A DNA stretch of 48,928 nt from Atopobium sp. oral taxon 810 str. F0209. GTDB taxonomy: Bacteria > Actinomycetota > Coriobacteriia > Coriobacteriales > Atopobiaceae. Position 1 is the first letter of the stretch. Every line of letters starts with the position of its first letter. Location: contig NZ_KE952954.1 of assembly GCF_000466405.1 (NCBI RefSeq), positions 5,886 through 54,813 on the forward strand, in the 5' to 3' direction. The notes under the pieces were generated by a model that worked only from the letters and a program-made list of their open reading frames with translations, ran no database searches and was not told the DNA's origin. Below, piece by piece: positions 1-48,928 of the stretch. Position numbers and translations under genes: made by a program.

Positions 1-66
1 TCTTCAGCCGTTTGGTACGCTTTTGAACCGTTTGCATTAAATGGAACATAACGGGTTCAGAAAGCG
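1..66 (-). repeat. Dispersed GGTTCA/TGAACC repeat, single junction copy
   Basis: Read on the minus strand this stretch shows a TGAACCCGTT block, then TTTAATGCAAACGGTTCAAA, then GCGTACCAA. The same order and spacing occurs on the plus strand near 48800-48855. The two half-sites (TTGAACC at 23-29, GGTTCA at 54-59) start 31 bp apart. The copy lies 3' of the PEP carboxylase gene. The rest of 1-164 holds no gene that I can support. Repeat identity is seen directly; function is unknown. Confidence 0.75.
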
Positions 67-146
67 CCTGCACCAAGCAAACCACTGCAGCCTCAACCTC
101 AGCAGGAACGCCCACGGAGCAGACGTGAGCGCAGCTATCGCACTCG

Positions 147-170
147 TCCTGCTTAGCCACCTGCTTAGCC
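147..170 (-). repeat. ppc: 12-bp tandem duplication across the ppc stop codon
   Basis: On the minus strand GGCTAAGCAGGT is followed directly by GGCTAAGCAGGA. The first copy holds the ppc stop (glycine codon GGC then TAA) and the second places another in-frame TAA four codons later. It looks like a small slippage duplication that produced a backup stop. Confidence 0.7.
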
Positions 171-2876
171 AGTATTTTGTAAGCCAGCAGCGACTCCAGA
201 TACGGTACACAAAATCAAATAGATGAGTCGCTCGCGCTCAGCGTCGGTCAGCTTGCCACCACGGACCTCCCGCAGCGCACGTGCCTGCGTAATCGAAAGC
301 GCATTTACAAAGGGCAGACGCATACGAATCACGGGGCCAAGCACACGGCGATGTTGTAGTGGCCACTCATCGCCAACAATGCTCAATACCCAGCGACGAG
401 TCAGCATCATTTCGTCCAGCACCTTTGCTGTCAAATCTTCACGTCCACCCAGCTCAAGATACATACGAGCAATACGACCATCCGTCTTTGCCAGCGACAT
501 CTCAACATTATCAATAAAGGTCGAAAACAGTGGCCACTCACAGTATGCTTTGCGCAGTTTGTCAAGGTCGCCCAATTTTTCACAAGCAGTACCCAAGCCA
601 TACCACGCAGCTAGATTCACGCGTGCTTGGCTCCAAGAGAAAATCCAAGGAATCGTACGCAGGTCATCAAGAGACTTGGCACCCAAACCGCGCTTGGCAG
701 GACGCGAGCCAATGGGCATTAAGCCAATCTCAGTCAGAGGCGTTACGGTAGAAAACCATTCGGCAAAGCCCTCGCTTTCAAGCAAATCAAGATAACGCTT
801 GCGTGAAAACTCAGACAAATCACGCGCCATCGACCAGTAGCGCTCGGTGGATTTTGTATTAGTCCACTCGGAGGCAGGTGAAGACTGCAGCAGAGTTGCC
901 GCCGCAACCGACTCAACGTGGCGACGAGCCAACGTCACATCACCATAGCGGGCAAAGATGACTTCTCCCTGCTCGGTCAGTTTGAAACGACAATTAACGG
1001 AGCCCTTGGGTTGAGCCAATACCGCACGATTTGCGGGGCCTCCGCCTCGTCCAACAGCACCTCCACGACCATGAAAAAGCGTTAGGTCAATGTGATTCTT
1101 TTCGGCCCAAACGGCAATTTCACCCTGGGCTTGGTGTAGCGCCAAAGTTGCAGCAGTAGGACCAGCGTCCTTGGAAGAATCAGAGTAGCCAAGCATAACC
1201 TCAAGTTTGCGACCATTTTGGGCAAGTCGACGCTGAACTGCAGGCAAACGCAGCATCTCATCAAGTACCGATACGGCATTCTGCAAGTCTTCTAGTTGCT
1301 CAAACAGCGGAATTACGTCGAGCGTAGGTACATCCTCAGCATGTGCAAAAGCAAGACGCGCCAACTCGTAGACCGCCTCAACATCTTTTGCAGTTTTAGA
1401 AAACGAGATAATGTAGCGGCGCGCAGCATTAACACCATTGCGCCGCTGGATCCACGCGATTGCACGGAAAGTATCCAGCACCTCGCGAGTCATCGGATTA
1501 AGCTCACCACGTTCGCCCCAACGACCATGTTCATGGATATCCGCCAACGCCCGAGCATGCACAACAGAATGCTGACGAAACTCCATCTCGACCAAATGAA
1601 AGCCAAAGGTCTGCGCTTGCCAAATCAATTTTTGTAAGGGACCATAAGCAGTACGCACGGCACCTGCCGCAGCAAGCGATCTTTGCACCACTTGCAAATC
1701 CTCTATATATGCCTCCGCAGATGGATACATCACGTCTGCCGTGCGACTCACCGTTGCGCGCAAACGCTGGGAAATCACCAGCATAACAGCCCGATGGGTC
1801 TCAAACGCCGAACGCTCAAGAGCAGAACTCGTTAGCCCCTCGCTCATTTCGACTTGATGATTCCACAAATTGAGCAACTCTGCAGACGCCGGAGTCGTCG
1901 ACACATCAAGCGTCATATTGCGTCCCACATCATGTGTATGCTGCGCCAAAGTCTCAAGCGCATGCACGCGGAATTTCTCAGCTACAGCACGGCTAACCTT
2001 GGCCGTTACGTTAGGATTACCATCACGATCAGAGCCAATCCAGCTCCCAGGATGGAAAAACGCGGGACATTTAGGCGGCAGCAAACCAGCCTTATCTCCT
2101 TGTGCCCAGTCATCAAAACGGCGGTATACCTCGGGCACCATATCAAAAAGCGTCGCATCAAAAATACCCAAAATCGTATCGGCTTCTTCGACGGGCGTGG
2201 GTTTTTTGAGTGCAATGGGAGAAGTACGCAGCAGCGCCTCAATCTCCTGCAACATCAGACGTTCATTTTCCACCAAACCAATGCCTGATAGACGCGAACG
2301 CTCCTCAAGCAAATCGGCAATACGGCGAATTTTACCCTCGACTGCCTTGCGACGCGCCTCAGTGGGATGCGCTGTAAACACAGGATGAAATTCTAGACGC
2401 TCAAGCAGACGATCTGCTTCCTCTTTACCACACTCAAGAGTGAGTTCGTGATAAGCAACCGTCAGCTCGTTAACAGGATCGCTCTCAACAGAAGGCTTGG
2501 TTTCGGCCTCACGAGCTTTGAGCGCATGTACGCGATAACTCTCCTCACAAATATTTGCACAGTGAAAAAAAGTTGCAAACGCACGCATTAAGAGCGTTGC
2601 CTGCTCGGTCGGCAGTGAATCTATGATGCTCACCGCATCTTCAAAGGTCGATTCGCGCTGTCTGACATCTAAGCTCTTGTTGTCCAAATCCGCCTCATCG
2701 GCAAGCAAATCCTCAAAGGTTGCAAGCAAGCTTGGATCGTTTTCTTTGATGATGGTGCTTACCAAGCGCAGAAAAAGCGAAAGGTTGTCCTTAATCTGAT
2801 CGGGCACATCTACCGCATCAAACGCTCGTGCAGCAGCACTTTTACCCTGGGGTACCGTACTCCCCTGTTCTTGCAT
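165..2876 (-). CDS. ppc: Phosphoenolpyruvate carboxylase
   Basis: Carboxylates PEP with bicarbonate to oxaloacetate, the anaplerotic entry to C4 acids; cytosolic. The 903-residue length is normal for bacterial PEPC. Family signatures are all present: FTAHPTEARRK with the catalytic histidine near residue 170, GSDRDGNPNVT, MLGYSDSSKDAG, the glycine loop FHGRGGAVGRGGGP, and the invariant C-terminal QNTG. I chose the ATG at 2876 because GGAAGGGG stands about 6 bases before it; an in-frame ATG at 2969 would add 31 residues without family support. The gene is transcribed alone, divergent from the flippase gene. A 12-bp duplication spans its stop codon. Identification is secure. Confidence 0.97.
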   Translation of the reverse strand: MQEQGSTVPQGKSAAARAFDAVDVPDQIKDNLSLFLRLVSTIIKENDPSLLATFEDLLADEADLDNKSLDVRQRESTFEDAVSIIDSLPTEQATLLMRAFATFFHCANICEESYRVHALKAREAETKPSVESDPVNELTVAYHELTLECGKEEADRLLERLEFHPVFTAHPTEARRKAVEGKIRRIADLLEERSRLSGIGLVENERLMLQEIEALLRTSPIALKKPTPVEEADTILGIFDATLFDMVPEVYRRFDDWAQGDKAGLLPPKCPAFFHPGSWIGSDRDGNPNVTAKVSRAVAEKFRVHALETLAQHTHDVGRNMTLDVSTTPASAELLNLWNHQVEMSEGLTSSALERSAFETHRAVMLVISQRLRATVSRTADVMYPSAEAYIEDLQVVQRSLAAAGAVRTAYGPLQKLIWQAQTFGFHLVEMEFRQHSVVHARALADIHEHGRWGERGELNPMTREVLDTFRAIAWIQRRNGVNAARRYIISFSKTAKDVEAVYELARLAFAHAEDVPTLDVIPLFEQLEDLQNAVSVLDEMLRLPAVQRRLAQNGRKLEVMLGYSDSSKDAGPTAATLALHQAQGEIAVWAEKNHIDLTLFHGRGGAVGRGGGPANRAVLAQPKGSVNCRFKLTEQGEVIFARYGDVTLARRHVESVAAATLLQSSPASEWTNTKSTERYWSMARDLSEFSRKRYLDLLESEGFAEWFSTVTPLTEIGLMPIGSRPAKRGLGAKSLDDLRTIPWIFSWSQARVNLAAWYGLGTACEKLGDLDKLRKAYCEWPLFSTFIDNVEMSLAKTDGRIARMYLELGGREDLTAKVLDEMMLTRRWVLSIVGDEWPLQHRRVLGPVIRMRLPFVNALSITQARALREVRGGKLTDAERERLIYLILCTVSGVAAGLQNTG

Positions 2877-3070
2877 CGTTGCCCCTTCCGTGCAGTATGT
2901 GAGCGCAAGTTGTTGCGCTTTTTGCACATGCCCAGATACCATAGCGCGATTTTGTCGCGTTGCACACATGTCACCTTATCTCGACCTTAAAGAAACTCAG
3001 AATTTACGGTCATATCCAAACTTGAGCTTTACAATCAGTTCCAGACAAACAGCCACAAAAGGGGTTCTGA
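2877..3070. promoter_or_regulatory. Divergent intergenic region between ppc and flippase gene
   Basis: This 194-bp spacer must hold promoters for both directions. A hairpin (AGCGCAA, loop gttg, TTGCGCT, 2902-2919) followed by a short T run on the plus strand lies in the ppc leader, and a second small palindrome (CGCGA/TCGCG) lies about 40 bp further on. A possible plus-strand -10 (TACAAT) precedes the flippase gene, but I could not assign a convincing -35. Confidence 0.4.
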
Positions 3071-4492
3071 GTGAACAAAGCATTTTCCACTATTCAGCAA
3101 AGACGTGCTCGTGCTGCCCAAGCCCGTCGCGTTCGTGCAGCTCGTAATGCCCGCAGACCAAGTCCTGCTGCACATAAGCCCTCACCTTTGGTACGCATTA
3201 TCAACAGTTGGTGGGACCGCTTGCTGCAATCGGTTACCCGCCATGAATTTGGCGATGCTGTAGAGCTGTATGGAGCAGGACGCACACAGCGCGACTACAT
3301 CTGGAACTCGCTTGGCCTAGCCGCTTGGGGTGCAGAGTTTCCTTTTCTAACAGTTGTGGTCACGCAGCTAGTAGGCGTCAAAGGCGCCGGCATGTTTTCG
3401 ATGGCATACGTGACTGGCATGATGTTGATGTTTATTGGCAACTATGGAGCGCGCACCTTCCAAGTTTCTGATGTACACGAAGAGCAAAGCTTTGCGGCAT
3501 ATCAGATTCAGCGTTTCTTGGCCTGTGCTTTGATGGTTGCTGTAGGCGTTGCGTGGTGTGCACTACACCGATATGACCATCAAATGAATCAAATTTGCTT
3601 TGGTGTTTTTGGCTTCCGCATGATAGACGCACTGGCCGATGTCTATGAAGGACGCTTACAACAGCAAGACAAACTCTATCTAGCAGGCATTTCTCAGGCA
3701 TTGCGCTCATCTGCAACCTTCATTGCATGCAGCGTCGTACTCTTGTTGACCCGCAATTTAGGCATGGCAAGTATGGCACTTTTGATTAGTGCTATAGCCA
3801 GTTTTCTCTTTGCGACACTGCCTTTGGCGCTTCTTGAAACACCCAAATCGCGCGCACCCGAATTCGTCGAAATTCGCGAGATCTTTATCCAATGTTTTCC
3901 AGCTGCAGCAGCACTTTTCCTCTATGCCGTTATCGACAACATGCCCAAATTTGCAATGGAAGGCGCTTTGTCCTATGACAACCAGCTCTACTACAACGCA
4001 ATTTATTTCCCTGCGCACGCCATCATTATGACCATCGGCTTTGTCTACAAGCCACAGCTTGTTCGCCTCGCAAATGTCTGGGCGGATCCCAGTGGTAGAA
4101 GACGCTTCGACGTAATCATTCTCGCCGTACTAGGAGTCACTGCCGCCGTAACTGCCGCCGTTGCATTGGTCATGGGTGTCATTGGCATCAAAGTCATGAG
4201 TTTCTTCTATGGCGTTGACTTTGAGCGTTTTGGTGACCTCATTTACGCGATGATTATCTCGGGCGGCCTTGCTGCTGCTATCGACTTTTTGTATCAGATT
4301 ATTACCGTACTGCGCCAACAAGAATCGGTAACCAAGCTTTATACCTTAGGTTTTGCAATTTCGGTACCCGTTTCATATGGCTTGGTACATGTACTCAAGC
4401 TGCGAGGCGCTGTCTATGCTTCACTAGTCACGATGGGTGTTTTGCTCATCTTGCTCGCCATCCAATATGTCACAATCCGTCGTCGTGCCTAG
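3071..4492 (+). CDS. Polysaccharide/lipid-linked oligosaccharide flippase-like membrane protein
   Basis: A 473-residue integral membrane protein resembling the MATE/Wzx-type polysaccharide export superfamily, which flips lipid-linked glycans across the membrane. The first ~45 residues are very rich in Arg/Ala/Lys and cytoplasmic, followed by about 12 hydrophobic segments from residue ~85 to the end. It starts with GTG; AAAGGGG lies 6 bases upstream. No glycosyltransferase genes are adjacent, so it is an isolated flippase whose substrate cannot be read from context. It converges on the glycerate kinase gene with only 35 bp between stops. The superfamily assignment is from overall pattern; the substrate is unknown. 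Confidence 0.75.
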   Translation: MNKAFSTIQQRRARAAQARRVRAARNARRPSPAAHKPSPLVRIINSWWDRLLQSVTRHEFGDAVELYGAGRTQRDYIWNSLGLAAWGAEFPFLTVVVTQLVGVKGAGMFSMAYVTGMMLMFIGNYGARTFQVSDVHEEQSFAAYQIQRFLACALMVAVGVAWCALHRYDHQMNQICFGVFGFRMIDALADVYEGRLQQQDKLYLAGISQALRSSATFIACSVVLLLTRNLGMASMALLISAIASFLFATLPLALLETPKSRAPEFVEIREIFIQCFPAAAALFLYAVIDNMPKFAMEGALSYDNQLYYNAIYFPAHAIIMTIGFVYKPQLVRLANVWADPSGRRRFDVIILAVLGVTAAVTAAVALVMGVIGIKVMSFFYGVDFERFGDLIYAMIISGGLAAAIDFLYQIITVLRQQESVTKLYTLGFAISVPVSYGLVHVLKLRGAVYASLVTMGVLLILLAIQYVTIRRRA

Positions 4493-4527
4493 GGCGCCCT
4501 GTTAATCATCGACAAACATCATGTGTG

Positions 4528-5685
4528 TCAGTGGTGTCCAAGCATAAAAGCACGCATAGCAGTTTCGCCAGCAAGTGGCAACGAGATGCTTGTTCTGGCA
4601 CAAGCTTGCTCCAACGTCATGGGTGCTGTCACTGCAGGAATTACCAAGTCGATACCCTGACCCCAAACCGCGCCAAGGTCGTCTGCACGGCTGCCAACCA
4701 CTGCAATCACAGGGATGCCGCGCGAACGCGCCCGACGAGCAATACCTACCGGAGCCTTGCCTGATGCAGTTTGTGCATCCATGCGGCCTTCGCCTGTAAT
4801 AACCAAATCAACACTGCGCAACATATGATCAAAATCGATGGCATTAAGCACTTCTTCGATGCCGCGTTTGGGAGTAGCCCCACACAAAGCAGCCAAGCAG
4901 AACCCCAGACCCCCCGCAGCACCTGCACCGTGCATGCGGGATTTATCCTTACCCACAGCCTCCATCATCGCATGGGCGTAGCGCATCATCCACGAATCAA
5001 AAATGCCCAACTTGTCTTGGGGAAGTCCTTTTTGGGGACCATATACGTGTATTGCGCCATCAAGTCCATATAAAGGATTTGTCACATCGGTCAGCAGAAC
5101 AATCTCGGTCACCTTGAGACGGAAATCCAAACCAGAAAGGTCAATGCGCACAGCATCACGCAAGCCAATTAAGCCTCTATTCACCTCGCTGCCATCTAGC
5201 GCCAACACGCGAGCACCCAGTGCTTGGGCAAGGCCTGCTCCACCATCGCTTGTGCCAGTACCACCCAAACCTAGATAAATACGACCTGACCCACGGTCAA
5301 GCGCATCCAAAATCATCTGCCCAAGACCAAAACTTGAGGCGTGCAATGCATCTTCTTCGCTACAAGAGCTGAGACCGATACCTGCAGCAGAAGCAGCTTC
5401 CATAACAGCAGAGCCATCAGACAAAATACCGTATGAGACTTCAATCTGTCCCCCAAGAGGGCCTTCTACCTGGAGCGTTCTTCGCTCGCCACCACGTGCA
5501 GCCAAAAGCGCATCAACCGTACCCTCCCCTCCATCAGCGATAGGTACACAATGGATGTGAGCTTGCGGACAGGCCCGCTGCACACCCTGTGCTATTAACT
5601 CAGCCGCTTTTGCACTGGTCGCAGAACCCTTAAAGGAGTCGATGGCTATCAAAACCTTGGTGTTGATGTTAGGCAGATTACTCAT
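4528..5685 (-). CDS. glxK: Glycerate kinase
   Basis: Phosphorylates D-glycerate with ATP, feeding glycerate into lower glycolysis; cytosolic. The 385-residue length fits the GlxK/GarK family. Characteristic blocks are present: IAIDSFKGSATSAKAAE at the N terminus, IADGGEGTVDAL near residue 50, and the glycine-rich GLGGTGTSDGGAGLAQALGA near residue 140. Its ATG overlaps the stop of the upstream glutaredoxin gene (TAATG), so the two are translationally coupled. Which product isomer it makes (2- or 3-phosphoglycerate) cannot be told from sequence alone. Confidence 0.93.
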   Translation of the reverse strand: MSNLPNINTKVLIAIDSFKGSATSAKAAELIAQGVQRACPQAHIHCVPIADGGEGTVDALLAARGGERRTLQVEGPLGGQIEVSYGILSDGSAVMEAASAAGIGLSSCSEEDALHASSFGLGQMILDALDRGSGRIYLGLGGTGTSDGGAGLAQALGARVLALDGSEVNRGLIGLRDAVRIDLSGLDFRLKVTEIVLLTDVTNPLYGLDGAIHVYGPQKGLPQDKLGIFDSWMMRYAHAMMEAVGKDKSRMHGAGAAGGLGFCLAALCGATPKRGIEEVLNAIDFDHMLRSVDLVITGEGRMDAQTASGKAPVGIARRARSRGIPVIAVVGSRADDLGAVWGQGIDLVIPAVTAPMTLEQACARTSISLPLAGETAMRAFMLGHH

Positions 5686-6005
5686 TAGAAGCTACAACCA
5701 CCAGCAATCGAGCAGGCAGTACCTGCAGGGATATCCGTATCTACAGAGGTATCGTCAGCAATGCCAAACTCACGACCCAAATAATCAATAATGTCACTGG
5801 ACTCATAGAGAGCCTTGCCATCAATAAGAAGACAAGGCACCTGGCGCTTGCCACCAAGCTCAATCAGGCGAGCACGTTCGACATCGCCCTCTTCTTCACC
5901 GTAAATATCATGCATTTCAAGTTTGATATGGTGAGCATCCATAAAATCCATGACCTTGTGACACCACGGACAATTTTGTTTATAAAAAAGCTCAAGCTTT
6001 GCCAT
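5685..6005 (-). CDS. Glutaredoxin-like thiol protein with cysteine-bearing tail
   Basis: A 106-residue thioredoxin-fold protein with the dithiol motif CPWC at residues 12-15 and the cis-proline region QVPCLLIDG, as in glutaredoxins and GST N-terminal domains. It is somewhat longer than a typical bacterial glutaredoxin because of a C-terminal tail, which ends ACSIAGGCSF and carries two further cysteines (CX5C). It is the first gene of a coupled pair with glycerate kinase (TAATG overlap). A role in thiol-disulfide exchange is inferred; whether the tail binds metal or forms a resolving disulfide is unknown. GAGAAG lies just upstream of the start. Confidence 0.85.
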   Translation of the reverse strand: MAKLELFYKQNCPWCHKVMDFMDAHHIKLEMHDIYGEEEGDVERARLIELGGKRQVPCLLIDGKALYESSDIIDYLGREFGIADDTSVDTDIPAGTACSIAGGCSF

Positions 6006-6037
6006 AACTTCTCATCTCTCATCGGCAACACGCCTTT

Positions 6038-6066
6038 GTAAGTTCTTAAACCAATTTAAAACTTAC
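6038..6066. other. AT-rich hairpin between NA37-family gene and glutaredoxin gene
   Basis: GTAAGTT plus an inner TTAAA pairs with TTTAA plus AACTTAC around a four-base loop, giving a 12-bp stem with one bulged base. No T run follows on either strand, so it is not a classical terminator. It sits in the 107-bp gap between two leftward genes and may be a processing or regulatory hairpin. Confidence 0.4.
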
Positions 6067-6112
6067 CCACACACATTACTTTCAAACCATCGCCAAGTAG
6101 GCCAAGCAAAAA

Positions 6113-7192
6113 TTAGCGATTTTCGATATGCGCTGCATGAATTGTAATCTGGATACCGCCCTCACTGTCCTGTGCAAACTCAATGTAGTGCTGGTCAGAG
6201 GCATAAGCAGACGGGAAGGTAATATCGATGCCTGTATCAGTACGTATACGGTGACTTTTTGCCAAACGATTTGCTGCCGAAGCACGCAAATGAACTTCTT
6301 CGGGCAAAGCTTCCTTTTGCACTGCCACTTCAAAACGACTTGCGAGCTCGGGCTTGTCTGCAAATACTTGCTCGCCCATCTCGCGTGGCGTAATCGCACT
6401 ATCTTGCTGCGCGCTATGAGTCACATAGTCTTTAGCATCAGCCATAGCAAGCGCTGCTGGCTCACCGTATTGCTCGGCAATATCGCCTGCAATACGTACC
6501 ACAGTATCTACTACCTTGCGCGGGGAAGGCGCTGGCTCACAGCGCAGCAAGGTCTGGGAGAGCAGATGCACAGGATTGCCTGCAAGCTGCACTTCTTCGT
6601 CAACAATCCCTACTTCGAGATTATCCATATCAATCACCAAGTAGTGTGACAACTTCTGTGTAGGATTGGGCAAAGCAGTATCATTGGTCGAAAGTCCACT
6701 TGCCAAGACACCACCCATATCCATCACCTGATGCACAAAGGCGCGCTTACGCGGAAGCAACATAATGCCCAAGAAACGGCGACTACGATCTTCTACTTCC
6801 TCATCATCCCAAGGCAAGTCATCATCAACATCAATTTTTGTCCCTGCAGTCGCATTTGCCGCCTCAGTATCAGTAAAGTCGGCTACCAGCAAATCGCAGG
6901 GCGCCGCTTCTTCGCTCAAGCGAAGTTGTTCCCATAGCTCGCGAGCAATATCTTGCGATAGGTCTACAAGAGTTCGTGCGCCCTGTACATAACGTGGCAG
7001 TTCGGATCCCAAGTTTGATGCTGTATCAAGCCTTGCTGTGTTGTTATCAGGGCTACCCGTTGCCTTGCGCATCATGCGCTGCACGTACGAGCGCGGCTGA
7101 CGCTCGCTCAAATCTAATTCGCGTTCGGACAATATGCACGAGCCCGTATCCAAATCAAAAACATGCAGCACTGCATGATCTACCTTGAGCAT
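6113..7192 (-). CDS. Nucleoid-associated protein, NA37/NdpA (YejK-like) family
   Basis: A 359-residue cytosolic protein whose N terminus (VDHAVLHVFDLDTGSCILSE), central LGIMLLPRKRAFVHQV segment and overall length resemble the 37-kDa nucleoid-associated (NA37) family found in Firmicutes and Proteobacteria. An acidic, probably disordered insert (DVDDDLPWDDEEVEDR) lies near residue 125. It follows the ArsR-type gene by 3 bp (the ArsR TAG is followed by TAG ATG), so the two form an operon and are probably coregulated. Molecular function in this family is poorly defined. The family assignment rests on remembered similarity of the N-terminal and central blocks; an HMM search against PF04245 would settle it. 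Confidence 0.65.
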   Translation of the reverse strand: MLKVDHAVLHVFDLDTGSCILSERELDLSERQPRSYVQRMMRKATGSPDNNTARLDTASNLGSELPRYVQGARTLVDLSQDIARELWEQLRLSEEAAPCDLLVADFTDTEAANATAGTKIDVDDDLPWDDEEVEDRSRRFLGIMLLPRKRAFVHQVMDMGGVLASGLSTNDTALPNPTQKLSHYLVIDMDNLEVGIVDEEVQLAGNPVHLLSQTLLRCEPAPSPRKVVDTVVRIAGDIAEQYGEPAALAMADAKDYVTHSAQQDSAITPREMGEQVFADKPELASRFEVAVQKEALPEEVHLRASAANRLAKSHRIRTDTGIDITFPSAYASDQHYIEFAQDSEGGIQITIHAAHIENR

Positions 7193-7195
7193 CTA

Positions 7196-7564
7196 CTAAA
7201 CTCCCTCAAACGTATGGCCGGCATGTTCTAGGCCGACGCGCAAAAGCGTATTTACATGATCATCCGCAATGGTATACACCGAACGCTGGCCCTCGCGCCT
7301 GGCCGACACAAGACCGCGGTCACGCAACAAACGCAGCTGATGTGAAACCGCCGATTGGGACACATTACATACCTCTTCGAGTTCCTTGACACTGCGCTCC
7401 CCCATTGACAGTGCCCCCAAAATCCTAAAGCGTGTGTAATCCGAAAGCGCATCAAAAATTTGCGTTGCGGTATAGATTAAATCATCATCGCCTATCAGCT
7501 CACAAAGCTCGGCATCTGACACCAAGGCGGGCTTTTCTTCATCATGATGAGGTGTTTCAGACAT
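7196..7564 (-). CDS. ArsR/SmtB-family winged-helix transcriptional regulator
   Basis: A 122-residue one-domain regulator. The winged-helix core runs from LSDYTRFRILGALSMGERSV through VSQSAVSHQLRLLRDRGLVS to the wing RREGQRSVYTI. No CxC or obvious metal-ligand cluster of the ArsR/CadC type is visible, so it may sense something other than arsenic-type metals. I chose the ATG at 7564 because GGAGG lies 6 bases before it; the ATG at 7570 directly abuts GGAGG. It is the first gene of an operon with the NA37-family gene and is divergent from the lysozyme/LTA-synthase-like operon, which it may also control through a 7-bp inverted repeat in the shared spacer. Confidence 0.9.
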   Translation of the reverse strand: MSETPHHDEEKPALVSDAELCELIGDDDLIYTATQIFDALSDYTRFRILGALSMGERSVKELEEVCNVSQSAVSHQLRLLRDRGLVSARREGQRSVYTIADDHVNTLLRVGLEHAGHTFEGV

Positions 7565-7649
7565 GAGCATCCTCCATAAACTTTATCTTGGTTTGTGAGT
7601 ATATCGCAGGTCTTTCAGAGGCGCGCTAAACTACAGTAGTGAGAACTCT

Positions 7650-7678
7650 GCATCGACACTATTTCTCAAGATCGATGC
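7650..7678. promoter_or_regulatory. Inverted repeat, candidate operator in divergent spacer
   Basis: GCATCGA (7650-7656) and TCGATGC (7672-7678) are perfect inverted copies separated by 15 bp, midway between the ArsR-family gene and the GH25 gene. An autoregulatory operator is plausible, since ArsR-family proteins commonly bind dyads in their own divergent promoter regions, but the arms are short. Confidence 0.35.
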
Positions 7679-7743
7679 CTTTGATAAGCAAAACGTGAGG
7701 CCTGCACGCACAAGCCACGCAAGGCAGGCAAGGAGGTGAGCTT

Positions 7744-8766
7744 TTGGCAGCTAGAAGACGCGAGCAAATGCCAGCGCGCAGAGATAGGCAGCGTCACGCA
7801 CACGTCAGCGCCAATACCGCCCGCTCGAGAAGAAGAACAACTCCTTCCACCCCAAGGCAGAGTCCTGATACTCGCCGTAGTAATGCTGCAGCTCGCCGCA
7901 AGACCGTCAACCCGCGTCGCCGCAATGAGCGTAGGCGTTCCTCTGTGTTTCTCCCCGTATTGCTTGTATTAGTAGTAGCAGCAGTCATTATGGTTTTTCG
8001 TCTGGTCGCCTGTCAGGCACCCGCCTCTCACGACCAGATTAATACAGGTGTTGATGCTTCCAAGCTCTATGACAATCCCTATGACTGGTCAAAGCTTAAA
8101 ACCGACAATAAGGGTCGTATCAGTTATGTCTCAGACGGGAAAACCCTCTCTTACACAGGCATTGATGTCTCCCAGCATCAAGGAACCATTGACTGGGATC
8201 GTGTTGCTGCTGACGGCATTGACTTTGCTTACATTCGCGTAGGCTACCGCAGTGCCGACATTGGCAAAGTTGCTGAGGATGAGACTGCCGAGAAAAACCT
8301 CGCTGGCGCGAGCGCAGCAGGACTTAAAGTCGGTGTGTATTTTTACTCTCAAGCAATGACAGCTGATGAGGCTCGAGAAGAAGCAGATCTCGTGCTCAAA
8401 GCCATCAAAAATACCACTATCTCCTACCCTGTTGTTTTTGACTTTGAGACAGGCAACCTCAAAACCGAACGTGTTCAGGAGATGAGTTTTGACGATCGCA
8501 CTGCTGTTGCCGTTGCCTTCTGCGAACGCATCGAAGAGGCTGGCTATTCTGCTATGGTCTACGGCAATGCCAGCGGACTCATGGGCTTTGATACCGAAAA
8601 ACTCGCCTCTCGCGGTTTTTGGTATGCCGAATATGCCAGCATGCCCTCCACCTCCATTCGGATGGCTATTTGGCAATACTCCAGCACAGGTAGCGTAGCT
8701 GGCATTGAGGGACCCGTTGATCTTGACCTTGATCTCACACCCATCCTCAAGAAAGCTAACAAATGA
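7744..8766 (+). CDS. GH25-family lysozyme, membrane-anchored
   Basis: Predicted muramidase cleaving the MurNAc-GlcNAc bond of peptidoglycan outside the membrane. The 340-residue protein has a ~65-residue N terminus very rich in Arg, one transmembrane segment at about 67-86, a linker, and a GH25 domain from residue ~137 (YTGIDVSQHQGTIDWDRV). The expected acidic active-site residues are visible: D141 and the DFE motif with D233/E235. The start is TTG at 7744, supported by the strong site AGGAGGTGA just upstream. Its TGA overlaps the ATG of the next gene (ATGA), indicating coupled synthesis with the LTA-synthase-like enzyme. Confidence 0.92.
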   Translation: MAARRREQMPARRDRQRHAHVSANTARSRRRTTPSTPRQSPDTRRSNAAARRKTVNPRRRNERRRSSVFLPVLLVLVVAAVIMVFRLVACQAPASHDQINTGVDASKLYDNPYDWSKLKTDNKGRISYVSDGKTLSYTGIDVSQHQGTIDWDRVAADGIDFAYIRVGYRSADIGKVAEDETAEKNLAGASAAGLKVGVYFYSQAMTADEAREEADLVLKAIKNTTISYPVVFDFETGNLKTERVQEMSFDDRTAVAVAFCERIEEAGYSAMVYGNASGLMGFDTEKLASRGFWYAEYASMPSTSIRMAIWQYSSTGSVAGIEGPVDLDLDLTPILKKANK

Positions 8767-10919
8767 CACCGCAGGCGCTCATCTCGGCTGCAGCCTTCAC
8801 GGCATCTGCAGTCGTACTCTGCGCCGAAATAGCAAAAGCGCGTCGACACCCAGACAAGCAAACCAATATGCAATTGCCACGGGTAAGCGACACCCTTTGG
8901 GCTGGTCTTTTTGCTGTCATAGCTGGAATAATTGCTGTCTGTCTGCTGATCTGGCCTTATACAGACAGCGTCCTCATCGCTGTAATCAGCGCCTACGCTC
9001 TATGGTTTTGCGGACATGCAAGCCTGCGCCGTCGTCTTATTGCGCCACAACTTTACGAACGGCACATCGAACGTGAAAAACTCCGCGGAAAAAAGAGTTG
9101 GCTGGGTGTACAAGCAAAACTTTTGCTCTGGATTTGCGTCAGCACCTTGTTTGCACTTGAACTCACCTGGAATACTTTTTTTCCTTTTGTTATGCCACAT
9201 GCTGCAGCATTGGAGCTACTGCTCATACTGCTCGTTTTAATCCTAATATACCAACTCTTTTTGGGCTCAGGGATTGCCCTAGCTATCGTCGTGATAACTT
9301 TTACTTGTATTGGAATGGTGCAAGGCTTTGTACTGACTTTCAAGGGTACCGTATTAAGCATAGGTGACCTCTACGCAGCAGGTACTGCTGCAGCGGTAAG
9401 TGGCGGCTACAACTACCAACTCGAAGCACATATGCTCCTCGGCTTTATCTGTGCGACGCTGGGCCTTTTCTGCTGCTCACTTCTTTATCACGAGCAGAGC
9501 CACACAAGTCTTGCTTCTCGTCTATTACGTCATTGGAGTGCCGCGGGACTGACAGCAGCGGCACTTGCCTTTGTGCTGCTTGTCCCTAACTACCAAACTC
9601 AATTGCATATCAAGGTGGAATATTGGTGGGAATGGCAACTTCTTGATCACAAAACGTACTGCTTCCTACCCTCTTTTATTGCAGAAGCACAAGATTTACC
9701 CATCAAAAAACCAGCGGGGTATTCTGTTGAAGCCGCCAAAAAAGCGGAGAGCGACCTCGTTGCTCGCTATGAAAAAATCGCAGACAAAAACACAGGACTT
9801 TCCGCAGCTCAGACACAGTGGCAAGAGCAAAAACCTTCCATCGTCGTTATCATGAATGAAACCTTTACCGACCTTTCGCTCTACGACGATTTTGGCGGCT
9901 ACCAAGGACCTGAGTACTTCAAGCAGGGTTTAACCGACGTCCTCAGCCGTGGCAAACTTGCCGTGTCCGTCAATGGTGGTGGCACTTGCAACACCGAATT
10001 TGAGTTCCTTACAGGGCAATCCATGGCTTTTGTGGGTAACGGCAAATATCCTTATACCCTCTACGATTTCAAGAAGGTTGCAACTCTGCCCCGTCAACTT
10101 GCCAAGCAGGGCTATCGTTGTTCGGCCATACATCCCAATCTCGCTTCAAACTGGGATCGTGACCGCAGCTATAAAGCCATGGGTTTTGAGCACTTCTACG
10201 ATATTGACGATTTTAAGGATGCCAAAAGTTTCCACAATACCGTGAGTGATGAAGCTTGCTACGACAAGATTTTGGATATGCTGCAATCTGATGGGCAGCC
10301 ACAGTTTATCTTTAATGTCACCATGCAAAATCACAGTGGCTACGATCAAGGTGGTATTCCCGCCGACAAAATGTCGCCATACAAAAGCTTTGGCAATGCT
10401 AAACTCAATGACACCACTAATGGTCTCGTCAAAGAATACCTTGCCTGCATCGGAGAATCCGATCGGGCCCTCAAGGGCTTTGTCAACCAGCTTCGCCAGC
10501 TCAACCGCCCCGTTTTGCTTGTCTTTTTTGGCGATCATCAGCCCTATTTCTCTAATGCCATAAACGATGCCCTCTATACAGGCGAAGACACGGTGACGCA
10601 CGAGGAGCGTCTATACCAAAGTGACTACCTCATCTGGGCAAACTATCAAATCGCGGGCGGCAGCCAAGCAGAGCAAAACCAAGTCGCTAGTGCTTCTGAC
10701 CTTGCCGCGCAAAGTCTCGAGCAGATAGGTGTACCACTCACTGCGCATCAAAAAGCCCAGCTTGGCGCCCGTGATCAACTCTCCGAACTCAATCTTTTTG
10801 GCTACTGCGATCTTAAAGGTACATGGCATGGCCTCAACGAGGATAAAAACAGTGCTGCCGCAAAAACCCTGCAAGAACTGCGTTATCTCTCCTACCGAGA
10901 CTTTGGTAGTCTTGTTTAG
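8763..10919 (+). CDS. LTA synthase-like phosphoglycerol transferase (sulfatase fold)
   Basis: A 718-residue protein with about eight N-terminal transmembrane segments (to residue ~277) and a large extracytoplasmic alkaline-phosphatase/sulfatase-fold domain. Metal and active-site positions of the LtaS/OpgB family are visible: IVVIMNETF with E366, NGGGTCNTEFEF with the candidate nucleophile T408, H457 in AIHPNL, and FFGDHQP with D591/H592. Such enzymes transfer glycerol phosphate from phosphatidylglycerol to a teichoic or lipo-glycan polymer. It overlaps the GH25 lysozyme gene by 4 bp. The polymer made is unknown. Confidence 0.88.
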   Translation: MTPQALISAAAFTASAVVLCAEIAKARRHPDKQTNMQLPRVSDTLWAGLFAVIAGIIAVCLLIWPYTDSVLIAVISAYALWFCGHASLRRRLIAPQLYERHIEREKLRGKKSWLGVQAKLLLWICVSTLFALELTWNTFFPFVMPHAAALELLLILLVLILIYQLFLGSGIALAIVVITFTCIGMVQGFVLTFKGTVLSIGDLYAAGTAAAVSGGYNYQLEAHMLLGFICATLGLFCCSLLYHEQSHTSLASRLLRHWSAAGLTAAALAFVLLVPNYQTQLHIKVEYWWEWQLLDHKTYCFLPSFIAEAQDLPIKKPAGYSVEAAKKAESDLVARYEKIADKNTGLSAAQTQWQEQKPSIVVIMNETFTDLSLYDDFGGYQGPEYFKQGLTDVLSRGKLAVSVNGGGTCNTEFEFLTGQSMAFVGNGKYPYTLYDFKKVATLPRQLAKQGYRCSAIHPNLASNWDRDRSYKAMGFEHFYDIDDFKDAKSFHNTVSDEACYDKILDMLQSDGQPQFIFNVTMQNHSGYDQGGIPADKMSPYKSFGNAKLNDTTNGLVKEYLACIGESDRALKGFVNQLRQLNRPVLLVFFGDHQPYFSNAINDALYTGEDTVTHEERLYQSDYLIWANYQIAGGSQAEQNQVASASDLAAQSLEQIGVPLTAHQKAQLGARDQLSELNLFGYCDLKGTWHGLNEDKNSAAAKTLQELRYLSYRDFGSLV

Positions 10920-11019
10920 GTGCCAAAAAATCACATAAAGCTTGGTTCTACTTGAGTGATGCACATACAAAGCGGGTAGGATTAAAACATTGATGAACGT
11001 TGTCGAGAGAGGATACTTC

Positions 11020-11889
11020 ATGGCAGATGAAATGACTCCCGAAGAGGAAGAGGCGCTACGCCGCGAGGTTGAGGCGACCTTTGGCAAAGCTCCCCAGGAG
11101 TCTCCTTATTTTAAGACCAACGATTACAGTCGCATAAAGCATGTTATCGGTGTAGTTTCTGGCAAGGGCGGAGTGGGAAAATCTATCGTCACGGGCATTC
11201 TAGCCTGCGAACTTGCACGCAAGGGATACAAGGTTGGTATCCTAGATGCCGATATTACGGGTCCCTCCATCCCCAAGATGTTTGGCTTATCAGATGAGCG
11301 CATTATGGGTGATCCGGAACTCAATATGATGATTCCCGTCACCACAAAGGGCGGTATCCGCGTAGTATCAACCAACCTCGTACTCGAAAACGAAACTGAC
11401 CCTGTACTATGGCGTGGCCCCATCCTCATGGGTGTACTCAAGCAGTTCTGGGAAGAGACCGTATGGGGTGAGATTGATTACTTACTTGTCGATATGCCTC
11501 CTGGAACGGGCGATGTCGCACTGACTGTCTTTCAGCAGGTACCTATTGATGGTCTCATTATCGTTACCGCACCCCAGGGTTTGGTGCAGATGGTAGTGTC
11601 CAAGGCTGTCAATATGGCGCGCCGGATGGATGTCCCTGTGCTTGGTTTAGTGGAAAACATGGCCTATGCCATCTGCCCCGACTGTGGTAAGCATATCGAG
11701 GTCTTTGGACCGAGCCAGACCGCAGAAACCGCCAAGCGCGATGGCTTGACCCTATTGGGCTCCCTGCCTATCGATCCCACACTGGCAGCAAGCTGCGATA
11801 AGGGCAGCTTCGAGCAAGATTTACCCGAAAATCTGCTGACAGATGCCGTTGATAGCATCGTGCAGGCCAGCTCTCTTTTTGGGAACTAA
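11020..11889 (+). CDS. Mrp/NBP35-family iron-sulfur carrier P-loop ATPase
   Basis: A 289-residue cytosolic ATPase of the Mrp/ApbC/Nbp35 group, which binds and transfers [4Fe-4S] clusters to apoproteins. The deviant Walker A SGKGGVGKS lies at residues 47-55, DMPPGTGD is the switch region, and CPDCG near residue 220 supplies the bridging cluster-ligand cysteines. I chose the ATG at 11020 because GAGAGAGG stands 7 bases upstream; TTG 10990 and ATG 10993 lack such a site. The FAD oxidoreductase gene follows after 3 bp. Supply of clusters to the [4Fe-4S]-rich hydrogenase homologue elsewhere in the window is possible but unsupported by linkage. Confidence 0.93.
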   Translation: MADEMTPEEEEALRREVEATFGKAPQESPYFKTNDYSRIKHVIGVVSGKGGVGKSIVTGILACELARKGYKVGILDADITGPSIPKMFGLSDERIMGDPELNMMIPVTTKGGIRVVSTNLVLENETDPVLWRGPILMGVLKQFWEETVWGEIDYLLVDMPPGTGDVALTVFQQVPIDGLIIVTAPQGLVQMVVSKAVNMARRMDVPVLGLVENMAYAICPDCGKHIEVFGPSQTAETAKRDGLTLLGSLPIDPTLAASCDKGSFEQDLPENLLTDAVDSIVQASSLFGN

Positions 11890-11892
11890 GAC

Positions 11893-13176
11893 ATGAAGGG
11901 ATCTTCACGCGCGCAAAAACAAGCGCGCCTGCTCGATCAGGCGCGCAACACTACCCTCCCAGAAAACTGTGATGTCTGCATCATTGGTGGAGGTGCCTCA
12001 GGGATGGTTGCAGCCATTACAGCTGCTGAGGCAGGTGCCAAGACCGTTGTTATCGAGCAAAAACTGCAGGCAGCTCAGAGTATTCTTGCTACGGGGAATG
12101 GTCGCTGCAATTTGGCCAATATCTCACTTGCGCCAAAACGCTACAACCATCCTGAATTTGTTGCTGAAGTTTGCGACAGCAGCTGGCTTAATGATGTATT
12201 GGGTTTTTGGAACGCATGCGGCTTGCGCTGGACACTTGAAGAGGATCGCCTATATCCCGTATCACGTCAGGCAGCTAGTGTGCGCAATGTGCTGCTTGCC
12301 CGCGCCGAACGAGCTGGTGTGATTGTTGCTTGCGGACGCAAAGTCGAGCAAGTCGAGATAAATGATGACAATTGCACTATCAAGATTCTCGATGAAACGA
12401 GGGAGCCTGCACAGTATTGCTCCCTGATCGCTAACGCGGCCATTATTGCCGTTGGTGGTGGTGCAAGCTCTCGCATTGCCGCAGGCTTGAACCTTGAACA
12501 AGTTGCAGAGTCGCCTATACTCGCACCTCTTGCATGTGAAAATTCTCCACTTGCAAGCCTAAACGGGAGACGAGCCGAAGTCATCGCTCAAATCTATCGA
12601 GGTACCTTCCCTCAAGCCCGCGAGCGCGGAGAAGTCTTACTGCGGGACTACGGCATTTCGGGCATTGTATGCTTTAACCTTTCCCGCCATGCCCAGCCAG
12701 GTGATGTAATTACACTGGATTTCGCCCCCGACTGCAACGCCTCTGAACTGCGTCAAATTACAGATCCCAAACTCACCGGAGAGCTAGTTGATGGGTGCCT
12801 TGATGGCATACTTGACCCTCTGATTGCAGCGCAGATTATCAAGCTTGCACGCGAGCAATGGACTCTAGCAGATGACGACCGCGCAGACGCCCCCAGCTCT
12901 GATGTACAAGCAGATCCTTTGAGCTACGCCCTTGCCTTGGTAAAGGGCTTCCCGCTACGCGTAAGCGGTATTGCTCATCCTGAGTTGGCACAAGTCACCC
13001 GTGGTGGTCTTGCTATTAATCAGTTTGAACCGACAACGCTTGCGATTCAAAGCTGCCCTAGACTTTTTGCCTGTGGAGAAGCACTAGATATTGATGCGGA
13101 TTGTGGTGGTTTTAACCTTGCCTGGGCATGGAAAAGTGGCATGGTAGCAGGCAATGCAGCAGCTCAGCTGCATTAA
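11893..13176 (+). CDS. BaiN/HI0933-family flavin-dependent oxidoreductase
   Basis: A 427-residue flavoprotein with the FAD dinucleotide-binding motif CIIGGGASGMVAA at residues 29-41 and the HI0933-family block LATGNGRCNLAN near 65-76. A C-terminal second nucleotide-contact block (DIDADCGGFNLAWAWKSG) ends the protein. Substrates in this family are largely undefined; some relatives reduce bile-acid intermediates, which should not be assumed here. It follows the Mrp gene by 3 bp and precedes another FAD protein by 18 bp, so the three are probably one transcript. Confidence 0.88.
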   Translation: MKGSSRAQKQARLLDQARNTTLPENCDVCIIGGGASGMVAAITAAEAGAKTVVIEQKLQAAQSILATGNGRCNLANISLAPKRYNHPEFVAEVCDSSWLNDVLGFWNACGLRWTLEEDRLYPVSRQAASVRNVLLARAERAGVIVACGRKVEQVEINDDNCTIKILDETREPAQYCSLIANAAIIAVGGGASSRIAAGLNLEQVAESPILAPLACENSPLASLNGRRAEVIAQIYRGTFPQARERGEVLLRDYGISGIVCFNLSRHAQPGDVITLDFAPDCNASELRQITDPKLTGELVDGCLDGILDPLIAAQIIKLAREQWTLADDDRADAPSSDVQADPLSYALALVKGFPLRVSGIAHPELAQVTRGGLAINQFEPTTLAIQSCPRLFACGEALDIDADCGGFNLAWAWKSGMVAGNAAAQLH

Positions 13177-13194
13177 GGGTAAGGGGCAAAGTAA

Positions 13195-14895
13195 ATGATT
13201 GAAGTTTCGGGTATCCAGCTTTCCCCACGCGATATGCATGGTGACAAAACCGCAGAGACGCAGATCTGCCGTGCTGCTCTGCTTCGCCGCCTACATTTGG
13301 CTCCCGATGATATAACTTCAATCATTTTGCAGCGGCGCTCTATAGATGCACGCAAGAAAGACCGCCTAAAGCTCAATTACACGCTCAGGGCAACTCTACG
13401 TGGTGGGGCCAATGCCGAGCGCGAGCTTCTACGTCGCTTGGAACATCGTCGCGACAATCGTGGTGTCAAGCTGGTAGAGGAAAAGCCTTTACACTGGCCA
13501 AACATTGAGCCAGCTATGCTAACTCATAAACGTCCTGTTGTTGTGGGTGCTGGGTGCGCTGGTCTTTTCTGTGCACTTGCACTTGCAGAAGCAGGACTGA
13601 AGCCCATTCTGATTGAGCGTGGTGACGATGCACGACAACGCAGCCATGTGGTAGATGCGTTCAATCAAGGCGCAGAACTTGATAGTGAATCCAATATCCA
13701 GTTTGGACTAGGTGGTGCAGGCACATTTTCGGACGGAAAACTTGCCACAGGTACCAAGAGCCCACTTCACCGGCTGGTGCTCGATACCTTTGTTGAAGCA
13801 GGTGCCTCAGCAGATATCCTTTGGGACTCTCATCCCCATGTGGGCAGTGATGTCCTACCTCAAGTTGTCACCCACATTGCCCAGCGTATTTGCGATCTGG
13901 GTGGAGAGTTGCGCTACCGTTGTCGTATGACCGACATCATCTACAAAGGCACCAAGGGAGAACGTCGTATTACCAGCGTCAAAGTAGCTCAAACTCTCTC
14001 TGACGGCAGTCTTCGAGAAGAGCAAATCGATACCAGCGATGTTGTACTTAGTTGTGGACATTCTGCTCGCGATGTTTTTGCTTTGCTCAAAGACAACGAC
14101 ATTGCCCTTGAACGCAAGACTTTTGCTATGGGAGTACGTATCGAACATCTACAGGCAGATGTTGACCGTGCGCAGTATGGACGTTTTGCGGGCGATCCAA
14201 TCCTTGGAGCCGCACCCTATAAACTCGTTGCTCATCTCCCTTCAAACCTTGAGCACATTGGGGGACGAAGTGCATTTTCCTTCTGCATGTGCCCTGGTGG
14301 CTATGTGGTAGCTGCCACGAGCGAAAAAGATGCAGTTGTCACCAATGGTATGAGTTTTGCTGCTCGTGATGGCATCAACGCCAACTCTGGCCTGCTTGCC
14401 AATGTCTTTCCCAGTGATCTGCCAGGAGACGATCCTTTAGAGGGCATCAAACTCCAACGCAGCTGTGAGCATAAAGCATTTGAGCTTGGTGGATCCAGTT
14501 ATGCAGCCCCTGCTCAACTAGTAGGCGATTTTCTTGCACCTCAACCCTCTACTGGAGCTGCTGACGTAATGCCTACCTACCCTCGCGGTGTGGTATGGGG
14601 AGAAGTTGATAATTGCCTCCCCAACTATGTCAGTGAGGTGCTTCGTGCTGCAATCCCTCTGCTGGGACGCCGTTTGTCCTGCTTTAATGAAGAAACTGCG
14701 GTTCTTACTGCAGCAGAGACACGTTCAAGCTCCCCTGTTCGTGTTACCCGTGGAGCAGACCTACAGTCTGTATCCTGCGCAGGTTTATGGCCTACAGGTG
14801 AAGGTGCAGGCTATGCAGGAGGCATCATGAGTGCGGCTACAGATGGTATCCGTATTGCAACTGCTTTGGTGGAGAGTTGGAAAACTGTGAATTAG
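13195..14895 (+). CDS. FAD-dependent oxidoreductase, COG2509-like
   Basis: A 566-residue protein: a ~100-residue N-terminal domain (starting MIEVSGIQLSPRD), then the Rossmann motif VVVGAGCAGLFCALALAEAG near residue 115, and the family block IQFGLGGAGTFSDGKLATG near residue 170. The C terminus (GEGAGYAGGIMSAATDGIR) is the usual FAD-contact helix. It resembles the widespread uncharacterised FAD-dependent dehydrogenases of anaerobes. AAGGGG precedes the ATG. It sits in an apparent operon with Mrp and the BaiN-type protein; a redox step is inferred and the substrate is unknown. Confidence 0.85.
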   Translation: MIEVSGIQLSPRDMHGDKTAETQICRAALLRRLHLAPDDITSIILQRRSIDARKKDRLKLNYTLRATLRGGANAERELLRRLEHRRDNRGVKLVEEKPLHWPNIEPAMLTHKRPVVVGAGCAGLFCALALAEAGLKPILIERGDDARQRSHVVDAFNQGAELDSESNIQFGLGGAGTFSDGKLATGTKSPLHRLVLDTFVEAGASADILWDSHPHVGSDVLPQVVTHIAQRICDLGGELRYRCRMTDIIYKGTKGERRITSVKVAQTLSDGSLREEQIDTSDVVLSCGHSARDVFALLKDNDIALERKTFAMGVRIEHLQADVDRAQYGRFAGDPILGAAPYKLVAHLPSNLEHIGGRSAFSFCMCPGGYVVAATSEKDAVVTNGMSFAARDGINANSGLLANVFPSDLPGDDPLEGIKLQRSCEHKAFELGGSSYAAPAQLVGDFLAPQPSTGAADVMPTYPRGVVWGEVDNCLPNYVSEVLRAAIPLLGRRLSCFNEETAVLTAAETRSSSPVRVTRGADLQSVSCAGLWPTGEGAGYAGGIMSAATDGIRIATALVESWKTVN

Positions 14896-14950
14896 ACTTG
14901 CACGAACTGATAATATGGAGTTCAGTTCTGAAAGTTTCAAAGGGGTAACT

Positions 14951-16423
14951 ATGGATAAGATGCAACACAACCCTCAGCCTCAAAGGCAAAGCCGTTCCAA
15001 CGCCAGTCCTCAGCCACGGCAGACTCAGCGCCACGCCGCCACTCATGCAGCAGGTACTACTCCTCGAGCCAGTCGAACTGCTCATACCAACCGTGCACAG
15101 CATACTCAGCGTACAGCCTCCAATCAGGCACATTTGCTGGATTCCAGCGCATATAGCAGGCAGTCTCAGTCTCCCTATGCACACAGCAAATCTTCGGAGG
15201 GTATGACTCGCCGTGGACTTTTCAAAGCAGCAGCTGCCCTTGCTGCTGTCGCGGGCGTAGGTGCCACAGGTGTCTATCTTGTACGCAACCCACCTCTTTT
15301 TGATGTGAGCATCAATGGAACTACCTATCGTGTCAATGCAGGCACCACCCTGCAAGGCGTCGTCAAAGATGGCCTTGCTTCTCCCAAGCCCGGCAATCTC
15401 ATGGCAGTTGATGGCAGTATTGCTGCCGAAGGCAAAGGCGATATGCTTGCCGCCACTATCAACGGCAAAAAGACCAACAATCCTGCAAGCAAGCTCGTTG
15501 CTAATGCTGTGGTAACCATCTCTGATGGTGCCGATACTACCGAGGAATATAGCGAAAAGACCGAAAAGATTCCTTTTGAGACCAAAAGTGATGATTCCAG
15601 CACGCTCGATAGCTACTTCAGAGGCGCACTACACGTTTATAGCAAGGGCAGCGAGGGCGAAAAGTCTACGCGTACTGGCAAGGTATCAGGCAAGACAGTC
15701 AGTGAGACTACCAAAGAACCAATTGACGCTGGCTACCACATCATCAATGCAAATGTAGGCGATGAAAAGGTCGTAGCCTTAACCTTTGACGATGGTCCTT
15801 GGGAGACCACCCCTCAGCTGCTGGATGTTCTCAAAGAAAACGATATCCATGTCACCTTCTTTGTTATTGGCAATCAGGTTGTTGAGCATCCCGATACCGT
15901 TAAGCGTGAACATGCCGAGGGGCACCAAGTAGCTACCCATACCTGGGATCACGCTGCGGGTGCAGGTCAGGGTGTCAACCTTACCTTTATGACCGCTGAA
16001 GAACAAAAAAACGAAATCACCAAAGGCATTCAAGCAATTGAAGATTGCCTGGATACCAAGGTGAGCCATATTCTCCGTGCACCTGGCGGCAATTACTATG
16101 GCGAGATTGTCAATACACTCAGTGGCATGATTGACGCAGAGATTGGTTGGAACCTCGATACCGAGGACTGGAGTCGTCCTGGTGCCCAAAGCATTGAAAA
16201 CACCATCAAGTCGGCCAAGCCAGGACAGGTTATCCTTTGTCACGACGGTGGCGGAGACCGCACTCAGACTATCGAGGCCGTCAAAAATGCTGTTCCCTAT
16301 CTCAAGGAGCAGGGCTTTAAGTTTGTCACAATTGACGAGTTGTTTGAGCTCAATAGCAAGTATGCAGGCAAAACAGACACCAAGGATGACAAATCCAAGT
16401 CTGATGACGGAGCAACGGCATAA
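14951..16423 (+). CDS. Polysaccharide deacetylase (NodB domain) with Tat-type signal anchor
   Basis: A 490-residue exported protein. Residues 1-85 are low-complexity (Gln, Arg, Ser, Thr, His). A twin-arginine segment TRRGLFK at about 86-92 precedes a hydrophobic stretch, so Tat export or a Tat-like anchor is likely. A small domain of unknown family follows, then the NodB domain with TFDDGPW (D280/D281), THTWDH (H330/H334), RAPGGNY, WNLDTEDW and LCHDGGG, which make up the usual metal and catalytic motifs of carbohydrate esterase family 4. A peptidoglycan or surface-glycan substrate is inferred. The ATG at 14951 has AAAGGGG 6 bases upstream and is preferred over the one at 14915. Confidence 0.9.
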   Translation: MDKMQHNPQPQRQSRSNASPQPRQTQRHAATHAAGTTPRASRTAHTNRAQHTQRTASNQAHLLDSSAYSRQSQSPYAHSKSSEGMTRRGLFKAAAALAAVAGVGATGVYLVRNPPLFDVSINGTTYRVNAGTTLQGVVKDGLASPKPGNLMAVDGSIAAEGKGDMLAATINGKKTNNPASKLVANAVVTISDGADTTEEYSEKTEKIPFETKSDDSSTLDSYFRGALHVYSKGSEGEKSTRTGKVSGKTVSETTKEPIDAGYHIINANVGDEKVVALTFDDGPWETTPQLLDVLKENDIHVTFFVIGNQVVEHPDTVKREHAEGHQVATHTWDHAAGAGQGVNLTFMTAEEQKNEITKGIQAIEDCLDTKVSHILRAPGGNYYGEIVNTLSGMIDAEIGWNLDTEDWSRPGAQSIENTIKSAKPGQVILCHDGGGDRTQTIEAVKNAVPYLKEQGFKFVTIDELFELNSKYAGKTDTKDDKSKSDDGATA

Positions 16424-16473
16424 GGCAGCTTATCCAAATTTAGATGGTATATGCGCAGACGGTACCAAACGCG

Positions 16474-18756
16474 TTAGTGTTTACGCGGGCGGTATCGTCT
16501 TCTTGTTGCATGAACAGAACCCTTACGATCGGTCTTCTTAAGACGGCCGATAACGTCCTCGGCACTGCTTCCCTCTAGACGGGTGCGGATGGCTACCAGT
16601 TGATCGCGTAACCGTGCTGCACGCTCAAAGTCCATCTCCTCCGAAGCCCGCTGCATCTCGGACTCCAATGAGGCAAGCAAAGATTCGCGTTCAGAAGCAG
16701 GGAGATCTGCAAGTTCTGCTGCAAGTACCTCGGCAGCTACGTGATTGTCGCTCTCAGCTGCCTCTGGGGCAGCCCCATCTTGTCCGCTAAAAAAGGCTCC
16801 ATGACCAAGCGTATCACCACGAGAACGATCTTTGCCGGCCAGCGTTGCTTCTGCATCTTCAATAAAGCCTCTAATATCGCCAAGGCTCTTGTGAATAGTT
16901 TGCGGCACAATCCCATGCTCAGCATTAAACGCTTCCTGCAGCTCACGTCGACGGCGTGTCTCATCGATAGCAATCTTCATCGAGTCGGTCATCTTGTCGG
17001 CATACATAATGACAGCACCATGGGCATTTCGAGCAGCACGACCCATAGTCTGGATAAGCGAACGACGATTGCGTAAAAAACCTTCCTTATCAGCATCCAA
17101 AATAGCAACGAGCGATACCTCAGGTATATCAAGACCCTCACGCAGCAGATTAATGCCTACGAGGACATCAATCTTGCCTTCGCGTAGCGTGCGGATAATC
17201 TCTACGCGATCAAGTGTTGCGGTATCAGAGTGCATATAATTAACGCGAATACCCTCATCAAGCAGGTGATCAGTGAGGTCTTCTGCCATACGCTTGGTCA
17301 GCGTAGTCACCAACACACGCTCTTTTTTGGCAATACGTGCCTTGATCTCATCAATCAAATCATCAATCTGTCCACGTACAGGACGAATATCTACTGTAGG
17401 GTCAAGCAGACCTGTTGGACGAATAATCTGCTGAACCTCGTTTTGAGAAACCTTCTCTTCATAATCACCTGGCGTTGCCGACACATAGATAAACTGAGGA
17501 ATACGCTGCTCAAACTCATCAAAGCGCAGAGGTCGGTTGTCCAAAGCAGATGGTAAACGAAAACCATGCTCTACCAAGGTCACCTTGCGCGAACGGTCTC
17601 CCTCGTACATACCACGGATTTGCGGTACCGTCACATGACTCTCATCGATAATGCAAAGCATATCACGGGGAAAGTAGTCGATAAGAGTATAGGGCGGCTC
17701 ACCTGGCCTGCGACCATCCAAGTGACGGCTATAGTTCTCAATACCCGAGCAAAAACCCATGGTTTCAAGCATCTCAAGGTCATAACCTGTACGTTGAGAG
17801 AGGCGTTGAGCTTCAAGTAGCATGTCTGCTGCTTTGAGCTCAGCCACGCGTGCTTCGAGTTCCTCATTAATAGATTGCAGAGCGTGCTGTACCTTGGGCT
17901 GTTCTGTCACATAGTGACTTGCAGGCCAAATGGGAATTGCATCAAATTCGCGTACAATCTCACCAGTTACCTTATCTACCTCGGCAATGGTCTCTACCTC
18001 ATCACCAAAAAAAGCAATACGCAGAGGATTGTCTGCATAGGGTGGATAGACATCAACCGTGTCGCCACGCACACGGAATGTACCACGAGCAAGGTCATAA
18101 TCGTTTCGGTCATACTGCACATCAATAAGATTGCGAATAAGTTCATCGCGCTCAAGCGGCACATCTTTGCTGATATTAGGCGCCAAACCCGCATAATCCT
18201 GGGGACTACCAATACCATAGATACAGCTCACCGAAGCAACTACAATAACGTCTCGACGTGAAAGCAGAGAACTTGTTGCCTGATGGCGGAGCTTCTCAAC
18301 TTCTTCATTAATGGAAGCGTCCTTCTCGATAAAGGTATCAGTCTGCGGGACATAGGCCTCAGGCTGATAATAGTCATAGTACGAGACAAAATAGACAACG
18401 GCATTATTGGGAAAAAGCTCGCGCATCTCACTTGCAACCTGAGCTGCCAACGTTTTGTTGGGCTCCATGATAAGTGTCGGGCGATTGAGCTCCTCAATAG
18501 TTTTTGCCATCGTGTAGGTTTTGCCCGAACCCGTTACTCCCAAAAGGGTCTGATAACGCAGACCATCGCGAATACCTTTAGAAAGGCTCGCGATAGCTTG
18601 GGGCTGATCACCTGCCGGAGCATAATCAGATACAACTTTGAGAGGCGTATCACCATGGTCTAAACCAAAGCGCTTTAGCACCCCGCCAAAGCGCTCTCGC
18701 AGTGCATCTGCACCTGTATGACCCTGTAGTTTGAAATGCTTGGCATCTTCAGGCAT
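16474..18756 (-). CDS. uvrB: Excinuclease ABC subunit B
   Basis: The damage-verifying helicase of nucleotide excision repair, partner of UvrA and UvrC. Visible landmarks are Walker A GVTGSGKT near residue 73-80, the beta-hairpin region [20 protein letters not shown], helicase motifs GRAARN and [10 protein letters not shown], and a C-terminal UVR motif ([17 protein letters not shown]). At 760 residues it is longer than E. coli UvrB, with about 34 additional N-terminal residues before the usual beginning and a basic tail. A downstream GTG could be the true start. It begins 6 bp after the stop of the zinc-ribbon membrane protein gene. Confidence 0.96.
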
Positions 18757-18762
18757 GATGAA

Positions 18763-19179
18763 CTAAGACTCACACTCAAACTTGTGGTGGCACTTGGGGC
18801 AGCTAACGCGCAGCTTGCCGCGACCGCGAGGAACACGTATACGTTGACCACAATTAGGACATTTAAGGTGTTTATAGCTACGGAACTCTTTCCACGCAGC
18901 TGCAGGGTTTTTAAACCAAGGACGCAAGGGACCAACCTGCTTGAGAAACGCCTTATTTTCCTTGGCACGTGCATCAAGACTGCGCGAAGTCATACGGAAG
19001 AAGGCATAAACCACCAATGCTAACGCGATAAAGTTCAGCACAGCTACATGCGAAATCAATCCGATGATATAGACGATAATGCCCAACCAGATACTGGTAT
19101 TGCTCAGGGCATCAGCGCCATTACGTCCCTGCATCCATAGGTTGATTTTTTGCTGCAACTCATACAACTTGTCATTCAT
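18763..19179 (-). CDS. Small membrane protein with C-terminal zinc ribbon
   Basis: A 138-residue protein of no family that I recognise. Two adjacent hydrophobic segments (about 28-45 and 46-62) form a hairpin in the membrane. A basic linker leads to a four-cysteine zinc-ribbon-like module, CPNC (107-110) and CPKC (127-130), with Arg/Lys-rich sequence between. AAGGAG precedes the ATG. It lies directly upstream of uvrB with a 6-bp gap, so the two are cotranscribed; a functional tie to DNA repair is not implied by the sequence. Confidence 0.8.
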   Translation of the reverse strand: MNDKLYELQQKINLWMQGRNGADALSNTSIWLGIIVYIIGLISHVAVLNFIALALVVYAFFRMTSRSLDARAKENKAFLKQVGPLRPWFKNPAAAWKEFRSYKHLKCPNCGQRIRVPRGRGKLRVSCPKCHHKFECES

Positions 19180-19235
19180 AGGAGCTCCTTTGTCTGTAAG
19201 CTCAAGTATAGACGTGAATGCTGTGTACAGTCTGG

Positions 19236-19994
19236 CTAAGCTCTACAAGCGTCAACAAACGAACGCCAGATGCACGCATCGGTCTCATTGCGGCGCCATG
19301 TACATTCAGGATGCCACTGCACCCCGAGTACAAAACGCGCACTAGGATCTTCAATCGCTTCAGGAATGCCATCAGTAGCCTGAGCAGCCTGATTGAGTCC
19401 TTTGCCCAGCTTCAAAACACTACAGTGATGTGAAGAGTTGGCCTGAACCGTAGTGACATCACCCACACAGTGATAGAGCAGGGAGTCTTCGATAATATCT
19501 ATGGGATGTGCTGGCGATGCCAAGATACCTGTGTGATGCCAAAGCATCATTCCGGGCAGAGGTTGACGTTTCTCAATGGCCATATCTAGGCTGCCGCCAT
19601 AGGCAACATTGAGTATCTGCATACCACGACAGGTAGCAAAGATGGGCTTATTTGCCCCACGAAAACCCTTGATAAGTGCAAGCTCCAACTCATCGCGGTC
19701 GTGATTGAGTAGGCTTTCTTCATAAGGATCCTGATTGCCCCACAGCTTAGGATCCACATCCTCCCCACCAGGAATTGCCAAACCAGAGCAGAGCTCCACA
19801 TATTCAGCAATTAAAGATTCGTCATGAGTCATAGGCATCAAGACGGGCATACCACCTGCAGCGATAATAGCGTCAACAAAATCAGAGGCACCACCCTCAA
19901 GGGGAGTGAGTGGATTATCAACCGGCACGGGAGCAGTCCGCTCTTCCATTCGGGGCGGAATACAAATCCTTGGACGCTTGACCTTCTTATCCAC
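19236..19994 (-). CDS. Class I glutamine amidotransferase-like hydrolase (peptidase C26, PuuD-like)
   Basis: A 252-residue cytosolic enzyme of the gamma-glutamyl hydrolase group. The catalytic triad is visible: nucleophile C122 in ATCRGMQ, and H228/E230 in GVQWHPE; the PGGEDVDP block near residue 75 is typical. Relatives remove gamma-glutamyl groups from GABA or similar amines. The start is GTG at 19994 with AAAGG upstream. It follows the amino-acid ABC ATPase gene by 61 bp on the same strand, so its substrate may be a gamma-glutamyl compound or amino acid brought in by that importer; this is inference from position. Confidence 0.88.
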   Translation of the reverse strand: MDKKVKRPRICIPPRMEERTAPVPVDNPLTPLEGGASDFVDAIIAAGGMPVLMPMTHDESLIAEYVELCSGLAIPGGEDVDPKLWGNQDPYEESLLNHDRDELELALIKGFRGANKPIFATCRGMQILNVAYGGSLDMAIEKRQPLPGMMLWHHTGILASPAHPIDIIEDSLLYHCVGDVTTVQANSSHHCSVLKLGKGLNQAAQATDGIPEAIEDPSARFVLGVQWHPECTWRRNETDACIWRSFVDACRA

Positions 19995-20055
19995 GCTACA
20001 ACCTTTCTTGAAAGCTCGTCTTGCAAACGCTCACTACCCTATCACCAATAGGGGC

Positions 20056-20808
20056 CTAGTGTTCCATAATTGAGTCAAGAAATTCACGAGCACGCTCAGT
20101 CTTGGGATGATCAAAGAATTCATCGGGGGTACCTTGCTCGATAATCTCCCCATCCGCCATAAAGACAACGCGGTTTGCCACGCGACGAGCAAAGCCCATC
20201 TCGTGGGTAACCACAATCATCGTCATGCCTGCACGCGCAAGCTCAACCATAACATCAAGTACCTCGTTAATCATCTCGGGGTCAAGGGCACTGGTAGGCT
20301 CATCAAAAAGCATCGCCTTGGGCTGCATTGCAAGGGAGCGTGCAATGGCGACACGCTGCTGCTGGCCGCCAGAAAGCTGCGCGGGCACTTTGTTTGCCTG
20401 CTCGGCTACGCCTACACGCGCAAGCAAAGTCATTGCACGCTCTTCTGCCTCCTTACGCGGCACTTTGAGCACCTCAATGGGACCCATCGTGACATTTTCA
20501 AGAATAGTCTTGTGCGCAAAGAGATTAAAACTCTGAAATACCATGCCCAATCCTGCACGCATGGCTGCAAGTTCCTTGCCCTCTTGCGGGAGTGCCTGAC
20601 CATCAATGAGAATTTCGCCAGAATCAATACTTTCAAGGCGGTTAATAGTGCGGCACATAGTCGACTTACCCGAACCAGACGGTCCGATAACTACGAGTAC
20701 TTCTCCCTTATTAACTGCCAAATTGATATCTTTGAGTACATGTAGCTGACCATAGTGTTTGTCAACATGACGAAGTTCTATGACAGGGGTCTGCTCGGTA
20801 CTGCTCAT
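20056..20808 (-). CDS. Polar amino acid ABC transporter, ATP-binding subunit
   Basis: A 250-residue nucleotide-binding subunit of the GlnQ/HisP/ArtP type. Walker [10 protein letters not shown] lies at 42-50, the ABC signature is LSGGQQQR, Walker B is [13 protein letters not shown], and the H-loop is [10 protein letters not shown] chose the ATG at 20808, which has ACGGAG upstream; a longer frame from 20877 overlaps the permease gene and adds residues without homology. It is the fourth gene of the importer, after SBP and two permeases. Confidence 0.95.
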
Positions 20809-20863
20809 GATGACTCCGTTTCGTATTTTGAGCTCAAAATTCTCTTGACCGCACGCGTACAGA

Positions 20864-21706
20864 TCACACAGGGTCAATATTGGTCTGGGTCACAATCTTG
20901 CCGCCACTGCGCTTGGAAACATATATGGCCAGCTGATTGACACCGTAATTAATCAGGATGTAGACCACTGCAATAACAAGATAAGTCGATACCAAGGCAT
21001 CATAGTTAGCAATTAGTACGCGGGCATTTTGCAGCATATCAGGGAAGCTAACCACGTAGGCCACGGTTGTATCTTTAACTACAACTACAAGCTGGGAAAT
21101 CAGCGAAGGAATAACTATGCGCACGGCCTGAGGGAAAACGATCTTCATTTTGACAATGAAAGGTCGCATACCCAAAGAAAGTGCTGCTTCTGTCTGACCT
21201 ACAGGAACTGCGTTCATACCTGCACGAAAAACTTCAGCAAGTACCGCAGACGCTGCCAGTGCCACAGGCGTCGTAATCATCCAGAAGGTACTCATTTTAA
21301 AACCGTACTGGGGAATGACTAAAAAGAAAAAGTAAATCAGCAACAGACTTGGCACGCCACGGAAAAACTCAGTGATTACGCGCGCAATACCCCGCAGAAC
21401 AACATAGGAGCTCATCCGCATCAACATCAGTACAAAACCCAGTACCAACGCAATAACACCAGCAGTGAGCGCTACTTCTATAGTTCCTACGAGTCCCATT
21501 CCCAAAAAACGCCAAGTTGCAGGCGAAAGGAAGAAAGACCAGTACTTTGGGTCCAACTGGCCCGCTACCGCAAAACTGCGCACTATCAAAGCAAGCAGAG
21601 CTACAAGCGCTACCACCGAGATGGCCGTACCCATACGAATGGCACGACGCGTCTTGGGTCCTGGCTCCTCGTAGAGATAATCACGCACAGAAACTTGTGC
21701 ACTCAT
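20864..21706 (-). CDS. Polar amino acid ABC transporter, permease subunit 2
   Basis: A 280-residue HisMQ-type inner-membrane permease. A ~30-residue cytoplasmic N terminus is followed by membrane segments; the amino-acid permease EAA-loop region ([20 protein letters not shown]) near residue 180 contacts the ATPase. It overlaps the upstream permease gene by 4 bp (ATGA). With its partner it presumably forms a heterodimeric pore. The substrate cannot be assigned beyond polar amino acid. Confidence 0.93.
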
Positions 21707-22362
21707 CGCAAGATCCTCACCTTCTTGTCAAGGCGATTGCCAACATAGCCAATCACCAGTGCCGTGAGGACATATCCCAAAGCAGAAATCAAAAAGGTCG
21801 TGATACCACCTGTAGTACGAGTATTGATGTAGCTCACCAAACCCGTAAGTTCTTGAGGATTGAGAGGAATCTGCGATCCTAGCGCTGTCGTAAGCATGAC
21901 TGCGATCAGTAGATTGGTCATGGGCAGTACCGCCGAACGCAAGGCCTGGGGTACCACAATAAGACGAATAATCTGGAAGAAGTTCAAACCAATAGAACGC
22001 GCTGCCTCAATTTGGCCTACACCAATTGTATTGATGCCTGTCATAAAGTTCTCAGAACCAAAAGCCGAGCCAATGAGAGTAACCGTAATAATTACGCAGG
22101 TCAGAGGTTTGAGCACCAAACCTAAATACGGCAGGGCATAATAGACAATGATGAGCAGAGAAACACCTGCGATATTGCGAAACACTTGTACATAGAAGTC
22201 ACCAAGCATCCGTAGGGGTTTGACAGGTGACACGCGCATGATGGTTACAACAATAGCAAGTATCATACCCAGGGCGAATGAGACCAGGGTCAGCTGCCAG
22301 GTACTCAAAAGAGCCAAGAGATATTTGCTGCCATACTCTGCCAGCAGCTCAGAAATCCCCAT
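21703..22362 (-). CDS. Polar amino acid ABC transporter, permease subunit 1
   Basis: A 219-residue HisMQ-type permease with about five hydrophobic segments and the ATPase-contact loop ARSIGLNFFQIIRLIVVPQA. GGGAGGAG lies 6 bases before the ATG and immediately after the T run of a terminator-like hairpin, so its expression is separable from that of the upstream binding protein. It overlaps the second permease gene by 4 bp. Confidence 0.93.
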   Translation of the reverse strand: MGISELLAEYGSKYLLALLSTWQLTLVSFALGMILAIVVTIMRVSPVKPLRMLGDFYVQVFRNIAGVSLLIIVYYALPYLGLVLKPLTCVIITVTLIGSAFGSENFMTGINTIGVGQIEAARSIGLNFFQIIRLIVVPQALRSAVLPMTNLLIAVMLTTALGSQIPLNPQELTGLVSYINTRTTGGITTFLISALGYVLTALVIGYVGNRLDKKVRILR

Positions 22363-22374
22363 TCACACTCCTCC

Positions 22375-22408
22375 CAAAATAAAGCCCCCGCGCTAGCAGC
22401 ACGGGGGC
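22375..22408 (-). terminator. Intra-operon hairpin with T run between SBP and permease genes
   Basis: GCCCCCG-type arms (22384-22394 and 22398-22408) form an 11-bp stem with one mismatch and a 3-base loop; on the minus strand TTTATTTT follows. The permease ribosome site begins right after the T run. It probably causes partial termination or protects the 3' end of the SBP message, giving more binding protein than membrane subunits. Confidence 0.75.
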
Positions 22409-22423
22409 CAGACTTACAAAAAC

Positions 22424-23401
22424 TTAGGCCCCAATTGCGGGAGGCGTAGGAACATCTTTGATGTCGGTGCGGTCACCAATGCAAACCTTCCAGAGTTTCT
22501 CCCATGTACCATCATCTTCGATGGCCTTGAGCCACCCGTTAACAAACTGAACTCCATCAGAATCCTTGGGAAGACCAATACCATAGGCATCAACAGGGCC
22601 AAAGGCATCGCCAGCGATACGATACTTACCAGGATTTTTAGCCATAGAGCTAATCTGCATGGTCATATCGATAACGTAAGCATCAACGCGGCCCTGCTCA
22701 AGATCGCGACGGGCTTCCTCATCGGTCTTGTATTCTTGGACATTTGCCTTGGGTGCCTCTTTCTCAAGAATAGAGGGGCCTGTAGAGCCAGACTGAGCGG
22801 CAACATTTTTACCTGCAAGGTCATCAATGCCATTGATGTCAGTATTATCAGCAGCCACTAAAATACCCTGCTGACTCTCATAATAGGGACCAGCAAAAGA
22901 AATAAGCTTCTTGCGCTCATCAGTAATGGAATAAGTCGCAAAAACAGCGTCGACATTGTCGTTTTGAAGCAAAGACTCACGAGTATCAGAGGTGACCTGC
23001 GTGAACTTTACCTTGGACTCATCACCCAAAATATAACGGGTGAGTAGCTGATAAAGGCCTGCATCAAAACCTCGAATTGCTTGACTTTCGGGATCGCGGA
23101 GGGCAAACAGTGTGGAAGTATCCACGCCGCCAACGCGAAACTCGCCAGCATCCTTAATCTTTTTTGCCCAGCTATTAGCTGTAATTGCAGCATCATCAGC
23201 GGTATTACCAGAAGAAATCACACCATCATAGGTCTTGGCATCAATCTGCACAGTCTCGTCAACAGCACTTCCAGCATCCTTATCCTTGGGTGCATTGGCC
23301 GACTGACCACCACAAGCTGCAAGGCCAAAGGCGGCAACGGATGCGATACCACCCAAACCAAAGACTTGGCGACGGGAAAGATTAGAGCCTAGAGTTGCCA
23401 T
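22424..23401 (-). CDS. Amino acid ABC transporter substrate-binding lipoprotein
   Basis: A 325-residue SBP of the family-3 (polar amino acid) type. The N terminus carries a twin-arginine motif SRRQVFG (residues 9-15), a hydrophobic stretch and a lipobox ending AAC with C30, so it is predicted to be a Tat-exported lipoprotein tethered to the outer membrane face. Family-3 features include GGVDTSTLFALRDP, GFDAGLYQLL, and FVNGWLKAI near the C terminus. It is the first gene of the importer operon. A perfect 13-bp inverted repeat lies in its upstream region, one arm just before the ribosome site. Confidence 0.93.
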   Translation of the reverse strand: MATLGSNLSRRQVFGLGGIASVAAFGLAACGGQSANAPKDKDAGSAVDETVQIDAKTYDGVISSGNTADDAAITANSWAKKIKDAGEFRVGGVDTSTLFALRDPESQAIRGFDAGLYQLLTRYILGDESKVKFTQVTSDTRESLLQNDNVDAVFATYSITDERKKLISFAGPYYESQQGILVAADNTDINGIDDLAGKNVAAQSGSTGPSILEKEAPKANVQEYKTDEEARRDLEQGRVDAYVIDMTMQISSMAKNPGKYRIAGDAFGPVDAYGIGLPKDSDGVQFVNGWLKAIEDDGTWEKLWKVCIGDRTDIKDVPTPPAIGA

Positions 23402-23414
23402 AAGTAAATCCTTT

Positions 23415-23521
23415 CGTAATGAGCAAGCTTCATCGGACAGAATGCTCGCTTAGATTTTTACTGTACCCAAGTCGAGTTCTGCTCATACCTGCAAAAATCA
23501 TCGTGTAACTTGCTCATTACG
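23415..23521 (-). promoter_or_regulatory. Perfect 13-bp inverted repeat upstream of amino-acid ABC operon
   Basis: CGTAATGAGCAAG (23415-23427) and CTTGCTCATTACG (23509-23521) are exact inverse complements, starting 94 bp apart. The near arm abuts the GAAAGGA ribosome site of the SBP gene. If both arms are transcribed, the leader RNA could fold so as to mask the site; alternatively both arms may be operators about nine helical turns apart. The pairing is seen directly; the mechanism is inferred. Confidence 0.6.
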
Positions 23522-23536
23522 TGACGCTAAAAAATG

Positions 23537-24166
23537 CTACACAAAACGTTCGTTCCACCAGTTTTGTACTTGTTCTTTTAGGCCTTCTTGGTCACCTAAG
23601 TTGTCGAGCGTACTATCGCAGAGGGCCAGCAAGTCAGCATCACTGAGTTGACGCGCAGCACGCCGATCAAAGTCCTGCTCGCTCATACCACGGCCAATTG
23701 CACGCACACGACGAAGTTCTAGTGGACAGATAACACCAAGCACCTCATCCGCAAGCTTCAAAAGTGGTCCCATTTTATCGGGAAGCGGAACCTCAACCAC
23801 AACACAGGGCACCTGTATCTGGGCTGACTGAATACGTTTGACCTGCTCTACAAGCTTGTTTTTAATTGCCGGCAGCTCGAGTGCCTCAAGAGCCGCCGTA
23901 CGCTCAGCTGTCGCAAAAGCCCTTAGAGCCAACTTTTTTCGGTCAAGGCTTCCGTCTGCCTGAATAAGATCTGCTCCAAATTCTTTTGCAATATGTTTAA
24001 GCAAGGCGGAACCAGGAGCCAATACCTCACGCGAAATTTGGTCAAGATCAATGCATATAGCACCCAACTGTTCAAGCTGAGATGCCACGCTTGACTTTCC
24101 CGAAGCAATGCCACCTACGAGAAATACTATCCGCGCTTTGCTTGTTCTAGGCATGGGGTTGGGCAT
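23537..24166 (-). CDS. coaE: Dephospho-CoA kinase
   Basis: Catalyses the last step of coenzyme A synthesis. The 209-residue protein has the P-loop GGIASGKSSV near residue 17, DLDQISREV (the CoaE DADxI-type block), and EVPLPDKMG in place of the usual VPLLFE. I chose the ATG at 24166 (GGTGG six bases upstream), which overlaps the 3' end of pepT by about 20 bp; ATG 24154 is an alternative. It is cotranscribed with pepT. The C-terminal half is less conserved than in most CoaE proteins, but the identification is good. Confidence 0.88.
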   Translation of the reverse strand: MPNPMPRTSKARIVFLVGGIASGKSSVASQLEQLGAICIDLDQISREVLAPGSALLKHIAKEFGADLIQADGSLDRKKLALRAFATAERTAALEALELPAIKNKLVEQVKRIQSAQIQVPCVVVEVPLPDKMGPLLKLADEVLGVICPLELRRVRAIGRGMSEQDFDRRAARQLSDADLLALCDSTLDNLGDQEGLKEQVQNWWNERFV

Positions 24167-25412
24167 AAAGCGCCACCAATTCTTGGAGCATATCGACCAT
24201 ACTCTCGAGCTCGCCAACAGGAACAAATTCCATGGGTCCATGTGCATTGTAATAACAGGCAGAAAGATTTGCGCATGCAAACCCACGGAAAGAAAGCTGC
24301 GAGCCATCGGTACCGCCTCGCATGGGAATACACTTCATTTCGTAGCCCACAGTCTTGTATGCAGCATGGGCGCGCTCAATAAGGGGCACATTTTCAGGAA
24401 GTAGCACAATGTCTGCAAGATTGTGATACTGATCGTGGATATCGATACTAAGAACTTCGGCATCTATACGCTGATTAAAATAGTCCACCGCATTCTGCAT
24501 CAACTGTTTGCGCTGAGCAAACTTAGCAGCATCGTGGTCGCGAATAATATAATCAGCTGTCGCCGCCTCACAGTTGCCACTTATCCGCTCGAGATAATAA
24601 AAGCCATCGCGCCCCTCGGTATATTCGGGACGATCCTGCGCTGGCAGCAACTCGTTGTAATGCATCAAACATTCGGCAGCATTGATCATCAAACTTTTTG
24701 CGGTGCCCGTGTGTACCGAAACACCGCGCGCCTTGAGATGCGCCTCTGCAGCGTTAAAGGTCTCATAGCAAAACTCCCCCATCGGACCACCATCAATGGT
24801 ATAGCCCCAACGCGCGCCAAAGCGCTCAAGGTCAAGTAGAGAGGCACTGTGGCCAATCTCCTCATCAGGCACAAAAGCTACGGCAAGGCGTGGATGTGGC
24901 AGGCTGGGATTGTCCTTGAGACGGGCAAGCAAAGAAATGATTTCTGCACAGCCTGCTTTGTCATCTCCACCCAATAAAGTGCTTCCATCTGCGCAGATGA
25001 GCTGCTCGCCCACCATCTGAGCCAGCTGAGGATTTGTCTTTGGGCCGATGGCAACCTCATTACCTTCGCTATCGTGTCCAATCACACAGCGACCACCCTG
25101 ATAGGTCACTATCTGGGGACAAACAGGAGCATTATGCGCCTGACGCACGGTATCAACATGACAACAAAAACCCAAAGTGGGCAGGTTTTCCGCGCCCCCA
25201 CTCGCTGGCCAGTGAGCAATAACATAGGCGTGCTCGTCAATGCTTACATCCTCGGCTCCCAGCTCACGCAAATCATCCGCAATACAAGCTGACATCGTAT
25301 GCTGTTCAGGAGATGAGGGAACTTCGCTTTGAGAGAGTGCATCTGAGGGTGAAGGAATAGAGCAGTACCTCATAAGGTGCTCAACTACATCACTCACTTC
25401 TGATACTGCCAT
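24147..25412 (-). CDS. pepT: Peptidase T (tripeptide aminopeptidase)
   Basis: A cytosolic zinc metallopeptidase of the M20 family that releases N-terminal residues from tripeptides. At 421 residues it fits the family. Metal and catalytic positions are visible: CHVDT (H85, D87), LGGDDKAG (D150/D151), PDEEIGH (E184/E185), and TIDGGPMGE. TAGGAG precedes the ATG. It overlaps coaE and follows rpsA across a terminator. It would process peptides brought in by the two opp systems further along. Confidence 0.94.
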   Translation of the reverse strand: MAVSEVSDVVEHLMRYCSIPSPSDALSQSEVPSSPEQHTMSACIADDLRELGAEDVSIDEHAYVIAHWPASGGAENLPTLGFCCHVDTVRQAHNAPVCPQIVTYQGGRCVIGHDSEGNEVAIGPKTNPQLAQMVGEQLICADGSTLLGGDDKAGCAEIISLLARLKDNPSLPHPRLAVAFVPDEEIGHSASLLDLERFGARWGYTIDGGPMGEFCYETFNAAEAHLKARGVSVHTGTAKSLMINAAECLMHYNELLPAQDRPEYTEGRDGFYYLERISGNCEAATADYIIRDHDAAKFAQRKQLMQNAVDYFNQRIDAEVLSIDIHDQYHNLADIVLLPENVPLIERAHAAYKTVGYEMKCIPMRGGTDGSQLSFRGFACANLSACYYNAHGPMEFVPVGELESMVDMLQELVALYAQPHA

Positions 25413-25483
25413 AGATGCTCCTAAAACTTGAAAACGCTCGCCTAAACAAGCAATTGCTAAGCGAAAGAATTGCTCTCATCATA

Positions 25484-25514
25484 ATAAAAACGGAGCCACA
25501 CAAGGCGACTCCGC
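25484..25514 (-). terminator. Rho-independent terminator of rpsA
   Basis: On the minus strand, CGGAG plus GCC pairs with GGC plus CTCCG across a small bulge and loop, followed by TTTTTATTAT. It lies 45 bp after the rpsA stop and before pepT. Confidence 0.8.
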
Positions 25515-25558
25515 TTAAACGAATTATGTATCCGAGCAAACTGGACAAAAGCGCGAGC

Positions 25559-26779
25559 TTACTCAGCCTCAGTCGCCTCAACTTCGGTCTCGACAGCCTC
25601 AACAGCCTCGGACTCCTGCTCCTCGGCAACCTCAGCGGCCTCGGGGTTCTCGAGCGGCGTCACGTCAACCTCAAAGCCGAGAGTCTCAGCAGCGGACTTC
25701 ATCGACAGGGAGATACGACGACGGTCGAGGTCGATCTCCATGACCTTGACCTGGACCTTGGTACCAACGCTGCAGACCTGGCTGGGCTGATCGACGTGCT
25801 GGCGTGCCATCTCGGAGATGTGCACGAGACCCTCGACACCGTCACCCAAGTCGACAAAGACACCAAAAGAGACGAGCTTGGTAACAACGCCCTCAACAAT
25901 AGCGCCCACGGGGTACTTCTTGACGAGAACACGCCAAGGATCCTCGGTGGTCTGCTTGAGACCCAAGGAGATACGCTCGCGGTTGAGATCGACATCAAGG
26001 ACCTGAACCTCAATCTCCTGGCCAACCTTAACAACCTCGGAGGGGTGGTTAACGTGGTTCCAAGAGAGCTCAGAGATGTGAACCAGACCGTCGATACCGC
26101 CAAGGTCGACAAAAGCACCAAAGTCAACGATGGAGGAAACCTGGCCCTTGAGGTGCATGCCAGGCTTGAGCTTGGAGAGAATATCGGAACGCTCGGCCTT
26201 GCGAGCCTCTTCAAGAACAACACGGCGAGAAAGGACAACGTTGTTGCGGTTACGGTCCATCTCGATGACACGAGCCTCAATACGAGTGCCCATAAATGCT
26301 GCAAGATCCTTGACGCGACGAAGGTCAACAAGAGAAGCAGGCAGGAAGCCGCGCAGGCCAATGTCAAGGATAAGACCGCCCTTAACAACCTCGATAACTT
26401 CACCCTCAACGTTCTCGTTGGCGTTGAACTTCTCCTCGACGCTATTCCAAGCACGCTCGTACTCAGCGCGCTTCTTGGAGAGGATCAAACGGCCTTCCTT
26501 GTCCTCCTTCTGGAGAACCAAAGCCTCAATCTGATCGCCAAGGTGCACAATCTCGGAAGGATCAACATCCTTGCGGATGGAGAGCTCACGAGAAGGAATA
26601 ACACCCTCACTCTTGAAACCAATATCCAGCAGAACCTCATCATGCTCAATCTTGACGACGGTACCAGTGACCAAGTCGCCCTCATCAAAGGCAGTAATAG
26701 TGCCGTCGATGAGCTTGTTCATCTCCTCGTCGGATACTTCATCCAACGCAAAGACGGACGAGTTTTGAATCTCACTCAA
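25559..26779 (-). CDS. rpsA: 30S ribosomal protein S1
   Basis: RNA-binding ribosomal protein that helps mRNA load on the 30S subunit. I chose TTG at 26779 as the start (protein LSEIQNSSVF read as MSEIQ..., 406 residues) because AAAGGGG lies 7 bases before it. Upstream in-frame codons to 26950 lack homology and read through a GC-rich leader. Four S1 domains are visible, near residues 30, 115, 200 and 285 (each with VxxGxVxxI...DIG/DLG blocks, the last two with GLVHISE), followed by an acidic Glu/Ala/Val tail. Four domains is the usual actinobacterial count. Codons are strongly C-ending, as expected for a highly expressed gene. Confidence 0.95.
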   Translation of the reverse strand: MSEIQNSSVFALDEVSDEEMNKLIDGTITAFDEGDLVTGTVVKIEHDEVLLDIGFKSEGVIPSRELSIRKDVDPSEIVHLGDQIEALVLQKEDKEGRLILSKKRAEYERAWNSVEEKFNANENVEGEVIEVVKGGLILDIGLRGFLPASLVDLRRVKDLAAFMGTRIEARVIEMDRNRNNVVLSRRVVLEEARKAERSDILSKLKPGMHLKGQVSSIVDFGAFVDLGGIDGLVHISELSWNHVNHPSEVVKVGQEIEVQVLDVDLNRERISLGLKQTTEDPWRVLVKKYPVGAIVEGVVTKLVSFGVFVDLGDGVEGLVHISEMARQHVDQPSQVCSVGTKVQVKVMEIDLDRRRISLSMKSAAETLGFEVDVTPLENPEAAEVAEEQESEAVEAVETEVEATEAE

Positions 26780-26989
26780 AGGTGGACCCCTTTCGAACAA
26801 CGGGGCCCCGATCGCGGTGATCGCTGCCGTAGGGCGCTGTCTAACGTACGATGGGCGCCGCAACGCACCCGCTCGCCGTGCAACCTCGCACGTGTGGAAA
26901 CTGACCTTGCTATCGGGGGCCAACAGATACAGTGTGTGGGCATAACTCACACAAACTATAGATTACCCTGTAACGGCAGTTAATTTCAA
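26780..26989 (-). promoter_or_regulatory. Candidate rpsA promoter and long leader
   Basis: On the minus strand TTGAAA (26984-26989), an 18-bp spacer and TAATCT (26960-26965) resemble a sigma-70-type promoter. Transcription from there would give a ~170-base leader with GC-rich dyads (GGGGCCCC; repeated GATCGC) before the TTG start. S1 autoregulates in E. coli; a similar control here is only a guess. Confidence 0.45.
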
Positions 26990-27038
26990 GCAGAAAGCCA
27001 TAGTTTCATGCACTTTTTTGCAGAAAACATAGTTTGAC

Positions 27039-27521
27039 TTAATCGGCAAAACCTTTGTCAATAAGAAGGGATCCCGGCTCGCCATCTGCCGCCTTGGTCG
27101 CTAGTTCATCGCAACGCTCGTTAAGCTCGTGACCTGCATGTCCTTTGACCCATATGAAGCTCACTTTGTGAGGTTGCTTTGCTTGTAGGAGGCGTTTCCA
27201 AAGATCAGGATTTTTGACAGGCTGCTTTGAAGCGGTTTTCCAACCGCGAGATTTCCAACCATCTACCCAGTGCTTATTAAAGGCGTTAACGACATATTGG
27301 GAGTCAGAATGCAGTTCTACTTCACAGGGTTTTTTAAGCGCCTCAAGACCCGCAATGACCGCCATAAGCTCCATACGATTATTGGTTGTACGCTGGTAAC
27401 CTGCAGACAACTCACAACGATGCTCTACGCCCTGCTTATCTATATATATGAGCACTGCACCATAGCCACCAGGGCCTGGATTGCCCCGACTTGATCCATC
27501 AGTATATATCGTCACGCGCAT
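27039..27521 (-). CDS. rnhA: Ribonuclease HI
   Basis: Degrades RNA in RNA:DNA hybrids. The 160-residue protein shows the four acidic residues D8 ([11 protein letters not shown]), E51 (NRMEL), D73 (SDSQYV) and D138 (NERCDELA), plus [10 protein letters not shown] with the conserved histidine. AAAGGAGG stands before the ATG. Its stop lies about 50 bp upstream of the rpsA promoter candidate. It is transcribed leftward after a repeat-bearing spacer that follows the oppA terminator. Confidence 0.96.
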
Positions 27522-27611
27522 CTACGCCCTCCTTTTTTTGCTCTCCCTAGTCTATAGGTAAGTGGAACTTCCGCACATCTCATGCCGCCCTCATGCCATC
27601 GCCGTCGTCGC

Positions 27612-27665
27612 TTAATGAGGTTCACGATTCTCCCCCGACAGCGGAAAGGGTTCACGTTTCACCAG
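27612..27665 (-). repeat. Pair of GTGAACC repeat units, 30-bp spacing
   Basis: GGTTCACGATTC (from 27619) and GGTTCACGTTTC (from 27649) start 30 bp apart. Read on the minus strand the units begin GTGAACCCTTTCCGC and GTGAACCTCATT; close relatives occur at 42.86-42.99 kb. They lie in the 240-bp gap between the oppA terminator and rnhA, where no gene is seen. Confidence 0.65.
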
Positions 27666-27683
27666 CAGGGCAGGTAACACACC

Positions 27684-27714
27684 AAAAAAGGCGACCGCCC
27701 GAAGGCAGCCGCCT
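27684..27714 (-). terminator. Rho-independent terminator of oppA
   Basis: On the minus strand an 11-bp stem with two G-U pairs is closed by a TTCG tetraloop and followed by six T. It lies ~50 bp after the oppA stop. Confidence 0.92.
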
Positions 27715-27761
27715 CTCATTCCAGCTTACGTAGCGCAAGCGCACCGCAATCTACATGCAAA

Positions 27762-29663
27762 CTACTTCTTGAGCGTGGTGTAAGTAAAGAACTTGTAGCC
27801 CAGAGGAATGCTGAAGAAGCCCTTGAGGTTCTTGTCAACCATATAGAGGTCGGTGTAGAAGTACAGAGGGCAGATGCAACCAGTAGACATCAGCAAATCT
27901 TCGGCCTTGTGCATCATAGCGTAGGCCTTCTTGGTATCGGTCTCAGCCTTTATAGCCTCAATCAGCTTGTCATAGGTCTCAGCCCAAGTACCATTCTCAA
28001 CCTTGAGGTCGCCGCCCACATCAGTGGTATCAATGCTATAGGCCTTAACGCTCGCGTGAGCTCCCTTACCAAACTGGACGTCGTTGTTACCAGACTGCGT
28101 AGTCCACATATCCAAGAAGGTCATCGGGTAGTTGTAGTCTGCCAACCAGCCGTTACGAGCAATACCGTAGTCACCGTTCTTACGGGTATTCAGGAAGGTG
28201 TTCCACTCTTGGTTTTCCAGCTTGATATTGATGCCGATACCAGATAGGGCTGCCTGCAGGTACTCACCAATCATCTTGTGAGATTCCTGGGTATTGTACA
28301 GATAGGTCAGAGACGGGAAGTCGCTAAAGGTCTTTTGCTTCTCGTCATACTTGTAGTACTTCTTCAGCGTCTCAATAGCGGAATCAAAGTTCTTCTCCAG
28401 AGACTTGTCTGAAACATCAATGTAGCCGATATAACCATTCTTCTTTTTGTCACCAGCGTTCTCGTAGAACTGAGAACCGTCAGCATCAGTCATGCCCATA
28501 GCAACAAAGGAAGAAGCAGGTACTTGTCCGCCCTGAGCAATATCGTTGATGATGTGGTTGCGGTCAAAGAGCAGAGCGATTGCCTTGCGGATTTCGGCGC
28601 GCGCATTCTCGGCCTCGACACCGGTAAGCTTGGTACCAGCAGGAAGAATCTCAAGATTGACGTTCCAGTTGACGTAATAGGTGCCCAGCTGACCATCAAC
28701 CTTGAACTCATCAGGATACTTATCCTTCAGAGAAGCAATCTCATTAGTGGGAACATCATCGATGAGCTGCCACGTGCCATTCTCAAAGTTGGATAGCATG
28801 TTATTGGCATCGTCAGAGAGGTAGAACTGAATCTCCTTCATCGTGACAGCGTCAGCATCGTAGTAATTATCGTTCTTCTGAACAGTAATGACCGAGTTGT
28901 GATCCCACGCGGTCATCTTGTAGGCGCCATTGCTGATGTAGGTCGAAGGATCAGTCGCCCACTTATCGCTCTTAACGATGTCCTCACGAACAGGGAAGAA
29001 GGTCGGGAAGGCAAGTAGCTCATTCCAGTAAGGCTCGCAGCTCTTGGACGCAACAACTACGAGAGTTTTGTCATCCTTGGCAGTGACATTGAGCTTGGCG
29101 TCAGGATTCACAAACTCGAGAACAGGTTCGTCCTCACCAGTCTCTTCATTCTTCTTGGTCTCGCCTGTCTCCTTGGACTCCCACATTGCGGCATAGCCAT
29201 CAATCTGGTCAAACATATAGTTATAGTCACCAGATAGTGCAGGTCCTGCAGCACGGTTCCAAGAGTAGACAAAATCGTTGGCCGTAAGATCCTTGCCATC
29301 GCTCCACTTCAGGCCGTCGCGCAAGGTATAGGTATAGGTGAGCTTTCCATCACCAGTATCTTCACCCTTGGGAAGCTCAGTGACACAGTCGGGGACAATT
29401 TTGAAGCCTTTGCCATCCTTCTCCCACTTTGCAAGACCAGCAAAAAGGTGAGAAATCATCGTAGCGCCGTCAACTGCAGAGTTGAGAGCGGGATCAATGC
29501 TGTCAGGCTCGGAAGCCAAGCAAACACCAATGCTGTCAACGGTCTCGCCTGCAGCTGCAGACCCGGCACCAGATCCACCACCGTTGCCGCATGCAACGAG
29601 CATCGAGGTCAGACCAGCCAGACCAACAGTCTTAACAAAATTCCTACGTGTGAGCTGAGACAT
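27762..29663 (-). CDS. oppA: Oligopeptide ABC transporter substrate-binding lipoprotein (system 1)
   Basis: A 633-residue family-5 SBP that captures peptides outside the membrane for OppBCDF. The signal has a twin-arginine motif TRRNFVK (residues 5-11) and a lipobox ending VAC (C25), so it is predicted to be a Tat-exported lipoprotein; a Gly/Ser linker follows. Family-5 features include LKWSDGKDLTANDFVYSW and EYLQAALSGIGINIKLE. GGGGGAG precedes the ATG. It is the last gene of the leftward oppBCDF-A cluster, separated from oppF by 128 bp with two hairpins, and ends at a strong terminator. Confidence 0.94.
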   Translation of the reverse strand: MSQLTRRNFVKTVGLAGLTSMLVACGNGGGSGAGSAAAGETVDSIGVCLASEPDSIDPALNSAVDGATMISHLFAGLAKWEKDGKGFKIVPDCVTELPKGEDTGDGKLTYTYTLRDGLKWSDGKDLTANDFVYSWNRAAGPALSGDYNYMFDQIDGYAAMWESKETGETKKNEETGEDEPVLEFVNPDAKLNVTAKDDKTLVVVASKSCEPYWNELLAFPTFFPVREDIVKSDKWATDPSTYISNGAYKMTAWDHNSVITVQKNDNYYDADAVTMKEIQFYLSDDANNMLSNFENGTWQLIDDVPTNEIASLKDKYPDEFKVDGQLGTYYVNWNVNLEILPAGTKLTGVEAENARAEIRKAIALLFDRNHIINDIAQGGQVPASSFVAMGMTDADGSQFYENAGDKKKNGYIGYIDVSDKSLEKNFDSAIETLKKYYKYDEKQKTFSDFPSLTYLYNTQESHKMIGEYLQAALSGIGINIKLENQEWNTFLNTRKNGDYGIARNGWLADYNYPMTFLDMWTTQSGNNDVQFGKGAHASVKAYSIDTTDVGGDLKVENGTWAETYDKLIEAIKAETDTKKAYAMMHKAEDLLMSTGCICPLYFYTDLYMVDKNLKGFFSIPLGYKFFTYTTLKK

Positions 29664-29791
29664 GCTAACTCCCCCTTTATCGGACCTGAGACTTGATACT
29701 GTCCAGCTTCTGATAACAGCGAGCTGTTACCAAGTATTTCAGTGCACTTTTAGTGCAACAGAAACCAAGATGAACCCAAGAATTAATATGC
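29664..29791 (-). promoter_or_regulatory. oppF-oppA intergenic region with two hairpins
   Basis: On the minus strand TGCACT-aaa-AGTGCA and GGTAACAGC/GCTGTTATC form two stems between oppF and oppA; neither is followed by a clear T run. They could serve for mRNA processing and stabilisation of the oppA message, which usually needs higher expression than the membrane subunits. No promoter could be assigned with confidence. Confidence 0.5.
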
Positions 29792-30805
29792 TTAAGAATT
29801 AATCTCTTCCACGCGATGACAAGCTACAAAATGACCTGGTTTAACTTCTTTGAATTCAGGCATGGAAGCAGAACAACTCTTATTTGCAAACGGACATCTA
29901 GTACGGAACGGACAACCCGACGGCGCATGCAGAGGACTTGGAATATCGCCCTGCAAAGGAATTCGCTTGTTGGCATGAGCAATCTTGGGGTCGGGAATGG
30001 GTACTGCAGAAAGCAAAGATTTGCTATAGGGATGCATGGGGTGGTCATAAATCTCAGCAGCATCTGCTAGCTCAACCATCTTGCCCAAATACATAACAGC
30101 AATACGGTCGGAAATATGACGCACCACCAGTAGGTCATGAGCAATAAAGAGATAGGTCAGGCCAAGCTCGTCTTGCAACTCGTCAAACATATTGATGACC
30201 TGTGCCTGAATGGAGACATCTAGTGCCGAAACGGGCTCGTCACAGACGATAAACTCAGGACCACTTGCCAAAGCGCGCGCAATACCAATACGCTGACGCT
30301 GACCACCTGAAAACTCATGGGCATAACGCGAGGCATGCTCGGAGTTGAGACCTACACGATCCATAAGTTCGAGGATGCGATCCATGCGCTCCTTTTTTGA
30401 GCTGTACATACCATGTACATCCAGAGGCTCACCGATAATATCGGAAACCGTCATACGAGGATTCAGCGAGGAATAGGGATCTTGAAAGACCATCGTCGTT
30501 TTGCGGCGGAACTCTGCCATCTCTTCTTTTGACTTGGAATTGACAGGCTTGCCGTTGTAAATAACCTGACCCGCGGTGGGTTCATATAAGTGCAAAATGG
30601 TACGGCCGACGGTAGTTTTGCCACAGCCAGACTCACCTACCAAGCCCAAGGTCTCGCCACGCTTAATCGAAAACGAAACATCGTCGACCGCTTTAAGCGG
30701 CGTCGAGCCAAAGAAGCCTGTCTTTACGGGAAAATATTTCTTGAGATTGCGAATTTCAACCAAAGGAGTTTCCTCGTTTGCAGAGGCTTTGATTTCGTCA
30801 GCCAT
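29792..30805 (-). CDS. oppF: Oligopeptide ABC transporter ATP-binding protein OppF (system 1)
   Basis: A 337-residue ATPase. It has Walker A GESGCGKT, signature FSGGQRQR, Walker [13 protein letters not shown], and the C-terminal oligopeptide-transporter module [15 protein letters not shown] with its cysteine cluster. The ATG at 30805 follows the oppD TAA by one base, within reach of AAGGAGG and GAGG in the oppD end; a frame from 30832 lies inside oppD and is disfavoured. Confidence 0.94.
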
Positions 30806-30806
30806 C

Positions 30807-31829
30807 TTATGCCTCGCCTCCTTCCTGAGCACTCACAACAGAAGCAGACTGTTGCTTTTCGTAGAGATCTTTGACATTAAGCCAGCAAGACGCTTTGTGG
30901 AATTCATTGATATCCATCGACTCGGCAGGGTGCTTAATGCAAATCTTCATGGCCTTTTCGCAACGAGGGGCAAAAGGACAGCCCTCAGGAAGATTGAGCA
31001 GGTCAATCGGGGTACCCGTAATAGGGTGCAACTTTTGGCCCATCGATCCTAAAGTCGGAATAGAGCGAAGCAGGCCACGAGTGTACTCATGACGTGGGTT
31101 GTAGAAAATCTCGTCTGCGGTGCCTCGCTCGCAATAAGAGCCCGCATACATAACAACAATCTCATCACACATTTGGGCAACAACACCCAAGTCATGGGTA
31201 ATCATGATAATTGCCATGCCCATCTCGCGCTGTAGCTTTTGCATCAGCTCGAGAATCTGTGCCTGAATCGTTACGTCAAGCGCCGTAGTTGGCTCATCTG
31301 CAATCAAAATATCGGGTTCGCAGGCGAGCGCCATAGCAATCATGACACGCTGCCGCATGCCACCCGAAAACTCGTGTGGGTACTGCTTCATACGCTTTGC
31401 AGGCTCATTGACGTTAACTAAGCTCAGCATCTCAATGGCACGCGCCTCTGCTTGTTCGCGCGTACGATCGGTATGCAAAAGAATGGCTTCCATTAACTGG
31501 TGACCAATGGTCAGGGTGGGATTCAAAGAGGTCATCGGATCCTGGAAGATAATTGAGACTTTGTTGCCACGCACATTTCGCATGACCTGCTCACCCGCAC
31601 CCACTAGCTCTTGGCCGTCAAGCTTGATAGAGCCACTGACAATTTTTCCCGTAGGGGCCAAGATTTGCATGATGGAGTATGCGGTTACCGACTTACCCGA
31701 GCCGGACTCGCCTACAATGCCCAACACCTTGCCGTGATCGAGGTTGAAGTTTACACCGTTAACTGCTTTTACCTCACCTGCATCCGTAAAGAAGGATGTA
31801 TGCAAATCCTTTACTTCAAGAAGCGCCAT
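30807..31829 (-). CDS. oppD: Oligopeptide ABC transporter ATP-binding protein OppD (system 1)
   Basis: A 340-residue ATPase with Walker A GESGSGKS, signature FSGGMRQR, Walker [13 protein letters not shown], and the C-terminal [15 protein letters not shown] module. GGGAGGGG lies upstream of the ATG. Its stop is one base from the oppF start, so the two ATPases are made together. Confidence 0.95.
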
Positions 31830-31846
31830 CTAAATCCCCTCCCTTC

Positions 31847-32905
31847 CTAGTTGTTAAGCTTGGGATCGAATGCGTCACGCAAACCATCGCCAAAGAGGTT
31901 AAGACCCAAGACGATAAGAGAAATGGCAAGAGCCGGAATTGCCAAACGCGAGGGATAGCTTGAAATACCGTTAAGAGCATCAGAAGCAAGGGATCCCAGC
32001 GAAGGCATAGGAGCGTTGACACCCAAGCCCAAGAAAGACAGGAAGCTCTCCGTAAAGATGGCAGAGGGAATTTGCAGTGCTGTCGAAATGATAATGATAG
32101 AAATGCAGTTGGGAATCAGGTGCTTGGTAATAATCCACTTTGCCTTGGCACCTGCCGCCTGAGCTGCAAGAACATATTCCTGCTCACGCAAAGACAAAAT
32201 CTGGCCACGGATGAGACGTGCCATCGAGCACCAATACAACAAAGCAAAAATGATAAACAGCGACAAAATATTCGAACCAATTTTTGCAAACACCGTACCC
32301 TCAAAGGCACTACCCAAACTTGCTCGCATAACTGAGGCCAACAAGATAACCATCAACATATCGGGCAGGGAGTAGATGATGTCAACGATACGCATGATTG
32401 CCATGTCGACACGACCACCCGCAAAACCTGCGATGGAACCCATGGTCAGACCCACAATCAACACGATGATGGAGGCAAAGAAACCTACTGCCAACGAGAT
32501 GCGGGTACCGTAAACTACACGAATGAAGTAGTCACGACCAGAGGCGTCAGTACCAAAAATATGTGGAAAGACAAATTGCCCGTCTTCCATCATTTGCTGT
32601 TCGCTGCGGGAATACTCCATCGGAGCCAAATTGTTATAAGAAGCATCAACAGGTTTACCCGGCTGAACACCCAGCTGCACATCATAGGAATATGGCCACA
32701 CAATCGGCAGCACGATAGCCGAGATGACAATCAACACAATGACTACCAAGCTGGTAAAGGCAACCTTATTTTTGTAAAAACGCTTGCAACCATCACGGAA
32801 GAAGGTCGAGCTGGCGCGCATTTGCACCATGTAGGACTTTTCTTCCTCAGATGCAGGAAGAAAATCGTCCATGTCAACCTGCATGCTCAGGGGATTCTTG
32901 TTCAT
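31847..32905 (-). CDS. oppC: Oligopeptide ABC transporter permease OppC (system 1)
   Basis: A 352-residue permease of the DppC/OppC type: cytoplasmic N terminus, one membrane segment (VAFTSLVVIVLIVISAIVL), a long periplasmic-side loop containing HIFGTDASGRDYF, then the permease domain with the loop EYVLAAQAAGAKAKWIITKH that docks on the ATPases. Two ATG codons are adjacent; the second (32905) has better spacing from AGGAG. The gap to oppD is 17 bp. Confidence 0.94.
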   Translation of the reverse strand: MNKNPLSMQVDMDDFLPASEEEKSYMVQMRASSTFFRDGCKRFYKNKVAFTSLVVIVLIVISAIVLPIVWPYSYDVQLGVQPGKPVDASYNNLAPMEYSRSEQQMMEDGQFVFPHIFGTDASGRDYFIRVVYGTRISLAVGFFASIIVLIVGLTMGSIAGFAGGRVDMAIMRIVDIIYSLPDMLMVILLASVMRASLGSAFEGTVFAKIGSNILSLFIIFALLYWCSMARLIRGQILSLREQEYVLAAQAAGAKAKWIITKHLIPNCISIIIISTALQIPSAIFTESFLSFLGLGVNAPMPSLGSLASDALNGISSYPSRLAIPALAISLIVLGLNLFGDGLRDAFDPKLNN

Positions 32906-32913
32906 CATCGCTC

Positions 32914-33840
32914 CTAATCCAGGCTGATGCGCGGATCAACCACGCGATACAAAATGTCACTTACAAGGTTCATAACCACAATGAGTGTGGCAAGAATGAT
33001 TGTGGTGCCCATGATGAGCGAATAATCACGACCAGTGATTGAGTTAACAAATGCACGACCAATGCCAGGTACCGCAAAAATCTGCTCAACAACCAGCGAA
33101 CCTGTAGTGATGTAGGCAAGCTCGGGACCCAGATATGTAATAACGGGAATCAAGGAATTCTTCAGCGCATGTTTAAGAATAATGTTGCGCTGAGAAACGC
33201 CTTTTGCCTTGGCAGTGCGAATGTAGTCCTGTCCCAATACATCAAGCATTGAGGAGCGCGTCAAACGCGTAATATATGCCATCGGATAAAGCGCCAAGGT
33301 CACAATGGGCAGTATCAGGCCACCTTTGGCTGCACCGTTTGCTGGTAGCACATGCAGTTCAATGGCAAAAAGTAATAAGAACAGCGTGCCCATAATAAAT
33401 GACGGCATCGATACAAACGCTGTCGTGATAACCATGATGATCTTATCAGCGACAGTATTGCGCCTCAGTGCAGCAAGAGCGCCAAGCAAAACGCCTGATG
33501 CTGTAGCGATAATCAGCGCAATAACACCAAGCTTTGCTGAAGTCTTCATGCCATCGGCAACAATAGTGGTTACTTCACGACCGCGCTGTTTGAGCGAGGG
33601 ACCAAAGTCAAAGTGTGCAGCACCACCTAGGTAGGTGAGATACTGCTCAAACAAGGGCTTGTCGAGACCAAATTTCTCTTCAAGTGCTGCTTTTGCAGCA
33701 GGCGTAACTGCCTTCTCACTCGCAAAGGGTCCACCTGGTACAGAGTGCATTACAAAAAAAGTGATTGTAATGACTGCCCAGATTGTGACAAAAGCAAAGA
33801 GGACCCTCTTAATGATGTAGGCAACTTCTTTTGAGTTCAT
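32914..33840 (-). CDS. oppB: Oligopeptide ABC transporter permease OppB (system 1)
   Basis: A 308-residue permease of the DppB/OppB type: N-terminal membrane segment, then the conserved GGPFASEKAVTP and LGLDKPLFEQY blocks, then five membrane segments with the ATPase-docking loop DYIRTAKAKGVSQRNIILKH and GRDYSLIMGTTI near the end. AGGAGAG lies upstream of the ATG. It is the first gene of the leftward opp cluster and stands head to head with the second opp cluster. Confidence 0.94.
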   Translation of the reverse strand: MNSKEVAYIIKRVLFAFVTIWAVITITFFVMHSVPGGPFASEKAVTPAAKAALEEKFGLDKPLFEQYLTYLGGAAHFDFGPSLKQRGREVTTIVADGMKTSAKLGVIALIIATASGVLLGALAALRRNTVADKIIMVITTAFVSMPSFIMGTLFLLLFAIELHVLPANGAAKGGLILPIVTLALYPMAYITRLTRSSMLDVLGQDYIRTAKAKGVSQRNIILKHALKNSLIPVITYLGPELAYITTGSLVVEQIFAVPGIGRAFVNSITGRDYSLIMGTTIILATLIVVMNLVSDILYRVVDPRISLD

Positions 33841-33927
33841 AAAGCTCTCCTGTCGCCGGATACAAATCCCCAGTTCGCATCAAAAATTTGTGGAATAACG
33901 CAGACTCGTCTAAACAAAACTTAAATT

Positions 33928-34000
33928 ATCTTTGCTAACCCACATTGCGGATGGATTACAGGGGGGTTTCATTTAGGGGGCTCGAAGGTTTAGCAAAGAT
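33928..34000. promoter_or_regulatory. 11-bp inverted repeat in the divergent opp-opp spacer
   Basis: ATCTTTGCTAA (33928-33938) and TTAGCAAAGAT (33990-34000) are exact inverse complements starting 62 bp apart. They sit between the two divergent opp operons. A shared operator pair (about six helical turns apart) or a leader hairpin for oppB are both possible. The pairing is seen directly; the role is inferred. Confidence 0.5.
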
Positions 34001-34041
34001 GAACAGCAAGCTCCTAGTACGCAGAAGAAAATTTCATAAAT

Positions 34042-34071
34042 TTGCTGCAGAAATTTCAAACATGATAAAAT
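34042..34071 (+). promoter_or_regulatory. Candidate promoter of rightward opp operon
   Basis: TTGCTG (34042-34047), an 18-bp spacer and TAAAAT (34066-34071), with TG one base before the -10 (extended -10). Transcription would start near 34078 and give a ~195-base leader that holds two hairpins, CAGTTA/TAACTG (34209-34225) and CCGCATC/GATGCGG (34234-34253), the second about 10 bp before the GGGGAG ribosome site. Confidence 0.5.
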
Positions 34072-34272
34072 ATCGAATGCTGTGCTGCGTGCCCATTGTC
34101 TATGAGGTACCCTATTACCCCACTGTTTAATTGGCATGCCTAGCTGCGTTATACAGCAGACTGCTCGTCTGGGTCTTCTGTATGTACGCATAATGCAAGA
34201 AGGGGCAGCAGTTAACAAGTAACTGTACGTCTCCCGCATCAAACACGATGCGGACTGGAATGGGGAGCGTTC

Positions 34273-35265
34273 ATGGCGCGATTCGTCGGATACGTCGTTA
34301 AGCGAGTTTTGAACTACATAGTTATGATTTTTGTAGCAACCTCGCTCACTTACTTTCTGGCCTCAGCTTTTATGAGTCCACGTTCTAATTATGAGTCTCG
34401 TACTCCACGTCCCCCACAAGAATCCATCGAGTGGGCGCTTGATGCTGCCAACCTCAACGATAAGACGCCTATCATGGAGCGCTATCAAAAGTGGATTGGC
34501 GACATCCTCACCAAGGGTGACTTTGGCAAGACTCCTACGGGCGCTTCGGTTAACCACGAAATCTCTTCCCGCATTGGCGCTTCTGTCCAGCTCATGCTAC
34601 TTGCTACCATTATTTCTATCGTGGTCGGCGTGAGCCTAGGTGTCTACACCGCTCAACGCCAATATCAATGGCAAGACCGTTTTTGGAGCGGTGTCGCCTC
34701 GCTGTTTATGGTTATCCCAACTGTTGTTTTGGCAATTCTGATTGTATTTTTTGCAATCGAGGTCAATACCGCGACTGGCACACGCATCTTCTATGTAACG
34801 GGACTTTCCAGCTATAGCGGTTCCAACTTCTTTATTGGTTTGCTCGACTTCCTCCAGCACATTTTGCTGCCGACCATCGTGCTTACTATTATCAGTGCCG
34901 TTGGTTATCACTTGGGTCAGCGTACATATCTACTTAACGAAATGCATGCTGACTATGTGCGCACTGCTCGTGCAAAAGGTCTCACAAAAAAGCAGGCTAT
35001 TCGCAAGCACGCTCTTCGTGCATCTTTGATTCCTACTGCCGTATCTGTAGCCTTCTCCATCGCTGGCATCTTTACTGGCGCCGTTATGACCGAGAAGATT
35101 TTTGCTATCCACGGCCTTGGTGAATACTTCATCAACTGCATCAACAATAACAATATTCATGGTGCGGTTGCTGTTGCCGCCTTCAGTGGTGCTTGTACGC
35201 TCGTCGGTGCTCTGCTTGCCGACCTCTTTGCTGCAGCACTCGATCCTCGAATCAAGATGAGCTAA
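34273..35265 (+). CDS. Peptide ABC transporter permease, OppB-type (system 2)
   Basis: A 330-residue DppB/OppB-type permease with about six membrane segments and the docking loop DYVRTARAKGLTKKQAIRKH. It differs from the leftward OppB in its longer extracytoplasmic loop (residues ~40-95, with NYESRTPRPPQESIEW) and so is not a recent duplicate. GGGGAG lies upstream of the ATG. It is the first gene of a rightward peptide importer. Confidence 0.93.
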   Translation: MARFVGYVVKRVLNYIVMIFVATSLTYFLASAFMSPRSNYESRTPRPPQESIEWALDAANLNDKTPIMERYQKWIGDILTKGDFGKTPTGASVNHEISSRIGASVQLMLLATIISIVVGVSLGVYTAQRQYQWQDRFWSGVASLFMVIPTVVLAILIVFFAIEVNTATGTRIFYVTGLSSYSGSNFFIGLLDFLQHILLPTIVLTIISAVGYHLGQRTYLLNEMHADYVRTARAKGLTKKQAIRKHALRASLIPTAVSVAFSIAGIFTGAVMTEKIFAIHGLGEYFINCINNNNIHGAVAVAAFSGACTLVGALLADLFAAALDPRIKMS

Positions 35266-35275
35266 GGAGAGCACG

Positions 35276-36313
35276 ATGTCTGAAGAAAAAAGACAGGTTG
35301 CGTCCCCTGAAAATACGGACGCAAAAACTGACGAAACCCACCTCACCAACGCAGAGCTCGAGCTTTTGGCTGACGAGCTAGGTAGCTCCGGCGGCGAGGT
35401 CAAACGCATTGGCTATTTTTCGCTTATTGGCCGCCGTTTTGTGCGCCAGCGCAGCGCTATGGTGGGTCTTGTTATCCTGATTATTTTGATTATTCTCGCT
35501 ATTTTTGGGCCATATATGACGCCCTTTACCTATACCGATCCCGATTTCACGGCACTCAATGTGCCCCCCAATGCGACGCACTGGTTTGGTACCGACGGCG
35601 GTGGTTTTGATCTCTTTGCCAGCGTTGTCCATGGTTTGGGCCGTTCTTTGGCAATTGGCATTATTTATTCTGTGCTGACCACCATCATCGCTGCAATTGT
35701 TGGCACCTCTATTGCCTATGTCCGCGGCGTTCCTGAGAAAATCGGCATGTGGTTCCTCGACATGCTACTCATCATCCCAAGCTTTTTGCTTGTAGCTATG
35801 GTGGTCCGTGCCTCCAGTGGTACTGAGGGCTGGTGGATGCTGATTGTGGGCCTGACTGCCTTTGGTTGGATTGGCTACGCCCGTACCCTGCGTACCATGG
35901 CGCTTTCTCTGCGTGAACGCGACTATGTTCGCGCCGCAAAATACATGGGTGTCTCCCCTATCAAGACCATTATTCGTCACCTCATCCCCAACCTTGGCTC
36001 CATCTTGATTTTGGACACGGTATTGGGTGTTATTGGCGGTATTAACTCCGAGACCGCATATAGCTTCTTGGGTCTAGGCATCAAGGCTCCCGATACATCC
36101 TTGGGCTACCTTTTGAGCCAGGGCTCATCTGCCATGCTTTCTGCCCCTTGGGTTATTCTCATTCCCTCTATCGTTTTGATTGTGCTCTGCGTCAGTATGC
36201 AGCTCATCGGCGATGGTCTGCGCGATGCAATCGATCCGTATTCCCGCGCTGCCGGCACTGTAGAAGATGACGCCGAAGAGGATGCAGCTACTACCGAGAC
36301 CGCTAAGGCTTAA
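35276..36313 (+). CDS. Peptide ABC transporter permease, OppC-type (system 2)
   Basis: A 345-residue DppC/OppC-type permease. A ~55-residue acidic/polar cytoplasmic N terminus precedes the first membrane segment; HWFGTDGGGFDLF and the docking loop DYVRAAKYMGVSPIKTIIRH are typical. The C terminus is an acidic Asp/Glu/Ala/Thr tail of ~25 residues not usual for the family. AAGGAG precedes the ATG, 10 bp after the OppB-type stop. Confidence 0.93.
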   Translation: MSEEKRQVASPENTDAKTDETHLTNAELELLADELGSSGGEVKRIGYFSLIGRRFVRQRSAMVGLVILIILIILAIFGPYMTPFTYTDPDFTALNVPPNATHWFGTDGGGFDLFASVVHGLGRSLAIGIIYSVLTTIIAAIVGTSIAYVRGVPEKIGMWFLDMLLIIPSFLLVAMVVRASSGTEGWWMLIVGLTAFGWIGYARTLRTMALSLRERDYVRAAKYMGVSPIKTIIRHLIPNLGSILILDTVLGVIGGINSETAYSFLGLGIKAPDTSLGYLLSQGSSAMLSAPWVILIPSIVLIVLCVSMQLIGDGLRDAIDPYSRAAGTVEDDAEEDAATTETAKA

Positions 36314-36393
36314 AGACAATTCACGATTTGACGTCTTGGGTATGGCGCGCTCACCTGCGAGCGCACAACAAATGAAAGTGACGGAGCTACAAA

Positions 36394-38436
36394 ATGGCCG
36401 AAACGACAAGTACAAGCACGCAGACCTCTTGGGTCGCCAAGGACGATACCCTGCGCTATGAGTTGCTTGAAAATAACGGACCCAAGGGCGCCCCTGAGGG
36501 CGACCCTATCATGAGTATTCGCAACCTCAAGGTGTCTTTTGCAACCGAGGCAGGCCGAGTCGACGCCGTACGTGGTGTTAACTTTGACCTTTGGCGCGGG
36601 CGCACCTTGGGCATTGTAGGCGAGTCGGGTTCAGGCAAGTCGGTAACTGCTCTTTCTTTGATTGGCCTTCTTGATGACAATGCTCATGTCACTGGTTCGG
36701 TCAAATTTGATGGAGAAGAGCTGGTAGGCAAGACGGACGAGGAGATGGCAGCCTTCCGCGGCAAATCCATCTCAATGATTTTCCAAGACCCTCTGTCTGC
36801 CTTGACACCTATGTTTAGTATTGGTGATCAGCTAGCAGAAACTTTGCTAATTCATAACCCCAATATGACCAATCAGCAGCTACATGATCGCTGCATCGAA
36901 CTGCTTACCATGGTTGGTATTACCAACCCTGAGGATCGTCTGGACGCCTATCCTCACGAGTTTTCTGGCGGTATGCGTCAGCGCGTTGTTATTGCCATTG
37001 CTATTGCTAATGACCCTGATGTCATCATTGCAGACGAGCCTACCACAGCACTCGACGTAACCATTCAGGCACAGATTTTAGATGTACTCGCCGTAGCCCA
37101 ACGTGAGACGGGCGCCGCTGTTGTCCTAATTACCCACGACTTGGGTGTTATCGCGGGCACCGCAGACGATGTCTTGGTTATGTATGCTGGTCGTGCTGTC
37201 GAGCGCGCCAGTATCGATACGATCTTTGACCAGCCTTCTCATCCTTACACCATGGGCCTTTTGGGTGCTGTTCCCAAACCCCACATGGCGGCTGAGCATC
37301 GTCTGGTTCCCATCAAGGGCAATCCCCCTTCACTGGCCGCTATTCCCAAGGGTTGCCCCTTCTCACCGCGTTGCCCCATGGCAAGCGGATCATGCTTTGA
37401 GATTGAGCCAACTCTTGATCCTTTTAATGCTGCCGAAGGCCACCTTGTAAGCTGTCACAAGCTCGCAACCATCCGCGATCGCCACTTAAACTTCCAGGAT
37501 GTATATCCCGAGCTTGAGCCCTTGCCTGCCAAGTGGGCCGAAGTACCTCGCGATCAGCGACCCATTGTCCTTGAGGTCAAGGATTTGGTAAAGACTTTCC
37601 CTGTTCAGGGCAAGGGTTTAATTCGTCGTGACAAGGGTACGATGACCGCTGTTGACCATGTCTCTTTCAAGCTCCATGAGGGTGAGACACTGGCATTGGT
37701 TGGCGAGTCTGGCTCGGGTAAGTCCACCACCCTGATGCAGATCATGGATCTCGTTAAACCTGAAAGCGGCAGCATTACTGTACTGGGCAAGGATATTGCA
37801 ACCCTTAAAAACAACCGCGAGCGTCGCGAGCTTAGGCGTGATTTGCAAGTTATCTTCCAAGATCCCATGAGCTCGCTTGACCCTCGTATGCCCATCTATG
37901 ATGTGCTGGCAGAACCCCTACGTGCGCAAAAGTGGGCACCCAAGGATATAAATAAACGTATCGGTGAACTGATGCATCTTGTCGGTATCAATCCCGACTA
38001 TGTTGACCGCTTCCCCTCTCAGTTCTCAGGTGGGCAACGTCAGCGTATTGCTATTGCACGTGCCCTTGCTACCAGCCCCAAGATTTTGCTGCTTGATGAG
38101 CCTATTGCCTCCTTGGATGTCTCCATTCAGGCAGGTATCATCAACCTGCTTGAAGATCTGCAGGTACAGCTCAAGATTTCTTATCTCTTTGTTGCCCATG
38201 ACCTGGCAGTTATTCGCCACATCTCCGACAGTGTTGCCGTTATGCACCTAGGCAAGATTGTCGAGCAGGGAGATACTGAGGAAGTCTTTACCAATCCGCA
38301 AGATCCCTACACTCAGGCTCTGCTTTCTGCTATCCCCATTCCTGACCCCAAGATTGAACGCACGCGCGAGCGCATGGTCTATCAGGATGGCAAGTTGGTT
38401 TCCTCCTCTAGTCTCCTTTCTGGCCATAAGGGTTAA
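36394..38436 (+). CDS. Fused peptide ABC transporter ATPase (OppD-OppF in one chain)
   Basis: A 680-residue protein with two complete ABC cassettes. The first has Walker A GESGSGKS at 76-83, signature FSGGMRQR, Walker [13 protein letters not shown], and an oligopeptide-type cysteine module GCPFSPRCPMASGSC near 320-335. The second has Walker A GESGSGKS at 437-444, signature FSGGQRQR and Walker B ILLLDEPIASLD. Where the leftward operon uses separate OppD and OppF, here both ATPases are one polypeptide. A hairpin terminator follows, separating it from the substrate-binding gene. Confidence 0.95.
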   Translation: MAETTSTSTQTSWVAKDDTLRYELLENNGPKGAPEGDPIMSIRNLKVSFATEAGRVDAVRGVNFDLWRGRTLGIVGESGSGKSVTALSLIGLLDDNAHVTGSVKFDGEELVGKTDEEMAAFRGKSISMIFQDPLSALTPMFSIGDQLAETLLIHNPNMTNQQLHDRCIELLTMVGITNPEDRLDAYPHEFSGGMRQRVVIAIAIANDPDVIIADEPTTALDVTIQAQILDVLAVAQRETGAAVVLITHDLGVIAGTADDVLVMYAGRAVERASIDTIFDQPSHPYTMGLLGAVPKPHMAAEHRLVPIKGNPPSLAAIPKGCPFSPRCPMASGSCFEIEPTLDPFNAAEGHLVSCHKLATIRDRHLNFQDVYPELEPLPAKWAEVPRDQRPIVLEVKDLVKTFPVQGKGLIRRDKGTMTAVDHVSFKLHEGETLALVGESGSGKSTTLMQIMDLVKPESGSITVLGKDIATLKNNRERRELRRDLQVIFQDPMSSLDPRMPIYDVLAEPLRAQKWAPKDINKRIGELMHLVGINPDYVDRFPSQFSGGQRQRIAIARALATSPKILLLDEPIASLDVSIQAGIINLLEDLQVQLKISYLFVAHDLAVIRHISDSVAVMHLGKIVEQGDTEEVFTNPQDPYTQALLSAIPIPDPKIERTRERMVYQDGKLVSSSSLLSGHKG

Positions 38437-38465
38437 GCATAGCTTCATTGCAAATAAACAAGCTG

Positions 38466-38497
38466 AAAGTGATTCGCAATTTGCGGGTCACTTTTTT
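38466..38497 (+). terminator. Terminator after fused OppDF gene
   Basis: AAAGTGA pairs with TCACTTT, with an inner CGCAA/TTGCG stem, followed by a run of T. It lies 30 bp after the ATPase stop, so the downstream binding-protein gene is expected to have its own promoter in the following ~150 bp. Confidence 0.85.
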
Positions 38498-38654
38498 GTA
38501 TGTACAGGACATTCTTGGCATTATGTAACAGACTAGAAACGTCTATCCACAGATATGCCACCACTTTTTATGTGATTTCTAATAGGATATTGCGGAGCAC
38601 CAAAAGGTGCTTTTTCAGCACCAGTTACCTGTTCGCTGACATTTTGGAGGAAAC

Positions 38655-40427
38655 ATGGCACTTTCTCGTCGTTCGTTCTTGGGTATGGCAGGCACTGCTG
38701 CCACCATCGCCGGACTTGGTCTGGCTGGCTGCGGCAAGTCTGGCAACAGCGGCGCTGGCTCTAACGCAGGCGACGCAGGCATCGAGCCCCAGAACGGCTC
38801 TCCCGCAACCACCCCGCTTGATAAGCTTCCCATCCCTGAGAAGGGCAAGATCTACAACAACCCGCTCGAGCGCGATGCAATCAAGGACGGCGGCACCCTC
38901 GTGCTCCCCGTTACCGAGATTGGCCCGGATTTCAACTACTTCAGCGTAAATGGCAACACCACCTACATAAGGTGGTTCTGGAGCCTTTACAACCAGGCTG
39001 CAGTTCTTTATGACTGCGATCCTACTGCAAAGGAATTCAAGCCCAACCCCAACTTTGTTGAGTCCAGCTCTGTTGAAGATAAGGACAGTAAGCAGGTTGT
39101 AACCATCAATCTCGCCGAGAAGGCAGTCTTTAACGATGGCACCCCCATCGATTGGACCGCTATTAAGGCCCTGTGGACCTGCATGAATGGCCAAAACAAG
39201 GACTTTACTCCTTCTAGTACCGACGGCTTTGATCAGATTTCAAGCGTCGAGAAGGGTGAGAATGACAAGCAGGCTATCATCACCTTTGATAAACCTTACT
39301 ACCCCTATGAGGCTCTGATGGGTGCTCTACATCCCGCAGCTGCTGATCCTAAGGTCTTCAACGAAGGATGGGTCAACAACTGGCACAACGAGTGGGGCTG
39401 CGGTCCTTTCGTCATCGACAAGGCCGACGAGACTGAAATTACCTTTGTACGCAATGACAAATGGTGGGGCGATGAGGCTAAACTCGAGTCCATCACCTTC
39501 AAGCAGATGGACGCTCAGGCAATGTTCAACGCCTTCAAGAATGGTGAGATTGACGCAACTGAAGCTGGTCAAAGCGGTACTGCCGAGATGCTCTCCAACT
39601 TCTTGGGTATGGAAAACACCGAAGTACGTCGTGGCGACTCCCCCAGCATTGCTTGCATCGAGGTCAACGCTTCCCGTGAGGGCCTCAAGGACATTGCAGT
39701 CCGCAAGGCTTTCGCCCAATGCATCAACACCGAGACCATCTTGGGCATCGTCTATCAGGGCGTTAACTGGTCTGAGAAGCGCTTGGGCTCGCTGATTATT
39801 CTGCCTTGGATGGACGGCTATGAGAGCAACCTGCCCAAGGATGTCACTGATCCCAAGCCTGGCGACGAGCAGATTGCTGCCGCCAAGAAGACCCTTGAGG
39901 ATGCTGGCTACACCATGGGCAAGGACGGTTACTACGAGAAGGACGGCAAGCAGGTCGCCTTTACCTTTACCGCCATTGGTGACTCCAACACCGTCAAGAA
40001 TCGTGCAGCCGCTATCCAGAAGATGGCTAAGGATGCTGGCATGAAGATTGACATCGACAACAAGCCTAGTTCTGAGTTCTCCAAGACTCTGACCGGCGGC
40101 AACTGGGATACCTTCCTCCTTGGTTGGAACTCCAGCTCTGCTTCCTACAACAACGGTAAGCAGATCTTTGGCATCGACAGCTTCTCCAACTTCACGCACA
40201 CTGGCTCCAAGGAGCTCGACGAGAAGTTTGTCGCTGTCACCGGCATCTCCGATCACGCTGAGCAGATGAAGGCCTTCAACGAGGCTGAGAAAGAAGCTCT
40301 CGCTTCTTACGCATTCATCCCTCTGTACGCTGGTGCAGACTGCATGCTCTGCAAGGCTGGTCTTGCCAACTGGGGCCCCGCTCTGCTCTCCGGCATCCAG
40401 GCCGAGAACATCGGTTGGGCAAAGTAA
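38655..40427 (+). CDS. Peptide ABC transporter substrate-binding lipoprotein (system 2)
   Basis: A 590-residue family-5 SBP. The signal holds a twin-arginine motif SRRSFLG (4-10) and a lipobox ending AGC (C26), predicting Tat export and lipid anchoring; a Ser/Gly/Ala linker follows. Family-5 features include AVFNDGTPIDWTAIKALW and CGPFVIDKADETEITFVRND. TTTTGGAGGAAAC precedes the ATG. Codons are strongly C-ending compared with neighbouring permease genes, as in rpsA, so it is probably abundant. It is bracketed by terminators and therefore a separate transcription unit. Confidence 0.94.
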   Translation: MALSRRSFLGMAGTAATIAGLGLAGCGKSGNSGAGSNAGDAGIEPQNGSPATTPLDKLPIPEKGKIYNNPLERDAIKDGGTLVLPVTEIGPDFNYFSVNGNTTYIRWFWSLYNQAAVLYDCDPTAKEFKPNPNFVESSSVEDKDSKQVVTINLAEKAVFNDGTPIDWTAIKALWTCMNGQNKDFTPSSTDGFDQISSVEKGENDKQAIITFDKPYYPYEALMGALHPAAADPKVFNEGWVNNWHNEWGCGPFVIDKADETEITFVRNDKWWGDEAKLESITFKQMDAQAMFNAFKNGEIDATEAGQSGTAEMLSNFLGMENTEVRRGDSPSIACIEVNASREGLKDIAVRKAFAQCINTETILGIVYQGVNWSEKRLGSLIILPWMDGYESNLPKDVTDPKPGDEQIAAAKKTLEDAGYTMGKDGYYEKDGKQVAFTFTAIGDSNTVKNRAAAIQKMAKDAGMKIDIDNKPSSEFSKTLTGGNWDTFLLGWNSSSASYNNGKQIFGIDSFSNFTHTGSKELDEKFVAVTGISDHAEQMKAFNEAEKEALASYAFIPLYAGADCMLCKAGLANWGPALLSGIQAENIGWAK

Positions 40428-40455
40428 GCTCGTCTTACGCCAAATAAGCGCGGCT

Positions 40456-40484
40456 GAGAGCCTCCTTCGGGAGGCTCTCTTTTT
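40456..40484 (+). terminator. Terminator after system-2 SBP gene
   Basis: GAGAGCCTCC and GGAGGCTCTC form a perfect 10-bp stem with a TTCG tetraloop followed by five T. One of the clearest terminators in the window. Confidence 0.96.
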
Positions 40485-40542
40485 ATTGCCGCGAGATTCA
40501 CGATATGTTGCGAGTCATCTCAAGCCTCGCCCCGCCCTGCTT

Positions 40543-40906
40543 GCCAAACGCCACATGTCGTTTCATGCCCAAGCGCCAAAAGCCACGTTCTATTTCACTT
40601 TTTTTGCCAAAAGCCACATTGCATTTCACGCGAAAAAAATCTACCTGCACAAATGCTGATGGCAATGAAGAGATCTGTGACTTCTGACATTTTTTTGAAG
40701 TAATCCGTGGCTTTTGGCACATAGAGCTGCGTCATTTGAAATGATATGTGGCTTTTGGCAAACAAGGCCGTGTTGGTTGAAAGAATGTGTGGCGTTTGGC
40801 AAATAGGGCCGCGCTGGATGAAATGATCGGTATTTTGGCAAGCAAAGCAGCGAGGGGATGAAATAACCGGTAGCATTTGACATGGCGCAGTGGCGCAAGG
40901 CATGAA
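40543..40906. repeat. Inverted tandem array of ~41/31-bp units
   Basis: Nine imperfect units built on TGTGGCTTTTGGCA and TGAAATGA. Three are in minus orientation (cores at 40543, 40575, 40606; spacings 32 and 31) and six in plus orientation (starts near 40674, 40704, 40745, 40786, 40827, 40867; spacings 30, then 41, 41, 41, 40). The two sets face away from a central ~60-bp spacer. The array fills the 420 bp between two convergent terminators. Unit lengths are not multiples of three and no conserved frame exists, so it is noncoding. Confidence 0.85.
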
Positions 40907-40933
40907 AAAACCCGCAGGGGAAACTGCGGGTTT
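40905..40933 (-). terminator. Terminator of secG
   Basis: AAACCCGCAG pairs with CTGCGGGTTT around a six-base loop, followed on the minus strand by further T. It lies 25 bp after the secG stop. Confidence 0.9.
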
Positions 40934-40957
40934 GGACGTACGCGATGTAAGCAGGGC

Positions 40958-41206
40958 TTAGATGGTGCCAAGAGGGAAAGTCAGGGCCATAATCACGATG
41001 CACAAACCAAAGACCACCGCAGAAATAACAGTCAAACGGTCAAGATTCTTTTCCCAAACAGCAGAGCCAGCAGCGGAATTGTACATGGAGCTAGCAATCA
41101 TGTCAGAGACGCCTGTTCCTTTGCCAGAGTGCATCAGGATAAGCAACCCCGTGAACAAACCAGAAGCAATAAGCAGAACAACAAGGATGATATTAAGCAC
41201 GTTCAC
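40958..41206 (-). CDS. secG: Preprotein translocase subunit SecG
   Basis: Small accessory subunit of the SecYEG channel. With GTG at 41206 as start (AAGGAG seven bases upstream) the protein is 82 residues, normal for SecG. It has two membrane segments (LNIILVVLLIASGLFTGLLI and VISAVVFGLCIVIMALTF) joined by a loop with SGKGTGVSDM and a WEKNLDRLT block, as in the family. A longer frame from 41263 has no family support. It is a single-gene unit, divergent from the Gph-like gene. Confidence 0.95.
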   Translation of the reverse strand: MNVLNIILVVLLIASGLFTGLLILMHSGKGTGVSDMIASSMYNSAAGSAVWEKNLDRLTVISAVVFGLCIVIMALTFPLGTI

Positions 41207-41258
41207 AAAAGACTCCTTCACGCGGTAGACACAACCGCATACCAACTCCAAGACGGAT

Positions 41259-41273
41259 AGCATAGAATTCTAG
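41259..41273. promoter_or_regulatory. Near-palindromic candidate -10 shared by divergent secG and gph-like genes
   Basis: GCATAGAATTCTAGC contains TAGAAT on both strands; on the minus strand it is preceded by TGC, giving an extended -10 (TGCTAGAAT) for secG. The opposing TAGAAT could serve the phosphatase gene. No clear -35 elements were found. Confidence 0.3.
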
Positions 41274-41325
41274 CAGAATAGCATCTATTAGTGCTTGCCA
41301 CATCGTTTCAAGACTAAGGATACAT

Positions 41326-41976
41326 ATGGCTTATTCAGCAGCAATTTTTGATATGGATGGCACCATCTTGAATACCCTTGAGGACCTCTGGTCCTCGGTT
41401 AACTATGCCCTCGAGCTCCACGGCATGCCCAAAAAAAGTCATGAAGAAACTCGCCGCAATCTAGGTAATGGTATGGAGTTTCTCATTGGACATTCGGTAC
41501 CCGCACATACGCCTGAGTCGCTAACACAGCAAATCCTAGCAGAGTTCAAAGCTTATTATGCAGATCACTGCGCACAGGCAACTGCCCCCTATCCAGGTAT
41601 ATATGAGCTGCTCGATGCCTTACACGCGCAAAATATTCGCTGCGCTGTGGTTTCTAACAAGGGCGATTTCGCTGTTCAGGAACTTGTGAAGCAGTATTTC
41701 CCTGGTAGGTTTGATATTGCCGTCGGTGAGCGCGAAAGCGTGCGGCGCAAACCCGCTCCCGACATGGTACAAGCAGCGCTCAAAAGCTTTGGACTCACAC
41801 CAGCTGATTGTGTCTACATTGGCGACTCAGAAGTTGACATCGATACCGCTCACAATACTGGCTGTGACTGTATTGTGGTGGGTTGGGGCCTCCGTGACCA
41901 TGACTTTTTGCTTGAGCATGGAGCGCCACGTATTGTCAATGACACAACAGCACTGCTGCAGACAATCCTAAGCTAG
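41326..41976 (+). CDS. gph: HAD-family phosphatase, phosphoglycolate phosphatase-like
   Basis: A 216-residue haloacid-dehalogenase hydrolase. Motif I is FDMDGTILNT with nucleophile D9 and acid/base D11; motif II is VVSNKGD; the motif III/IV region has RRKPAPDMV and YIGDSEVDIDTAHNTG. A helical cap (residues ~15-85) fits the Gph/PgmB subfamily. TAAGGA lies upstream of the ATG. The true substrate (2-phosphoglycolate, pyrophosphate or a sugar phosphate) cannot be determined from sequence. Confidence 0.9.
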   Translation: MAYSAAIFDMDGTILNTLEDLWSSVNYALELHGMPKKSHEETRRNLGNGMEFLIGHSVPAHTPESLTQQILAEFKAYYADHCAQATAPYPGIYELLDALHAQNIRCAVVSNKGDFAVQELVKQYFPGRFDIAVGERESVRRKPAPDMVQAALKSFGLTPADCVYIGDSEVDIDTAHNTGCDCIVVGWGLRDHDFLLEHGAPRIVNDTTALLQTILS

Positions 41977-42295
41977 TTGAAACTCAAAGCAACGACGAAG
42001 CACAATATGCTTGGCACACGCCGCAGGCAGACGCGATTTACTTATCCTACAAAACGCATAAGCAAAAAAGAAACCAACAAATTCTTGATATTCACAATGC
42101 CTTCAAAGCATGCTCACCAAGGCATCATTTATGCTTATTTTTTGGGCAATCAACTGCGGATTTTGTATTTTTTCCTCAGAAAATCCCGCGAATACAACGC
42201 TTACCTATCGGTAAATGGCTGTGCGTATAAAAACAGTAATTTCGGGCTACTATTGGATTATGGAAGCATCGCTCATCCGAGGAAAGGTGGCACAC
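41977..42295. other. 319-bp AT-rich intergenic region, possible promoter
   Basis: No coding region is credible here: an open frame across it has a TTG start and no ribosome site. It is AT-rich compared with its surroundings. A TTACC-tatc-GGTAA dyad (42201-42213) precedes a TATAAA -10-like box (42226-42231), likely the promoter zone of the small gene that follows. Confidence 0.45.
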
Positions 42296-42604
42296 ATGGG
42301 CAAGAAAGCTGCTGAGGCACTCGAGATTAATTACGACGAGCTCGCCGACTATCTGCACTGCAATCACTCAGTGTATATGAAGGTCGACGGCAATGTCTAT
42401 TACCTGACCGACGTTAACTTCGAGGCGTGGCGTGCACAGGACACCAGCAGGCGTAATAGCAAGAATCACTTTGTAGATTGCAGTCCTTTGGTTCCTACGG
42501 TCGACGAGTTCTTGGCTCTTCCCTTCATCCACGGCAAAACCATCAAGGATGTCTTCTCCGACTCCAAGTTCTACGCATCTATTTCTGGTGAGAAGAGCGC
42601 GTAA
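42296..42604 (+). CDS. Small conserved-looking protein of unknown function
   Basis: A 102-residue acidic soluble protein beginning MGKKAAEALEINYDELADYL. I do not recognise a family. GGAAAGGTGG lies just before the ATG at 42296, which I prefer over 42215. Codons are strongly C-ending (for example GAC, CTC, GCC, TTC), like rpsA and the system-2 SBP gene, suggesting high expression. No signal peptide, membrane segment or cysteine motif is seen; the middle is basic (RRNSKNHF), the ends acidic. It has its own promoter zone and a downstream hairpin, so it is a monocistronic unit. Confidence 0.75.
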   Translation: MGKKAAEALEINYDELADYLHCNHSVYMKVDGNVYYLTDVNFEAWRAQDTSRRNSKNHFVDCSPLVPTVDEFLALPFIHGKTIKDVFSDSKFYASISGEKSA

Positions 42605-42648
42605 GCAAAGCCGATCGTAGCTTTGTACGAAGTTCTAAAACGACTCGG

Positions 42649-42674
42649 GGTCCGCTGGCGTAAGTCAGCGGACC
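42649..42674 (+). terminator. Hairpin after the small orphan gene
   Basis: GGTCCGCTG and CAGCGGACC form a perfect 9-bp stem with an 8-base loop, 45 bp after the stop. Only a weak T stretch follows, so termination efficiency is uncertain. Confidence 0.65.
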
Positions 42675-42849
42675 TTAGTCATAAGAGCAGAACAAAAATG
42701 CAAGCAAAGCCATGCATACAGAACAAAAAGTGTGTCTGATTATGCGTCATACATAGAGCCTGAGATGACCCCAGACACAGCCTTAAGTTGTTAAGAAGCA
42801 GGCCACAACAACCCTCAACGCGCTACGTGTTACGGCGCAAAGCTGCAAC

Positions 42850-43020
42850 GGGTCGAAAACGGTTCACGATTCATCAGCTCCATCGGAATTCGGTTCACGA
42901 TTCATCATTGACCAAAAAATTTTCCAGGCCTTTTGTGAAGCCAAACGTGGAAAAGGAACCCTTTCCGAGTGGGATGATGAAAGAGGAACCCTCTTCCCAA
43001 ATGGGGCAGTGAATGAGGAG
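42850..43020. repeat. GGTTCA/GGAACC units at 30-31-bp spacing
   Basis: GGTTCACGATTCATC occurs at 42861 and 42892 (31 bp apart), and GGAACCCTTTCC / GGAACCCTCTTCC at 42955 and 42985 (30 bp apart). Read on the minus strand the first pair resembles the 27.6-kb units (GTGAACC, then TTCCG, then GAATC). Confidence 0.7.
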
Positions 43021-43056
43021 CTTTAGAGGCGATGCACGATGAACCCCTTTCCCCGC

Positions 43057-43167
43057 ACTGCCAAAATTTCGATAGATGGTTCGTTTCGATAGATGGTTCA
43101 TCCTTCGGACTTGCGAAAAAAATGACCAGCGGTTTTACGTTTGCTCACTTCGAAGGATGAACCATTT
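43057..43167. repeat. 17-bp direct repeat and perfect 15-bp inverted repeat around GGTTCA
   Basis: TTTCGATAGATGGTTC occurs twice in tandem, 17 bp apart (second GGTTCA at 43095). ATGGTTCATCCTTCG (43093-43107) and its exact inverse complement (43151-43165) flank a 43-bp loop, so the GGTTCA and TGAACC cores start 63 bp apart, close to the 62-bp spacing at the window's right end. Confidence 0.75.
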
Positions 43168-43326
43168 GCGGTTGATATTTGTGGCTTGTGTTTGTGGTGT
43201 GTATCCCACCCGTATTCCAAATAGCGAAACTTGCATGTGTTGGAAAGCATCTTTTCCTCTATCACTTATCGGTTGCACGCCTGCGTATGTGTCAGACCAC
43301 GGCATTTCCCTATACGCTCAGAGCCG

Positions 43327-43358
43327 AAAAGAGGCGCTGACCTATGTCAACGCCTCTA
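43327..43358 (-). terminator. Terminator of the hydrogenase-homologue gene
   Basis: On the minus strand an 11-bp stem (GAGGCGTTGAC with GTCAGCGCCTC, one mismatch, 4-base loop) is followed by TTTT. It lies about 100 bp after the stop. Confidence 0.8.
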
Positions 43359-43455
43359 AAATCAGACACACTTTTATCCTATAAACTCTGTGCCATATAT
43401 CCCAGAGCACGTTAAACATAAGCTCTGCTTGGTTATACCTATTTGCGCAAATTAC

Positions 43456-45027
43456 TTACTCAGAATCAAAATCAGCCGTAAGGCTCTCCAGTTGATCGAG
43501 GTATTCATTTTCGGTAGCAAACTTGTGTGGCGACCTCTTGGCATAACGCTTAACTGCAGAGGCTGACTTCTTGATCTGTACTAAAGTGCCAGCACCAGCC
43601 ACACAGCCACCAGGACAGGCCATACCCTCCAATAGATAGCCGGGATATTTGCCTTTGATGGCATCTTTCATCATTTGGCGGCACTCATCAAGACCCTCAG
43701 CATTTGCGATGGGCACCTCACGGTCAGGGTACTTCTCATGAATTGCATTGACAACCGCGTTTGCCACACCACCTGCGACCGCAAAGCCACGACCGTCGGC
43801 GCTCGCAACATCAAAATCGCTCTTATTGTCATCATGCAATCTGAGGTAATCGATATCCTTGGCTTCCATCATGCCTGCCATTTCCTCAAAGGTCAACACA
43901 AAGTCAACCTCAGAGCGAACAGACTTGCGAAGCGCTTCGCCCTTCTTTGCTGCACAAGGCCCTACAAAAACTATCTTTGCATTGGGATGCTGGCTACGAA
44001 TCATACGCGCTGTCAAAACCATCGGAGTCAGCGCCATTGAAATAGCTTCCTTGTGCTCGGGGAATTCCTTCTTTGCCATAGAAGCCCATGCAGGACAACA
44101 AGATGTGCCCATAAACGGCAGCTTATCAGGTACCTCGGAAAGGTAATCCTCGGCTTCCTGTACCGTGCAGAGGTCGGCACCCAAAGCGACTTCTTCAACA
44201 CCCGAGAAGCCTAATAACTTGAAAGCTTCACGCAGCTTGCCAACATTGCCTTTACCACCAAATTGGCCAACAAAGGCAGGCGCAACCGCAGCGATCACTT
44301 CTTCTCCCTGAAGAATGGAGAATATAACCTGCGCAATCTGACTCTTATCGGCAATAGCGCCAAAGGGGCAGTTAATGAGGCACTGGCCGCAAGAAACGCA
44401 TTTTTCATAATCAATTTCAGCACGTCCATGCTCATCAGAACCAATGCAGTGCATGCCGCAGGCATCAGCACAGGGACGCACGTGATGATGAATTGCGTGG
44501 TAAGGACAAATCTGAGCGCAACGGCCACACTTGATGCAAAGGTCTTGATCGATAACCGCGCGCTTGTTGTGAAACGAAATCGCCTGCTTGGGACAAATCT
44601 CACGGCAAGGATGCGCAAGGCAGCCCTGACAGCTGTTGGTGACTTCATACACATTGTCTTTGCAAGCATTGCAGGCAAACTTGATAACGTTAATCAGTGG
44701 CGGCTTATAGTAGTCCAAACCGTTCGTTGTAGCTTCTTTGATTCCCTCAGAAACACGACGGGGCTTGTCAACACCTTGCAAAGGCAGGCCCAAAGCTAGA
44801 CGAATGCGCTCGGAAATAATAGCACGCTCAAGAAAAACTGACTCACGATAGGTAGCTACATCACCAGGCAAAATCTTGTACGGCAGATTTTCAAATGCAT
44901 CATCAAAATATTCATCACCACTTTCGGGATGACTCGGGATGCTATAGCAAATCTTTGCGACTTCGCGGAACACATCACGCCTAATTTTAGTTAGGTTGGT
45001 GTACACGCCACGCATGGTATCAGCCAT
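43456..45027 (-). CDS. [FeFe]-hydrogenase homologue with ferredoxin-type clusters (group B-like)
   Basis: A 523-residue cytosolic iron-sulfur protein. Cysteine-rich segments: 119-145 (six Cys), a ferredoxin cluster at 164/167/170/174, Cys 186/190/194, and a second ferredoxin cluster at 210/213/216/220. The H-cluster domain follows with TSCCPAW (308-314), GPCAAKK (356-362, where canonical enzymes have MPCxxKxxE) and EGMACPGGCVAG (467-478), so C311, C358, C471 and C475 can hold the H-cluster. The L2 and L3 variants suit the less studied group B enzymes. Reversible H2 formation with ferredoxin is likely but unproven. No hydEFG maturases lie in the window. It follows the RluA-like gene by 48 bp. 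Confidence 0.85.
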   Translation of the reverse strand: MADTMRGVYTNLTKIRRDVFREVAKICYSIPSHPESGDEYFDDAFENLPYKILPGDVATYRESVFLERAIISERIRLALGLPLQGVDKPRRVSEGIKEATTNGLDYYKPPLINVIKFACNACKDNVYEVTNSCQGCLAHPCREICPKQAISFHNKRAVIDQDLCIKCGRCAQICPYHAIHHHVRPCADACGMHCIGSDEHGRAEIDYEKCVSCGQCLINCPFGAIADKSQIAQVIFSILQGEEVIAAVAPAFVGQFGGKGNVGKLREAFKLLGFSGVEEVALGADLCTVQEAEDYLSEVPDKLPFMGTSCCPAWASMAKKEFPEHKEAISMALTPMVLTARMIRSQHPNAKIVFVGPCAAKKGEALRKSVRSEVDFVLTFEEMAGMMEAKDIDYLRLHDDNKSDFDVASADGRGFAVAGGVANAVVNAIHEKYPDREVPIANAEGLDECRQMMKDAIKGKYPGYLLEGMACPGGCVAGAGTLVQIKKSASAVKRYAKRSPHKFATENEYLDQLESLTADFDSE

Positions 45028-45075
45028 GGTTGCCTCTCTCTTTTGCCGTATTTCTCCCCCAATTCTTAAAGCCTA

Positions 45076-45984
45076 TTATGACGCAGTAAAGCCCAGCTTG
45101 ACAAAGCGTTTTGGAAAGGCGGTTTCGAGCGTTATTTGCTGCTGAGTTACTGGATGCTCAAACTCCTCACGCCAAGCATGCAGCATCAGACCGTCAGGGT
45201 GTGGCGCTCCACCATAAAGGCCATCTCCTAGCAAAGGAAATCCCACAGAAGCAAGATGCACTCGAATTTGATGGCGACGACCAGAGAGCAACTCAAGCTC
45301 CAGTAAGCTCAAACCATTGCAGCGTTGAAGTACATGAACACGAGTATGCGCTTCTTTTCCATGGGGATTTATACGCATGCGATGAGCATCATGACGATCG
45401 CGACCGATAGCTGCATCTATCTGATGAATACGCAAGGGGAAATCGCCTGAGACCACGGCCAAATAGCGTTTATGCAAAGCATTGCTTGCCACCAGAGCAT
45501 CAAAGGCAGGTTGGAATTCTTCTGTAAGAGAGAAAATCACAAGTCCCGTCGTTGCCACATCGAGACGCTGAATTGCCTGAGACCGCACAGCATAACCCTG
45601 CGTGTGTAGATATCCTGCAACTCGCTCGCTCAGATTAGGAACTCCTGTTCCATCTCCATGCACCAATATACCCGCAGGTTTATCGACTGCAAGGAAAAAC
45701 TCATCTGCCGCAAGCAAAGAAAAGCCTTCCGCTGCAGATGGATTCAGCTGCTGCACTGGTTTAACAGCTAGCTGAAGCGTTACTTCTTCCCAAGCACTGA
45801 GCATGCCCTCAGGATGCAAGATCTGCTCTGCCGAACGCAAGCGTCCTTCGGCAAAGATGCGCTGAGTCTGCCGTCTAGAAATGCCTGCTGCCACAAGAAG
45901 TTCTCCTGCCAGCATCTCTTTTGTGGGCACAAAGCGTAGCTGCTCTCCACCAGAGATCACATGAAATGCCTGAGTTTTGCTCAT
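45076..45984 (-). CDS. RluA-family pseudouridine synthase
   Basis: A 302-residue RNA modification enzyme converting uridine to pseudouridine in rRNA or tRNA. An S4-like RNA-binding region spans about 20-75; the catalytic motif is QRLDVATTG with D142; LELELLSGRRHQIRVHLASVG is the conserved C-terminal block. TAGGAG precedes the ATG. It lies 8 bp after lysR and before the hydrogenase homologue, so the three may share a transcript. The modified site is unknown. Confidence 0.92.
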   Translation of the reverse strand: MSKTQAFHVISGGEQLRFVPTKEMLAGELLVAAGISRRQTQRIFAEGRLRSAEQILHPEGMLSAWEEVTLQLAVKPVQQLNPSAAEGFSLLAADEFFLAVDKPAGILVHGDGTGVPNLSERVAGYLHTQGYAVRSQAIQRLDVATTGLVIFSLTEEFQPAFDALVASNALHKRYLAVVSGDFPLRIHQIDAAIGRDRHDAHRMRINPHGKEAHTRVHVLQRCNGLSLLELELLSGRRHQIRVHLASVGFPLLGDGLYGGAPHPDGLMLHAWREEFEHPVTQQQITLETAFPKRFVKLGFTAS

Positions 45985-45992
45985 TGCAGCTC

Positions 45993-46949
45993 CTAGATAG
46001 GATCTTCTGCCGACCAGCCCTTGCCATCCCTCACTTTGGCTTGGAGCAAATCATAAAAGGCCGTAACCATAGACCACGTATGAGGGGAGTTGCGCCATGC
46101 GACACAGATGGGATATTTTGCGCCCTCACCAAGGTCTATGAGACGCATACCTGCTTCTGCTGAGTTGGGAAAACTCGTGTGAGCCAGCTCAGATGAGCAA
46201 AAACAAGCACCTACTCCACGGTATGCCAGTGCCACCAAGGTTTCAGCATTTTTGGAAATCACACGCACGTCAGGATGAATGTTTTCGCGACGAAAAGCCT
46301 GACGTGGCACCGCCCCTGGTACATCTCCCTCTCCTACCAGCAAAAACGGCAGTTTTTCTAGTGCTTTGAGACCACCGTCCTTCGCCGCCTCTGCCACCAC
46401 TTCTTCTACGCGACCAGGATAGTAGCGTTCAAGCAAATCTTGACGACAAAGCAGCATAACTGCTTCATCGTACAAATCTCGTACCACCAATCCCTGTGCA
46501 TCGGGTTCGATTGTTGCCACAACCATATCAACGCGTCCTTCGCGCAACAGCTGTACCAAGTCTTGGTTTTCGCTCTCATACAAGCTGACCGTAATCTGAG
46601 GATAGCGACGCTGAAAACTGGCGATAGCACGCGGCATGATAATGTGGCCGCGCGTAGATGCCACACCAACACGCAAAAGACCACGCTGGTTGCCAGAAAT
46701 ATCGCGAAACTCCTGCTCCATCACGCGACGCTCAGCTTGAAAATGTCGCGCATGTTCAAGAAATTCTTCACCAGCATATGTCAGCGCCAAAGGCACATGA
46801 CGATCGACTAGTCTCACATGCAACTCACGTTCAAGACCAGCTATATGAGCAGAAAGTGTCTGCTGAGTCACATTGAGCCGCTCGGCTGCGCGAGTAAAGC
46901 TAAGCTCTTCTGCAACTGCAATAAAGTAATCAAAGGAGCTAAAGTTCAT
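45993..46949 (-). CDS. LysR-family transcriptional regulator
   Basis: A 318-residue regulator. The N-terminal winged helix (residues ~1-60: FDYFIAVAEELSFTRAAERLNVTQQTLSAHIAGLE) is typical; the rest is the periplasmic-binding-protein-like co-inducer domain. GGGGAGG precedes the ATG. It is divergent from the NhaC-type antiporter gene, the arrangement in which LysR proteins usually control the neighbouring gene, and may also drive rluA and the hydrogenase homologue as an operon. Confidence 0.94.
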   Translation of the reverse strand: MNFSSFDYFIAVAEELSFTRAAERLNVTQQTLSAHIAGLERELHVRLVDRHVPLALTYAGEEFLEHARHFQAERRVMEQEFRDISGNQRGLLRVGVASTRGHIIMPRAIASFQRRYPQITVSLYESENQDLVQLLREGRVDMVVATIEPDAQGLVVRDLYDEAVMLLCRQDLLERYYPGRVEEVVAEAAKDGGLKALEKLPFLLVGEGDVPGAVPRQAFRRENIHPDVRVISKNAETLVALAYRGVGACFCSSELAHTSFPNSAEAGMRLIDLGEGAKYPICVAWRNSPHTWSMVTAFYDLLQAKVRDGKGWSAEDPI

Positions 46950-47042
46950 ATCTTCCTCCCCTTAAGTAGGCATATTTCTGGACCCATGCTGAACAATAAA
47001 CTTAACTTTGCTTGGCGCTTTTTGGAGCATTCTGACGCTTTT

Positions 47043-47069
47043 TTAACACAAATTATATTTGTATATAAT
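47043..47069 (+). promoter_or_regulatory. Candidate antiporter promoter with overlapping dyad operator
   Basis: TATAAT at 47064-47069 is a consensus -10; TTAACA (47043-47048) lies 15 bp upstream, short for a -35. ACAAAT-tat-ATTTGT (47048-47062) is a perfect 6-3-6 dyad filling the spacer, a plausible LysR-type site, given the divergent lysR gene. Confidence 0.5.
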
Positions 47070-47154
47070 ACATCTAAATACAGTTGGAATCCATGTTCTA
47101 ATGAGGCAACAATAACCCTGTATGTAAGAGTATGAATTGAGGGGAACTTGCCGC

Positions 47155-48555
47155 ATGGCTGAGTACATTACTCTTGGATTGTTCGTCGTAATGCTTTTAG
47201 TCACGCTCACTTCAGGTATCCCCCTTGTTGTATCACTCACAATTGGACTCGTTATCTTTTTGGCATATGGGCTCTTTCGTGGCAACAGCCCTCGTGCACT
47301 TTTTGACATGATCAAGCAGGGCGTATCCAAGGTTCGCCCCGTACTTCTTCTTTTGCTCATCATTGGAGCCATTACCGCAAGCTGGCGTGCAGCAGGTACT
47401 ATTCCAGCTATCGTCTGTCTGTCAACCCAGATTATTTCTCCGCAGCTTTGCTTGGTTGCAATTTTTTTGCTCTGCTCGGCAATGTCAACACTCATGGGCA
47501 CCTCTTTTGGTGCAGCAGCAACAATGGGCGTTGTCTGCATGACCATCGCCCGTACTATGGGTATCAATCCCATGTTTGCTGGCGGCGCAATTTTGGCTGG
47601 AGCCTACTGCGGTGACCGTTGCTCCCCTATGTCATCAAGCGCTTTTATCGTAGCAACCATCACTGATACCGACATTTTTGACAATGTTAAGCGTATGCTG
47701 CGCACGGGCATCGTTCCTTTTGTAGGCAGCTGCGTTCTCTACGTACTGATAGGCATATTCAGTGCAGGCTCGGGCAAGGTCCCCAATGTTTCTGCCGCTT
47801 TTTCGTCAAGTTTTGATATGTCACCTGTGGTCCTGCTTCCCGCTTTTGCCGTTATTGTACTTTCTGCTTTTAAGGTGCGCGTACACAAAACCATGCTGGT
47901 AAGTCTCGCGTTAGCAAGCATTATCTGCGTCTTTGTCCAGGGTATCCCTGTAGGTGAGCTGCCAGCACTTTACTTTGGTGGCTTCCACTCGATTAATCCT
48001 GCCTTGGCACATATGGTTGACGGCGGCGGTATTCACACAATGCTCGAGATTATCACCATCATTGCTATTGCTGGTAGCTACGCAACCATCTTTGAAGGCA
48101 CCGGACTTATTTGCGGTATGCGCGGCATGATCAATAAAATTTCCCAGCGCTATACGCCCTTTGTAAGTGTGCTTATTACCTCGGCGCTGACTGCAATTAT
48201 TAGCTGCGAGCAGACTTTGGCAGTCATGCTAACCCAGCAGCTTTGCAACGATGTCGAAGGCGATGGCTCTGCTCTGGCACTTGACCTGGAAAACAGCGTT
48301 GTGGTGATTTCAGCGCTAGTACCTTGGTCGATTACCTGCGCAGCTATTCTTTCTTTTGTAGGTGCCCCCGCCAGCTGCGTTGTGTGGGCCTTCCTGTTAT
48401 ATCTCATTCCACTGTGGACGCTGCTGCTGTCCTTTAAGTCTCGCAAGGATCCTAACTTCGTTGCCTCGGAAGCGGGACGTTTACTGGGTCTTGCCGAACA
48501 CGATGATGTCCGCCGTGTCCGTGGCACTATAGATGCTCTTCCGAAGGTCGCATAA
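47155..48555 (+). CDS. NhaC-family Na+/H+ antiporter-like transporter
   Basis: A 466-residue membrane protein with about 11-12 hydrophobic segments. Blocks TSFGAAATMGVVCMTIAR and GAYCGDRCSPMSSSAFIVA resemble the conserved core of NhaC antiporters, where Asp and Ser residues bind cations. Related proteins exchange Na+ for H+ or exchange organic acids or amino acids. I chose the ATG at 47155 (GAGGGGAA 8 bases upstream) over a TTG at 47137. It is divergent from lysR. The transported pair is not certain. Confidence 0.85.
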   Translation: MAEYITLGLFVVMLLVTLTSGIPLVVSLTIGLVIFLAYGLFRGNSPRALFDMIKQGVSKVRPVLLLLLIIGAITASWRAAGTIPAIVCLSTQIISPQLCLVAIFLLCSAMSTLMGTSFGAAATMGVVCMTIARTMGINPMFAGGAILAGAYCGDRCSPMSSSAFIVATITDTDIFDNVKRMLRTGIVPFVGSCVLYVLIGIFSAGSGKVPNVSAAFSSSFDMSPVVLLPAFAVIVLSAFKVRVHKTMLVSLALASIICVFVQGIPVGELPALYFGGFHSINPALAHMVDGGGIHTMLEIITIIAIAGSYATIFEGTGLICGMRGMINKISQRYTPFVSVLITSALTAIISCEQTLAVMLTQQLCNDVEGDGSALALDLENSVVVISALVPWSITCAAILSFVGAPASCVVWAFLLYLIPLWTLLLSFKSRKDPNFVASEAGRLLGLAEHDDVRRVRGTIDALPKVA

Positions 48556-48614
48556 TAGCGGCGCATTCCACCGCTTTTACGTTGCGCGTCATGTGTCTTT
48601 GCGCACACCCTTAC

Positions 48615-48928
48615 GCAAACGGTTCAAAACCGTCGCTCTGCTTCCACAAAAGCACTGCTCACTTTTTTGCTGCGGATGCTTATTGAACCCGTTGTATAGC
48701 ATTTCTCACAAGCGGTTCAAAAGCGTACCAAATGACTCGAGAAATCCCAGGTAAAAATTGTCGCAAGGGTGTTTATTGAACCGCCTGCGGGTAAAAGGGC
48801 GTTTCTTGAACCCGTTGTCTTCCCTTTAATGCAGACGGTTCAAAACCGTACCAAGTGCGCGAGAAAAGCCCTGATAAAAATTGCCGCAAGGGTGCTTTTT
48901 GAACCCGATGTGGGTTGAAAGGCGCTTA
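48615..48928 (+). repeat. Array of GGTTCAA/TTGAACC half-sites at 31/62-bp spacing
   Basis: Half-sites start at 48621 (GGTTCAA), 48683 (TTGAACC), 48714 (GGTTCAA), 48776 and 48806 (TTGAACC), 48837 (GGTTCAA) and 48899 (TTGAACC). The intervals are 62, 31, 62, 30, 31 and 62 bp. Intervening sequence is partly shared too: the stretch with GATAAAAATTGCCGCAAGGG after the 48837 site matches GGTAAAAATTGTCGCAAGGG after 48714, and CGTACCAA follows two of the GGTTCAA sites. It begins 60 bp after the antiporter stop and runs off the window end. No gene is seen in 48556-48928. Confidence 0.85.

Follow-up and report, generated by a model that had tools for sequence, protein, structure and literature searches.

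The current view makes REP-like repeats dependent on HUH transposases, and for some REP classes no enzyme is known (PMC3733652). In the promoters of their own genes, the AbiEi antitoxin and Rv2827c bind inverted repeats of 23 bp; AbiEi binds as monomers and bends DNA (PMC7319586). The homing endonuclease I-Bth0305I forms a dimer on its target, which measures nearly 60 bp (PMC3943268), close in length to the 62-bp repeat unit described here. This unit belongs to a phased repeat system that is nuclease-associated and extends across Coriobacteriales-like genomes and beyond. In the present genome and in many relatives, arrays of such repeats lie on both sides of predicted nuclease genes, which suggests an undescribed selfish repeat-and-nuclease system. 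A literature search for the protein pair or for such repeats found no paper; this is weak evidence, since subscription papers were mostly outside its scope.

The window array and family A

The window, meaning the whole analysed stretch of 48,928 nucleotides, corresponds to C22:5886-54813; the genome comprises 38 contigs and 1.95 Mb in total. GGTTCAA/TTGAACC 7-mers occur ten times in these 48.9 kb, and seven of the ten fall within the 300 bp of one array, assigned here to family A (Table 1). The earlier note had described seven half-sites at the window end separated by one or two steps of about 31 bp; all seven were found again, with intervals of exactly 62, 31, 62, 30, 31 and 62 bp. The array runs past 48928 into a 10-N assembly gap, beyond which the same repeat appears again, and several other contigs likewise end in family A arrays. 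The repeats thus break the assembly.

Table 1. Positions of repeats and of the neighbouring gene in the window (> and <, the two half-site orientations)
Feature	Position	Strand	Details
Family A array	48615..48928	+	> 62 < 31 > 62 < 30 < 31 > 62 <
GGTTCAA half-sites	48621, 48714, 48837		
TTGAACC half-sites	48683, 48776, 48806, 48899		
Unit 2 central core	48747..48753	+	CCCAGGT, then AAAAATTG; centre of 62-bp unit
Unit 3 central core	48869..48879	+	CCCTGATAAAA; same place in 62-bp unit as other A copies
End of second family A array	1..76	.	genome C22:5635-5961; BLAST match C22:5694-5961
Family B element	43070..43171	+	ATGGTTC at 43076 and 43093, core AAAATGACCAGCGGTTTT, inverted site 43158
Probable C-like further family	42861..42910	+	GGTTCACGATTCATC twice, 31 bp apart, by eye
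Na+/H+ antiporter family gene (PF03553)	47137..48555	+	L043:623-2041; array 3' of gene

A BLAST search with the window array located family A arrays at about 36 separate places in the genome. The family is thus amplified and dispersed, as one of the two suggestions made for this locus (a tandemly amplified element) had implied. Over all array loci, distances between neighbouring half-sites comprised 35 cases of ><62, 26 of <>31, 31 of <<30 and seven of >>30, and whole-genome pattern scans with free gaps gave the same 62/31/30 peaks, against 0, 0 and 1 hits for reversed control patterns. An absence of the 31- and 62-bp peaks, or matches to a known IS or REP family, would have refuted the idea; the peaks are present, the Rfam search returned no relevant match for the repeats, and no REP transposase was found in the genome.

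Copies recovered by the family A profile are 98% identical at the half-sites versus 73% in the spacers, with an arm consensus of about RCAnnCGGTTCAAnA, and several columns at the centre of the 62-bp unit are near-invariant among 95 profile hits. Each core combines one of a few left halves with one of a few right halves, a mosaic pattern that points to recombination among the copies. By our own count over mechanically called ORFs, 13 of the 26 clear array places are convergent, 11 codirectional and two divergent intergenic regions. Dozens of arrays carry no gene, and these lie mostly 3' of genes.

Two other origins were rejected. A tRNA T-loop (GGTTCAA resembles GGTTCRA) fails in that the flanks keep no T-stem and the arms vary among families, and an RNA hairpin fails in that left and right arms do not co-vary (by eye) and a single stem would not explain the direct copies at whole-turn steps. 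Elsewhere in the GTDB genomes, the exact A pattern gave only two chance-like hits, and sparse >62< matches in other genera look like chance or tRNA pairs.

The sister species (G004) lacks most family A arrays, and many of its orthologous intergenic regions are empty or hold a degenerate site or a single unit. One array is common to both species (C34:97.6 kb in the present genome, G000, and 1168 kb in G004), so family A predates their split and has expanded, or been kept, in the present species. At another G004 locus (L080, G004:C2 ~1.372 Mb), a degenerate family A array is immediately adjoined by Type I-E-like CRISPR repeats (CTCCCCGCGCACGCGGGGATAATCCC).

Related families, core and helical phasing

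At least two further families in the genome, B and D, follow the same plan with different arm sequences: arm sites of ~18-25 bp inverted around a conserved centre, with extra arm copies at whole-turn steps. Family B, found in the pattern scans through >62< pairs with unrelated spacers, has the arm AGATGGTTCrTnnyTCGA, the centre AAAATCTGACCTGCGGTTTT and an inverted site, and its inverted arms, like those of family A, lie 62 bp apart. A sequence profile found at least 30 copies in the present genome and about as many in G004, some of them at orthologous places; in 1.2 Mb of G004 the sites are arranged as >>31 (12), <<31 (6) and >< at one fixed distance (13). Family D, present in both species, has CCAAAMGCCACRYTCTRTTTCA arms and the core GCGCAGGTAGATTTTTT; its inner steps measure 31 bp and its outer steps 41 bp. 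More repeat families with ~30-31-bp steps stand near CAGG-type cores at window positions 42861-43010 and 27619-27690 and at L166 1292-1450 (GGTTCACGATTCATC; AAAAGGGTTCCT); no cognate nuclease gene was identified for the GGTTCACGATTCATC and AAAAGGGTTCCT families. A truncated family B array also occurs in another genus (L167, G058:C13 143.1 kb), beside a tRNA gene and an Abi-like ORF, which suggests horizontal transfer.

The core AAAACCGCAGGTCAGATTTTT, allowing up to two mismatches, was present in 21 of 399 relatives from 15 genera, while the reversed control gave 0 hits. It lies mostly between locus-specific inverted arms of 20-37 bp, which score 15-27 against shuffle maxima of about 8-12. These arms differ between genera and their copies are lineage-specific; G063, G088 and even the same-genus G003 have arm families of their own. 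No core was found in viral contigs. Core matches at L197, L201, L204 and L214 and weak profile matches in G066 lack significant inverted arms and were put down to chance, to tRNA terminators or to one-off cases. A possible pairing between the core and the 16S rRNA 3' end (a 10-nt match, ACCTGCGGTT) was likewise discounted as probably chance, since the core varies there.

Same-orientation arm spacings in nine families amount to 20, 30-31, 41, 50-51 and 60-62 bp. Their best period is 10.35 bp; the nine modal spacings give a vector length of 0.94 and the distinct spacings one of 0.79, and none of 4000 random sets fitted as well. The other suggestion made for this array, a protein that binds one face of the helix, gains support from this ladder, which fits whole helical turns across the nine families. 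We accordingly read the arms as bound on one face of the helix, an inference for which there are no binding data.

A predicted nuclease gene between the repeats

The gene for P0001, a protein of 332 aa, lies between two family A arrays, beyond which its neighbours are SRP54 and a SpoU methylase; no AbiEii nucleotidyltransferase toxin gene was seen next to it. Two B elements flank paralog 2, which is 57% identical to P0001, and two D elements flank paralog 3. Bracketing was scored as repeats common to a gene's two flanks, with a cut-off of 40 bits. Of 53 homologous genes examined across Actinomycetota, 36 are bracketed, against none of 139 control places (0/120 random places in G004 and 0/19 loci of other genera); the other 17 have no bracketing repeat at the cut-off used. 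The first set gave 21 of 28 loci, and the new loci 14 of 24, made up of 7/14 within the order and 7/10 in other actinobacterial families. In a Collinsella aerofaciens record, which supplies the one remaining bracketed locus, a gene annotated as 'hypothetical protein' has four copies of a palindromic unit on one side and two on the other. Some bracketing elements show no obvious CAGGT core. The link between arm similarity and protein similarity is weak (Mantel r 0.24, p 0.001), with a rank correlation of zero; the two most similar repeat pairs come from pairs of closely related proteins (68% and 61% identity).

Two further observations concern these genes and their elements. Eight sampled genomes of 5-6 Mb from one actinobacterial genus, g159 (G434, G468, G488, G537, G697, G729, G743 and G756), each carry at least five AbiEi-nuclease homologs. 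In G010 (L236 2560-2830), many copies of GCACCCACACGG at a 20-bp step lengthen one of the bracketing elements.

A Pfam search with P0001 alone gave no match, and homologs gave only weak AbiEi_4 matches, in 4 of 27. An AF2 model of P0001 (pLDDT 91.9) places residues 4-204 close to the AbiEi antitoxin (6y8q, Z 9.2 over 181 residues), and in the same model residues 209-321 resemble the I-Bth0305I catalytic domain (3r3p, Z 10.0, rmsd 2.6 over 93 residues) as well as NGO0050 (Z 8.4). P0001 is accordingly predicted, from modelled structure, to join an AbiEi-type winged helix to a Vsr/EDxHD homing-endonuclease-like domain. Residues E212, D245, E259 and K265 do not vary among 27 sequences, and mean identity is 46% in the nuclease part versus 29% in the winged helix, a difference that a constant core and variable arms would lead one to expect.

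Comparison with G004 bears on the history of the gene units. A 2.3 kb insert relative to G004 consists of array, gene and array (the P0001 unit), and the 1590 bp unit of paralog 2 is absent from G004, which has 43 bp in its place. Both gene units checked therefore have empty sites in G004, and this fits either gain or loss. No target-site duplication, one mark of a MITE or insertion sequence, is visible at the G004 empty sites, although the intergenic flanks are too diverged to be sure. No nuclease homolog was found in G004 at E <= 0.001, despite its many B and D elements, so that elements can outlive or lack the enzyme.

Proposed system, rival readings and relation to known systems

We consider it probable, with clear reservations, that the window array consists of cognate sites of a sequence-specific nuclease, within a REP/RAYT-like repeat-plus-nuclease system. 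The repeats, their architecture and phasing, the bracketing and the fold prediction are established, and with them the association of array and gene; binding, cutting and mobility are inferred. The winged helix would bind the arms on one face of the helix, two or more monomers may meet across the unit centre (by analogy with the DNA-bending AbiEi monomers), and the nuclease domains would act at the core. Repair or recombination after cutting could then copy the gene-plus-arrays unit, and arrays alone, to new intergenic places. Arrays without a gene, that of the window included, would be dispersed sites or relics, growing by duplication and mosaic exchange. A wider proposal is put forward tentatively, as a possibility that we do not yet expect to hold: a new Actinomycetota-wide class of selfish element, in which a dsDNA-binding AbiEi-Vsr nuclease cuts a constant core and a fast-changing winged helix reads the arms. 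If this is true, target specificity could switch while the cleavage site stays unchanged.

The elements might instead be operators of an AbiEi-like autoregulator or defence nuclease that only represses its own gene through the arms, with gene-less copies spread by ordinary recombination or serving to hold the nuclease in check, as decoys or 'self' sites. The promoter repeats bound by AbiEi and Rv2827c (PMC7319586) and the AbiEi-like N-terminal two thirds of the model agree with this. Operators alone, however, do not account for repeats downstream as well as upstream of the gene at 36 of 53 loci, for the dozens of gene-less arrays situated mostly 3' of genes, or for a conserved core at the element centre, and we regard this explanation as unlikely. 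Passive structural sites for a nucleoid protein or gyrase, or an RNA hairpin or terminator, kept for chromosome structure or mRNA ends, would suit the placement of the 26 clear arrays, and E. coli offers a parallel in BIME-1, which binds IHF, and BIME-2, which binds gyrase (PMC2817692). Yet the arm sequences change completely between genera, with lineage-specific copies, the paired left and right changes expected of an RNA stem are not seen by eye, and direct copies stand at whole-turn steps; such a role seems quite improbable.

An element of the REP/BIME type, moved by a Y1 (HUH) REP-associated or other unseen transposase, with the nuclease gene a passenger or a user of the arrays as a landing place, would share the extragenic position, many copies, alternating orientation and mosaic units of REP/BIME (PMC2817692). 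We give it very little credence: no PF01797 match for such a transposase was obtained in this genome, although control genomes give matches; the GTAG/CGTC tag is absent from the arm consensus of families A (RCAnnCGGTTCAAnA) and B (AGATGGTTCrnnnyTCGA); and the bracketed gene is repeatedly one for an AbiEi-Vsr protein, across families. The preferred reading, arrays as cognate sites of the bracketed nuclease, is testable at once, since for each paralog the genome supplies a separate set of predicted sites. It would explain abundant actinobacterial 'hypothetical' AbiEi-like nuclease genes and would supply natural pairs of winged helix and cognate site for learning DNA-recognition rules.

Several described systems share parts of this design. 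The AbiE type IV toxin-antitoxin proteins AbiEi and Rv2827c have the AbiEi-like winged helix with a C-terminal domain and bind inverted repeats of ~23 bp, four in tandem for Rv2827c (PMC7319586). Here, in contrast, a nuclease domain is predicted to be fused to the winged helix, P0001 has no visible AbiEii toxin beside it, and the repeats stand on both sides of the gene and throughout the genome. The EDxHD homing endonuclease I-Bth0305I has a catalytic fold like the one predicted here and a long dimer target of ~60 bp. In contrast to EDxHD and free-standing homing endonuclease genes, the present gene encodes a DNA-binding part that is AbiEi-like in the model, is bracketed by arrays in intergenic places instead of lying inside a conserved host gene, and is accompanied by numerous gene-less arrays. 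In E. coli BIME-1 (RIB/RIP), too, palindromic units stand in inverted orientation on either side of a protein site (PMC2817692); this central site is one for IHF, whereas the elements described here have a 20-bp core of unknown partner and unrelated arms.

The broadest likeness is to REP/BIME and RAYT systems (REPtrons, TIRtrons, REPINs), in which an enzyme gene is flanked on both sides by its repeats and dispersed extragenic copies show alternating orientation, species-specific repeat sequence and mosaic clusters (PMC2817692, PMC3733652). The enzyme here is unrelated, with a predicted AbiEi winged helix and Vsr/EDxHD-like nuclease in place of an HUH Y1 domain, and the arms are set at whole-turn spacing around a conserved core. 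The system works like a REP-RAYT system, yet by the tests made it is not a member of the REP-RAYT family. It connects phased interspersed repeats with a second family of enzymes, unrelated to the HUH transposases.
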